From the NCBI GenBank assembly GCA_964019135.1, contig OZ025252.1, positions 3,488,823 through 3,552,822 on the forward strand: a stretch of 64,000 nt of DNA, read 5' to 3'. Positions 1 through 64,000 of this stretch are shown here, piece by piece. Within the stretch, counting starts at the first letter, position 1. Every line of letters begins with the position of its first letter. Source of the stretch: Arenicola marina (taxonomy: Eukaryota > Annelida > Polychaeta > Arenicolidae). A program made the position numbers and the translations under genes. The notes beneath the pieces were generated by a model, which was not told the origin of the DNA, ran no database searches, and was given only the letters and a program-made list of their open reading frames with translations.

Positions 1-397
1 ATTCGGGGCTAAAAACGTTGACGGCATTGTGTGAGAGGTACTTCTATCTTTCCTGTATAGTATACAGTATAGTAGTTACCACACAGAATGCTAAACATCT
101 GAGAACGAAACGAGTATTTTCAATATGTTTAAATCAGGTCCCAAATATTCGGCCATCTTCTGTGTCGCTGGCCGTATTACCACTAGTCTTCTTTGTTCGC
201 CAGACTCAAGGAAACAGCTATCGGTCGAGTTTACCGCACTACGCGGGGGAATCTTTCTTTCCCAATACCAAGGTAGCGTCACCAACTGCACTGCATTCAA
301 CCCGTCCCCTCCAAGAACGGCAACGTCACTCTAGGACTTACTCCCAAGACAACAATTTCTTCTCTTCACTCCATTCAATTTGAGTGTCCCTGGCGGA
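1..397. other. Unique sequence, no gene recognised
   Basis: No repeat, RNA gene or convincing exon is seen. A 121-codon open stretch on the plus strand has no recognisable domain and its composition looks like chance open frame. Confidence 0.5.
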
Positions 398-500
398 GTC
401 ACCCCCTCCCTCCATCCCTGCCCCCGACCCCGGCCCCGCCACCCCCTATCTCCACCCCACCAACAGACATCTCCCCCCCCCCTCCCCCTTCCACCTATCC
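398..500. repeat. C-rich low-complexity tract
   Basis: The plus strand is almost wholly C with scattered T and A, including runs of eight or more C. Such pyrimidine tracts recur about every 2-4 kb in the window and produce short proline-rich or glycine-rich open frames that are not genes. Confidence 0.85.
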
Positions 501-559
501 GCACCAAGCTGCCCATCCCAGGACGCTTCCGTTTCCCTTAAGAGATAATTCAGTTACCT

Positions 560-660
560 TATACTGCCGCCATTTTCCCTCTGGCCCGCAGACAATGCAA
601 TGCGACGCTCTTATTGGTCGGTTTTAATATGGGCCGTCGTAAAAAAAAGGACCAACTCTC
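560..660 (-). promoter_or_regulatory. Candidate minus-strand promoter: CCAAT box and YY1-type initiator
   Basis: Read on the minus strand, a CCAAT box (complement of ATTGG at 613-617) is followed about 40 bases later by AAAATGGCGGC (complement near 567-577), the consensus used by YY1 at many animal promoters and translation starts. Soon after comes a possible splice donor (GTATAAG or GGTAACT), so a tiny first exon is possible. If translation began at the ATG, a stop follows within five codons unless splicing intervenes. No downstream exon is recognised. The promoter role is inference from motifs only. Confidence 0.3.
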
Positions 661-1030
661 ATTATAGTCTGTGTCTCGCCGTAGATGAGTATGATGGGGA
701 CGCGTGAGGCGGGGCACATGGCGGGTTTTATTCACGGCGTGGGGTGTGACCTCTGTCCCACGGCGCCGAGACCTGGGACACACGTAATGCGACATGCGGG
801 AAAATGCAGCAGAAATACGGGAGAACACATCAGTAGAGCAATCCACACAAAAAAAATCATAAAAAAATCACACAGAAAGAGAGAGCAGGATCTCTTCTGG
901 GTGCCAATATTTAATCAGACATTGCAATCACAAGTTTAGATTGACGGAAGAAGATACAAATTAAAGATACATCAAATGAAAGTGTGTTTTGTTCATGTAA
1001 TATTGTGATATAAGGGTTGTAGGGCCTCTA
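661..1030. other. Unique sequence, no gene recognised
   Basis: Mixed-composition sequence with short A runs near 850-870. No domain-bearing open frame and no repeat is visible. Confidence 0.5.
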
Positions 1031-1823
1031 ATGCCATCAGTGGTGAGCCCTCTTCAAACTAAACAAACACAAATGCAATCCAGTATCTCTGTTTACACTC
1101 TCCAATGCAATCAGTGGTGAGTTATTTTCAAGCGATTACAATCCAATATCTATTGTTACATTCTCCAATGCAATCAGTGGTGAGTTATTTTCAAGCGATT
1201 ACAATCCAATATCTATCCTTACATTCTCCAATGCAATCAGTGGTGAGTTCTTTTCAAGCGATTGCAATCCAATATCTATTGTTACATTCTCCAATGCAAT
1301 CAGTGGTGAGTTATCCTCAAGCTATTGCAATCCAATATATATGTTTACAGTCTCCAATGCAATCAGTGTATTCCCTCCTCAAACGATTTCAATCCAATAT
1401 CTATTGTTACATTATCTAATGCAATCAGTGGTGAGTTATTTTCAAGCGATTACAATCCAATATCTATTGTTGCATTCTCCAATGCAATCAGTGGTGAGTT
1501 ATTTTCAAGCGATTGCAATCCAATATCTATTGTAACATTCTCCAATGCAATCAGTGGTGAGTTATCCTCAAGCTATTGCAATCCAATATATATGTTTACA
1601 GTCTCCAATGCAATCAGTGTATTCCCTCCTCAAACGATTTCAATCCAATATCTATTGTTACATTATCTAATGCAATCAGTGGTGTTATGCTCAAGCTATT
1701 GCAATCGAAATTCGATGTTTGCATTCTCCAGTGCAATCAATGTAAGCGATCCTCGATCCAAATCTCCAATGGAATCAGAGGTGAGTTCTTCTTAATTTAT
1801 TACAATCCAACATATATATTTAA
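1031..1823. repeat. Minisatellite, 63-bp unit
   Basis: About twelve units, each marked by CAATGCAATCAGTGGTGAG followed by a CAATCCAATATCTATTG-like half. The period of 63 bases is a multiple of three, so several frames stay open and show a 21-residue peptide repeat; I see no sign that this is translated. A block of four units beginning near 1310 recurs 251 bp later near 1561, so the array has grown partly by multi-unit duplication. A further partial unit lies at 2347-2402, beyond an inserted MITE. Confidence 0.95.
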
Positions 1824-2346
1824 ACAGTTAGTGCCACGCCAAAACAACTTTAGCTCATATTAGTCTTCTTTGCTTCCACGCTTATATTATCGAGCTATAA
1901 CGCCCCAAATAGTAGAAGGCAATACTTTTTCCACTTGTTTTCGCACATGCCGATTTAAATTCTGGGAGTGAGGAAAGTGACGTCAAAGGGAAATACACAC
2001 GCATGTGTTTTTACATTGAGACTCAGATTCGCTCTGCTGATTGGCTTGAACTCAACGAAAATCACTCAACCATGTGAACAATACACGCCCTCGAAAACAG
2101 ATGCCTACGCGCTGCATCAAAGCCCACCTGTCAATCTTGACGTCATTGAGGAATTTCTAAATAACGCTCAGATACAATGCTTCCAGAATTAAACCCGCCG
2201 GACCTCACTTTTGCTACTTCGACGAACGCGTTTACAGTGATATCGTAGAAAAAGAACTGTAAACTCCCACTAAAACAAATTCTTATTTGTTTGTCTTCCC
2301 TAAACAAAGTTAACTCTGAACTAAACAAAATCGTGGCACAAACACT
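1824..2346 (+). mobile_element. TTAA-flanked MITE, copy 1
   Basis: A 523-bp element with terminal inverted repeats of about 15 bases: ACAGTTAGTGCCACG at the left and the complement of AGTGTTTGTGCCACG at the right. TTAA lies directly outside both ends (1820-1823 and 2347-2350), the target duplication typical of piggyBac-type transposons. It shares most of its length with copies at 6522-7240 and, inverted, 59106-59632. It lies inside the 63-bp minisatellite, whose units continue on both sides, so it arrived after the array formed. A 61-codon minus frame is shared with the 59-kb copy, but amino-acid identity there is lower than nucleotide identity, so I do not call it a gene. No transposase is present. 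Confidence 0.85.
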
Positions 2347-2402
2347 TTAAACACTCTAAAGCAATCAGAGGCGAGCTCTCCTCAAATTATTGCAACCAAA
2401 TA
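2347..2402. repeat. Detached unit of the 63-bp minisatellite
   Basis: AAGCAATCAGAGGCGAG followed by CAAATTATTGCAACC matches one diverged unit of the array ending at 1823. The MITE between them explains the separation. Confidence 0.75.
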
Positions 2403-2410
2403 TGGTAAGG

Positions 2411-2506
2411 AGAATGCCCATGTAACAGTACATTCTTGAAAAAGAATGTACGAGGCGCAAGCCGAGTACATATCTTTTCAAGAATGAACTGTTACACGGG
2501 TATTCT
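2411..2506. repeat. Long near-perfect hairpin (41-bp arms)
   Basis: Arms 2411-2451 and 2466-2506 are inverted repeats matching at about 35 of 41 positions, with a 14-base loop. Within the left arm GTACATTCTT (2428-2437) and AAGAATGTAC (2442-2451) form a second, nested 10-bp stem. This may be a fold-back MITE or a structured-RNA source. A related 24-base palindrome occurs at 3320-3343. Confidence 0.8.
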
Positions 2507-3319
2507 CTGACTTAAAGTACGGTCGGTGAGCCTCACGTGGTCCATGAAGCGTGGTGAAGAGTTCTTTTAAGATGTACATTGCATCTCTCGCATCCGAAAC
2601 CAATAAAATAGTTGACTGAAATCCGTTCATATTCTAAACTTGAGTCATACGTGAGCTAAGCTGAAACAGTGGTTCGCCCTGACATGGAAGAACGTCGGAC
2701 GCTGCAGCCACAAGTAAGTTTAGTTCATCTTCAGATTGTAAGAATGAATTCGTGTTTCGCATCAAGAAGCGTAGGCCACTTCGCATGGATTATGTGTCAT
2801 TATACAGACGATAATGGTTCTTTGAATGTGGAATATGATACAATCGTTCAAATTATTGGATACTGAAAGGATGTGATACGCAGCGATGTTGCCATGGTGT
2901 TTGAAACAAGTAAAACTCAGTGCGTTGTTGATGACTAGGATACGCTTTGCAAACGAGTTTCGTGGGATTCACGAGAAAGAATAATGATTTCAAGTGTGGT
3001 CATAGGATATAAGCAAATGTCGGTATGTATTTTGCATATGAATTACATATGATCTCAAATTCAGTTTTTAAAGTGGATTTTGTGATCTATTCTTGTTTTG
3101 ATGAGAAATTTGTATCTGTTTTTGCTGGGGCTTTCCATCGAGCGTCAAGTTTCCAGTTCATCACCCATTGTGGTTGTGACGTGTTTCAGACAAGCTCACT
3201 TATTGCTCATGATTGCCATTGACTGCGATGGTCGATTTCGTAACGGAAGGACAATTGTTCAACAGAAACATTGTTTGGTCTCCTTGAGTCAATCGCTAAT
3301 TAATCAGCTCGCTAAAACC
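2507..3319. other. Unique sequence between hairpin and minisatellite
   Basis: AT-rich sequence with no recognised gene. It is bounded by similar GTACATTC-type palindromes (2428-2451 and 3320-3343) and may be the body of a non-autonomous element, but no target duplication was found. Confidence 0.35.
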
Positions 3320-3343
3320 GTACATTCGTGAAAATTAATGTAC
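3320..3343. repeat. 24-base palindrome related to hairpin at 2428
   Basis: GTACATT (3320-3326) pairs with AATGTAC (3337-3343). The 24 bases match the left-arm palindrome at 2428-2451 at about 20 positions. Confidence 0.6.
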
Positions 3344-3349
3344 AATTTA

Positions 3350-5487
3350 CGCGGCCAGGCTTGGCTGGGTCACTGGTAATAGAGGCCTAGACGGACCGGA
3401 TCTTTCGCCGGTGCGCGCGGCCAGGCTTGGCTGGGTCGCTGGTGGTAGAGGCCTCGACGGACCGGATCTTACGCCGATCAGCGCGGCCAGGTTTGGCAGG
3501 ATCTTACGCCGGTCAGCGCGGCCAGGCTTGGCTGGGTCGCTGGTGGTAGAGGCCTAGACGGACCGGATCTTACGCCGGTCAGCGCGGCCAGGCTTGGCTG
3601 GGTCGCTGGTGGTAGAGGCCTAGACGGACCGGATCTTACGCCGGTCAGCGCGGCCAGGCTTGGCTGGGTCGCTGGTGGTAGAGGCCTAGACGGACCGGAT
3701 CTTACGCCGGTCAGCGCGGCCAGGCTTGGCTGGGTCGCTGGTGGTAGAGGCCTCGACGGACCGGATCTTACGCCGGTCAGCGCGGCCAGGCTTGGCTGGG
3801 TCGCTGGTGGTAGAGGCCAAGACGTACCGGATCTTACGCCGGTCAGCGCGGCCAGGCTTGGCTGGGTCGCTGGTGGTAGAGGCCTAGACGGACCGGATCT
3901 TACGCCGGTCAGCGCGGCAAAGGCTTGGCTGGGTCGCTGGTGGTAGAGGCCTAGACGGACCGGATCTTACGCCGGTGAGCGCGGCTAGGCTTGGCTGGGT
4001 CGCTGGTGGTAGAGGCCTCGACGGACCGGATCTTACGCCGGTGAGCGCGGCCAGGCTTGGCTGGGTCGCTGGTGGTAGAGGCCTAGACGGACCGGATCTT
4101 ACGCCGGTCAGCGCGGCCAGGCTTGGCTGGGTCGCTGATGGTAGAGGCCTCGACGGACCGGATCTTACGCCGGTGAGCGCGGCCAGGCTTGGCTGGGTCG
4201 CTGATGGTAGAGGCCTCGACGGACCGGATCTTACGCCGGTGAGCGCGGCCAGGCTTGGCTGGGTTGCTGGTGGTAGAGGCCTAGACGGACCGGATCTTAC
4301 GCCGGTGAGCGCGGCCAGGCTTGGCTGGGTCGCTGGTGGTAGAGGCCTAGACGGACCGGATCTTACGCCGGTCAGCGCGGCCAGGCTTGGCTGGGTCGCT
4401 GGTGGTAGACGCCTAGACGTACCGGAACTTACGCCGATCAGCGCGACCAGGCTTGGCTGGGTCGCTGGTGGTAGAGGCCTAGACGGACCGGATCTTACGC
4501 CGGTCAGCGCAGCAAAGGCTTGGCTGGGTCGCTGGTGGTAGAGGCCTAGACGGACCGGATCTTACGCCGGTGAGCGCGGCCAGGCTTGGCTGGGTCGCTG
4601 GTGGTAGAGGCCTAGACGGACCGGATCTTACGCCGGTGAGCGCGGCCAGGATTGGCTGGGTCGCTAGTGGTAGAGGCCTAGACGGACCGGATCTTACGTC
4701 GGTCAGCGCGGCCAGGCTTGGCTGGGTCGCTGATGGTAGAGGCCTCGACGGACCGGATCTTACGCCGGTGAGCGCGGCCAGGCTTGGCTGGGTTGCTGGT
4801 GGTAGACGCCTAGACGTACCGAAACTTACGCCGGTCAGCGCGACCAGGCTTGGCTGGGTCGCTGGTGGTAGAGGCCTAGACGGACCGGATCTTACGCCGG
4901 TCAGCGCAGCAAAGGCTTGGCTGGGTCGCTGGTGGTAGAGGCCTAGACGGACCGGATCTTACGCCGGTCAGCGCGGCCAGGCTTGGCTGGGTCGCTGGTG
5001 GTAGAGGCCTAGACGGACCGGATCTTACGCCGGTGAGCGCGGCCAGGCTTGGCTGGGTCGCTGGTGGTAGAGGCCTAGACGGACCGGATCTTACGCCGGT
5101 GAGCGCGGCCAGGATTGGCTGGGTCGCTAGTGGTAGAGGCCTAGACGGACCGGATCTTACGTCGGTCAGCGCGGCCAGGCTTGGCTGGGTCGCTGATGGT
5201 AGAGGCCTCGACGGACCGGATCTTACGCCGGTGAGCGCGGCCAGGCTTGGCTGGGTCGCTGATGGTAGAGGCCTCGACGGACCGGATCTTACGCCGGTGA
5301 GCGCGGCCAGGCTTGGCTGGGTCGCTGGTGGTAGAGGCCTAGACGGACCGGATCTTACGCCGGTGAGCGCGGCCAGGATTGGCTGGGTCGCTGATGGTAG
5401 AGGCCTCGACGGACCGGATCTTACGCCGGTGAGCGCGGCCAGGATTGGCTGGGTCGCTGGTGGTAGAGGCCTCGACGGACCGGACCG
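3350..5487. repeat. Minisatellite, 66-bp unit
   Basis: About 32 units marked by GCGGCCAGGCTTGGCTGGGT, a StuI-type AGGCCT and GACGGACCGGATCTTACGCC. Because 66 is a multiple of three, both strands show 22-residue peptide repeats in long open frames; these are repeat products. Variant units (with TACCGGAACTT or AGCAAAGG) recur about 397 bp apart, and another (CAGGATTGG) recurs 463 bp apart, each six or seven units plus one base, showing block duplication. Degenerate remnants run on to about 5560. Confidence 0.97.
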
Positions 5488-6521
5488 AGCGGGGCTGTAC
5501 AGGGACTGGTCGAGCAGGGTTGGGTTGGGCCGTAGATAGCTTGGTCGAGCTGGGCTGGGTGCTGCGGAGGTCTGGGACAGCCAGTTCCTCGCGTGACAGC
5601 CCATCTCCGCCCTTATTGCGTTAATATTAGACGGGTTAAGGCTATTAGCCGGTATAAGGTCAGACCCTTCAACACGACGCCGACAATTAGCCGAGGGCTG
5701 CTTGAGAAGGCATGCAGGCCAACCAACCCAGCGACAAACGATGGCCATACAATGAAAGCCGTGTCCCCTCGCCCCATACCCCTCTCCGTCACCCCCCCCC
5801 CCCTCCATGACCCCCGCTTTCACATCCTCGATGATCCAAATTACAAGACTCCCGAATTCCCTGGAGCCGTGCCCCGCCAGAAATTGCCACCAAAAGACGA
5901 AGAGCTAAAGCGTTTAAGTGCCCTTTAAAGGCGTGTCCAAGAACCCCATTTTGAAGATGGCGTGACTTGGCAGGGACAGCTGGTTGCCCCCCCGCCCCCT
6001 CCCCATCCCTGCCCGCCCCGCCCCCCACACCCGAAGTCCCCTAGCGACGTAAAAAGATGGCTTAACAGAATTACCCGTTTTTTGCGGAATTAGTACATTA
6101 TTATACAGAAGCGTGGCTGTTGTATTAATAAACAAGTTATTAAAGGCCATTGTTTGGCGATATATAGCCGTTCAGGCTGAAAGGACCGTTAAGTTTCAAT
6201 CATATCAAAAAAGCCATTGCACCGATAGGTAGCGCCCCCATCGGCAGGTCGGTGTACTAGCCAGACAGCCCAACTTGAACAGGCAATCTACTTTACTAGA
6301 CGGCGCCCCGAGGAATAACACCAGCTCCCTAACGATGAATCTCATAAGGTCCTAAATGCATAGGATAATATGGCGTTTCGGGCACAGAATAACCAGGAAA
6401 AATTACAGGCAAACACGTATTTCTCATACGTATCTGCGAATTACTCAGTATTGCAGCCTTAACCGTTCTTCCACGAACACTTGTAGTATGCACACTTGGG
6501 TATACAGGGCTAACCCATTAA
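5488..6521. other. Intergenic sequence with C-rich tracts
   Basis: Contains C runs near 5790-5815 and 5985-6030, a GAAGATGGCGTGAC motif near 5953 (YY1-like) and a possible CTCF-like site near 6231. No exon can be supported. Confidence 0.45.
6231..6248 (-). promoter_or_regulatory. CTCF-like motif (weak)
   Basis: AGCGCCCCCATCGGCAGG reads on the minus strand as a GATGGGGGCGCT core, close to the CTCF consensus but with a mismatched 5' CCA block. Motif-only evidence. Confidence 0.25.
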
Positions 6522-7240
6522 ACAGTTGGTGCCACGCCCAAACCAAATTTAGCCCATAGGATCCTTCTGTGTTTACTCCCTTATGGTCATTTTGAGTTAC
6601 ATTACATTTACATTGGAGTTATAGCGCCTCAAACGGTGGGAGGAAATAATTGTTCCACTCATTTTCGCACCTACCAATTTAAAATCCGGGAGCCAGGAAC
6701 ATTTTGTCAAAGAGGAATACAAACGCATGTGCTTTTGGGACTACTGACATTCGGACACAGATTCTCTCTTCTCATTAGCTTGAACTCTTGAACGAAAAGC
6801 ACTCAACCATGAGGACAATACACGCCCTCGACAAAAGATGCCTACGCTCTGCATTAACGCTCACCTGTCAATCTTGTGACATCATTGGGGAATTTCTAAA
6901 TTGGCGTTCAGACGCAATACCCCCGCCTCGATAGCTCAGTGGGTTAGAGCGCTGGCATTCAGCGTCTGACCTGAAAGCCTAACGGCATGTGGGTTGTGGG
7001 TTCGAGCCCCCGCTGTGCAATCACAGGATACGGATCACATGTCCTTCATCGCAAGAAAGTAGGGGCTTCGCAGGGGACATGGCTCCACTCTCCCTTCTTT
7101 CTCCCATTGACGCGATATGACCAAAAGTGGTTAAAACGTCTTGAATATGTAACCAACCAACCCAGAGATACACCCGCCGGACCACAGTTTTGTTGATCTG
7201 TTGAACTGTAGACAGTAGGACACCTCGTGGCACCAACACA
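6522..7240 (+). mobile_element. TTAA-flanked MITE, copy 2, carrying a nested SINE
   Basis: Same family as copy 1. The ends are the clearest in the family: GTTGGTGCCACG near 6525 and its exact complement CGTGGCACCAAC near 7227. TTAA (6518-6521) flanks the left end and TTAT (7241-7244), one change from TTAA, the right. Without the SINE at about 6925-7160 it is roughly 480 bp; a stretch of about 90 bp present in copy 1 near the right end is missing. Orientation matches copy 1. Confidence 0.85.
6925..7160 (+). mobile_element. tRNA-derived SINE inserted in the MITE
   Basis: Begins with a tRNA-like head: the A box TAGCTCAGTGGGTTAGAGCG (6932-6951) and the B box GGTTCGAGCCC (near 7000), spaced as in a polymerase III promoter. 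A non-tRNA body follows, ending in an AACC-type tail (7151-7160). Homology to the other MITE copies stops at its left edge and resumes with CCCGCCGGACC on its right, which defines the insertion. Target duplication is short or ambiguous (CCC). A plain tRNA gene is less likely because acceptor pairing is poor and the unit continues about 140 bp past the B box. Confidence 0.75.
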
Positions 7241-7256
7241 TTATGACCATTAATTA

Positions 7257-9029
7257 AGATAATGGCAACTCACTATGAATATCAGCGTATACAGAGACCA
7301 TGGCAATAACTCATAAAAGACATCAGGGTAAACAGAGACCATGGCAATAACTCATAAAAGACATCGGCGCTTACGGAGACCATGGTAATAACTCACGAAA
7401 GACATCGGCGCATACAGAGATCATGGCAATAACTCACGAAAGACATCGGCGCATACAGAGACCATGGCAATAACTCATAAAAGACATCAGGGTAAACAGA
7501 GACCATGGCAATAACTCATAAAAGACATCGGCGCATACAGAGACCATGGCAATAACTCATAAAAGACATCGGCGCTTACGGAGACCATGGTAATAACTCA
7601 CGAAAGACATCGGCGCATACAGAGATCATGGCAATAACTCACGAAAGACATCGGCGCATACAGAGACCATGGCAATAACTCATAAAAGACATCAGGGTAA
7701 ACAGAGACCATGGCAATAACTCACGAAAGATATCGGCGCATACAGAGACCATGGCAGTAACTCACGAAAGACATCGGCGCATACAGAGACCATGGCAGTA
7801 ACTCACGAAAGACATCGGCGCATACAGAGACCATGGCAATAACTCACGAAAGACATCGGCGCATACAGAGACCATGGCAATAACTCACGAAAGACATCGG
7901 CGCATACAGAGACCATGGCAATAACTCACGAAAGACATCGGCGCATACAGAGACCATGGCAATAACTCACGAAAGACATCGGCGCATACAAAGACCATGG
8001 CAATAACTCACGAAAGACATCGGCGCATACAGAGACCATGGCAATAACTCATAAAAGACATCAGGGTAAACAGAGACCATGGCAATAACTCATAAAAGAC
8101 ATCGGCGCATACAGAGACCATGGCAATAACTCATAAAAGACATCGGCGCATACAGAGACCATGGCAATAACTCATAAAAGACATCGGCGCTTACGGAGAC
8201 CATGGTAATAACTCACGAAAGACATCGGCGCATACAGAGATCATGGCAATAACTCACGAAAGACATCGGCGCATACAGAGACCATGGCAATAACTCATAA
8301 AAGACATCAGGGTAAACAGAGACCATGGCAATAACTCACGAAAGATATCGGCGCATACAGAGACCATGGCAGTAACTCACGAAAGACATCGGCGCATACA
8401 GAGACCATGGCAGTAACTCACGAAAGACATCGGCGCATACAGAGACCATGGCAATAACTCACGAAAGACATCGGCGCATACAGAGACCATGGCAATAACT
8501 CACGAAAGACATCGGCGCATACAGAGACCATGGCAATAACTCACGAAACACATCGGCGCATACAGAGACCATGGCAATAACTCACGAAAGACATCGGCGC
8601 ATACAAAGACCATGGCAATAACTCACGAAAGACATCGGCGCATACAGAGACCATGGCAATAACTCATGAAAGACATCGGCGCATATAGAGATCATGGCAA
8701 TAACTCATAAAAGACATCAGGGCTCAAAGAGACCATGGCAATAACTCACGAAAGACATCGGCGCATACAGAGACCATGGCAATAACTTATGAAAGACATC
8801 GGCGCATACAGAGACCATGGTAATAACTCACGAAAGACATCGGCGCATACAGAGATCATGGCAATAACTCATGAAAGACATCGGCGCATACAGAGACCAT
8901 GGCAATAACTCATGAAAGACATCGGCGCATACGGAGACCATGGCAATAACTCACCAAATACTTCTGGGTAAACAGAGGCCATGGCAGTAACTCACCAATG
9001 ACATACACGCATACAGAGACCATTGACAG
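7257..9029. repeat. Minisatellite, 41-bp unit with CCATGG core
   Basis: About 43 units, marked by ACATCGGCGCATACAGAGAC, then CATGGCAATAACTCACGAAAG. Variants include a CAGGGTAAAC form and a CGGCGCTTACGGAG form. Rare markers recur exactly 615 bp apart (GATATCGG at 7729 and 8344; ACAAAGACC near 7990 and 8605), so a block of 15 units was duplicated. The period is not a multiple of three and the frames are closed. Confidence 0.97.
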
Positions 9030-10300
9030 TGATTGGTTCTAAGTTGTGTACCCGTCCCATCCGCCAGTAGTACCTACATGTTATTGCCTTCTGAAAAGAG
9101 ATTATACATTTGTGGGCCAGTCCAGATGGGTTTTATTCTACACCGGTGGGCACGTGGCGGATTTATTATCCTTGTTGATAGGAAAGTAACGCACACATTG
9201 CAGTTCGGACTTTACAGACCGTGCGGCATGGGGTGTACAATAGAATACCGGAACTACACGTAGAGTAATGAATCTAGAAATTTATGCCGAAAAACACATT
9301 ATCTCCTTGTAAGACAAATTACAGTCTATGGACCCAACAAGCCACAGAGTTATACCGTAGAGCTCTCTTACTATTTCCTTTGCCACGCTAGATGTTTGAT
9401 AATATTAAAACACAATGGAGATTCATTGTGATGGGCAGTAGAATTATCCATGTTCATTCCAAACATAAGCATCGGTTGAACGACGCCAAAGGAAAAAGGA
9501 AAACATGTGACCTTGTGATTTTAATCTGTCATTATTTGATGTGAGTTTAAAAATCTAGAAGCCTGAAATATCGTTATTCAAGTACGTTAACAACAGTTTC
9601 TAGACGTCCATGTCTAAAAAGTATTTTTATACCAACATAAACTGTAATATAATTGAAATATCGCCATGGCTTCAATCTGAGCACATCAAATTATTATGCA
9701 TTTAAATTAAGACGGATGTTTTCATCTCTATGTCTGCGTGGTTGGCCCCTGGGCGGGCGACTGGGACGAACGACCCTGTTTGGTACACCGACCACGTTAC
9801 TGCCGCCTGGAACCCTCTTCCGTCACAGCCCCCCCCCCCCCTCCCCCCTCCCCCAACCAACTCCCTCCGCACCTGTGTCACGTGCGGCTAGACGGGGACA
9901 ATTCCATGGCTATTTGCGGGGTAGGTCTGCTCTGTACCGATGGCGGGTAGTGGGCGGTGGTGGACGCAAGACACGATCAAAGTGGAACAAATTGATAAGC
10001 GTTCCAGGGATTTCGGTTTTTTCTTCACATTTCGGTGTTTTTAAAGCCATGCCAGTAGTAGGATTTGTTTCGTTTTTTTCCGCAAGTTGGCAATCAGATT
10101 GATGTATTATATGTTTCTCCCTGATCGAATAAAGTGTTTTATTCGTTTTCGATTTTATCGCAGTTTTGGTGAACATTTGAAATAAGTCTTCCTTTCTGGC
10201 GCTCAGGGGTAAGGATAAAAACAGCCCTGGGCAGGGAGCAGCTAAGCAACAAGAATGGCGGTGTGGACTGGTCACGTGCCGTATGACAAGGCGGTCCGAT
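9030..10300. other. Unique sequence, no gene recognised
   Basis: Mostly AT-rich, with a C run at about 9830-9855. Open frames here (for example a 149-codon plus frame) have no domain and part of their length lies in the C-rich run. Confidence 0.45.
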
Positions 10301-10304
10301 GACC

Positions 10305-10725
10305 TCTCGCACTCACCCCCACCCCCACCCCAACCCCATCGCTACCACCACCCCCACCACCGTCTCCCCCCTCCCACCGCATCTAGGCCTCTGGCCTCCA
10401 TTTGCCTTCAATCCATTTGGATTCACTTTTCGGTCTCCCCCCTCCCCTCACCCCCCTGCTCCCCCACTCCCCTCCTCCCCCAACCCTCATCACCTCTCCC
10501 TTGTCCCTTGGAATCGAGACTTTATCCTGTAGTCCATTTAGACCCAGACTTCATTCTCATACAGCCGCTACCTACCCCCCCCCCCCCTCCACGCCTTGGC
10601 AACAAACTTTACCCCACAACCTCTGGGACCCAGACCCAAACCCAGACCCAAACCCAGACCCAGACCCAGACTCGAGCCCTGCCCACCCCCACCCCCCCCC
10701 GCTCCCCTATCCCGGTCCATACAAA
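10305..10725. repeat. Pyrimidine-rich low-complexity tract with GACCCA hexamers
   Basis: The plus strand is C and T rich over about 400 bp. At 10626-10671 it becomes a clean six-base repeat alternating CCCAGA and CCCAAA. Proline-rich open frames up to 152 codons in all plus frames follow from this composition. Confidence 0.85.
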
Positions 10726-10813
10726 GGGTAATCAAGGCTAATCGCGTTACACCGGCTGATCAGTGGATCTCTGTAGATTTCATTGACCTGGCCACGCCGT
10801 TAAGGTCGATCTC

Positions 10814-10833
10814 TACCATAGGGGGCGCTGCCG
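10814..10833 (+). promoter_or_regulatory. CTCF-like motif
   Basis: TACCATAGGGGGCGCTGCC carries the AGGGGGCGCTG core of the metazoan CTCF site in plus orientation; the upstream CCA block is displaced by one base. Motif-only evidence. Confidence 0.35.
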
Positions 10834-10924
10834 GCTCCACGGCCCGCTGGCTTTGTGTAAGCGGCAAGGGGTGACGGGGGTAAATCGAAGGGTGTGCTTC
10901 GGAGAATAGGGGTTAATAGGGTAC

Positions 10925-11160
10925 GACCCCGGAGCGGGGAGTGGAGGTGGGAGGTTGGGGGGGGGGGGGGACGGGGCGCGCTGTGGTGTGGTCAGAATTA
11001 ACAGCGAGAGTGGGAATGGGTGAATAGCAAATGGGTACGTTGGGGCGGGGGGGCGGGGGGTGCCTGGAGGGAGAGGGTGGCTGGAGGGAGGGGGTGGGGT
11101 AGCTTGGCGGTTGAGGGGTAGGGGGGTAGGGTGGTAGGGGGTAGGGGGTAGGGCATGTTG
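10925..11160. repeat. G-rich tract
   Basis: Long G runs with single A or T interruptions on the plus strand, able in principle to form G-quadruplexes. It would lie in the first intron of the candidate exon just downstream on the map, read from the minus strand. Confidence 0.8.
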
Positions 11161-11195
11161 GTGGCATATAGAGGGGGTGGTTATAAGAAACCTAC

Positions 11196-11726
11196 CATGA
11201 GTGCTGGTATCCATGCTCCCCGGGGGACATGGGTCCCCCTGTGGGGTGGTGGTGGGCCTCACCCTGGTGCTGCTGCTGCTGCTGCAGCAGGCTGGAGTAG
11301 ACAGCCGCCTGCTGCTGGGAGGCGTAGCCACCCCCGGGGAACTGACCCCCCCTCGTGCGCGGCGCCGGGGTGGTGGTACCACATCTCCCGTGGTGACAGA
11401 CCCCCTCCCGTGGCGGTGGCAGCGGTGGCGGCGGTGTTAGTCCCACTCACCACCCCGACCCCGACCCCGACCCCGACCCCGGCCCCGACCCCGGGGGACA
11501 GTCCGGCGGAGAGCCCCGCCCCGGCCCCCACCCCGGCCGAGGCCTGGGCCGCCCAGGCGTTCCAGTACTGCTGCGACGCGTAACTATCCGTAGTGGTTCC
11601 TGCCGTCACGCACGGCTGGCCGTGGTTGCCCAGGTGACCGTAGGCGCCGGTGGTGGCGCCGGGGGACAGGTAGACCGAGGTCCGGCCCGAGAGGTCCTCG
11701 AGCACGTGGTGATAATCTGACTGCAT
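11196..11726 (-). CDS. Candidate first coding exon of a transcription-factor-like protein
   Basis: I do not recognise the family. The likely start is the ATG at 11726-11724 in good context (A at -3), beginning MQSDYHHVLEDLSG. About 125 residues follow: Tyr/Gly/Ser-rich, a motif SYASQQYWNAWAAQAS, a Val-Gly/Ala-Gly run encoded by a six-base repeat, then REMWYHHPGAAHEGG. The frame then slips at a run of seven C (11346-11352) into a second open frame with GGGYASQQQAAVYSS, a five-Gln run, a three-His run and EHGYQHS. Both sides look like one low-complexity activation region typical of developmental regulators, so the slip is probably a homopolymer sequencing error, though a disabled gene is possible. 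A splice donor GTAGGT starts at 11195, directly after the open frame. No DNA-binding domain lies in this exon, and the next exon is not identified. The frame is also open upstream to a TAG at 11871, which could instead be a splice acceptor (pyrimidine tract plus TAG). Confidence 0.45.
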
Positions 11727-12190
11727 CTTCGTCAGGCGTGTCCTCCAGTCACCAGGGGAACCAGGCGGTGAGGCAGTGAGGCAGGGTATGACGGTCGGTG
11801 GGTCCCCCGTAGGGCTGTGGCCGGCTATAGACCGATGTCTGACAGCCGCTCCAGACTGCACACTATCCAACTAAAAGGGTGCAGAGAGCACGCCGGCAGA
11901 GGTAGACTGCTTAGTCCCAGGCTCCTTCACTTCATATATATCCTCTTCTTCTTCCAGCTCTGCTGTATCCTCCTTGTTCTTCTAGATCTCCTTCCTCCGC
12001 TCTTAACTAATACCCCCACGTTCCCTCCCTCTCTATCCCTTTCCTTCTGTTTCCTTTACTGCCCTCCACCCCTCTCCCCTCCACCGCCGCCTCTACCCCC
12101 CGCCCCCACAATGCGCCAATCGCACCACCTCTTCCTTCTCCACCTACCCCTCCCCCCACCCCTCCCACCTGCCTCACCTCTCAGTCCCTC
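11727..12190. other. Upstream region of the candidate exon
   Basis: On the minus strand this would be 5' untranslated or first-intron sequence of the exon ending at 11196. It holds a possible acceptor at 11871 and a CT-rich stretch at 11935-12190. Confidence 0.35.
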
Positions 12191-12412
12191 TCTTCCTGAT
12201 CCTTAGTCCGTGCTCCAGCGATGCCTTGACACCCCCACCCCCAACTCGCCGACACGCCCAGCGAAGCCGCACCCCGCTGGTCTCTCCCACACCCCTCCCC
12301 CTCCTCCCCCTCTTCCTCCTCCCCCTCCTCCCCCTCCTCCTCGCCCTCCTCCTCCTCCTCCCCCTCCTCGCCCTCCCCCTCCTCTTCTCCCCTCCTCTTC
12401 GCCCACTTACCA
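12190..12412. repeat. CT-rich microsatellite-like tract (CCTCCC/CTCCTC)
   Basis: Near-pure pyrimidine strand at 12290-12400 built of CTC and CCC triplets. Arg- or Pro-rich frames on either strand are composition artefacts. Confidence 0.85.
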
Positions 12413-12834
12413 CCAGCCTATAAGCTCGCACCTTTGTGTTTTGGTGCCTGTGAGACCCACCCTCGGCGATGCAGCCCCGCAGTGTGTAGACCTTGCCTCA
12501 TGCCACCTACAGCAGTGCAGATCCGTTCGAAGACACTTTTTTTCCTCCGGGCGTACAGGCTGTATAGTCCGTGAACGTCATAGCATGTCGTCGTCTTGCT
12601 TTCTTTTCCCCGACGCCTTCTCCTCCTTCCGTTTTTTTTCTTCTCAACTCCTTGATCATAAAAACAAAAAATAAAACAAGGGGGAAACAAAAAGGAAAAT
12701 GAGGAAGACGCGAGTGATGAAACTAGAGTCACAATGTCTGATGACATATGACGGACGGCACAGAGCTAAGTTAATCACATGGTTGGGACCATATTGCGGT
12801 CCCCAGCTTCCAACCAGTGGAACTCGCTGGTCAT

Positions 12835-12925
12835 TTTCCCGCCATTACTCAATCAAGCTCACTTTGTCGTCTGCTCGCGGCGTTTCTCTGTGACGCGAGC
12901 GCAACGGAAGTGACGTTACCAGCGA
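12835..12925 (-). promoter_or_regulatory. Candidate CpG-type promoter: ETS-CRE composite and YY1-like motif
   Basis: ACGGAAGTGACGTTACC at 12904-12920 is the joined ETS and CRE half-site arrangement common at housekeeping-type promoters. About 70 bp away on the minus strand AATGGCGGGAAAA (complement near 12832-12844) resembles a YY1 initiator. CpG is frequent here. The site lies about 1.1 kb upstream of the candidate minus-strand exon start at 11726 and could be its promoter; that link is inference. Confidence 0.35.
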
Positions 12926-12984
12926 CATGAAGCAAACAGCAAGTGGAGCGGGCGATAGTGCTGCCACCGCACGGAGACGCACCA

Positions 12985-13055
12985 GAGTGTGTGTGGGAGG
13001 ATGAGGGGGGGGGGAGGGGGCATGAGTGGGCGGGGGGGGGGGAGGGGCAGGAGAC
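12985..13055. repeat. G-rich tract
   Basis: Runs of seven to ten G separated by short A, T or C breaks on the plus strand. Confidence 0.8.
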
Positions 13056-14418
13056 ACCAGGTCAGATCGGCGCCAAACAACCATCATTTCCCCATGTATC
13101 GAGAGGAAATAACAAAAATCCTTGATCAAATTTATACCAATTTATAACCGTCCATACTTATTCATTTCGTTAATTACGCGACTGTTCAAGGCGTAAACGG
13201 CGCCGTAGGACCGATCCTTTTTAAGGGTCGTCCGTGATTGCATTAACCGAAAGTTTTTATACCGCAGTGGTAGCTGGGCCAGAAGCACCAATGCCGAGCA
13301 GGGCGGTCGCCCAACACCTATACCGTAATTGGATAATCGAATTTGGAGAGATACTTTATATGCTGATAAACCAATTAAGTAACAATGCGATTTATTCGAT
13401 GAGCCACTTCGACTGTAGCCGGCGCGCGGCGAGAGCACTTGGGCATTTACTAGAACCTCTCCTTATTGGATCAACCTGACCGGTCTGTCTGGCGTAGTGC
13501 CGACTTCGCTAAATCAATTACATACGCGGGGGGGAAAAGCCATGGACTGCTTCCACACTGTCTAATTGCCTTCCATTTGGCCCGGCCGTATGCCGGCAAC
13601 TGTTCCGCGAGTGGACGACAACTTCATCGGTGATTAACCATATTTGGACAGGCATTGAACCGCCGCACACCGGTGTCTTCTTCCGCGGTGAGGCGGTCCA
13701 GGGAGAGGCAGAAGGCATTGGGAGACATCGGGAGCCGTGATCAGAAATACAAATAAGGACTGTGGCTTTAGAGGGGAGGGGGAGGGGGAGGGGAAGAGGG
13801 GCGGGGAAATAGGGGGGGGACAGGGGGGGTGGGAAAGGAGAGCCGAGGAGAGGGGCCGGGAGGGTGGGGGGGGGGGTGGTGTGGTTCCACAAGGGCGACG
13901 GAATGAGATGCAACATGGTGAGCAGGCTACAGATGGCGTGTATTCATACGCGGGGAGTATGTTTCTGTAGCATGACTCCTCCGCCCCCTCCTTACACCCC
14001 CCCCCCCCACCCCAATTCTACACCCCCGCTCCTAACGTTCTTTGTGTCCAACGTTATGTCAGGAATATGATATAAAACTATGGCGTATTTCGAGTGTGGA
14101 AAATCGGTGGAATTTGCTGATGAATTCTGTTTTTATCTAGAAGGTCTAAAGATATAGAGTCTACTTCATTGTGCCCGCACAATGAAAGAGACAGAGATAA
14201 TAGGAGACAAAAATTCACAAATCCTAAATATGGATGCGCAACAAATTGTCACGTATGCGCTTGATCCCTTGCAGAGCATGTATTAATTGAATCACCAGTT
14301 GCCATGAAGCCCTCCGCATAGTGCGTCAGAAGCACGTGGTATTGTTCTCAACAGTTCCGCAGCGCATATAGTTCATTAAACATTGCATATTAAGTGCAAC
14401 AACTCTGGACCTGAATTC
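13056..14418. other. Unique sequence with G-rich (13770-13880) and C-rich (13980-14030) tracts
   Basis: No exon supported. The open frames on both strands between 13500 and 14070 cover the G/C tracts and show only Pro/Gly-rich composition. Confidence 0.45.
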
Positions 14419-14695
14419 AGGGGCGGGTCTAGAGAGGGGGTTAGGGGGGTTGGGCACTTGAGCATACACTGTAAAAGTGACATTTCGCAGGTGCAACTAA
14501 ATGGCGGATCCAAGAAGGGGGGAGGGGGGTTAAACCCAGGTTAAGGAAGGATTAAGTCGATGACCCATCAATGACCCATGCCCCTTATTGAGGACGAATG
14601 CCGCCCCCTCCCCAGGCGCAAGTTGTTAGAGAGCGGAGATCCCCCCACCCGGGCGAAACCACCCCCCTTTTTCTAAATTACTAGATCCGCCCACA
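14419..14695 (+). mobile_element. GGGGCGGATCTAG-ended MITE, copy A
   Basis: About 277 bp bounded by CAGGGGCGGGTCTAG at the left and CTAGATCCGCCCAC at the right, an inverted terminal pair. GAATT flanks both sides (14413-14417 and 14696-14700), a possible target duplication. Internal blocks (ACTGTAAA, GACATTTYG, GCAACYAARTGGCGGATC, GGGGGGTTAAACCCA, GACCC with TTATTGAGGA, TTAGAGAGCRGAG) align with the copy at 58904-59847, and part of them with 33345-33545. It is non-autonomous and has no open frame. Superfamily not assigned; the CAGGGGCG end resembles hAT elements. Confidence 0.75.
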
Positions 14696-15305
14696 GAATT
14701 TGTTGTCATATATGTTTCCAAGAAAGGCATCAATTTGTGGGTCTTATGACGAAGTTGTGCAAATGTAAGCTCCAACCTTAATTGGTAGATTATCAAGCGA
14801 CCGATTGTTATCCGAGTAACCATCTTGCTTTAAGAAACTCTCGCACTTGAGTCATTCTCGGAGCTATGGGTGTTACGTAAATGCCCGATGGCAACGCTGA
14901 TGTAGGGGTCAAGAATAAGATACAGGTTACACACCAACAAATCGCGTCCCAATAGAAATCATTGCAAATCCCTAATGTTAAACCACAAGGTAAAGGAAAA
15001 TCGGCAACCATGTTTGAATAATTCAGATACACAAATTCTGAAGTAATTATTTAGGCACGTATTGATCATGTGTTTTATTGGTGTGTGACCTTGAAATACA
15101 CATAGTCAGACACATTGGACACAATAGAAACTAAATATTCGTGAAAACAATACCGACATATTCGTGGAAGAAAACAAATCAACGGCTCTATTTGCATTAG
15201 TTGCCATAATAATATCTTATTGCGCATATGCGTTTGCAATTTTGCGTATTTACCGGGTCGCCTTTGAAACATTCCTGTTCCTGTACCTTTCCCGACGCAA
15301 ACATG
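14696..15305. other. Unique AT-rich sequence, no gene recognised
   Basis: No repeat or domain-bearing frame seen. Confidence 0.45.
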
Positions 15306-15309
15306 GCTT

Positions 15310-15530
15310 GAGACAACACGCCCCCACCCCCCCCCCCCCCCCCAGCCGCCACCCCCTGATAGCCTACCGACTCCTCACCCTCTCCTGCCCCACCCCATGC
15401 AACCACCCCTGTGGTCACTATCTCAAGCCACCACGCCCCCCCCCGCCATCTCTATATCCTCCAATCCATTCACACACACACACACCCTCCCTTTCCTCCG
15501 TCCCTTCCCTCTTCCCCGACCGTCTTCCCC
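15310..15530. repeat. C-rich tract with short CA microsatellite
   Basis: C runs of more than ten at 15325-15345, and an alternating CA run at about 15470-15484. Confidence 0.8.
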
Positions 15531-15639
15531 TCCATAATGGCCTGATCTTCAAATGGGTCATTTTGCTGATTCCGTAATGAGTCTGGAAAGCCTGAAACCT
15601 TACGAAGTCAAACCGGTAAGATTGCCAAGGCAATTAGAG

Positions 15640-15892
15640 GGAGACCAGAGGTGGGGTGGGGGCAGGGGGTGGTCCGGGTGGGAAGGGGGGTGAGGCTCGC
15701 AGCCGCGGATGCGGCAGAGGGTGGGGTGGAGAGTGGAGGGGTAAAGTGGTTTAATGGAGTGTATGGAAGGGTGTCAGGTTTCAGTGTGGGCGTGGGGGAG
15801 CGGGGGGAAGAGAGGTGCAATTGGAGGGGACTGTGCTGGGGTGGGAGGGGATGGCAGGGTGATATAGCGGGTGGCTTACGGGGAGGGTGAGA
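15640..15892. repeat. G-rich tract
   Basis: GGGGTGGGG-like runs dominate the plus strand. Glycine-rich frames here are composition artefacts. Confidence 0.8.
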
Positions 15893-16380
15893 GTGCCCAG
15901 GGCTGCCGGTCGTCGTTGCAGCCGGTGTAACGCCGAAGCCGGAGAGCCGGAAAGGGAAGAAGTAATTTTCCTAAAATACGGCAGAAAATGACTGCAAACA
16001 ACGTCGTAGTTAGTTAGAAATCCGCCGCGGTGTTAGCCCGCGTGGTCTCCCAAGAACTGAATCATCCCCCTTCCCCTCCCCCCGCCTTCTCCCCTTGTCG
16101 CTCTCTTCATAGCAAATTTGGCCCGACAACAGAGCAAACAACGCGGGTGGTTAAACAGCTTTGTTCACCCTACCACCACCACCCCCCCGCCCCCCATCCG
16201 AGTTCGAAGAGAATGCTGTATGATAATAATTGTTAATTGCGGGAGGAAGGCTCCTATTTTCCCGGCCCTTCCATCCTCCCTTTCTCCCTCCCTCCCCTCC
16301 CCTCCATATCTCCTACGCGGGGAACAATTCGCCACCCTCCACCCTCCACTCCCCGACCTCCCGAGACACCAACTTGGCAC
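15893..16380. other. Unique sequence with C-rich patches
   Basis: C/T-rich patches at 16065-16095, 16170-16200 and 16260-16360. No exon supported. Confidence 0.4.
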
Positions 16381-16399
16381 AGCGCCCCCTGGTGGCAGA
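16381..16399 (-). promoter_or_regulatory. Strong CTCF-type motif
   Basis: AGCGCCCCCTGGTGGCAGA reads on the minus strand as GCCACCAGGGGGCGCT, a full match to the conserved metazoan CTCF core. A second, AGATGGCGC-type site lies 100 bp away in the same orientation (16485-16499). ETS cores (ACCGGAAGT near 16423, TTCCGG near 16452) lie between them. Confidence 0.55.
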
Positions 16400-16484
16400 G
16401 ACAGCGGTGTACATTTACGGCAACACCGGAAGTCATCTCCGGATGCTAAACTTCCGGGACACTAGGCAGAAACAGGATGCAGGC

Positions 16485-16499
16485 CAGCGCCATCTGGCG
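16485..16499 (-). promoter_or_regulatory. Second CTCF-like motif
   Basis: AGCGCCATCTGGCG reads on the minus strand as CGCCAGATGGCGCT, matching the AGATGGCGC form of the CTCF core. It has the same orientation as the site at 16381. Confidence 0.4.
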
Positions 16500-17780
16500 A
16501 CCCAGATTGCCGCCGAGGTAGCTTTGCCTTTTGCGGGATTTCTTTGTCAGAATTCTACACATGCAGGTTCGGAATTAAAGTACATTTCAGAGCAGTGCAA
16601 TATATAATTTTGGCTGCCTTATGGTTGAATAATTCAATAATTACACAAGTCTGAAGTAAACCCCCGGTATGGACGCAGAACCAATGCGTGCTTTTATCCG
16701 TAGTTCGCTAAAACGTCCAGATGATTATTATTTAATATCACTTATATGGGCGACAAGTTTACGTAATATTGGCTCAAATGATAAAGCAGGCATTAACTTA
16801 AAACTGACTAAAGATAAACAGATCTAACATAAAGTAACATATTCTAGGCATGATTTGAGAACCCACAGTTTATATACAATTGTTATATTATTATCAATAC
16901 ATTTATTAGTAACTGTCAATTTGAATATTTTGTTTAACACCTGACGTAGACAGTGGTTGTAAAGAAGAATAACCTGTGGCGGATTTCATGAACAGAGTTT
17001 AGCCGACTACAGGGTTAGTCGGCTAAAGTTACCATGTATGCGATGGGCGATTTCAACCGACTCGAAAGGCGAGATGAAGCATGTGTGATACGTCGCTTCT
17101 ATGGCATTCGAGGCGAGACCCCAAACGAAGGGTGACCTCTAAACTGGTTACAAAAGTATGATTGTCGACATACGCGTGATCTTCAAACGTTGCTTCCGTA
17201 ACGGATCGGTTTTGTTTATGCATTCGTGTGATTTCTATGCTGACTTGTTTTCATAAAAAATATCACTGCTGTCTTGCCTAGATATGAGTTTGTGTTAACT
17301 TCGTCATGCTTACATAAAATGGGTTTTTGTTAACTTGTTTACATACAAGCAATTTATAGAGATACAAGCTTACTCCATATGGAGACAACTAAGGGTTTTT
17401 GTTTAAACGCGTGGCGACTAAAATTTAAAAAAATGCTTTTCTTTTTTCATGCTTGTGCATAAGAATCAATTCATTTATGAGGCTGAGACATACAATTTAC
17501 GGCCAGCCCAATTTAGCCTTCATATCGGCCTAAAACATGAACATTGCATTTTACCACCCTTGGGCGATGCCGTGAATAGATTACTGATTCGTCTCGGCGG
17601 TTAACCTGCATGAGGAACCGGATTTATTGTGGAGCAACTGACAGTAGCGCGGTGGTAAATAGCTCTTAAATCATGCAACGAAGACTCGCTTCAATAAATG
17701 TGCCAGTCTCCCAGGTTACGCACAACGCTCAGAGCTCTGAAATGTACCTGGGTGAAACGACGAGAAAAAGGGGGCGTGGC
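16500..17780. other. Unique AT-rich sequence with one hairpin
   Basis: No open frame of note. The hairpin at 16998-17027 is listed separately. Confidence 0.5.
16998..17027. repeat. Perfect 12-bp-stem hairpin
   Basis: TTTAGCCGACTA (16998-17009) is followed by a six-base loop and its exact complement TAGTCGGCTAAA (17016-17027). A 12-bp perfect stem is unlikely by chance in 64 kb at this loop size. It may be a MITE end pair or a structural element. Confidence 0.7.
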
Positions 17781-18129
17781 TTTACGGGGCATACCATTGA
17801 TTTTGGTTGGGACGGGAGGCGGAGGGAGCAGGGGGTGGGAGGTGGGTGTGGGTGTCTGTGTGTGTGTGGGCGTGGAGACGGAAGAGGAAAGAGTCGAGCG
17901 TGGCCGCAAACGTCAGCGGGTAGCCATAACAAAACAAATCTGAGCATCCATTGTTGGTGACAACGGCGGCCTGAAATCGACAAATAAAGACTTGCGAGTT
18001 GTCCATTTCACGCTTACCTGCCTTCACCGGCCAAGTTCATTTCCGAACGATCGCCAATGAGTCGCTCAGGCAGATCGGGGCGAGCGACGGATCATTGCAA
18101 ACGGGGGCGTCAAGCCGCCCACTCCACTG

Positions 18130-18320
18130 GTCGGACCACCCGCCCACCCGCCCTCCACCACCATACACCCCCACCCCCTGCCTCTCCCCTAACCGTGGCC
18201 AGCCATCCACCTGTCCTTCCCTCCCGGGCAGGTTCCCTTCCCAATAGCACCCACCCCCACGCCCCCTTTCCTCGCCGCATAACGCAGTTGCCCACCCCTC
18301 CGGGGGGGGGGGGGGTCAGA
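18130..18320. repeat. C-rich tract
   Basis: CCACCC-type pyrimidine-rich sequence ending in a run of about fourteen G at 18302-18315. Confidence 0.75.
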
Positions 18321-18475
18321 GAAAACCCACCCTAACGACTTTCACATTTAGGAATCTGTCGATATTAAATGAAAACTGGGAGGAGCACGACCAGGGTTGT
18401 CGTATATTAAATTTCACTGAGTGAACACCCGTCCCGTACTATATACTCTACTTAACCATGTGTGGGCGGATGGAA

Positions 18476-18690
18476 GGGGGGGGGGTAGGTGGAGGGGGGG
18501 GGGCGTGACTTCCCACCGTCGTGGCGGACTACCTTCCCCCCCGCCACCCCTACCGTAACCCCTACCCCCCAGGACATGACGCCGCTGACAGCATTCACCT
18601 GCCCGGCCTCCGACACCACTTGTACCTGCCATCGCGAGATCCCCCCCCCCCTGTCCCCCCCTCCGTCCCCCCCTCCGTCCCCTATCGCCA
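18476..18690. repeat. Abutting G-rich and C-rich tracts
   Basis: A G-rich part (18476-18504) is followed by C-rich parts (18535-18680) with runs of ten C. Together they could fold into a large imperfect hairpin. Confidence 0.7.
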
Positions 18691-20640
18691 CTGGGCGCTT
18701 GGGGCTTAAATCGTGTATATTACAGGTTCATCGGTCCGTGACGCGAGACGCTCGCACCAGTGACGTCACGAGACGCCCTGGAGCCAGCGAATGTGTCCCC
18801 CCAGAGCCACCTGACCATATCGCACCCGTCACCCCTGATCCATCATTGCGTCCCCGCACCCCCCCTCCCCCCCGATGTAGGAAAGGAACACCATTACTCC
18901 TCCAAGGGGGGGTGAAAGAGATGCCATTTGAAGAGTAAATAGCGAAGTCGGGGGCGGAGAGAGTCGGGAGGCCCGGGAGGCAAGGAGTGAGTAGAGTGAG
19001 GGAGTCAGGGAGTAAGGGAGGGGTGGGTGGGTGGGTGAAAGGTATGGTACAGTAGGGACCACCCACCTGGGTGTGATCCCACTCATTGTCCCACCCCACC
19101 ACAATCTGTAATCACGGCGATCTGACACTTGTTTAGGGGTCATCCGTGACAGAGGTCACGTCGGGGCCTGCGCTTTGGCACGTGGACGACGCGTGCGGCA
19201 GACGACCTTGTCGCCTGAACGGCGGGAAAACCATTCACTCTTGCACATAATTAACGTTTATTTCCCGCCGTTAATTAGGTTGCAGTGCCTTTGTGCTTAT
19301 TGTCTTTCTGTCCAAGCCGCGGCCCTGTATCTATGGGGCAAGTCTGAAAAAAACATTATCAAATATTGATGATAATGACAAAAGTAATGCGGCAAAAAAC
19401 ATGAATGTGATGATTTACCGGAGGAATGTCAGTTTTTTCATCAAGGGTGGCGAGTACAAGCTGCAGACATTGGAATACTCAAAGCAACTATCGGTTTTTA
19501 AACGCTTGCAAACTCCATGAGAGTATCTGGCGTAACGAGATATCTAAGATTCGCTGAAACGAGATAAAATAAAGCTGTTCATACCACACTTTTCCCCCCA
19601 TGGGAACATTTGAAATCTGTTTAAATGCAAATGATGTATGTACGCCCGTAATGCCTAACAATTGTGCAACAAAGGGAAGAGCATGGTGTTGAATAATGCC
19701 ACTTTTTTCGCCCGAATGGTGCATAATGTGTGGGAAAATGTGGGTTTCTGATCTGCTACTTCACCAAACTAGCATCGTTTTGCCGCTAACTGAAGCACAG
19801 TTATATTGTTAATACTAACAACATAGTCAGTTGAGGTGGCCGTTGATATGTTAAATGTATAAAGTTTATACCAACATAGTCATCGGATAATATGTCCAGT
19901 AAATGCCAGAAAAAAACGACCTAATTATTATTTAGTCCGAAAATTGCTGTATGAACGGCTTTAGCCCCTAATTTGAAAAAAAAACTAATGATGCAAATTT
20001 AAAATATATACAATAAAGCTTCAATAAGAAGCTTCCGTAGCATAGAACGAAACCAACCGAACATCATATTCACAAACAGACAGTAAGGCGCTGATCTTTG
20101 CTCCTTCAATATCTAGCCCTCAAAATGACAAGTGACAACTGTTTTTAATTCCTAAACTCTCGCGAGGTTTTCCAAGCGGTCACGAGATCTGTTGGACACC
20201 TTGAGGTTTAGTTTCACTCACCACCCGGCCACCTGCGGAGGAGGAGGGGGTGGGGGACCGGGTATAGCCTCGTTACCATGGTGTCTATCTAGTCACGTGC
20301 GATGCCCGTGCGTGGTCTGAGGGCATCACCGACTTCTTGTCCAAGATGACAATGCGACTTGTGCTTGTCAACGTACGTACGTTCACCATGGTATCTCCCT
20401 ACCATCTGCCTACAGCCCCGTATTTGTCCGCCCTTGTCCATCAAAGCTTGTAATTTCACGCTGGATTACACAAAGCGATCATTTATACAGATGAGAGAGA
20501 GTGAGGGGGAGAGAGCAAGAGAGTACAGTAAATTCTCAATTTCAATAACCTCTAGAGATAGAGAGAGGGAGAGAGACAGCGCAAAAAAACCGTTAGCCAA
20601 AATGGGCACTTATATCCGAAGGCGGTGAGTCTAATGTTGC
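18691..20640. other. Unique sequence, no gene recognised
   Basis: Contains a lone CRE palindrome (TGACGTCA near 18761), a C/G patch at 18855-18915 and GA-rich runs at 20490-20580. No exon supported. Confidence 0.45.
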
Positions 20641-20969
20641 CGAGTCTCAGACACGGAGCGCGCGCGGCGCCTGTCCCCGACAGTCTACGGTAAGCGAGCC
20701 GGGCGCGGGGCCGGTGACCCCAGTCGTGACCCGGGTCAGCTTAATACGGCCTGACGGGGGCATTACAAGCGACCCGTGGTGACCCTGACCATCTGACCCC
20801 CAGTGCACGATTCCACACCCCCTGCTACCCAGCTCCACCCCCACTTCCCCCCCCCACCTCCCATACCCCCATCACACACCCTCACACCGCCGACGATCGA
20901 GAGGATCGTCCTGACCCTTGACCTAGTTCACAAAGCAGGGCGCGCGCCAAGCGGGCTCTGTGTCGTCTG

Positions 20970-21025
20970 CTTCCATGACGTCACGTGACTGGTGGTCACA
21001 AAAGGAAAGATGGCGCTGGGGTATT
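20970..21025 (+). promoter_or_regulatory. Candidate promoter: CRE, E-box and YY1 initiator motif
   Basis: TGACGTCA (20976-20983) overlaps CACGTG (20982-20987), and AAGATGGCGCTG, a YY1-type initiator, lies about 20 bases on (21007-21018). The upstream 300 bp are CpG-rich (GCGCGCGGCGCC near 20660). The ATG in the last motif meets a stop after five codons, so it would be untranslated. No gene body is recognised downstream. Confidence 0.35.
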
Positions 21026-21760
21026 AGTTGTAGCACTGTACAGATAGGACGTAAGAGGTAATAGTGTCATCGGGTTTCCTTCTCCGTGTAAAATCAGGCC
21101 GCAAAAGACACCCCCCCCCCTTTTTTTAACCGCACAACCGCGGTGGGTACGATAAAATACCGTGACTGGGACAGCATTTAGGTTAATCTGCCATCCAGGC
21201 GTAGCGGGCAGACGTTTTCAAACAGGAGATAAACCTGCGATTGTTTTCAGCGTTGTTATCCCGCTGGACGAGTGAAGTGGAAAGGATTACGAGATTGAGG
21301 ATAGTTTCATGACCTGTGGTACTTGCTATCAATGGGATATTTCCTCGTGGAGGGCCACTCGATTAGGGCGGAGTCAGTCCGGATGACTTTTTGTTTTTTT
21401 CTTTCGTTACTCTTCACATAACTTGCCTCTCACTTTCACATACATTGACATGATACTCCAACTGTCTGCTTTATCTATGTTATTTATAATGGGATTGGTA
21501 AGTATCGGGGCTAGATTATCAAACGGTACAAGTTTAGGCTTTAAAAAAGGAGCAAAAATTAGGAGCCACTGTCCTACGCGACATTAAATATGTTTGTCGC
21601 GCCAGAAGTTTTCATTAGAAGTAGACAAATATAAGATCTCAATTTTAGGAAAATAACACTCTCACTGGTTCGCTCTATAAGTGACTTGTAAATTCAGAGG
21701 GACATTCCAACGACTGAAGCAAATCCGAACCACGAAACCCTTCGCTGAAAAAGTTATTCC
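21026..21760. other. Unique sequence, no gene recognised
   Basis: Mixed composition with a C run followed by a T run at 21112-21127. No repeat or exon seen. Confidence 0.45.
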
Positions 21761-22495
21761 ATGACCCTAAAGATCATCTCGGAGTATAGTAAATGTTTAC
21801 TTCACCACCCTAAAGGTTTACTGCAGGGCCCTGAAGATCATTTCGAAATTTAGTAAATGTTTATTTCAAAAACCTAAAGGTTAACTGCAGGGCCTTGAAG
21901 ATCTATCGTGGTTTAGTAAATGTTTATTTCAGCAACCTAAAGGTTAACTGCAGGGCCCCGAAGATCATCTCAGAGTATAGTAAATGTTTATTTCAGTACC
22001 CTAAAGGTTTACTGCAGGGCCCCGAAGATCATCTCAGAGTATAGTAAATGTTTATTTCAGTACCCTAAAGGTTTACTGCAGGGCCCCGAAGATCATCTCA
22101 GAGTATAGTAAATGTTTATTTCAGTACCCTAAAGGTTTACTGCAAGGCCCCGAAGATCATCTCAGAGTATAGTAAATGTTTATTTCAGCAACCTAAAGGT
22201 TAACTGCATGGCCCTCAACATCATATCGGAGTTTAGTAAATACTTATTTCAGCAACTTTAAAGTTAACTGCAGGACAATGAAGATCATCTCGAATTTTAG
22301 TAAATGTTTATTTCAGCCACCTAAAGGTTAACTGCAGGGCCTTGAAGATCATATCGGAGTTTAGTAAATGATTATTTCAGCAACCTAAAGGTTAACTGTA
22401 GGCCCTGAAGATCATATCGGAGAATAGTGAATGTTTATTTCAACAACCTAAAGGTTTACCGCAGGGCCCTGTTCATCTCGAAGTTTAGTGAGTTG
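21761..22495. repeat. Minisatellite, 64-bp unit
   Basis: Eleven to twelve units, marked by GAAGATCATCTCAGAGTATA, AGTAAATGTTTATTTCAG and TAAAGGTTTACTGCAGGGCC. Units starting at 21960, 22024 and 22088 are exactly 64 bp apart and almost identical; the outer units diverge. The array ends in a truncated unit that runs directly into the 13-bp array. Confidence 0.95.
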
Positions 22496-22507
22496 AGTGA
22501 GTTTAGT

Positions 22508-24958
22508 GCCTCTCCCCCAGTCCTCTCCCCCAGTCCTCTCCCCCAGTCCTCTCCCCGATCTCCTCTCTCCGAGTTCTCTGCCCCAGTCCTCTCCCCGAGT
22601 CCTCTCCCCGAGTCCTCTCCCCCAGTCCTCTCCCCCAGTCCTCTCCCCGATCTCCTCTCTCCGAGTTCTCTGCCCCAGTCCTCTCCCCGAGTCCTCTCCC
22701 CGAGTTCTCTCGCCGAGTCCTCTCCTCGAGTCCTCTCCTCGAGTCCTCTCCTCGAGTCCTCTCCCCGAGTCCTCCCCCGAGTCTTCTCCTCGAGTCCTCT
22801 CCCCGAGTCCTCTCCCCGTGTCTTCTCCCCGTGTCCTCTCCCCCAGTCCTCTCCCCGTGTCCTCTCCCCGTGTCCTCTCCCCGAGTCCTCTCCTCGAGTT
22901 CTCTCCCTGAGTCCTCTCGCCGAGTCCTCTCGCCGAGTCCTCTCCCGGAGTCCTCTCCCCGTGTCCTCTCCCCGAGTCCTCTCCTCGAGTCCTCTCCCCC
23001 AGTCCTCTCCCCGTGTCCTCTCCCCGTGTCCTCTCCTCGAGTCCTCTCCCCGAGTCCTCTCCCGAGTCTTCTCCTCCAGTCCTTTCCTCGAGTCCTCTCC
23101 TCGAGTCTTCTCCCCGAGTCCTCTCCCCGAGTCCTCTCCCCGAGTCCTCTCCCGAGTCTTCTCCTCCAGTCCTTTCCTCGAGTCCTCTCCTCGAGTCTTC
23201 TCCCCGAGTCCTCTCCCCGAGTCCTCTCCCGAGTCTTCTCCTCCAGTCCTTTCCTCGAGTCCTCTCCTCGAGTCCTCTCCCCGAGTCCTCTCCCCGAGTC
23301 CTCTCCCCGTGTCCTCTCCCCGAGTCCTCTCCTCGAGTCTTCTCCTCCACTCCTGTCCTCGAGTTCTCTCGCCGAGTCCTCTCCCCGTGTCCTCTCCCCG
23401 TGTCCTCTCCCCTCCAGTCCTTTTCTCGAGTCCTCTCCCCGAGTCCTCTCCCCGAGTCCTCTCCCCGAGTCCTCTCCCCGAGTCCTCTCCCCCAGTCCTC
23501 TCCCCGTGTCCTCTCCCCGTGTCCTCTCCCCCAGTCCTCTCCCCGTGTCCTCTTCCCGAGTCCTCTCCCCCAGTCCTCTCGCCGTGTCCTCTCCCCCAGT
23601 CCTCTCCCCGTGTCCTCTCCCCAAGTCCTCTCCCCGAGTCCTCTCCCCCAGTCCTCTCCCCCAGTCCTCTCCCCTAGTCCTCTCCTCGAGTCCTCTCCCC
23701 GAGTCCTCTCCCCGAGTCCTCTCCCCCAGTCCTCTCCCCCAGTCCTCTCCCCCAGTCCTCTCCCCTAGTCCTCTCCTCGAGTCCTCTCCCCGAGTCCTCT
23801 CCCCGAGTCCTCTCCCCCAGTCCTCTCCCCGTGTCCTCTCCCCGTGTCCTCTCCCCCAGTCCTCTCCCCGTGTCCTCTCCCCGAGTCCTCTCCCCCAGTC
23901 CTCTCGCCGTGTCCTCTCCCCCAGTCCTCTCCCCGTGTCCTCTCCCCAAGTCCTCTCCCCGAGTCCTCTCCCCCAGTCCTCTCCCCCAGTCCTCTCCTCG
24001 AGTCCTCTCCCCCAGTCCTCTCCCCGTGTCCTCTCCCCGAGTCCTCTCCCCGAGGCCTCTCCCCGAGTCCTCTCCCCCAGTTCTCTCCCCGTGTCCTCTC
24101 CCCGAGTCCTCTCCCCCAGTCCTCTCCCCCAGTCCTCTCCTCGAGTCCTCTCCCCGTGTCCTCTCCCCAAGTCCTCTCCCCGAGTCCTCTCCCCCAGTCC
24201 TCTCCCCCAGTCCTCTCATCGAGTCCTCTCCCCGTGACCTCTCCCCGTGTCCTCTCCCCGTGTCCTCTCCCCAAGTCCTCTCCTCGAGTCCTCTCCCCCA
24301 GTCCTCTCCCCCAGTCCTCTCCTCGAGTCCTCTCCTCGAGTCCTCTCCTCGAGTTCTCTCCCGAGTCCTCTCCTCGAGTCCTCTCCCCGAGTCCTCTCCC
24401 CGAGTTTTCTCCCCGAGTCCTCTCCCCGAGTCCTCTCCTCGAGTCTTCTCCTCCAGTCCTCTCCCCGAGTCCTCTCCTCGAGTCCTCTCCCCGAGTCCTC
24501 TCCCCCAGTCCTCTCCCCGAGTTTTCTCCCCGAGTCCTCTCGCCGTGTCCTCTCCCCCAGTCCTCTCCCCGAGTCCTCTCCCCGAGTTTTCTCCCCGAGT
24601 CCTCTCCCCGTGTCCTCTCCCGGAGTCCTCTCCCGGAGTCCTCTCCCGGAGTCCTCTCCCGGAGTCCTCTCCCCGAGTCCTCTCCCCGTGTCCTCTCCCG
24701 GAGTCCTCTCCCGGAGTACTCTCCCGGAGTCCTCTCCCCGAGTCCTCTCCCGAGTCCTCTCCCCGAGTTTTCTCCCATAGTCCTCTCCCCGAGTCCTCTC
24801 CCGACTTTTCTCCCCGATTCCTCTCCCCGAGTCCTCTCACCGAGTCCTCTCCCCGTGTCCTCTCCCGGAGTCCTCTCCCCGAGTCCTCTCCTCGAGTCCT
24901 CTCCCTGAGCTCTCTCCCCGAGTCCTCAACCGAGTCCTCTCCCTCAGCCCTCTCTCCC
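22508..24958. repeat. Minisatellite, 13-bp CT-rich unit
   Basis: About 185 copies of GTCCTCTCCCCGA and variants (CCCCCA, CCCCGT, CCTCGA, CCCGGA endings). No stop triplet can form in the common unit on either strand, and 13 is not a multiple of three, so very long frames are open on both strands (up to 555 codons on the minus strand). These are not genes. Variant runs such as CCCGGA units cluster at 24625-24730, consistent with local expansion. Confidence 0.97.
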
Positions 24959-25925
24959 CCCATTGTTGCAAGGCCGTCACCGGTTTGAGGCATTCACCTG
25001 AACCGTGTTGACAGTGAAAGCGACTGAGAGGCTTACAAGTCAACAGCCCACAACAAGTCCGTGTCTTTCGATGTATGACTTTGGAGCTGGGGCCATAGTG
25101 ACATTGTCTGGTCCGTGGAAAGCGTAACAACACACCTCCGCCCCCCCCCCCCCCCCGCCCTCGCTGCCGTGAAGGGTCAGGCGGCAGTTTCTGTCTGACT
25201 TCTACAATGCACATGACAGTCTAAATCTTACAGAATTTACGAAGTTTTATCCTCATAGAAACTCTTACTCTAAAATAGTATGAACCCCGCCTATCCTCTT
25301 CCATCTAGCTGTTACCCCACCCCTCAACCCCCCCTCCTCCTCCCCCACTACCCCGGCACCACCAGCCTTCAAACCGCCAAAGTCGCATTTTATTTCAAGT
25401 GTTCTCATGAAAGTCAAATGACGCCACTTCTCATTGCAAAACTGTTTTATGACGATATGTTTATTCTCCTTGATTTACGCTGGAAATACCCAGACTTTTT
25501 TTTACCGCCGAGTTAAATGTGTAGTCGGTGCATATATGTCATTTCGACATCTTTAGAATGGTTTCCCATCCGTTGGCAATCAGATCAAAAGTTTTAGCAA
25601 ATTCTTTTAGCAATGATGGTCATTTCTACACCCCACCCGCCAGCAACAACATCCTCCACATCCCGTAATATCGTTCACCCTTAAGTGCCACCCTGCACCC
25701 CTTACCCTTCACTATCCGGTGGCGGATACAAGGGCTCAGTCTTCTGCCTTGTAGAGTTTTTCATTATTAACAATTTGAATTGCTGAACAGCTTGCGCAAA
25801 GTTGTCTACATATGGATCTTTTACTGACGTACATGGCGATTCGACAAATTAATGTCTGTGCTCAAAGACTGGCATTAAATAATTAGCCATCCCAATGTTT
25901 TTTTGGTTGACTTGCCGCCGCGCAA
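24959..25925. other. Unique sequence, no gene recognised
   Basis: Holds a C run at 25138-25156 and a C-rich patch at 25310-25360. No exon supported. Confidence 0.45.
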
Positions 25926-25927
25926 AT

Positions 25928-26392
25928 CGAGCTAGCCAATCCCGTCCGAGCATTCAGTTGAACGAGCCAATCACGTCAGAGCTTGTCCCAATGAGCTAGC
26001 CAATCACGTCCGAGCGTTCATTTGAACGAGCCAATCACGTCAGAGCTTGTCCCAATTCGCTAGCCGATCCCGTCCGAGCATTCAGTTGAACGAGCCAATC
26101 ACGTCAGAGCTTGTCTCAATGAGCTAGCCAATCCCGTCCGAGCATTCAGTTGAACGAGCCAATCACGTCAGAGCTTGTCCCAATGAGCTAGTCAATCACG
26201 TCCGAGCGTTCATTTGAACGAGCCAATCGCGCTCGTCCGTTTAAGTGAACGAGGCAGTAACGGCTGATCGCACAAAAAAGCGAGCTAATCAAATTAGCGT
26301 CTTGAAATGAGTGGGCCAATCCCTTTGGTCGTTCAGTAGCGAGCCAATAAGGCATAGCGGGTGTGGATTAATGAGCCAATCAAGTGCGGGCG
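25928..26392. repeat. Minisatellite, 64-bp unit made of CCAAT/ACGTC modules
   Basis: About seven units. Each has two half-units of the form GAGCCAATCACGTCNGAGC, one followed by GTTCATTTGAAC (an inverted pair) and one by TTGTCCCAAT. Nearly every half-unit keeps CCAAT followed by ACGTC or ACGTCA. The right end decays into single spaced CCAAT half-units to 26390. Confidence 0.92.
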
Positions 26393-26424
26393 ATCCACTG
26401 GGCAAACCTATCAGGTTAAGGCGG

Positions 26425-26801
26425 TTTGATAAATCAGTTGATAAATTTCTATCGACCCTTCAAAATCTTATAGAATGGATGGATTATTTGTGGTTGTTGT
26501 AGGACAATGATGTAAGGAATATTGAACGGGTAGCCTTCTCCGGATGTATTCATGTTACTCCCCCCTCGCTGCCCCCGCCCCCTCGACCCCCCCCCCCTCC
26601 CCCCAGCCTCCGCCCCGTCCAAGAAAGAAGACGCGCTGGTCTGTCAAGACGCAACCCCGCCGGTTTCTTTTCCAATTACATTTCCGTCTGTCTCCCTTGG
26701 TCGATTTCAATTTTAGTTCCGCCTACAGTGCCATACTAAAAACCGGAATCACGTCGTATGCCCATCCGCGCGTGTGTCACGTGGACCTCGATCGCCTTCA
26801 A
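26425..26801. other. Unique sequence before the 28-bp array
   Basis: C-rich patch at 26560-26620. No gene recognised. Confidence 0.45.
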
Positions 26802-29800
26802 GCCTATTATACCAGGGGGCCTCCCCAATCCTATCATACAAGGGGTGTCACCCCCACCCTATTAAACCAGGGGTGTCTCTCCCACCCTATTATACCAGGG
26901 GTGTCTCCCCCACCCTACTATACCAGGAGGCCTCCCCAAGCCTATTATACCAGGGGTGTCTCCCCCACCCTATTATACCAGGGGGCCTCCCCCACCCTAT
27001 TATACCAGGGGTGTCTCCCCCACCCTATCATACCAGGGGGCCTCCCCCACCCTATTATACCAGGGGTGTCTCCCCCACCCTATTATACCAGGGGTGTCTC
27101 CCCAACCCTATTATAACAGGGGTGTCTCCCCCACCCTATTATACCAGGGGTGCCTCCCCCACCCTATTATACCAGGAGTGTCTCCCCCACCCTATTATAC
27201 CAGGGGTGTCTCCCCCACCTTATTATACCAGAGGTGTCTCCCCCACCCTATTATACCAGGGGTGTCTCCCCCACTCTATGATATCAGGGGTGTCTCCCCA
27301 ACCCTATTATACCAGGGGTGTCTCCACCACCCTACTATACCAGGGGTGCCTCCCCCACCCTATTATACCAGAGGTGTCTCCCCCACCCTATTATACCAGG
27401 GGTGTCTCCACCACCCTACTATACCAGGGGTGCCTCCCCCACCCTATTATACCAGAGGTGTCTCCCCCACCCTATTATACCAGGGGTGTCTCCCCCACCC
27501 TATTATACCGGGGGTGTCTCCCCCACCCTATTATACCAGAGGTGTCTCCCCCACCCTATTATACCAGGGGTGTCTCCCCCACCCTATTATACCAGGGGTG
27601 TCTCCCCCACCCTATTATACCAGGGGTGTCTCCACCACCCTACTATACCAGGGGTGCCTCCCCCACCCTATTATACCAGGGGTGCCTCCCCCACCCTATT
27701 ATACCAGGGGTGTCTCCACCACCCTACTATACCAGGGGTGTCTCCACCACCCTACTATACCAGGGGTGCCTCCCCCACCCTATTATACCAGGGGTGTCTC
27801 CCCCACCCTATTATACCAGGGGTGTCTCCACCACCCTATTATACCAGAGGTGTCTCCCCCACCCTATTATACCAGGGGTGTCTCCCCCACCCTATTATAC
27901 CAGGGGTGTCTCCCCCACCCTATTATACCAGGGGTGTCTCCACCACCCTACTATACCAGGGGTGCCTCCCCCACCCTATTATACCAGGGGTGTCTCCACC
28001 ACCCTATTATACCAGGGGTGCCTCCCCCACCCTATTATACCAGGGGTGTCTCGCCCACCCTATTATACCAGGGGTGTCTCCCCCACCCTATTATACCAGG
28101 GGTGTCTCCCCCACCCTATTATGCCAGGATGCCTCCACCACCCTATTATACCAGGGGTGTCTCACCCACCCTATTATACCAGGGGTGTCTCCCCTACCCT
28201 ATTATACCAGGGGTGTCTCCCCTACCCTATTATGCGAGGGTGCCTCCACCACCCTATTATACCAGGGGTGTCTCCCCCACCCTATTATACCAGGGGTGTC
28301 TCCCCAACCCTATTATACCAGGGGTGTCTCCCCCACCCTATTATACCAGGGGGCCTCCCCCACCCTATTATACCAGGGGTGTCTCCCCCACCCTATCATA
28401 CCAGGGGGCCTCCCCCACCCTATTATACCAGGGGTGTCTCCCCCACCCTATTATACCAGGGGTGTCTCCCCAACCCTATTATACCAGAGGTGTCTCCCCC
28501 ACCCTATTATACCAGGGGTGCCTCCCCCACCCTATTATACCAGGGGTGTCTCCCCCACCCTATTATACCAGGGGTGTCTCTCCCACCTTATTATACCAGA
28601 GGTGTCTCCCCCACCCTATTATACCAGGGGTGTCTCCCCCACTCTATGATATCAGGGGTGTCTCCCCAACCCTATTATACCAGGGGTGTCTCCACCACCC
28701 TACTATACCAGGGGTGCCTCCCTCACCCTATTATACCAGAGGTGTCTCCCCCACCCTATTATACCAGGGGTGTCTCCACCACCCTACTATACCAGGGGTG
28801 CCTCCCCCACCCTATTATACCAGAGGTGTCTCCCCCACCCTATTATACCAGGGGTGTCTCCCCCACCCTATTATACCAGGGGTGTCTCCCCCACCCTATT
28901 ATACCAGGGGTGTCTCCCCCACCCTATTATACCAGGGGTGTCTCCACCACCCTACTATACCAGGGGTGCCTCCCCCACCCTATTATACCAGAGGTGTCTC
29001 CACCACCCTATTATACCAGGGGTGTCTCCTCTACCCTATTATACCAGGGGTGTCTCCCCTACCCTATTATACCACGGGTGCCTCCATCACCCTATTATAC
29101 CAGAAGTGTGCCCCCCCCCCAACAATATACCAGGGTGCCTCCTACCCTATTATACCAGGGGTGTCTCCCCCACCCTATCATACCAGGGGTGCCTCCCCCA
29201 CCCTATTATACCAGGGGTGCCTCCACCATCCTATTATACCAGGGGTGCCTCCCCCACCCTATTATACCAGGGGTGTCTCAATCACCCTATTATACCAGGG
29301 GTGCCTCCACCACCCTACTATACCAGGGGTGTCTCCACTACCCTATTATACCAGGGGTGCCTCCCCCACCCTATTATACCAGGGGTGCCTCCCCCACCCT
29401 ATTATACCAGGGGGCCTCCACCACCCTATTATACCAGGGGTGCCTCCCCCACCCTATTATACCAGGGGGCCTCCACTACCCTATTATACCAGGGGTGTCT
29501 CCACCACCCTATTATACCAGGGGTGCCTCCCCCCCCTATTATACCAGGGGTGCCTCCACCACCCTGTTATACCAGGGGTGTCTCCCCCACCCTATTATAC
29601 CAGGGGTGTCTCCCCCACCCTATTATACCAGAGGTGCCTCCACCACCCTATTATACCAGGGGTGTCTCCCCTACCCTATTATACCAGGGGTGTCTCCCCA
29701 CCCTATTATACAAGGATGCCTCCACCACCCTATTATACCAGGGGTATCTCACCCACCCTATTATACCAGGGGTGTCTCCCCTACCCTATTATACCAGGGG

Positions 29801-31525
29801 TGTCTCCCCTACCCTATTATACGAGGGTGCCTCCACCACCCTGTTATACCAGGGGTGTCTCCCCCACCCTATTATACCAGGGGTGTCTCCCCCACCCTAT
29901 TATACCAGAGGTGCCTCCACCACCCTATTATACCAGGGGTGCCTCCCCTACCCTATTAAACCAGGGGTGTCTCCCCCACCCTATTATACCAGGGGTGTCT
30001 CCCCCGCCCTATTTTATACCAGGGGTGTCTCCCCACCCTATCATACCAGGATGCCTCCACCACCCTATTATACCTGGGGTGTCTCACCCACCCTATTATA
30101 CCAGGGGTGTCTCCCCTACCCTATAATACCAGGGGTGTCTCTTCTACCCTATTATACGAGGGCGCCTCCACCACCCTATTATACCAGGGGTGTCTCGCCC
30201 ACCCTATTATACCATGGGTGCCTCCCCTACCATATTATACCAGGGTGTCTCCCCACCCTATTATACCAGGGGTGCCTCCCCCACCCTATTATACCAGGGG
30301 TGCCATCCCCCAACCTTATTATACCAGGGGTGCCTCCACCACCTACTATACCAGGGGTGTCTCCACTACCCTATTATACCAGGGGTGCCTCCCCCACCCT
30401 ATTATACCAGGGGTGCCTCCCACACCCTATTATACCAGGGGGCCTCCACCACCCTATTATACCAGGGGTGTCTCCCTACCCTATTATACCAGATGCCTCA
30501 CCACCCTATTATACCAGGGGTGCCTCCCCTACCCTATTAAACCAGGGGTGTCTCGCCCACCCTATTATACCAGGGGTGTCTCCCTACCCTATTATACCAG
30601 GGGTGTCTCCCCTACCCTATCATACCACGGGTGCCTCCACCACCCTATTATACCAGAAGTGCCCCCCCCCCACAATATACCAGGGTGCCCCCCACCCTAC
30701 TATACCAGGGGTGTTTCCACCACCCTATTATATCAGGGGTGCCTCCCCCACCCTATTATACCAGGGGTGCCTCCCCCACCCTATTATACCAGGGGTGTCT
30801 CCACCACCCTATTATACCAGGGGTGCCTCCCCCACCCTATTATACCAGGGGGCCTCCACCACCCTATTATACCAGGGGTGCCTCCCCCACCCTATTATAC
30901 CAGGGGGCCTCCACCACCCTATTATACCAGGGGTGTCTCCACCACCCTATTATTCCAGGGGTGCCTCCCCCAACCTACTATACCAGGGGGCCTCCACCAC
31001 CCTATTATACCAGGGGTGTCTCCACCACCCTATTATACCAGGGGTGCCTCCCCACCCTATTATACCAGGGGTGCCTCCACCACCCTATTATACCAGGGGT
31101 GTCTCCCCCACCCTATTATACCAGGGGTGCCTCCCCCACCCTATTATACCAGGGGTGTCTCCCCCACCCTATTATACCAGGGGTGTCTCCCCCACCCTAT
31201 TATACCAGGGGTGTCTCCACCACCCTATTATACCAGGGGTGCCTCCCCCACCCTATTATACCAGGGGTGCCTCCACCACCCTATTATACCAGGGGTGTCT
31301 CCCCCACCCTATTATACCAGGGGTGCCTCCCCCACCCTATTATACCAGGGGTGTCTCCCCCACCCTATTATACCAGGGGTGTCTCCCCCACCCTATTATA
31401 CCAGGGGTGTCTCCCCCACCCTATTATACCAGGGGTGTCTCCCCCACCCTATTATACCAGGGGTGCCTCCCCCACCCTAAATTACCAGGAGTGCCTTCTC
31501 CACTCTGCCGTTATATCATGGGTAC
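26802..31525. repeat. Minisatellite, 28-bp unit (largest array)
   Basis: About 169 copies of a unit containing CCCTATTATACCAGGGGTGT followed by CTCCCCCA. Common variants swap TGTCTCC for TGCCTCC or drop a base (GGGGGCCTCC). All three plus frames are open for up to 1061 codons, because 28 leaves remainder 1 on division by three and no plus-strand stop exists in the unit; the minus strand is closed by TAATAG. Rare markers (CTCTATGATATC at 27273 and 28641; CCTATCATACC at 27024 and 28392) lie exactly 1368 bp apart, and another pair (ACCACGGGTGCCTCCA) about 1553 bp apart, so large blocks have been duplicated. Confidence 0.98.
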
Positions 31526-32098
31526 ATCCCCCCCCACCCCCATAGAGAATTAGTCACCAGAAAGGGACCTCCGTCTTGTGCTTGTTGAGTGCCCCAGTCT
31601 TCAACAGCCAAGTGTATTATATAATACACATACCGGACAGCGAAAAAGGCAGATTTGTATCTGTATCTTTACGGAACTGTAGACATTTTTAGATATAATC
31701 CACGATTTGTAGACGGGGCGGGGGGCACTTTTTGTTAACTTTTGGTGGGCTGTCCCAAATACGTATGAAAAATACGCGTGGTAAGGGGTAAGATCGGACA
31801 ATATTAAGACATTCTAAAAACCGGAGGGGGTCGCACCCAAGTAAAAGGTAATGGATTTGCATTCAAGTAAAAAGGGGAGGGGGTTCTACAACAAAATGGG
31901 GAGTTTAATTTTAACCTTAACATTTTAAATTTTAGTCATATAATTTGCACCATGCATGAACAGATCTCGCCGCTCGAAAAAGACATTTAGAGAGCGGGAG
32001 GGGGGTGGGGGGGAGGGGCACCCTGCTATCTTATTTAAATATTGTGTTACAAAGATACAGGCCTGTGGGAAGGGAAACGAAGGTCCGGTGAAGCTCCG
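31526..32098. other. Unique sequence, no gene recognised
   Basis: AT-rich with a G-rich patch at 31995-32020. No exon supported. Confidence 0.45.
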
Positions 32099-32352
32099 AA
32101 ATCACCGTGAGATATGTAATCACCGTGAGATATGTAATCACCGTGAGATATGTAATCACCATGAGATATGTAATCACCGTGAGATATGTAATCGCCGTGA
32201 GATATGTAATCACCGTGAGATATGTAATCACCGTGAGATATGTAATCACCGTGAGATATGTAATCACCGTGAGATATGTAATCACCGTGATATATGTAAT
32301 CGCCGTGAGATATGTAATCACCGTGAGATATGTAATCACCGTGAGATATGTA
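32099..32352. repeat. Minisatellite, 18-bp unit
   Basis: Fourteen copies of AATCACCGTGAGATATGT, nearly identical, with CATGAG, CGCCGTGAG and GTGATAT variants. TCACCGTGA in each unit is close to a palindrome. The frame stays open because 18 is a multiple of three. No spacers are present, so it is not a CRISPR array. Confidence 0.97.
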
Positions 32353-33344
32353 TCTCGGGACAGCTATAATCGAAACTACTTCACTTCGAAACTACACGAC
32401 TTCCCTCTTCACCTTGTGGGCCAACGAGTATAGTGTTATAGACAGCCCTCGCGGAGTAGTCTGCAAGCGGCGGCTGAGGGGGTGAGACGGTCTGAGTGAT
32501 GTGGCGCCGTGAAGACAACCCTCTCGGACGGGGGTGGGGGTGGGGCGTGGGGGGGGGGGCGGTGACATAGAGGTCCATTCATGGTGATTTACGTGAATAT
32601 TGCGGATATGTAGAGTGACCGAGTAGCTGGCTTAAGTAGGGGATCTCTCAGAGAGTATTCTTCGCAAGAACTTCGTTGTAGTGAATCAAAGTTCGAATGC
32701 AAATGTCTTTTTAAATGATCGAGTCTGCCCCAGTGGCCTGGAATTTAAGGACCGACCCGCCTCCTGCGAGCCTTTAAAGTTTTCCTTGTTAATGTATGTA
32801 TTTATGCAAGTAGAAAAGTACGTAATAGGTGGAGACACCGGAGGTTGGGGTGAGATCGGGGGCGGGGTGGGAGTGCCAAAGCCCCCCCTCCGGGTGACCC
32901 CCCCCCCCGACACACACCACCATGAGTGTCTCTCAGCGTTCGTAGCGCCCCCTGGATCGGGGCGGGGCGGTTGATGCCGATCACCTGTGCTACCCCGCCC
33001 CCCCCCCACCCACTCTACCACTACCCAAGAAACCAATATCTGTCTTGGCCACTGTACATTATTTTTCGCAAATAGCACGGAAATGTCCATGTGTTCTGGC
33101 TCCGCGCAACACTCAGTGAGGTCGCAATCTTGCGAAGGGAGATAATAAGCAGAACATATTCCTGGATATACGTGAGGTATGGGAACCTACCAGTGCTCTG
33201 AGACAGAACTGTTATCGAGTTGCATAAATATCTGAGTTATAAAATGCAACTTTGGGCAAATTAATCTTTTATATGAGTACAATCTTATCAAACTGTACTC
33301 CGAGTTATGAATACGTATATGTACTATTGCTACCAACTACTGTT
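32353..33344. other. Unique sequence with G/C tracts and one CTCF-like site
   Basis: G-rich tract at 32528-32562 and C runs at 32880-32910 and 32995-33010. No exon supported. Confidence 0.45.
32943..32958 (-). promoter_or_regulatory. CTCF-like motif
   Basis: TAGCGCCCCCTGGATC reads on the minus strand as TCCAGGGGGCGCTA, the full CTCF core with a changed upstream CCA block. Confidence 0.4.
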
Positions 33345-33545
33345 CCACGGGGGGGTGGGGGTAGGGGGGCTTAAACCCCCCTGAAGCAAGGGGATGTTAA
33401 AGACTGTTAAACGCGATTTTTTCTAATGACCCCTTTTTGAGGAAGAATGCCGTTTTTCCATGCATAATCAAGGCCATATGATCCTCCCCAACCAGTCATT
33501 TTAAAGTAGGTGACAGTCCCCCCCCCCACCCCCCCCCCCCCCTCC
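33345..33545 (+). mobile_element. GGGGCGGATCTAG-family MITE, partial copy B (empty site)
   Basis: GGGGCTTAAACCCCCCTGAA, GCAAGGGGATGTTAAAGACTG, and the following block with CTAATGACCCC, TTTTTGAGGAAGAATGCCG and AAGGCCATATGATC align in order with the copy at 58904-59847. Its left third and right end are not recognisable. Where the 59-kb copy carries the 527-bp TTAA element, this copy reads GATGTTAAAG without interruption, so it preserves the pre-insertion site. Confidence 0.65.
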
Positions 33546-33886
33546 CCACTACATATAGTCAGGCATATGCATATCTTTCCGCCTGTTTTCTCGTAATCCC
33601 CAAAGCAGTATTCTGAGATTGACTATTTTAGATGCCTTTAACCAACAAATTCTCTCTCAATGACCACAAAATCGCGCGCTTTTCTCTCGCTCTCAAAGTG
33701 TTCTCTATGGCATGGGCGGCACACCCTGACCACTGTAGCAATGTAGTGCCCCTCCCGGGGTGAAAGCATAAACATATATACTTGTTTACAATCGGTCTCC
33801 TCACACTTGGAATGTCTAATGCCCCTATACTTCCGGCCATGTCAGCCGTTTTTCGATGTCATTATAAACCACACGCTATCTGAGAG

Positions 33887-33962
33887 CCTGCCTATATCTC
33901 AGTTGGTAAGCACACCGAGCTGCAGATCAACAGGTCGTGGGTTCGCACCCTGGGACCTGCCT
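33887..33962 (+). mobile_element. tRNA-like head, probable SINE or tRNA pseudogene
   Basis: TATCTCAGTTGGTAAGC resembles a tRNA A box and GTGGGTTCGCACCC a B box, about 35 bases apart. Acceptor and T-stem pairing are poor, so a working tRNA is unlikely. Sequence past the B box could be a SINE body but has no clear end. Confidence 0.45.
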
Positions 33963-34118
33963 CTGGGGCGTGTTTCACTTAACCCCGTTTCATTGTCCCA
34001 GAGGGGGGGGGGGCGGGGGTATTGTCCCAATTTAGCCTTGACGGGCACAACGTCGGTCTACAGCACGAGCATTTCATTTCACTTCGCACGCTGTCCCCCG
34101 GAGGGCGATCAACACACA

Positions 34119-34136
34119 GTGGCGCCATCTAGTGAG
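34119..34136 (-). promoter_or_regulatory. CTCF-type motif
   Basis: GTGGCGCCATCTAGTGAG reads on the minus strand as TCACTAGATGGCGCCAC, a near-complete match to the CTCF core (CCACTAGATGGCGC) with one change at the first C. It lies just upstream of the 45-bp array. Confidence 0.5.
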
Positions 34137-34325
34137 TGCTGGAGACAACGGGCTCAGTGGCATGGTCAAGTGACTCAGCGTGATCGGTTGATCCGAAGCC
34201 CTCTGGCGGTGGAGATCGAAATCACGTCGGCGGTAGAATACATACTCGGGCAAAGCGACCGGTGGTTAAAAGTCAAAACGCACGCGTGCAGATCTCTCAT
34301 CTGTCGGTCGCCGTACTATGCGGAA

Positions 34326-36828
34326 CCGGAACTTACCCCGTTATAATTCTAGACACACAAGTCAGAGTGTGAGGCACTTACCCCGTTAGACGTCAAGGGG
34401 CACAAGTCAGTATGTGAGGCCCTTACCCCGTTATACGTCAAGGGGCACAAGTCAGTGTGTGTGGCACTTACCCCGTTATTCGTCAAGGGGTACAAGTCAG
34501 GGTGTGAGGCACTTACCCCTTTATACGTCAAGGGGCACAAGCTCGTGTGTCAGGCACTTACCCCGTTATACGTCAAGGGGCACATGTCAGTGTGTGAGGC
34601 ACTTACCCCGTTATTCGTCAAGGGGCACAAGTCAGTGTGTCAGGCACTTACCCGTTATACGTCAAGGGGCACAAGCTCGTGTGTCAGGCACTTACCCCGT
34701 TATACGGCAAGCGGCACAAGCTCGTGTGTCAGGCACTTACCCCGTTATACGTCAAGGGGCACAAGCTCGTGTGTCAGGCACTTACCCCGTAAAACGTCAA
34801 GGGGCACAAGCCCGTGTGTCAGGCACTTACCCCGTTATACGTCAAGGGGCACAAGCTCGTGTGTCAGGCACTTACCCGTAAAACGTCAAGGGGCACAAGC
34901 TCGTGTGTCAGGCACTTACCCCGTTATATGTCAAGGGGCACAAGTCAGTGTGTGAGACACTTACCCCGTTATACGTCAAGGGGCACAAGCTCGTGTGTCA
35001 GGCACTTACCCCGTTATACGTCAAGAGGCACAAGCCCCGTGTGTCAGGCACTTACCCCGTTATACGTCAAGGGCACAAGCTCGTGTGTCAGGCACTTACC
35101 CGTTATACGTCAAGGGGCACAAGTCAGTGTGTGAGGCACTTACCCCGTTATACGTCAAGGGGCACAAGCTCGTGTGTGAGACACTTACCCCGTTATACGT
35201 CAAGGGGCACAAGCTCGTGTGTCAGGCACTTACCCCGTTATACGTCAAGGGGCACAAGCTCGTGTGTCAGGCACTTACCCCGTTATACGTCATGGGGCAC
35301 AAGCTCGTGTGTCAGGCACTTACCCCGTTATACGTCAAGGGGCACAAGCTCGTGTGTCAGGCACTTACCCCGTTATACGTCAAGGGGCACAAGCTCGTGT
35401 GTCAGGCACTTACCCCGTTATACGTCAAGGGGCACAAGCTCGTGTGTCAGGCACTTACCCCGTTATACGTCAAGGGGCACACGCCCGTGTTTCAGGCACT
35501 TACCCCGTTATACGTCAAGGTGCACAAGCTAGTGTGTCAGGCACTTACCCTGTTATACGTCAAGGTGCACAGGCTCGTGTGTCAGGCTCTTACCCCGTTA
35601 TACGTCAAGGGCACAAGCTCGTGTGTCAGGCACTTACCCCCGTTTATACGTCAAGGGGCACAAGCTCGTGTGTCAGGCACTTATCCCGTTATACGTCAAG
35701 GGCACAAGTCAGTGTGTGAGACACTTGCCCCGTTATACGTCAAGGGCACAAGTCAGTGTGTGAGACACTTACCCGTTATACGTCAAGGGCACAAGTCAGT
35801 GTGTAAGGCACTCACCCAGTTATAAGTCAAGGGGCAGAAGTCAGCGTGTGAGGTACTCACCCCGTTATAAGTCAGGAGCACAAGTCAGTGTATGAGGCCC
35901 TTACCCCGTTATACGTCAAGGGCACAAGTCAGTGTGTGAGGCACTCACCCCGTTATAAGTCAGGAGGCACAAGTCAGTGTATGAGGCACTCACCTCGTTA
36001 TAAGTCAAGGGGCACAAGTCAGTGTGTGAGACACTTACCCCGTTACACGCCAAGGGGCACAAGCTCGTGTGTCAGGCACTTACCCCGTTATACGTCAAGG
36101 GCACAAGCTCGTGTGTCAGGCACTTACCCCGTTATATGTCAAGGGCACAAGCTTGTGTGTCAGGCACTTACCCCGTTATACGTCAAGGGGCACAAGCTCG
36201 TGTGTCAGGCACTTACCCCGTTATACGTCAAGGGGCACAAGCTCGTGTGTCAGGCACTTACCCGTTATACGTCAAGAGGGCAACACGCCCGTGTGTCAGG
36301 CACTTACCCCGTTATACGTCAAGGTGCACAGGCTCGTGTGTCAGGCTCTTACCCGTTATACGTCAAGGGGCACAAGCTCGTGTGTCAGGCACTTACCCCG
36401 TTATACGTCAAGGGGCACAAGCTCGTGTGTCAGGCACTTACCCCGTTATACGTCAAGGGCACAAATCAGTGTGTGAGACACTTGCCCCGTTATACGTCAA
36501 GGGCACAAGTCAGTGTGTGAGACACTTGCCCCGTTATACGTCAAGGGCACAAGTCAGTGTGTAAGGCACTCACCCCGTTATAAGTCAAGGGCAGAAGTCA
36601 GCGTGTGAGGCACTCACCCCGTTATAAGTCAGGAGGCACAAGTCAGTGTATGAGGCACTTACCCGTTAATACGTCAAGGGGCACAAGTCAGTGTGTGAGG
36701 CACTCACCCCGGTATAAGTCAGGAGGCACAAGTCAGTGTATGAGGCACTCACCTCGTTATAAGTCAGGAGGCACAAGTCAGCGTGTGAGACACTTACCCC
36801 GTTACACGCCAAGGGGCACAAGTGTGTT
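34326..36828. repeat. Minisatellite, 45-bp unit
   Basis: About 55 units with CACTTACCCCGTTATACGTC, AAGGGGCACAAG and one of two linkers: CTCGTGTGTCAGG or TCAGTGTGTGAGG. The TCAGTGTGTGAGG type prevails at both ends and the CTCGTGTGTCAGG type fills the middle. A block near 35700-35970 recurs near 36470-36660 with CACTTGCCCCG markers. Many frames are open because 45 is a multiple of three; single-base losses in GGGG or CCCC runs shift between them, which argues against coding. Confidence 0.97.
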
Positions 36829-37079
36829 TCGGTTGGTATGGAAAACGCATCAATAGTTTGATGTCACCCCTTTCGTCTTCCTTAACGGCTGACGACTAAC
36901 GGATCAAATACATCACAAGTTGAATTATCATAGCAGTGATACCACATCCTTAATTAAGTTAACTCGATAACTTATATCACAGCGGACCCGCCCAGTTATA
37001 TCAAAGGTGTTAATTATTATTACAGCTTATTAGACCAGTAACATCACACTTTTTGTTTTATTAAGTGGCATTTCGACGT

Positions 37080-37678
37080 TAAGTGACGTATAAAGAGACG
37101 TATGAGACGCATTGACGGACTATCATGTATGACGCATGACGCATGACGTATTATGATACACACGGTGAAAGACATATTCTGTGACGTACCTATATGACGT
37201 ATTGGCAGACTTTAAGTGAGGTATTGTGTGACGCATTACTTGACAAATTATGTGACGCATTATACGACGCATTATGTGACGTAATATGTGACGCATTATG
37301 TGACGTAATAATGTGACGTAACATGTGACATATTATGTGACGTAATATGTGACGTATTATGTGACGCCTTATAAGACGCATTGTGTTACGCATTATATGA
37401 CACATTATATGGCACATTATGTGACGCATTATGTGACGCATTATATGACACATTATATGGCACATTATGTGACGCATTATGTGACGCATTCTGTGACGAA
37501 TTATGTGATGCATTATGTGACGCAGTATGTGACGCATTATGTGACGTATTGTGTGACGCATTATGTGACGCAGTATGTGACGCAGTATGTGACGCAGTAT
37601 GTGACGCAGTATGTGCCGCAGTATGTGACGCAGTATGTGACGCATTATGTCATGCTTTATGTGACACGCTGAATGTGT
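37080..37678. repeat. Minisatellite, 12-bp unit TATGTGACGCAT
   Basis: Clean 12-base repeats from about 37230 to 37675 (GTGACGCATTAT and GTGACGCAGTAT variants), with a more degenerate GACGTAT/GACGCAT start from 37080. TGACGCA resembles a C/EBP-ATF site and recurs in most units. Both strands show four-residue peptide repeats, explained by the unit length. Confidence 0.93.
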
Positions 37679-38455
37679 AAAGCGTCTTCACGAAACAACA
37701 ACACCCACACATTATTTAATGATTACCCAGAACAACGTCTTCTTTTCTCTTGATTAAACGTTTTCTGGCATATATGTAATAACCTCTCCCTTAAATATCT
37801 TCATAATTTTTCCTCTTTGTTTAGCTGAGCTTACTTCGCTTGACGCTGCATAGTAAACCTTTGCCCTATCTCTGCCCCTGCCCGTCTCCCCATGCAAATA
37901 CGCCGCTCACCGCCACTCAGCTTCCTTAGGTTTTCGCCGCAAACACTTATTATCGCCCGGTCTCTCTCCTCACTCCATTGCGCGAGCTATTGATTTGACC
38001 GATATCGCCCAGCGGACACTTGCCACCGTCCTCCGTCCTCTCCGTCATAAAGACACTCAACAAGGCCAGATTCCCCCGCTTTCGCCTCCCTTAGGCCCCA
38101 TTAATGAAAATCGACAGTTGGCCAGCCGGGAGGGGTTGGCTGGCAGGGCTCCGGGGGGCGGGCTGGTGGGCTCCGAGGGTGCGGGCTAGAGGGCTGGAGG
38201 GCCCCGGGGCAGCCTGACGCCCGAACGACCGGGCCGGGAGGGGTGGGGCGTCTTCATGCACTGAGGGACATACGCCGGACAGGCCGGGATGCGGGGGGGG
38301 ACATTTCGGGCCCATCACCTTGTCGTCCCAATCGGCCCCCAGACCAATTCGCCCCGTGTGGAGACCACAGCTGCCGCAAGCTGTGGTTCTTCAGACTCGG
38401 TCCCTCGTTTGGGGGGTCGGAATTTACATCTTCATTCGAGGCCAGAGTCGTAGTG
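37679..38455. other. Unique sequence, no gene recognised
   Basis: AT-rich to 37850, then GC-rich. Two 75-codon frames near 38243-38547 have no domain. Confidence 0.45.
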
Positions 38456-38463
38456 TGTCCTGT

Positions 38464-39070
38464 GGGGTAGAGGGGGCGGGAGGGGTGAGGGAGGGGGGGG
38501 GAGGGGGGGAGGGGGGGAGGGGTAGGAATGGGGCGTTAAGAGAGTAGTTGAGGGAGGGGGACACGGGTTAAAGAATGAGGCGGAAGGGAGGTGGGGGGGG
38601 GGGCTGGTTAGAAGGCCGTACGCGGGACTGGTTGAGGACGGGGTACTTCATGAAGGAGTGGGTGGGAGGCGGGGAGGGGCGAAGTGGCACTGCGATGAGA
38701 ACGAGTGGTGAGTATGGGGCGGGGCTATGTGTGATGGGGGGGGGGGGGGTTGGTCTTCTAACATGTGAAGAGTAGTTACAAGTAGCCATGTGGTGGGTGC
38801 TGAGGGTGGGGGGGGGGCTGGTGGGGCAAAGAAGGAGGCCCTTGGCGGTCGCTCGGAGAGAGGGGGGGGGCGGGCGTGGGTGGGCGTGAAGGACAGACGC
38901 GGTCAGGGTAAGGCGACAGAGGAGCGGGCCGGGAGGAGCTTGGAGGGAGGAGGAAGGGGGATGGAGGGGGGGGGGTGGAGGCTGTGATAGAGAAGGGACA
39001 AGGGAGGGGGGCGGAGGGAGGGGGGAGGAGGGAGGGGGGGAGGGAAGGAGGAGGAGGGAGGGGGTGCCTC
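38464..39070. repeat. Long G-rich (homopurine) tract
   Basis: About 600 bp made mostly of G runs with A, for example near 38490-38530, 38738-38750 and 38965-39065. Strong potential for G-quadruplex and triplex structure. Long Pro/Ser-rich minus frames here are artefacts. Confidence 0.9.
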
Positions 39071-39175
39071 GTGGCCATGAGGGTGGCACGCGGTGAGTCG
39101 TGGTAATCCACTGCGCGACAGGTCGGGGGACAAACGATTAAGCCGCGGGGATGATCGGGGACGGGCCTCCCATTG

Positions 39176-39430
39176 ACCCCACTCATCCCCCCTCACCCCC
39201 CCACCCCACCCCCTCACCCCCCCCCCCCCACCTCACCCCCTCCCCCCACTCTCCCTGTGCATACCCCCATCAACTTCTTTATGGATGCCACCTCGTTCTA
39301 CCACTGTATTAAGCCCACCCTGACTCCCCACTCCACCCCCCCATCATCATCATCCTCTCACCCGCCTGTAACATCCCCCCTCCACCCCCGGTCTCCCCCC
39401 CCCCTCCTACCTCACCCCCGTAACACCCCC
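39176..39430. repeat. C-rich tract
   Basis: CCCCCACC-type sequence opposite in strand bias to the G-rich tracts on either side (38464-39070 and 39516-39705), so that long intrastrand pairing is possible. Confidence 0.88.
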
Positions 39431-39515
39431 ATGGGTGACCCCACAGGGGGACCGGGGCAGCCGGATGACATTAAAGCCCGTCGCCCGAAAAAAGAGATGT
39501 CTCCGTGTAGAGACA

Positions 39516-39705
39516 GAGGGGGGGGGGGGTGGAGAGAGGGGAGGGAGGGGGGAGGGGGACGGAGGGGAGGCAGGCAGGAAGGAGGTGAAAAAGTGATGAG
39601 GATGGTGGTGGAGGCCTCCGCACCGGGGGTGGGTGGGGGTGGGGCGTGGAGAAGAAGGGGTAGACGGAGGAGAGGGGGGGGGGGGGCGTGGCGGGTGTGA
39701 GGGCC
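39516..39705. repeat. G-rich tract next to assembly gap
   Basis: GGGAGGGGG-type runs end 12 bases before the N block. Confidence 0.88.
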
Positions 39706-39716
39706 ACATTTAGCCG

Positions 39717-39916
39717 NNNNNNNNNNNNNNNNNNNNNNNNNNNNNNNNNNNNNNNNNNNNNNNNNNNNNNNNNNNNNNNNNNNNNNNNNNNNNNNNNNNN
39801 NNNNNNNNNNNNNNNNNNNNNNNNNNNNNNNNNNNNNNNNNNNNNNNNNNNNNNNNNNNNNNNNNNNNNNNNNNNNNNNNNNNNNNNNNNNNNNNNNNNN
39901 NNNNNNNNNNNNNNNN
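39717..39916. other. Assembly gap, 200 N
   Basis: Exactly 200 unknown bases, a fixed-size placeholder used by scaffolding programs. True distance and content are unknown, and sequence on the two sides may not be adjacent. Confidence 0.99.
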
Positions 39917-41860
39917 AGTTTAGTTTGTTTCGCTCACGTATACGTCTTGTTTACTAATCCTACACATTATGACGGTACTACATCCCGGTAGGTTACCATG
40001 GCGACCTGTAATCGAAACCACGTGTTTTTCTCCATTTTTGTTTTCTCCGTTAAATTCGAAGGTACACCCGTATGAATGCGGCAACCTGTGTTTTAGTCAG
40101 CCTTAATAACCATTCAATTCCTAGAATTTGTAAATCTCACATTTACCTACATATCAATATCTTAGTTTATTATTATCGCCTGTTTCATGTAGGCCTATAT
40201 ACCACATGGACGCTGGCGTAAACTTACGTGTGAGAGGGGAACAAAGGGTCTAGCGCGAGTGTCACACGCCTGTAAGGGGTAGGGGTATGTGAGCCCCCCC
40301 CCACTCCCCCCCCCCACACACACACCCTAGCCCCACTCCCCTGCCTACACTTTGAGACCTGACGTAAACCAGTGGAGATTGGTGGAAGCATTGTTCTTTT
40401 TGAATTTGCGTATTATGCATATAGGGTCATCTGGGAGTCTTCAAATGCAGTTGCAATAAGTTTTTCCCAAAGCACGTTAGAAGTAAAATTCTTTTGTACA
40501 TGTATATTTTATATATATCATATATATATAAACGCAGTTAATGTAATTGTAAAACTTAATGTAATTTGAATATTGTGAATGTTGTGCTTCTCGAAATGTC
40601 AACTGCATGACTAAATAAATATAAGGGCCATGGTATCAAAGCTGTTTCCATGCAATTTTCATCGCCAGTGGTCAATATAACCTTTTGATATCATAAGTCG
40701 CCCTAGCAACCGGTGTCATTGGCAACGAATTGCCGATCATTCAAAACCGACCGTCATGCCATGGACAATAATCAGATTGCCTGCAAATATCCCCCACTGA
40801 GTGAGTGAGAACGACTTCAGTAGCGACAGAATCTCTCCAGCAATTTCATTACGGCGCTAATTCGCCGAGCATTACGGTAACTACCTCGAATTCATCTCTC
40901 TGCTTCCAAGCCGCTTTGCCTATATTTGTCATTGCTATGACCCTACACCCCCACCCCAACCCCCCACTCCGTCACCCCATCCATCTCTAACCCCCCCCCC
41001 CTGCCCACGCCTTCCCTCCCACCTCTCTCTCTCTTTCCATATTAAGGCGTCTCCACTCTGTTTCTCAGCGGAAGTTTTCCTCGATTTCTGCCTCGTTTCG
41101 AAGATCCCCTCCCCCGACCCCCCCCCCCCTGCCCCCTGCCACCGGGCATCCTACCCTTCCTGATCTCCTCTTAACCTTATCATACCGTAACACCAGCACT
41201 CCTACCCCCCGGCACCCCGCAACCCGCACCCCTAACCCTCCGACCTCCTCCAATTATTCCTCTCCGCCCTGCACCCCACCGCCTCCCCCCCCCAACATCC
41301 CCCCCCCCTCACCCACCCCCTGCACCCCCAGAAAAAGTGACACGTGACCGTCGCTGATCATGATTTACGCCGTTATTTGCTAATGGCCCGCCGGGGATTG
41401 CATTTCCTCCGTATCGACTGAGACCAGCACTCCGCCCCCAGGGCAAGGAGGGTAGCGCCACCTTACGGCAGAGACAAGACACGGCGAGCGTCTCGCTAAT
41501 ATCACCCCTCCTTCCCCCAACCCCCACCTCCCCTCCTTCCCCGCGCCCATGCCCCCCCCCCCCACCCACCTCAACCGTCCTTCCTCTCCAGGCAAATCTA
41601 ACTTCTATATCCCCTTTTTTTTTGGCGCTCCAACATCAGATTCCGATAGGATTTATAGATGGGTGACCCCGTCCCGTCCGCCTTCATGGAACAAAGGACA
41701 GATTAGTCTCCCGCCAAGACCCGCGCAAAACACTCACTGTCTCTTCTAAGTCACTTACGTAATGTTTTTGCCGACTCGTTATTCGGCTCTAGGTCACGAC
41801 AAACCAGACGCAGGATCTGTTAGCCAACCAAATTTAAACACCAATGGAGGCGTTGTAAAA
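39917..41860. other. Unique sequence, no gene recognised
   Basis: AT-rich near 40370-40640 with a TA-rich microsatellite (40505-40530); C-rich patches at 40290-40330, 40950-41005 and 41110-41345. No exon supported. Confidence 0.45.
39992..40005 (+). promoter_or_regulatory. RFX X-box motif
   Basis: GTTACCATGGCGAC fits the RFX consensus GTNRCC-AT-RGYAAC with one change. Such sites drive ciliary genes in animals. No gene is seen beside it. Confidence 0.35.
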
Positions 41861-41880
41861 GGCTGACGTCACTTCCGGTC
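41838..41880. promoter_or_regulatory. Candidate promoter: CCAAT box and CRE-ETS composite
   Basis: TGACGTCACTTCCGG (41864-41878) joins a perfect CRE to an ETS core, and CCAAT (41841-41845) lies about 20 bases away. This grouping is typical of broad animal promoters. Direction cannot be decided, and no exon is recognised within 2 kb. Confidence 0.4.
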
Positions 41881-42419
41881 TGGCTATTCCGTCGAAGACA
41901 AAAGAAAAAAAAGTCCCGTAACCTGAGGATATTTAAAGTTCACATAGCAACGCAAGAGACGAATGGCCAGGGGTTGACCCGGGCGATAATAGGGGGTAGC
42001 AATGAAGAGCGGTACGGAACCACACGGGTCAGCAGTCGATAGCGCTGGAAAAGGAGTTTGTATAAGTTACCCGCAGTCAGAATGAGAACGCAGGTGATGG
42101 TACCGTGGAACATGAGGCCTTGAGGGAATAGATGCCCCAGAACTCCCCCCCCCCCCCAACACCCCTGAATCTTGATATCGATCGCAATCTCGACGCAATT
42201 TGATACCGTTTCCATCGCTTTCCGCCGGTGGGAATTAAAACATTATTGTCGAATCGACAAGCTCGTGTGATTTATGGAACAAATTCCATAAAAAATCTTA
42301 CAAAATCTATAAACAAAACATGTAAGGAAAGTAAAGAGCTATTGCAGTTTCCGGGCTGATGTCGCTTCTCTAGTAGGATATCTAGAACAACCATGGGACT
42401 TGGGACAATGGGACTACAA

Positions 42420-42572
42420 GCTCATACTATATACTATATAATATATGTAAAATGTTCGACACCTGTTCTTTACTGCTTCTACTCTTAAGTTTGTTGATTT
42501 ACCTTGTACCCACCCATTCTGTATGAGATGAGCCAATATTAAAAAATAAAATAAAAAAAAAATAAAAAAAAT
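42420..42572 (+). mobile_element. Possible retroposon 3' end with A-rich tail
   Basis: TGTATGAGATGAGCC is followed by an A-rich tail with AATAAA-like blocks (42538-42570). The shape suits the 3' end of a LINE or SINE, but no open reading frame or second copy is seen in the window. Confidence 0.3.
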
Positions 42573-44309
42573 GGGACTTCTAGATAGTTGGACATTTCAT
42601 ATATAATAATGAATTAAATTCACCACTCCTTCACCTTCGGCCTCCGCGGTTGGAGTGCGCCTACTGGTGTTGATGTATAGATAATTGACTATACACTCTC
42701 AGGTCATCAGCAGAAGTAAAATGTATGCACGCAAACTCCCCTGATACTAAGATCCCCATATTTTCTTGCAAACATATTAATATGGCTTTTAGTCACCTGT
42801 TGTACAAATAATATTCAGTTAGCAACTACCTCATGAATATGAAAATTTGGACACATGGCGTCAGCGATGCGTAGGAGTTCGGCTCAATTATATCCATAGT
42901 GTTGACTGGCATATATTTATCATTTGAATTTGACGTGTATTCTTCTATTGTTTTAATCAATTATATGTACTTGACGCCATGACAGAGTCTGCCAATGCTT
43001 GGTGCATGGATACGAAAGACATATAAGTCCGAAACCTTGTTTTTTATGGAGGTGTATGCACGCCACAAGATGCAAGCTCCTTCTACGTTGGTATAGCTGC
43101 CGTATCACCTGGGCTGTCTATATTGTCCCGAATGTGTGTCAAACATCTCTGTATACATATTTTTTATACCCGATCAGAAACGTATTTATGAAGTAAAACT
43201 AGATCTAGTAGCATCCAAGCAGCTATCTGACGCAGAGCGAACATATGTTTACCTGTTTAGATAGGAGGCTATAGCCATATCGGTGGGAGTTCCCCTTATT
43301 CTTCTCGAAGGAGGACATGACATCCCCAAAGTGAAGGAAAAAAAGGGAACATAACATTATTACGGCGAAAGAAAATCGTCGCCAAAAAAAGGAATGTCCA
43401 TCATAGCTCAATTACGTCACATATTGATTGTTCTGCATCTGTAACCATGGCAACACGCGGGGAAAATAACCGGGCGCATTTAACAAATATAAATGTTTTG
43501 GCCAACGGAAGAAAAACGTTGACATCTCGGCATCGGCTCTTGATTTGTGGATGATTGCACAGGAGTGTTCTTCCCAGACCCAGACCCTTTCACCCCACCC
43601 GCCACCACTCCCCCTGGCTCACCACCCACCCCTTCTCCAACGATGCTCTTTTCGCTCAGGGTGTTTTGAAAAAAAAGAGGGCAGCCGTTATCCTCATCTG
43701 TACCGGAAACGGGTGGCGACGGACTCACATGGCTAACATGTCAAATATCGCGCCTTAACCCCTTCTCTGCGACCTCCGCACACCAGAAATAAATAAATCT
43801 TCCATCACCAGGAGAGGTAGTATAGGGCCCTTTTCGTATCCAAGGGGCACAGCGAAATGGCAAACCTGAATTCACACGGCGCTCCCCTGCTTTAGAAGCG
43901 AACCTCTATGCCTATAATGCATGTACGACGCTTCACAAAACTGTTCCAGAACACATTTAAAAACCGGTCCAATATATATACCTTCGCAGGATTGTCATAG
44001 ACATCCTGGGCAGAACCCAAAAATGGAGATCGTTAGAGAAATATCAATCTGGAGACTCACCCGTGCATCTTGCTGACATAGTAAACCAAGAAGCCGGATC
44101 CCCTTGCGATTCAGACGAACTTCAGGAGCAGTTGTAAAGAACGGAAGACTCCTGAATAATCCGATCCATGCATGAAGGATGCGTCTTGATCTGCCACTCT
44201 GCGGCTGTCGCATCACTTCTTCATATCATAAATTATATCCATTTCATGCTTGTGTTCGTCATTCACTTGACGTCTTGATCCAATGCGAAAGTATTCAGTT
44301 CCCGAATAC
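42573..44309. other. Unique sequence, no gene recognised
   Basis: AT-rich, with an X-box at 43441 listed separately. Short frames show no domain. Confidence 0.45.
43441..43454. promoter_or_regulatory. RFX X-box motif (full match)
   Basis: GTAACCATGGCAAC fits the RFX consensus GTNRCC-AT-RGYAAC at every defined position. Regulatory role is inferred from the motif only. Confidence 0.45.
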
Positions 44310-46052
44310 GAATATTGCGTCAGAATCAAAATCAATATCCAATGTGAAAGTAAGTGATATGATGTCAGAATATATAAATATCCCCAAATATAATGTTTCT
44401 TTATAATTAAAAATTGAAGATGTGATATCAGAAGATATCCATATCCAATGTAGAAATCAGTGATATATCAGAATATATCAATATCCAATGTAGAAATCAG
44501 TGATATATATTTTAGAAGATATCAGTATCCAATGTAGAAATCAGTGATAGATCAGAAGATATCAATATCCAATGTAGAAATAAGTGATATATCAGAATAT
44601 ATCAATATCCAATGTAGAAATCAGTGATATATCAGAATATATCAATATCCAATGTAGAAATCAGTGATAGATCAAAAGATATCAATATCCAAGGCAGAAA
44701 TCAGTGATATATCAGAAGATGTCAATATCTAATGTAGAAATCAGTGATATATCAGAAGATGTCAATATCCAAGTCGGAAATCAGTGATATATCAGAAGAT
44801 ACCAATATCCAAGGCGGAAATCAGTGATAGATCAGAAGATGTCAATATCCAATGTAGAAATCAGTCATGGGTCAGAAGATATAGATATCCGATGCAGAAA
44901 TCAGTGATAGATCAGAAGATAGAGATATTCAATGCCGAAATCAGTGATGGACCAGAAGATATCAATATCTAATGTAGAAATCAGTGATATATCAGAAGAT
45001 ATCAATATCCAAGGCAGAAATCAGTGATATATCAGAAGATGTCAATATCCAATGTAGAAATCAGTCATGGGTCAGAAGATATAGATATCCGATGCAGAAA
45101 TCAGTGATAGATCAGAAGATAGAGATATTCAATGCCGAAATCAGTGATGGACCAGAAGATATCAATATCTAATGTAGAAATCAGTGATATATCAGAAGAT
45201 ATCAATATCCAAGGCAGAAATCAGTGATATATCAGAAGATGTCAATATCCAAGGCGGAAATCAGTGATATATCAGAAGATGTCAATATCCAATGTAGAAA
45301 TCAGTCATGGGTCAGAAGATATAGATATCCGATGCAGAAATCAGTGATAGATCAGAAGATAGAGATATTCAATGCCGAAATCAGTGATGGACCAGAAGAT
45401 ATCAATATCTAATGTAGAAATCAGTGATATATCAGAAGATATCAATATCCAAGGCAGAAATCAGTGATATATCAGAAGATGTCAATATCCAAGGCGGAAA
45501 TCAGTGATATATCAGAAGATGTCAATATCCAAGGCGGAAATCAGTGATATATCAGAAGATACCAATATCCAAGGCGGAAATCAGTGATAGATCAGAAGAT
45601 GTCAATATCCAATGTAGAAATCAGTCATGGGTCAGAAGATATAGATATCCGATGCAGAAATCAGTGATAGATCAGAAGATAGAGATATTCAATGCCGAAA
45701 TCAGTGATGGACCAGAAGATATCAATATCTAATGTAGAAATCAGTGATATATCAGAAGATGTCAATATCCAAGGCAGAAATCAGTGATATATCAGAAGAT
45801 ATCAATATCCAAGGCGGAAATCAGTGATATATCAGAAGATATCAATATCCAAGGCAGAAATCAGTGATAGATCGGAAGATATCAATATCCAAGGCAGAAA
45901 TCAGTGATATATCAGAAGATATCAATATCCAAGGCAGAAATCAGTGATAGATCGGAAGATATCAATATCCAATGTAGAAATCAGTGATAGATCGGAAGAT
46001 ATCAATATCCAATGTAGAAATCAGTGATAGATCAGAAGATGTCAATATCCAA
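44310..46052. repeat. Minisatellite, 40-bp unit in strict register
   Basis: About 41 units built from AATCAGTGATATATCAGAAG plus ATATCAATATCCAANGNAGA. From 44521 to 46050 every unit is exactly 40 bp with no indel. A variant block starting TCAGTCATGGGTCAGAAGAT appears at 44861, 45061, 45301 and 45621, that is 5, 6 and 8 units apart, each followed by the same two variant units. This produces four near-identical 62-codon frames that are not genes. The first 200 bp are degenerate. Confidence 0.97.
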
Positions 46053-47216
46053 CAAGCTGTCTTCGTCTTCGGTGAATGCATCGGTTGACAAGCTACAGGC
46101 AAACATTGCAGTGTGACTCTGGCTCACTTGGCACAGAACCCTTCAAACCTGAGTGTTGACCGATAACTACCAATAGTAACAGACGGGTCTCTTGGCACCC
46201 ACGTAAGCATGTGACCCTTGAAAATAGGACAGACATTTCCCCATGGGTTAATAGGCCTATCATTCCATGCATGCATCGCCTTGCTTCGATCACTTTACCC
46301 CCATCAATATATCTTGATAAGTGTACACAAATCAGTGAACCGTACACGCTGTTTGTATATACACATTACACACATTTATACACATTGATATATATGATCG
46401 TATGGGTAGCTGCAGTCAGTGATGGTTGCTAGGCTAGTGGCGGTGGTGTGTCTATACACACGATGGGTAATGAAGCCAGTAGGCCCTATAAAAGACCCGA
46501 TGTGTCAACAATCTGAAGCGTATAAAGTGGTCTAAAAATGGTGATCAGCCAAGCCGATCGGTCTCATCATGCTAGACGTCTCGCCAGAGGTAGCGTCACC
46601 GCCCCCCCCCCCCTCCCCCCACCCGGTTACCTCAGGTTGTACCATCTGATCCGCCGTTTCCAGATAACAACCGCCGCATACCGAGCCACCCATCCACCCA
46701 GCCAGCCTTCCGCAAATCACGATAACGTGGTGCACCCACGAGGAAATGATTATATTACGTTGTGTAACCGTTATAACGCATTTTTTTGCCTTGTAACGTA
46801 ATGGCGTCTGATGCTTGCTCGCTTCGTTTTCGGAACGCGAGGCTGGCGATTTAGTCACCATATGGCATGTGATGACAGGTAAGTCGATGGTCTCGATGTT
46901 GCGGACTTTTTCCCCTTTTGCCCAATTCTTGCAACATTCTAAAGTTACTGAATGTGATATCAAGACATGATATGATTTTTCCACAAGATACTTGAAGATA
47001 AATTATTAGAAGTTTTCTATTTTGTTCAATATGTATGAAAATGGGTTAGCCCTGTTTTTCTCCAACTAAGGGCGTTCCTTGTATGTTATGTTAGTGTTCT
47101 GTATTTGTACAGCAGGCCTGGCGCCTGAAGTTAGCAACAAAACTAGCGACATGAAGACGTAGTTAAGTCAACGTGCTAATTCAACACTCCTATTTCAGCG
47201 TTTTTGTAGCTGTTAT
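46053..47216. other. Unique sequence, possible TATA promoter
   Basis: CTATAAAAGACC near 46484 is a good TATA box, followed by ordinary sequence. C-rich patch at 46600-46625. No exon supported. Confidence 0.35.
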
Positions 47217-47428
47217 ACCAGAGACCCTGCCATACCAATAAGTGTTCTACTAGAAACCCTGCTACACCGGTAAAAGTGTCATATCAGTAATCTTACCACA
47301 CCAGTAAGTGTTCTACCAGAAACCATACTACTCCAGTAAGTGATGGACCAGAAACCCTGACACACCTGTACAAGTGTTATACCAGAAACCCTGCTATACC
47401 AGTGTAAGTATAAGTGTTATCGACTGTG
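47217..47428. repeat. Degenerate minisatellite, 32-34-bp unit
   Basis: Six to seven diverged copies of ACCAGAAACCCTGCTACACC plus AGTAAGTGTTCT, starting near 47217, 47249, 47283, 47315, 47347 and 47381. More diverged than the other arrays, so probably older. Confidence 0.85.
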
Positions 47429-48690
47429 TTCTTGTGTCACTGTCTGTATAATAAAACCAGTCGCTAACAGAGCGGCGGTATAAACGGTATCTATATTAAT
47501 AAAGACGTTTCTGTCACACTTTACAAACTGTATTTATTTCTGGACTTGGCGCCTTACAAATCCGTGGACAAATCACGCCTCCTTTTCAATTTCAGGCATG
47601 TAAAGTAACTGAACTATTACCAAAAAAATGAATCGTGATTCATTCTACATGAGGTGTAGGCGGGTATGGCTTAGCACTGTAGAACCAGCGCAACTGGCAG
47701 AGCAAAATGTTACCTACTCAACTGTTGACTTGCCTCAACTGTACAAAGGGATGCTATCTATTGCGTTTGGAGTTCAAATGTGACTGTTAATGATTCAAAC
47801 AGTTTGGGATGTAACAATGCGGGGTGATAGCCAGCCAGCCAGACAGGGAGTACAGACAGTGACACAGACAGACAGAGAGGCAGACAGATAGCGTCAGCTC
47901 CCCCGATCTGCCGCCACAGTTTTCACCCTTCCTCCAGTTATAAGATACCCTGGTCGTCTACACTTTAACACGATCACGCACTCAATGTATGCACCGATGG
48001 ACCCCTTAAGTTTGCGGAGAGATCTATGAACCTGGGACTCCAACTTGAATTTTAGTAGTCCAATTCTTTTGACTGATGGCCGGGTACCAAGCTCCAAACG
48101 TGACTCATTAGGTTGTCCCCAGCCTAGAACTACATTTCTGCATGACATATTTATTTTTAATCTATTGACTTTGATATATTCTTTCATATTGAGTTTATTC
48201 TATGGCATGAGGAGAACATGAAAAGCAGTTCCGTTCTGGTGACAATGTTGACAGTTTATGAAATCGGCACCATTCGATTTCCATTTCAAATTGTTTCCAA
48301 TTGTTTTTTGCATTAGAATTCTTCCCAATAGAAGACAGCTGTATCTGCACAAAGTTGCATTTGATAAAATCAAATGTTTGTGCAACTCAGTTGTGTTCCG
48401 TATGAGTAGTATTAATCAAAATATTCAATATATGTACTACCAATAATTTACATTACTTCAGTGCATTTTCTGACCTACTTGCTTTGAAATGTGGCCAAAA
48501 TATCCACGAAGTACTTGCCAAAGTATGAACTACCTTCAACAATGACACAAAGTGCATGTTGACTGATGTGTCATTCTGCAGTATATCTACCTGTCTATGT
48601 ATAACAATATATCTGTATATATATATTTGATCTATTTACGTCATATCGCACCAGCGAGAAAGGTACGTGACACGATATTCTGCACAAACA
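47429..48690. other. Unique sequence, no gene recognised
   Basis: Contains short GACAGACAG-type repeats at 47835-47890. A 97-codon minus frame (47894-48187) has no recognised domain. Confidence 0.45.
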
Positions 48691-48704
48691 TAGACCTTTG
48701 CTCA

Positions 48705-48802
48705 GGTGTGGCTCGAACCACGCACCGGCCGCTTGGGCTGACCTAGCACGAGCAAACTCCAAAGTAGCCGAACGCGCTACCGACTAGGCCACGGGGTGAG
48801 GA
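48705..48802 (-). mobile_element. tRNA-like head on minus strand, probable SINE or tRNA pseudogene
   Basis: On the minus strand GTGGCCTAGTCGGTAGCGCG resembles an A box and GTGGTTCGAGCCAC a T-arm with B box. About 55 bases lie between them, long for a normal tRNA but possible with a long variable arm. Acceptor pairing (CCCCGTG against CCTGAGC) is poor. Confidence 0.5.
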
Positions 48803-48905
48803 CGTGTGTGTTGACGCCTGTGGAGTCACTCTTGGCTAACATGGATTTTGTTACATTCTTTATTAGGTTACCATTACCCTTGCCCGACCCCCCCTCCCCC
48901 GCCCC

Positions 48906-49812
48906 GCATAGGTGTAATACGTGAGCTATTATTGAACAGAATCCCCAATCGACATGTGTCGCACAGGTGTAATACGTGAGTTATTATTGAACAGAATCCC
49001 CAATCGACACTTGTCGTACGTGTGTAATACGTGAGTTATTATTGAACAGAATCCCCAATCGACATGTGTCGCACAGGTGTAATACGTGAGTTATTATTGA
49101 ACAGAATCCCCAATCGACATGTGTCGCACAGGTGTAATACGTGAGTTATTACTGAACAGAATCCCCAATCAACATGTGTCGCACAGGTGTAATACGTGAG
49201 TTATTATTGAACAGAATCCCCAATCGACACTTGTCGTACGTGTGTAATACGTGAGTTATTATTGAACAGAATCCCCAATCGACACTTGTCGTACGTGTGT
49301 AATACGTGAGTTATTATTGAACAGAATCCCCAATCGTCACTTGTCGTACGTGTGTAATACGTGAGTTATTATTGAACAGAATCCCCAATCGACACTTGTC
49401 GTACGTGTGTAATACGTGAGTTATTATTGAACAGAATCCCCAATCGTCACTTGTCGTACGTGTGTAATACGTGAGTTATTATTGAACAGAATCCCCAATC
49501 GACACTTGTCGTACGTGTGTAATACGTGAGTTATTATTGAACAGAATCCCCAATCGACACTTGTCGTACGTGTGTAATACGTGAGTTATTATTGAACAGA
49601 ATCCCCAATCGACACTTGTCGTACGTGTGTAATACGTGAGTTATTATTGAACAGAATCCCCAATCGACACTTGTCGTACGTGTGTAATACGTGAGTTATT
49701 ATTGAACAGAATCCCCAATCGACACTTGTCGTACGTGTGTAATACGTGAGTTATTATTGAACAGAATCCCCAATCGACACTTGTCGTACGTGTGTAATAC
49801 GTGAGTTATTGT
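48906..49812. repeat. Minisatellite, 55-bp unit
   Basis: About 16.5 units, exactly 55 bp, with GTAATACGTGAGTTATTATT, GAACAGAATCCCCAATCG and one of two linkers: ACATGTGTCGCACAGG or ACACTTGTCGTACGTG. The first linker prevails in the first six units, the second in the rest, so the right side expanded more recently. Confidence 0.97.
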
Positions 49813-52800
49813 AATGATGAATGGAAAATCACTAAAGTCCAACAATAAAATATCAAAATAATTAGACAGTACCTGAATTTTGGTTCCCAGCCGGACAAAT
49901 CAGGATCCATACTTTCGGAACGTGGTTTCAATATCCAGAAGAAATCCCGATTATCGCTCACTGGATGATCGCTTGCAAGTGTTGTTCTCGGTATTTAGGC
50001 TGGCGAGCTATTCTTTTGGTTATTTATTAATATAATGGTAACACTGGCGATGACAGGATGAGGAAACTGTTCGGTTGCCCAGGAGACAGACGGCGGCGGC
50101 GGCGGCGGAAGCAGAGGGGATCCGGCACTGTTCCATCGCCGGGACCGGTGGACAGGGGTCGCACTGCAGTTAACATGTCGCACACGACCGAGCAATAAAC
50201 GGACGTATCCTCTTCGCGAGAAGTTTTTACTGTTTTTACCGCCGGTGAAAATCACGGCACGACGGCCCGAAAACAGCGGAGACCGCACACCAACAGTCCG
50301 TCGGCAACCAACCGACTAAGCGGTGACTTCAACGCGAGAATGGACTTTTAGTTAGACGATACATGATGAAAGTTGGAAGAGATTCTCGTGTAGAGATCTA
50401 TGGGTTTTTCACGTTTTCATGTCGGTTGGTGGGTGGGAGGAGAAGTAAATCCACAGGTCGGTGAGGAAGTCGTTCTCTTGGGAGGCCAGTGACACGGAGT
50501 GACGGAGCGATGGAAGGTGGCGATGATTGTTGTGGGAGAACGGAGGACTAGGGGCGGGCGGGGGGGGGGGGAGGCTGGGGTATGGGTGCGGATCGGATGC
50601 ATGCTGCAGGTGGAGAGTTGGGGGGAGGGGGCGGGGGGGCTGTGAGGGCGGGAGATGGAGGGAGGGGGAGGGAGGGAGAGGGGGTTGGATAGGGGGTCTA
50701 TGTGGAATGACAACCACATAGGTCTCTCTTTCTCAGTTAACTAATTTACGGCGAGCTCTGACTGGATGGGGAGGGGGCGGGATGCATGGTAACTGCGGTG
50801 TGGCTGGGGAGGAGGGAGGCGAGGGCTACAATACTATGAGTTCGACGCGGGGGAGGAGGGGGGGGGCGGGGCGAGTGGGGGTGGGGGGGCTCACAATGGA
50901 CATTTATTAATTGTTCGTTCGTTACACTCCCATTGTATAAGTACGCTCCATGGCGTTGGTATGGGGAGAGGGGAACTTACACCACCCCCCTGCCCCCCTC
51001 CCCAACTCCCCATTCAAACTCACTCTACCATCCCCTCCCTTTTAGTTAATGTGCTACACTCCTGCGGCCGTACACAATAATTAGATAGTTTACAACCTGT
51101 TCGATCGAACGGAAAACATTTGTAGTTATTTAAGCGACGAACCGCTAACCGCAGGTTGTGGGTCGGCGGTTTGGCAACTACTAATATCGGTTTTTATTTG
51201 GGTCCGATATTTGCGGTTTCCCATACCATACCGACAAATCTGTACTCGAAATAATAAATTACTAACTTACTAAGTAATGTAAATTTAGTTTCGTAACTGT
51301 TTCGTAACTTCCTAAGCGGGTCGAATTTAGAGACTAAAAGGTGGATATGTAGCTTGCTCGGTTCAGAGAATATTTCTTGAATGAATTTCGTAAATAATAA
51401 AAAAAAAACGCTGAAACGTTATGCCGAAAGAAAACCTGGAAATGATGAAATTTATGTAACCCACATAGCTTTATGAATGTACTTTCTAAAGTGTTTCATA
51501 AATACGTGGGAAGGTATGAAAGAAGAAAACTGCGAGTGATGCAACCATTGAACACCACACAGGCCAATTAAACGGCTCCTCAGTCAGTGGCGTTTTAGGG
51601 GCGATGTTAAGTTACTTCCGGTCCTGCCAGAGAACGCCCCATCCAACTGTACCCCCCCCCCACCCCCCAGCCCCTCCCCACCCCAGCCATCCCTGTTTAC
51701 AGTGATAATGAAGCCAACCCCACACCATCAACCTCCTCCTAACTATACCAATCCCCTCTCTCCACTCCTCACTTTCGACCCCCCCCCACACTTTCGACCC
51801 CCCCACACTTTCCACCCCCCCCCACACTTTCCACCCCCCTCCCCCCACTCTCCACTCCCACCCACACACACGCCCACACCCCACTCCCATTCTGGCCGAG
51901 GGCCTAAAGTTGTTGGTGCCTGAGGCAATTCACTGGCCTTGTCGTCGGTGGCTAGTGACAGTGATGGAAGTGACTTGATGGTCATTGTCGGCCTTCCGAC
52001 CCCCCCCACCCCCCTCCTCTCCAATCCCGTCTGGCATAGGTAAGGCAAGCGACCGAGAGCGACCGACTTGTCTATCTAGATACATACACCTTCATCAAAC
52101 TCCCCTCCCCCTCTTCCATTCCCTTATATGCTACCCACCCCCCCCCCCCCGCCTCCTTCACCCTCCCCCCCCCCCTCCCACACACACCACACAGATTCGC
52201 GCCCCTACTTTTCCACATTACCGTATAACTTGTGGCGTCCGCTCGCTCGGGCTGCCAGCGCGCATGCCCGCCAGGCCTGGTTACAGCCATTTCATTTTAG
52301 TCAGGAGCACTTCGCTCATTCATTTGTTTTTAATAAACCAGGGGCAATAACCGGTCCCCACAACGGGCGACTGGCGGGTGCGGTACGTATGTCCACCGTG
52401 GGGCCGGCGCGTACACAGGTCTAGTAGGTCTACACACAACCCACTGCGAAGTAGGGGGGGGGGGTAGACATGGGGGGGGGAGGAGGGAGGGCGAGCGGAG
52501 GGAGAGGGGTACGGCCGGTGAGAGGGAGGCGGGGGGGGGGGGGTAGCGTCTCAATCTAAGGCGGTTTGACAATTTTGGCGCGCATTTTAAAATGCGGCCT
52601 CTGGTCGTTATAATTAACATTCCCCATACAGCGTTATTTTCCATGAGCAACTTTTGAAATGTTTTGAATGGAAACGAGTGTATTTCGGTTCTTAGTGTAC
52701 GAGTATATAGTTATTGTACACAATAAATAACAGGGCGTGTCGTTAAGTCACTTTCTTTTCCTAACTGGCGCTTGTCGTCTGGCTTTCTTGTGTATTACGT

Positions 52801-52990
52801 CATTAAAAATCGGGCATCGCTGCTGTTTTTCACCTTTTTAGATATGATAACATTTATTCCAGTTAAAGCTTCTGGATTAATTAATACATACACATAATAT
52901 AATACAAGAGATATTCGACCATAGGTCGCGGACGAAAATACATCAGTACATTTGGAAGCTGTATTAATGGCGACGTTACGAGTCGTCAGG
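49813..52990. other. Unique sequence with GGC microsatellite and G/C tracts
   Basis: CGG triplets at about 50090-50107, G-rich tract 50550-50690, G-rich patch 50850-50890, C-rich 51645-51880 and 52130-52190, G-rich 52455-52545. The CGG run sits in CpG-rich DNA and could be a 5' untranslated region, but no start or splice site stands out. Confidence 0.4.
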
Positions 52991-54288
52991 GCCAATTTTG
53001 GCTAAAGGGCCTTATAGAGGCAATTTGGGCTAAATGCTGCCTTCGACAGGCAGTGTGGCACTGTAGGCGGAGCTTAATTAGACATCCAGTTTGAAGCCAA
53101 TGTGCTTCTCTTGAAGCAATATTAACGGTACTTTCGTATCTTTTATTTATTATGTCTTCGTGACTTCACGAACTTCATTTGACGATCACGACAAATATTT
53201 GCGATGGCTTCTATTTTGCTAAGTATACCTACTTACGAAATCATGAGTGAACTCATGAATTTGTAGGTGATGGTCGCTATTGCCAAATTAGCTGAACATC
53301 AAGCAGGCCCAAACTTTCGTAGGAGCACGTAAGCTATGACGTTGACGCACACTTAGCCAGCTCGCCATAGGTGTCTCTGAAGACGACGTGTTTAAGTGAA
53401 CATGAAATGTTGTTCTCAAGAGCGATTGCTTGACTCATTATGAATGGCGCTACGAATTTTACTTTTTATCTAATAATACGTCATCGTGACGTGACATGAC
53501 GTCATTTGAGGTTCGCGCAAATGCTCAAAATGGCTTCTATTTCTCTAATATGTCTACTTATCAACTCGGGTTATGACAGCTATTGCCAAAGTGGCTAAAA
53601 GTAAAGCAAACCCAACATTTCGTAGGGGCACGTTAGCTATGACGTCATTTTTGACGCATACATATCCCCTGCGCCAAAATAGTTACACACGGCACAAACT
53701 GTCCCTGAACACGACCCGAAAGACGCCATACCTTATAATAGCTGAGTAATAGCTTACGTATGATGTGTGACGTCATGACGTCATAGTGACGTTATGACCT
53801 GACGCACGACAACGTCCAAGTGGCAATACGCCAAGGTTTACTGCCACAACTTATTCGATTGAAGAGCTAGGCGATAGAAAGAATAGCCCTTCAGCTATGG
53901 TTTGACGAAATGGCCAAAAGTTGCATTAGTTCATCATTGCGGAGACACGGAGACCTAGGACAAGAACAAAGAACACTGCATGCGAAGTGATATAGCAACT
54001 CATTTGTTTCTTTGACTAGTTCTCTGCCGGTCGATGGTCCCTACCATTTGGCGTAAAGATCACAGCTCTGGCATGTTTTTCTTAATTTTGACGTTGTTTT
54101 AAAGATAGACACAATCTCCATGCACTCATCATTGGTGGCCCCGCAAAGGTGTCGTCCCACTTTGAAGCACTCTAGCGCCATAACTGAGCAACATCCGCCT
54201 GATTGAAGCATTAAGTGATCTGTAGATTTTTGACGATTTTTCTTTCAATGGCAAGAATCTGTATGTTTATCATTAGGCCAGTGGCTTC

Positions 54289-54302
54289 GTTGCCATGGAA
54301 AC
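54289..54302. promoter_or_regulatory. RFX X-box motif within the CRE-rich region
   Basis: GTTGCCATGGAAAC matches GTNRCC-AT-RGYAAC apart from A for Y at one base. Confidence 0.35.
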
Positions 54303-55302
54303 AAAAAGTAATACAGATATCGCCGTGTTTTTCTTATAACTTGCTTCACGGAGATATTACCTCACTGTGTGGCGAAGGAGACTGAAATAGCTTGAGCGGA
54401 AGTAGGTCATATTCGATCAAGTTCATTTTTCCCCATAGGATCCCATATTAAACGATTTCGACTATATACCGAAAAGTAATGTGGCTATGGAACCATGTTG
54501 ACAGATTATGACTCAGCTTAGTATTATCCATCCACAGGTGCAAGCATTGAGTGATGGCTTGAATAGGACACCCGTGGGAGCCTCTGCTAACACCCAAAAG
54601 CCGTATCTTTCACCATTGGCCAAATTTCAAAAAAATCCTGTGACGTCACTATTTGCTCCAATCGCATGCGATAAGCACTGAGGCTACTATGTATCATCTT
54701 TAACTAAGAAAACAATGCCGGTGTCGCTTGCTGGAGGCACTTGTGAAATACACGACAAAACATTTTTCCCAGCCTAAAGATACAGCGCTTTAACATGGGA
54801 AGTCCCATAGAGAACTGCCGTCGGCCCTGGAACCGGAAGTAAGATAGGAACATATTATTTTTAGTTTGCAGCTATACGAGGAACTACGTTTCCTACAATA
54901 TGATGCTACTCACTCATTTTTGGGATTTTTTCCTGATTTTTGACGAATTGTTTTAAGTACCAAAAGTGACGTCATCGTGACGTCACGTGACGCATCAGAG
55001 AACTCTAACATTCGACACAACTCATCTTAATTCATATTTCTATGGCATATTAGAACATCATAGCGATAGCTTGATGGCAAATGTGCCCAAAAGCGAGAAA
55101 ACTGACAAAGGTCATTTAGTGCGTTTTCTGCAAAAAGTACGACCTCATTTTACTCGAAATCACTATTACGCATCAAAAAGTGAACAATACCCGAAAACTG
55201 CGCCTTAAAGTGTAGCACATTTTGCAACTCACCCGGAATCTCTAGCTTTAATATTAACGGAGATATATGCATTCTTAGTTTTTTTTTCTCAAAAAATCGC
55301 TG

Positions 55303-55329
55303 TGACCTTGACCTTTGACCTTTTGACCT
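55303..55329 (-). promoter_or_regulatory. Four tandem nuclear-receptor half-sites
   Basis: TGACCT occurs at 55303, 55309, 55316 and 55324, giving spacers of 0, 1 and 2 bases (DR0, DR1, DR2; AGGTCA on the minus strand). DR1 is the known site class for HNF4, COUP-TF and RXR dimers. Confidence 0.45.
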
Positions 55330-55470
55330 GGGTGACGAGTATGTTCTAGCCCTACTGCGTGGCTATAAGGTACTGAAGACTGCGAACCGATGCATGCCGT
55401 TGTTAGGCCATAATAAGACTTTCCGTTTTTGCGTGAAACAGACATACATACATACATATATATATATTGG

Positions 55471-55815
55471 CTAGCCACGCGTACCTAAATTATTTGTGTG
55501 GGGTTCCCGTCATCCCATAGTCTGAGGCTCCGATCCAATAACGGACGGTATTTACCTGGTAAGTAAATAATACGCCTCGCCTTCCATTTTATCGCTACTT
55601 CGTCTGTAGTCTGTCCTTTGTTGACCGAGCGAATGCATTCAGTTTGTATTATGAGTTGGCCCACGCGCCCCATCCCAGCTTGTACATAACCATCGTTTTA
55701 GGCCTTATTCCTCACCGCGACCACTCCTTGGTTTGGACTTCTCATTCTATGCTCACATTTTGGCTCTGAATTACTCATTTGCAGTTTTAGTTTTGCGTGC
55801 ACAGAACACACGGTG
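55471..55815. other. Unique sequence, no gene recognised
   Basis: No repeat or exon seen. Confidence 0.4.
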
Positions 55816-55819
55816 GGTC

Positions 55820-55878
55820 GGTATAAAAGGCAATAGCCTTCTTGGCGACTTCACTCGATGCCTCTGCCACGCCAGGTA
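55820..55878 (+). promoter_or_regulatory. Candidate TATA promoter with short first exon
   Basis: GGTATAAAAGGC (TATA at about 55822) is followed about 30 bases later by TTCACTC, an initiator-like sequence near 55850. Next come ATG (55858-55860) and, six codons on, CCAG followed by the splice donor GTAACC near 55876. Spacing is right for a core promoter and a small coding first exon, but no second exon is identified. Confidence 0.35.
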
Positions 55879-56244
55879 ACCAAGACTATAGGTTCACTGA
55901 ACTAGGTATGATTTTCTATACCGTTTCAGTATTTTCACCAAGCCTATTGCTATCAGAGTCTGGTAGATCGCTGTTGGGCCATTTCGCCGCCATGCTAGCT
56001 GATCGGGGCCGCCTTCTCGACTGGGGTTTGTCATGAATCCTATGTTGTGGGGCGGCGACTCAGTCGGCGAGTTTGGTGTGCGATCAGAAACAGCGACGAG
56101 ACGTGAACGGCCCCTGATGAAGACACGTCTTATTCGGTCCCCTGAAACCTTGGTTTCAGTGTTCATCTCATATTTACCCTCACGGGGTCTCCATTTTCAT
56201 TCATAAGTGTGCAATGTGGCAATTGTTCACGATTGTTCACTGTT

Positions 56245-56375
56245 GTTTTGGCCTATTTTGATCTATTCTCGTTTTGGCCTGTTTTGATCCATTTCATTTT
56301 CCCCAGACCTGTTTTCATCTGTTATATGTTTTCCCCAGATCTGTTTTTGGCCTGTTTTTATCTATTATATTGTTA
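56245..56375. repeat. Degenerate repeat of TTTTGGCCTGTTTTGATC type
   Basis: Four to five diverged copies of a TTTTGGCCTGTTTT block with ATCTATT and CCCCAGA(C/T)CTG linkers. No fixed period. Confidence 0.55.
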
Positions 56376-56481
56376 TCCTGGACTTACCTACAGCTTGTGG
56401 TTTACCCTGTGCCCGTGCGTTTCTTTTTTACACACATACATACATCTATAGAAACAGACAAACAAACACGACCGACCGACA

Positions 56482-56510
56482 TATGACGAAAATTGAAAAT
56501 TTTCGTCATA
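56482..56510. repeat. Perfect 13-bp-stem hairpin
   Basis: TATGACGAAAATT (56482-56494) and AATTTTCGTCATA (56498-56510) are exact complements around a three-base loop GAA. It follows ACATACATACAT and ACAGACAAACAAAC microsatellite-like sequence, which may mark the end of a retroposon. Confidence 0.7.
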
Positions 56511-57940
56511 ATAAGCATAATATACCCACAGCAGAGTAAATATTGAAGCAACCTTGGAAGGTTGTGCAAATTATGTCGCTCATAGTGTGGTAAGTTTGGC
56601 ACGGTTCACTCACAAAACCTATACAAACCCTGGCATCACCCCCCCCCACCCACCCCGCCCCTGCCCCTTCCACACACCTCGCGTGTGATCTATCTTTATG
56701 TTAATTCTGACCGAATTATGTCAATAAGCAAGTTGCCCGTGTAACTTCTGGCACAACATATGTTTATATTTATGCGACAGAGAGTTCTTTGGTAGGTAAC
56801 ATGAACATTAGAACTGTGTGGTATAGTATCTCTGGAAGGCTGTATCGCTTCTCATTGGTGTAGTTGCGGGTGTCACTAAAATCTGTTAAAGTCGCCCATT
56901 CAGCCTCATTGAACATGTAATAAAATTTATAAACACCTTTTTAAAAACACATTAAGAAGTTGTTAATGTAAATTTTTTGCCTCATGAAGGATCCAATATT
57001 TGAAAGCCCCCCTCTGGGTGAGTATACGATCCCCGAATTATTTAGTAGGCGGGGGGGGGGGAGGGGCGGGGGCGGTGGCGGGGGCTTTCCCGGGGCATTG
57101 CCCCCATAAAAGGAAGAGGTATAAAACATAAAATGAGAAATGACATAGAACACAAGATATACCTCGACCAATGAACTAAACCTCATCTTTCATGACTTGA
57201 ACATTATACTTTAAGAGACAATTTAATACAATTTTCATTTGTCAATGATATGTTTTGATGCGCCTGCATTGTGCTTTTTGATGTCATTACTGTACAACTT
57301 AACGGAATTAAATCTGGCTTTCCAAAGTTAATTTGTGACCAAATATCTAGGATTTTTTTTTATATCATATTTAGATGATTGGATTGTTATTACAGCTGCC
57401 CTACGTAACAACAAGCGTCATCAATGCGCAAAGATTGATGCATTTGTACACAAGAACGTCACTTTTCCGCGCTCCTTTGTACCAGTCTAACAGTAAATGT
57501 ATCTGAAAGCATCTCACTTCCAGGCGTCGTATTCATAATTGCCACTTAGGCTACGCCACCAGACCTAGCGCTAAGTGGAAGACTTGTCGAGGGATTATCG
57601 GGTTCAAAATGCATAAGAAGTCACCCAAGAAGTGGATTTTCTGAATTAAAAAAGTGCTAAAATTATATTGAAGAAGATTTCTTAATCATGAGCACCACCC
57701 ACAACGAGCTGGTAAGGCTAAGACGACAACGCACTTTTCGTGCGTAAGTTACGAGGGGACTATGAATACCGCCCCAGATCTTGTTCACCATGGCATTGTC
57801 ATTTCATGAAAGGGAGCTTAATTATTGAGCTCCACTTGTAAGCATCTGTTAATCATTGAAAGGAACTTTAAAGATATCGCCTCCCAGATCGCCGATTCTC
57901 GTAACCTCCCGATTCTAAAACCGGTGCCAATTATTGTGGG

Positions 57941-57980
57941 TCCAATCAGATCCAATCAGATCCAATCAGATCCAGTCAAT
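57941..57980. repeat. 10-bp repeat TCCAATCAGA, four copies
   Basis: Copies at 57941, 57951, 57961 and (changed) 57971, each with a CCAAT box except the last. Confidence 0.85.
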
Positions 57981-58228
57981 AAGTCTGCACTGTTCTTTCT
58001 GATTGACGTATTGCTATCTATATCATGCTCATGTGTGTCATATGGGACTGGTAATCCATGTGATGAGCCTTAAGTGTGTGGGGACAGGAGCGGAGGAAAT
58101 CACGGTATAATCATAGTTATGATGAATGCAAGTACGGACTGCCAAGGAAGATCAAGGAAGAAATTTTATTAAAAGATTGGTTTTTTTTATTTGAGGGCAG
58201 GACTAGTGAGTAGCGACATGCTAGTGAG

Positions 58229-58262
58229 AGTGGCCTCCTAGCTCAGTCGGTAGTGCAGAGCG
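58229..58262 (+). mobile_element. tRNA A-box fragment
   Basis: GCCTCCTAGCTCAGTCGGTAG is a good tRNA 5' half, but no B box follows, so this is a truncated SINE or tRNA pseudogene. Confidence 0.4.
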
Positions 58263-58903
58263 TGTTACATCTACAGATATATGGGAGCATAAATGTGGTC
58301 TAAAACAACATCCTTGGACTTAATGATTAATAAAGTGTCACTGACGATGACTCCATTATCTAAGTTCTAATTAAGTAGTGTTCGCAATGACCGCAGAGCC
58401 CCGCCCCCCTCCCCTCCCTCTCCCCCGGCCCAGCAGCCACCCATCCCGCCCCCCACCCACCCCATCCCACCTTGCTTGTTTCCCATCGATGTCAGTAACT
58501 GAGATGAGGGATCGGCCATTTTAATGAGCCGGACACACGCCGTGCGAACTGGACTGGAGCCCCTCCCCCACCCCCACCGCCATCTCCGCCTTCCATCACC
58601 CGACTGGTAGGCCCCTCGGACCTACCCCCCCCCCCCCCCACCCACCGCCCCCTCCTCTCGGACAGGTGCGCGAGCTCGTAGACCCATTGTTGAGGCGAAC
58701 AGCGATAACCATCTCTACGACCCTTGTGGATCGGTGCAAAAACTGGAACCGGAAATGACGTCACAGATGGTCCTTATGCACTCAATTAACAAGCGTCCTC
58801 TCCGCGCACACGTGATGTGTCACGTGACAACAACACGTATCGTGAGAGGTGACATTTATATACGACGTTTATATAAAAATCGATGCGAACATTAACCGTA
58901 TAA
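58263..58903. other. Unique sequence with C-rich patches
   Basis: C-rich patches at 58400-58470 and 58560-58650. ETS-CRE composite at 58748 listed separately. Confidence 0.4.
58748..58764. promoter_or_regulatory. ETS-CRE composite motif
   Basis: ACCGGAAATGACGTCAC joins an ETS core to a perfect CRE, as at 12904 and 41864. Promoter role is inference. Confidence 0.35.
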
Positions 58904-59847
58904 CAGGGGCGGATCTAGGTGGGGGGGAGGGGTTGCACCATCCCTCCCCCCCGCCCTATTCGAGAATTTCAGCACAGACTGTAAAGGTCTGGCTATCCGA
59001 CGACATACATCGCAAAGCGACATTTTGTAGATGCAACCAAGTGGCGGATCTAAGGGCGGGGGGGAGGGGGGGTTAAACCCACCCCGACAAGCAAGGGGAT
59101 GTTAAGAACTGTTGAAGCCACGATTTTGTTCAGCTCAGGGTGCACTTTGGTTAGGGAAGACAAACAAGTAAGAATTAGTTTTAATGGGAGTGTACAGTTT
59201 TTATTCCACGATATCACCATAAACGCGTTCGTCAAAGTAGCGAGAGTGAGGTCCGGCGGGTTTAATTCTGGGAGCATTGCATCTGAGCGTTATTTTGAAA
59301 TTCCCCAAAGATGTCACATGATTGATAGGTGAGCTTTGATGCATTGCGTAGGCATCTGTTGTCGAGGGCGTGTATTGTTCTCATGATTGAGTGCTTTTCG
59401 TCGAGTTCAAGCCAACGAGCAGAGATAATTTAAGTCTCAATCTAAGAGCACATGCGTTTGTATTCGCCTTTGACGTCACTTTCCTCACTCCCAGAATTTA
59501 AATCGGCATGTGCGAAAACCAGCGGAAAAAGTATTCCCTTCTACTATTTGGGGCGTTATATCTCGATAATATAAGCGTGGAAACACCGAAGATTAATATG
59601 AGCTCAAGTTTTTTTGGCGTGGCCTCAACTGTTTAAAGTCGCCATTTTTTCAATGACCCTTATTAAGGAAAAAAAACCGTTTTTCTCCACAAAAGGCCAT
59701 CGGAGGAAGCAACCCCTCTCCCCACCGGTTGTCAAAAAAAGTACCTGCGGTCATTGTCACTCCCTCCCTCGGTCGCGAGTTTTTAGAGAGCAGAGCCCCC
59801 CCCCCCCCCCACCGGGGTCGCATTTCTAAGTTCCTAGATCCACCCCC
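58904..59847 (+). mobile_element. GGGGCGGATCTAG-ended MITE, copy C, split by a TTAA MITE
   Basis: Left end CAGGGGCGGATCTAGG (58904) and right end CCTAGATCCACCCC (near 59833-59846) form an inverted pair. CGTAT occurs just outside both ends, a possible target duplication. A second internal GTGGCGGATCTAAGGGCGGG near 59041 marks a sub-structure also seen in copy A (GGCGGATCCAAG). Without the insertion at 59106-59632 it is about 410 bp. No open frame of its own. Confidence 0.75.
59106..59632 (-). mobile_element. TTAA-flanked MITE, copy 3, nested in another MITE
   Basis: A 527-bp inverted copy of the element at 1824-2346. TTAA flanks both ends (59102-59105 and 59633-59636). The host sequence on either side, GATGTTAA and TTAAAG, joins exactly to the uninterrupted GATGTTAAAG of the 33-kb relative, so the insertion and its TTAA duplication can be read directly. 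Confidence 0.88.
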
Positions 59848-60519
59848 GTATTATGTATGTTTTTGTGTCTATAAATTTGTATTAATTAAAGGCCAATACA
59901 ATTTACTATGTTATCTTTCTCGGTTATGATTATACCAATTAGGTACACGGTAATGTCGAGTCTAAAGAAAAGCGAAATTAATTTATTTAAGAAAATATCT
60001 CTGGCAGTTGCACTGATAGACAATAAGCTACTCTTCACATATGCTTTTATTGGGAATAAAAAACGCTCTGACGCATGAGAGAAGAAACCATTTTGGCTTT
60101 GGTATTAATTATGTGAAAATCAGGACGTTGAAAGATACTATACTATTCATATATATGTTGTTATTGCGACACGCTCCGGCACAGGAGACCAATTGGGCTT
60201 TGAAATAGGCAATGTGGAGGTTAATTAATATGAAACCAGATATGAAAATCATGATGGCGCTACCGGGAATCAAACCCAGGTCTATCCAGACATCAGAATG
60301 TGCCTGCCATCCGCCCTCTTGGACGAATGGGATTTAAACCTCCAATAAGCAAAATCGTCATCTGACTGATCGCCGCTTCCTTGTTGCTGGTTGTCACCCA
60401 AGCGGTGGTTCACGGGCGGTTAACCCCCGGGCTCAGCAAACATGACACCAACACCTTCGACGGCCACCCGCTGATTGCCCCAGGGAGGGACACCACGGTG
60501 TGGGTGAGGCCTGAGCGAA
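59848..60519. other. Unique sequence with a tRNA-like relic
   Basis: AT-rich to 60240. A tRNA-like stretch at 60253-60330 is listed separately. Confidence 0.4.
60253..60330 (-). mobile_element. tRNA-like relic on minus strand
   Basis: On the minus strand GGGTTTGATTCCCGG is a good B box and T-arm. Upstream GGGCGGATGGCAGGC is only loosely like a D-arm. Probably an old SINE head or pseudo-tRNA. Confidence 0.35.
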
Positions 60520-60523
60520 AGCC

Positions 60524-60975
60524 GGCCTGGGCCAGGAGTGTAGGAAGACCCCCAGGCCAGGGTGGTAGGGAGGCCCCCAGGCCAGGGTGGTAGGGAGGCC
60601 CCCAGGCCGGGGTGGCAGAGAGACCCCCAGGCCAGGGTGGTAGGGAGACCCCCAGGCCAGGGTGGTAGGGAGACCCCCAGGCAAGGCCAGAGACCCCCAG
60701 GCCAGGGTGGTAGGGAGGCCCCCAGGCCAGGGTGGTAGGGAGACCCCCAGGCCAGGGTGGTAGGGAGACCCCCAGGCCAGGGTGGTAGGGAGACCCCCAG
60801 GCCAGGGTGGTAGGGAGGCCCCCATGCCAGGGCGGAAGGGAGACCCCCAGGCCAGAGTGGTAGCGAGACCCCCAGAACCCCAGGCCAGGTAGGTAGGGAG
60901 ACCCTCTTACCAGGGCCGCAATATGACCCCCAGACCAGGCCATAAACCCCGAGGCCAGGGTGGTAGGGAGACCCA
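60524..60975. repeat. Minisatellite, 25-bp unit
   Basis: About 18 copies of GGCCAGGGTGGTAGGGAGAC plus CCCCA, with a shortened unit near 60680 and diverged units from 60820 on. The minus strand has no stop in the unit, and 25 leaves remainder 1 on division by three, so all three minus frames are open; these are not genes. Confidence 0.96.
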
Positions 60976-61137
60976 GACAAGAGATCCCAAGGTTCTTCCC
61001 GAGCCACGCTGTAGCCGAGGACGTCCTAACGACTTCCGCTCCAAGGCTGACGGGTCGATGTCTTTACCGTATTTGCATATTTTACCGCCAACCAGCTGGG
61101 TCCGTCACGTGAGAGGGTGTGGGTGGTTCATTAGACC
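60976..61137. other. Short unique spacer between two arrays
   Basis: About 160 bp of non-repetitive sequence. No feature seen. Confidence 0.5.
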
Positions 61138-63428
61138 GGCAACCAACAGCTGTACTGCTGGTCGCTGGTAGTGACGGGGTAAACCACCAGCTGTACTGCT
61201 GGTCGCTGGTAGTGACAGGGTAAACCAACAGCTGTACTGCTGGGCGCTGGTAGTGACAGGGTAAACCAACAGCTGTACTGCTGGGCGCTGGTAGTGACAG
61301 GGTAAACCAACAGCTGTACTGCCGGGCGTTGGTAATGACAGGGTAAACCAACAGATGCACTGCTGGTCGTTGGTAGTGACAGGGTAAACCAACAGCTGTA
61401 CTGCTGGTCGCTGGTAGTGACAGGGTAAACCAACAGCTGTACTGCTGGTCGCTGGTAGTGACAGGGTAAACCAACAGCTGTACTGCTGGTCGCTGGTAGT
61501 GACAGGGTAAACCAACAGATGTACTGCTGGTCGCTGGTAGTGACAGGGTAAACCAACAGATGTACTGCTGGTCGCTGGTAGTGACAGGGTAAACCAACAG
61601 CTGTAATGCTGGTCGCTGGTAGTGACAGGGTAAACCAACAGCTGTACTGCTGGGCGCTGGTAGTGACAGGGTAAACCAACAGATGTACTGCTGGTCGCTG
61701 GTAGTGACAGGGTAAACCAACAGATGTACTGCTGGTCGCTGGTAGTGACAGGGTAAACCAACAGCTGTACTGCTGGTCGCTGGTAGTGACAGGGTAAACC
61801 AACAGCTGTACTGCTGGGCGCTGGTAGTGACAGGGTAAACCAACAGCTGTACTGCTGGTCGCTGGTAGTGACAGGGTAAACCAACAGCTGTACTGCTGGG
61901 CGCTGGTAGTGACAGGGTAAACCAACAGCTGTACTGCTGGTCGCTGGTAGTGACAGGGTAAACCAACAGCTGTACTGCTGGGCGCTGGTAGTGACAGGGT
62001 AAACCAACAGATGTACTGCTGGTCGCTGGTAGTGACAGGGTAAACCAACAGATGTACTGCTGGTCGCTGGTAGTTACAGGGTAAACCAACAGCTGTACTG
62101 CTGGGCGCTGGTAGTGACAGGGTAAACCAACAGCTGTACTGCTGGGCGCTGGTAGTGACAGGGTAAACCAACAGCTGTACTGCTGGGCGCTGGTAGTGAC
62201 AGGGTAAACCAACAGCTGTACTGCTGGGCGCTGGTAGTGACAGGGTAAACCAACAGCTGTACTGCTGGGCGCTGGTAGTGACAGGGTAAACCAACAGATG
62301 TACTGATGGGCGCTGGTAGTGACAGGGTAAACCAACAGCTGTACTGCTGGTCGCTGGTAGTGACAGGGTAAACCAACAGCTGTACTGCTGGGCGCTGGTA
62401 GTGACAGGGTAAACCAACAGCTGTACTGCTGGGCGCTGGTAGTGACAGGGTAAACCAACAGCTGTACTGCTGGGCGCTGGTAGTGACAGGGTAAACCAAC
62501 AGCTGTACTGCTGGGCGCTGGTAGTGGCAGGGTAAACCAACAGCTGTACTGCTGGGCGCTGGTAGTGACAGGGTAAACCAACAGCTGTACTGCTGGGCGC
62601 TGGTAGTGACAGGGTAAACCAACAGATGTACTGCTGGGCGCTGGTAGTGACAGGGTAAACCAACAGCTGTACTGCTGGGCGCTGGTAGTGACAGGGTAAA
62701 CCAACAGATGTACTGCTGGGCGCTGGTAGTGGCAGGGTAAACCAACAGCTGTACTGCTGGTCGCTGGTAGTGACAGGGTAAACCAACAGCTCTACTGCTG
62801 GGCGCTGGTAGTGACAGGGTAAACCAACAGATGTACTGCTGGGCGCTGGTAGTGGCAGGGTAAACCAACAGCTGTACTGCTGGGCGCTGGTAGTGACAGG
62901 GTAAACCAACAGATGTACTGCTGGGCGCTGGTAGTGGCAGGGTAAACCAACAGCTGTACTGCTGGGCGCTGGTAGTGACAGGGCAAACCAACAGATGTAC
63001 TGCTGGGCGCTGGTAGTGACAGGGTAAACCAACAGCTGTAATGCTGGTCGCTGGTAGTGATAGGGTAAACCAACAGCTGTACTGCTGGGCGCTGGTAGTG
63101 ACAGGGTAAACCAACAGCTGTAATGCTGGTCGCTGGTAGTGATAGGGTAAACCAACAGCTGTGCTGCTGGGCGCTGGTAGTGACAAGGTAAACCAACAGC
63201 TGTACTGCTGGGCGCTAGTAGTGACAGGGTAAACCAACAGATGAACTGCTGGGCGCTGGTAGTGACAGGGTAAACCAACAGCTGTACTGCTGGGCGCTGG
63301 TAGTGACAGGGTAAACCAACAGATGAACTGCTGGGCGCTGGTAGTGACAGGGTAAACCAACAGCTGTACTGCTGGTCGCTGGTAGTGACAGGGTAAACCA
63401 ACAGCTGTACTGCTGGTCGCTGGGAGTG
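61138..63428. repeat. Minisatellite, 41-bp unit with an E-box
   Basis: About 56 copies of ACCAACAGCTGTACTGCTGG plus GCGCTGGTAGTGACAGGGTAA. Main variants: CAGCTG or CAGATG, and GGGCGC or GGTCGC. The minus strand lacks stops in all frames (up to 756 codons); the plus strand is closed by TAG, TGA and TAA in every unit. The GGTCGC form prevails on the left and the GGGCGC form from about 62100 on. This unit is unrelated to the 41-bp unit at 7257-9029. Confidence 0.98.
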
Positions 63429-63518
63429 GTAATATTCAGAGGTAGGCGTACAAAGTTGCCATCCGAAACTAACTTTCTTGCATGGGTGAAAATAGCGTCA
63501 AGCTAAATACTCTACTCT

Positions 63519-63534
63519 GGCGCCCCCTATTGCC
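63519..63534 (-). promoter_or_regulatory. CTCF-like motif
   Basis: GGCGCCCCCTATTGCC reads on the minus strand as GGCAATAGGGGGCGCC, the CTCF core with one change in the CCA block. It lies 90 bp from the end of the 41-bp array. Confidence 0.45.
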
Positions 63535-63618
63535 TGAATTTGGGGTGTATGGGAGGGGAAGAGAGGGGGAGGAAGGGATTGGTTGGGCAGACCAAATAAC
63601 GGTCTCTCTCGCCAGCAA

Positions 63619-63726
63619 GGGTCCGTAAGTTCAAACGGCGGGGGCCAAATATTTCGCCCCGCTCCAAGCTAATGTCTATTCTAGGGCTAGTTATTTTGCC
63701 CCCTGGCGCTGCGAACTTACGGGCCC
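63619..63726. mobile_element. Small MITE-like inverted repeat
   Basis: GGGTCCGTAAGTTC (63619-63632) and GAACTTACGGGCCC (63713-63726) are inverted repeats with one mismatch in the core. The similarity continues inward with GGGGGCCAAATATT against GGGGGCAAAATAAC, giving arms of about 40 bases in a 108-bp element. No coding. Confidence 0.6.
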
Positions 63727-64000
63727 AGTTCGGTTGAGGAGCAAAGCATCCGTCATCCTGAATTAAGACTGTTCAGAGTTTCCTTTGGCTTGAAAAGTGA
63801 AATAAACTTCCATACAGGAGTCGATTCATGCATGAAAATCGACACTTTGTACAATAGTGTGCATTTTATTTATACTTTAATAAATTTGTTGAAAGTGTAA
63901 TTAGTAGGACCGGTTTGTGTTAAAGTTTGAATAAATGTGCGCCGTACTCCACCCAATTTTGGTGACGTGGTACGCAAGAAAGCCACTCAACATAAGGATA
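63727..64000. other. Unique AT-rich sequence at window end
   Basis: No feature seen. Confidence 0.5.

Follow-up and report, generated by a model that had tools for sequence, protein, structure and literature searches.

The insert near 59 kb of the window, by which we mean the whole stretch of 64,000 nucleotides analysed (C5:3488823-3552822 of the 867-Mb genome of Arenicola marina), is a real non-autonomous DNA transposon of an ordinary kind, a MITE of approximately 525 bp, and the TTAA MITE family to which it belongs is an added example of an already known element type. Copies of the element, their ends, their TTAA flanks and one filled site comparable with 21 empty relatives were directly observed. 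The reading we prefer, with a rough probability of 0.6, is that this TTAA-inserting MITE was mobilized in trans by a transposase of the Kolobok superfamily and landed in the second TTAA of a host repeat. A transposase encoded elsewhere in the genome would have recognized the 15 bp ends of the MITE and inserted the element at TTAA sites, so that TTAA came to stand on both sides; the 59-kb copy would have entered an older interspersed repeat at the second TTAA of the latter, and since then the copy would have been shortened by 8 bp at its left end and its left TTAA changed to TTGA. We infer a Kolobok-superfamily enzyme because, according to the literature, TTAA in combination with AG...CT ends is characteristic of Kolobok.

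The insert was found to be repeated in the genome, as an initial search yielded 2480 candidates and all 40 of those scored were matches. Most aligned copies have AGTGTTCGTGCCACG as one of their 15 bp termini and ACAGTTGGTGCCACG, read on the minus strand, as the opposite one. Genome-wide, and with flanks disregarded, there were 1133 exact matches to AGTGTTCGTGCCACG (588 + 545) versus 322 to ACAGTTGGTGCCACG (160 + 162), the AG type thus being the commoner end, and TTAA lay directly outside 895 (467 + 428) and 216 (108 + 108) of these, respectively. Reversed patterns, used as controls for the end searches, gave 0, 0, 1 and 0 matches. These counts lend strong genome-wide support to the earlier note, in which the insert had been described as a TTAA-flanked MITE. 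The element is short, occurs in many copies and has inverted ends, as befits a MITE, and a lack of genes would follow from its size.

TTAA flanks were also counted in copies picked by similarity of the element body alone (loci L001-L028), where 29 rows were reduced to 27 full-length copies of distinct flanks by exclusion of L006, one end of which was unmatched, and L021, which had a duplicate flank. TTAA was present on both sides in 16 of the 27 and on at least one side in 25. Identical four-mers were seen on both flanks of 17 copies, one of them (L022) with TGAA on either side, so that four bases are duplicated at a site other than TTAA. A wider set comprised 36 full-length copies that were in part picked by TTAA; here, both flanks were exactly TTAA in 23 and within one mismatch of it in 33, as against 0 exact and 9 within one mismatch among 1152 outward-shifted control flanks. 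Pairwise flank identity in these 36 copies was 0.75-1.0 in the TTAA columns and fell to 0.24-0.33 just outside. The 59-kb copy, positioned by its end motif in either set, was scored on its left side (AAGA) as a miss. For the family, homology did not continue past the TTAA sites nor was TTAA absent, decay being confined to a minority of copies.

The 36 copies measured 489-534 bp, lengths being fixed by the end motif, with 15-bp ends. In this set, which represents the sub-family of the window, the left end began with AG in 31 copies and the right end with AC in 27, and many of the end pairs listed genome-wide had AG at both ends, ∼500-540 bp apart. For 27 aligned copies, consisting of the copy at 1824 and 26 from L001-L028 (one of the two copies of L008 missing), the mean pairwise divergence was 10.8% (range 2.5-15.9%), and most copies are therefore not recent. 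TTGA as left duplicate combined with TTAA on the right was noticed in L004, L018, L020, L055, L006 and the window copy (59112-59115), which may be due to chance; L006 and the window copy are additionally shortened by 6-8 bp at the left. The mirror change on the right duplicate (TCAA) was seen in one case among the copies examined.

Alignment of the 59-kb insert with two further stretches of the window confirmed both as sister copies, each in minus orientation. The second copy, of 523 bp (1824..2346), is flanked by TTAA at 1820-1823 and 2347-2350 and is 88% identical to the 59-kb copy over 516 bp. The third (6522..7240, 719 bp) lies between TTAA (6518-6521) and TTAT (7241-7244), is 77-79% identical over 286-309 bp and carries a foreign insert at ∼6915-7165. 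This insert, which reads GATAGCTCAGTGGGTTAGAGCGCTGG ... GGGTTCGAGCC, resembles a tRNA-derived SINE; Rfam and ARAGORN returned no match anywhere in the window, including 6915-7165. A scan of positions 1-8000 showed tandem arrays at 1074-1739, 3499-5484 and 7281-8000 with units of 63, 66 and 41 bp, respectively, and the second copy adjoins the 63-bp array. When its flanks were joined they aligned to array units that read TTAC or TAAC where TTAA would be expected, which is compatible with insertion into an array unit; the units are not an exact empty site, and the comparison is a weaker one.

The DNA interrupted at 59 kb is itself repetitive. The left part of this host repeat, beginning with GGGGCGGATCTAG, extends over 58906..59111 and its right part, ending with CTAGATCCACCCC, over 59633..59846, both on the plus strand, and an uninterrupted relative is present at 33.4 kb of the window. 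What the earlier note called the 'GGGGCGGATCTAG element' is this host repeat and is distinct from the MITE. The GGGGCGGATCTAG motif was only modestly over chance in the window, with six occurrences at up to two mismatches versus 1.79 expected, a number reached in one of 100 shuffles. A genome search for the host repeat gave 740 candidates. Forty of them were scored, and 20 of the 40 were inspected as empty sites; together with the 33.4-kb copy these 20 form a set of 21 uninterrupted copies, whose majority sequence is GATGTTAAGGACTGTTAAAnTCGAA.

The filled site reads GATGTTAAGAACTG-TTGA-AGCCACG ... CAACTGT-TTAA-AGTCGCC. Since the majority of the 21 empty copies reads GATGTTAAGGACTGTTAAAnTCGAA, GATGTTAAGAACTG (through 59111) is most likely host DNA, with TTGA at 59112-59115 as the left duplicate, a decayed TTAA, and the element beginning at 59116. 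The right duplicate is TTAA at 59633..59636. On comparison with the empty site, a target-site duplication is thus evident, albeit with its left duplicate decayed to TTGA. In the uninterrupted copy at 33.4 kb the TTAA equivalent to the target would be that at 33407..33410, so that insertion most likely took place 10 bp beyond the TTAA chosen earlier (33397-33400), and TTAAGAACTG (59102..59111), the first four bases of which had been read as the left TTAA, would belong to the host repeat and not to the element. With the second TTAA as the target, the element would therefore comprise 59116..59632, in plus orientation (AG-type end first) and 517 bp long at present, as placed by alignment and by the empty-site comparison; its left end, AGCCACG, corresponds to AGTGTTCGTGCCACG minus 8 bp, and the opposite end of the element, on the minus strand, is ACAGTTGAGGCCACG.

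The join at the second TTAA scored higher than that at the first at all 21 empty sites, with means of 45.0 and 34.9, or 31.8 and 21.5 when only the region near the joint was compared, the second-TTAA join being in both comparisons longer by the ten disputed bases. An ungapped check of the five bases past the right TTAA was less uniform than the joins: the second TTAA was better at 16 of 21 sites and the first at two, with three ties, and on average 3.52 and 2.00 of the five bases matched after the second and the first TTAA, respectively. Hence, of the proposal that a filled and an empty target site occur within one window, the insert, the TTAA at 59633-59636 and the empty relative at 33.4 kb held, but the register was most likely 10 bp off, and GATG-TTAA (59102-59105) was not upheld as the exact target. 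That the earlier register is nevertheless correct appears very improbable. A literal TTAA does exist at 59102-59105, and ACTGTTGAAGCCACG, which follows it, if taken as element, agrees with the two family ends in 11 and 12 of 15 positions; however, apart from the scores at the joint, host DNA seems to run on through GAACTG, which fits the host at a mean of 4.24 of six bases in the 21 empty sites and is identical in one of the relatives (L100), and such a register would require two surplus bases before the end as well as the loss of ∼10 host bases.

As regards the transposase, the earlier note pointed to a piggyBac-like mobilizer, which our data do not support, as the MITE ends agree neither with the motif given in the literature nor with those found at piggyBac loci in this genome. 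piggyBac ends carry CC[C/T]T according to the excerpted text of PMC2872659, a motif missing from the MITE ends, which begin with AG or AC. The genome contains 50 matches to piggyBac transposases, and 30 of these, from ∼22 distinct places, were read with 1.5-kb flanks, which may not always reach the ends. At five of 12 loci tested a TTAA-flanked end pair was identified, in each case with CCCATT or CTCATT at the start, which differs from the MITE, and none was identified at the other seven. No MITE-like end (up to three mismatches) was found beside TTAA at any of the 30 matches, and none among these was a piggyBac relative with the ends of the MITE. A piggyBac derivative moved by a piggyBac transposase is thus improbable, even though the TTAA duplication, a hallmark of piggyBac, is present in the family and transposase matches exist in the genome. 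As CCCATT and CTCATT likewise do not strictly conform to CC[C/T]T, the missing motif is weaker evidence against piggyBac, and the initial AG or AC instead of C, the five differing end pairs and the 30 matches read are the points that speak against it.

Kolobok elements follow the rule of 5'-RR..YY-3' termini with TTAA, as given in excerpts from PMC9587614 and PMC6004289. The TTAA duplication is a feature common to piggyBac and Kolobok, and the commoner AG end of the MITE agrees with RR...YY, whereas the AC right end of the window sub-family (27/36) departs from it. Kolobok therefore fits the commoner end better than piggyBac does, and on the basis of these termini is the more likely, though unproven, identity of the mobilizer. 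Several Kolobok-related domains were detected in the genome: 150 THAP matches among 682 candidates were scored, a domain that occurs outside Kolobok too, alongside 66 matches to the KolX-like domain and 30 to PF20700. Several of the latter lie beside His-Me endonuclease matches (18 in the genome), a co-location suggesting that PF20700 marks a Kolobok transposase. At L115, L116 and sister places with equal scores, THAP is followed ∼5-10 kb on by a KolX-like domain on the opposite strand. A KolobokP-like tandem array (C5:3298539-3311968) is situated ∼180 kb before the window, with units ∼4 kb apart, transposase-like and His-Me endonuclease matches and, between two units, a 443-bp stretch TTAA-GGTTACACACCAAT...-TTAA with inverted ends, an arrangement resembling the published KolobokP one. 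The same GGTTACACACCAAT end beside TTAA recurs at L117 on C4, where identical direct repeats 4099 bp apart are cut by the ends of the fetched stretch. The KolobokP-like loci L117 and L118 differ from the MITE in their ends and resemble it in no meaningful way, and none of the Kolobok-like loci read combined MITE ends with a transposase-bearing element.

Among the loci and listed ends examined, an autonomous element with the MITE ends was found neither for piggyBac nor for Kolobok. Co-location was assessed on C1-C7 for 264 ends taken from search listings of the first 100 places each (covering C1 to C7 for right-type and C1 to C2 for left-type ends). Within 15 kb of THAP there were only two complete short copies, on C1 and 1.4-11 kb away, and near KolX only one separate short copy, on C3 and ∼5 kb from a KolX fragment; no listed PF20700 or PF05551 match had any of the 264 ends at a distance of up to 15 kb, and no end pair among them enclosed a transposase match. 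The two C1 copies lie with two THAP matches at C1:24972777-24995197; their ends are exact but absent from the listed ends with exact TTAA outside.

Individual loci were rejected as partners as follows. L089 (C1:8057200-8064880), with exact ends 7.6 kb apart, is a palindromic stretch in which the two inverted MITE ends have mirrored flanks and minisatellite on both sides, and no transposase was recognized by eye in its frames. The direct pair at L090, 3.1 kb apart, consists of two independent copies that are ∼80% alike and have different flanks, and at L114 the exact end near a KolX fragment is that of a separate short copy. The left flanks of the two THAP and KolX copies (L115 and L116) share only 161 bp, with a boundary that lacks TTAA, and the PF20700/PF05551 elements are KolobokP-like with other ends. 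From the loci with an exact end and an unlike interior, 10 of 38 listed open frames were compared with Pfam, and none reached the curated cut-off, one match being at chance level.

In addition to piggyBac, further origins have to be weighed against the Kolobok reading. Sola3 also targets TTAA, and there is a minor but real chance that this or another TTAA-targeting superfamily, or an undescribed transposase, moved the MITE. The unlike ends (AG left, AC right), the conflict of AC with the RR rule of Kolobok and the failure to find a partner argue in this direction, but the commoner end is AG and many listed pairs are AG/AG at ∼500-540 bp. A family with genuinely unlike AG/AC ends, moved by a Kolobok lineage or by an undescribed transposase and with the MITE as its sole visible trace, seems doubtful. 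Less probable again is that the MITE represents the solo terminal repeat of a composite element of KolobokP type and not a deletion product: its ∼525 bp, its short ends of its own and TTAA recall the solo LTDRs of ∼450 or 660 bp in the excerpted text of PMC9587614, and KolobokP-like elements do occur in the same genome, but copies bordering an internal region were not seen, the sole direct pair inspected (L090) is not an LTDR pair and the KolobokP-like ends read in the genome differ from those of the MITE.

Neither the two MITE ends (minus the first base) nor GGGGCGGATCTAG were found in the text of the papers examined, a result of little weight because sequences are rarely given in the main text. 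With this element, one more TTAA MITE family is available in which a filled site and many empty relatives can be compared. It also cautions that TTAA alone is not diagnostic of piggyBac, as Kolobok leaves the same duplicate, and that with one empty site alone, rather than several, the target may be placed at a neighbouring TTAA by mistake. Going by the excerpts of the respective sources, three known systems invite comparison. The Kolobok-type T2-MITE of Xenopus (PMC6004289) is likewise short and non-autonomous with a TTAA target and AG termini, but has another end sequence, and Xenopus possesses identified Kolobok transposases, in contrast to A. marina, where the partner was not found. KolobokP solo LTDRs (PMC9587614) share with the MITE a size of ∼0.45-0.66 kb, short inverted ends, TTAA and, as regards its commoner end, RR..YY; they differ in having a composite parent, which was not seen here, and the KolobokP-like ends of this genome read GGTTACACACCAAT. 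The piggyBac-type CMITEs of corals (PMC2872659) carry CC[C/T]T at their ends, unlike the A. marina family, yet resemble it in their TTAA duplicates and in a published pair of filled and empty sites.
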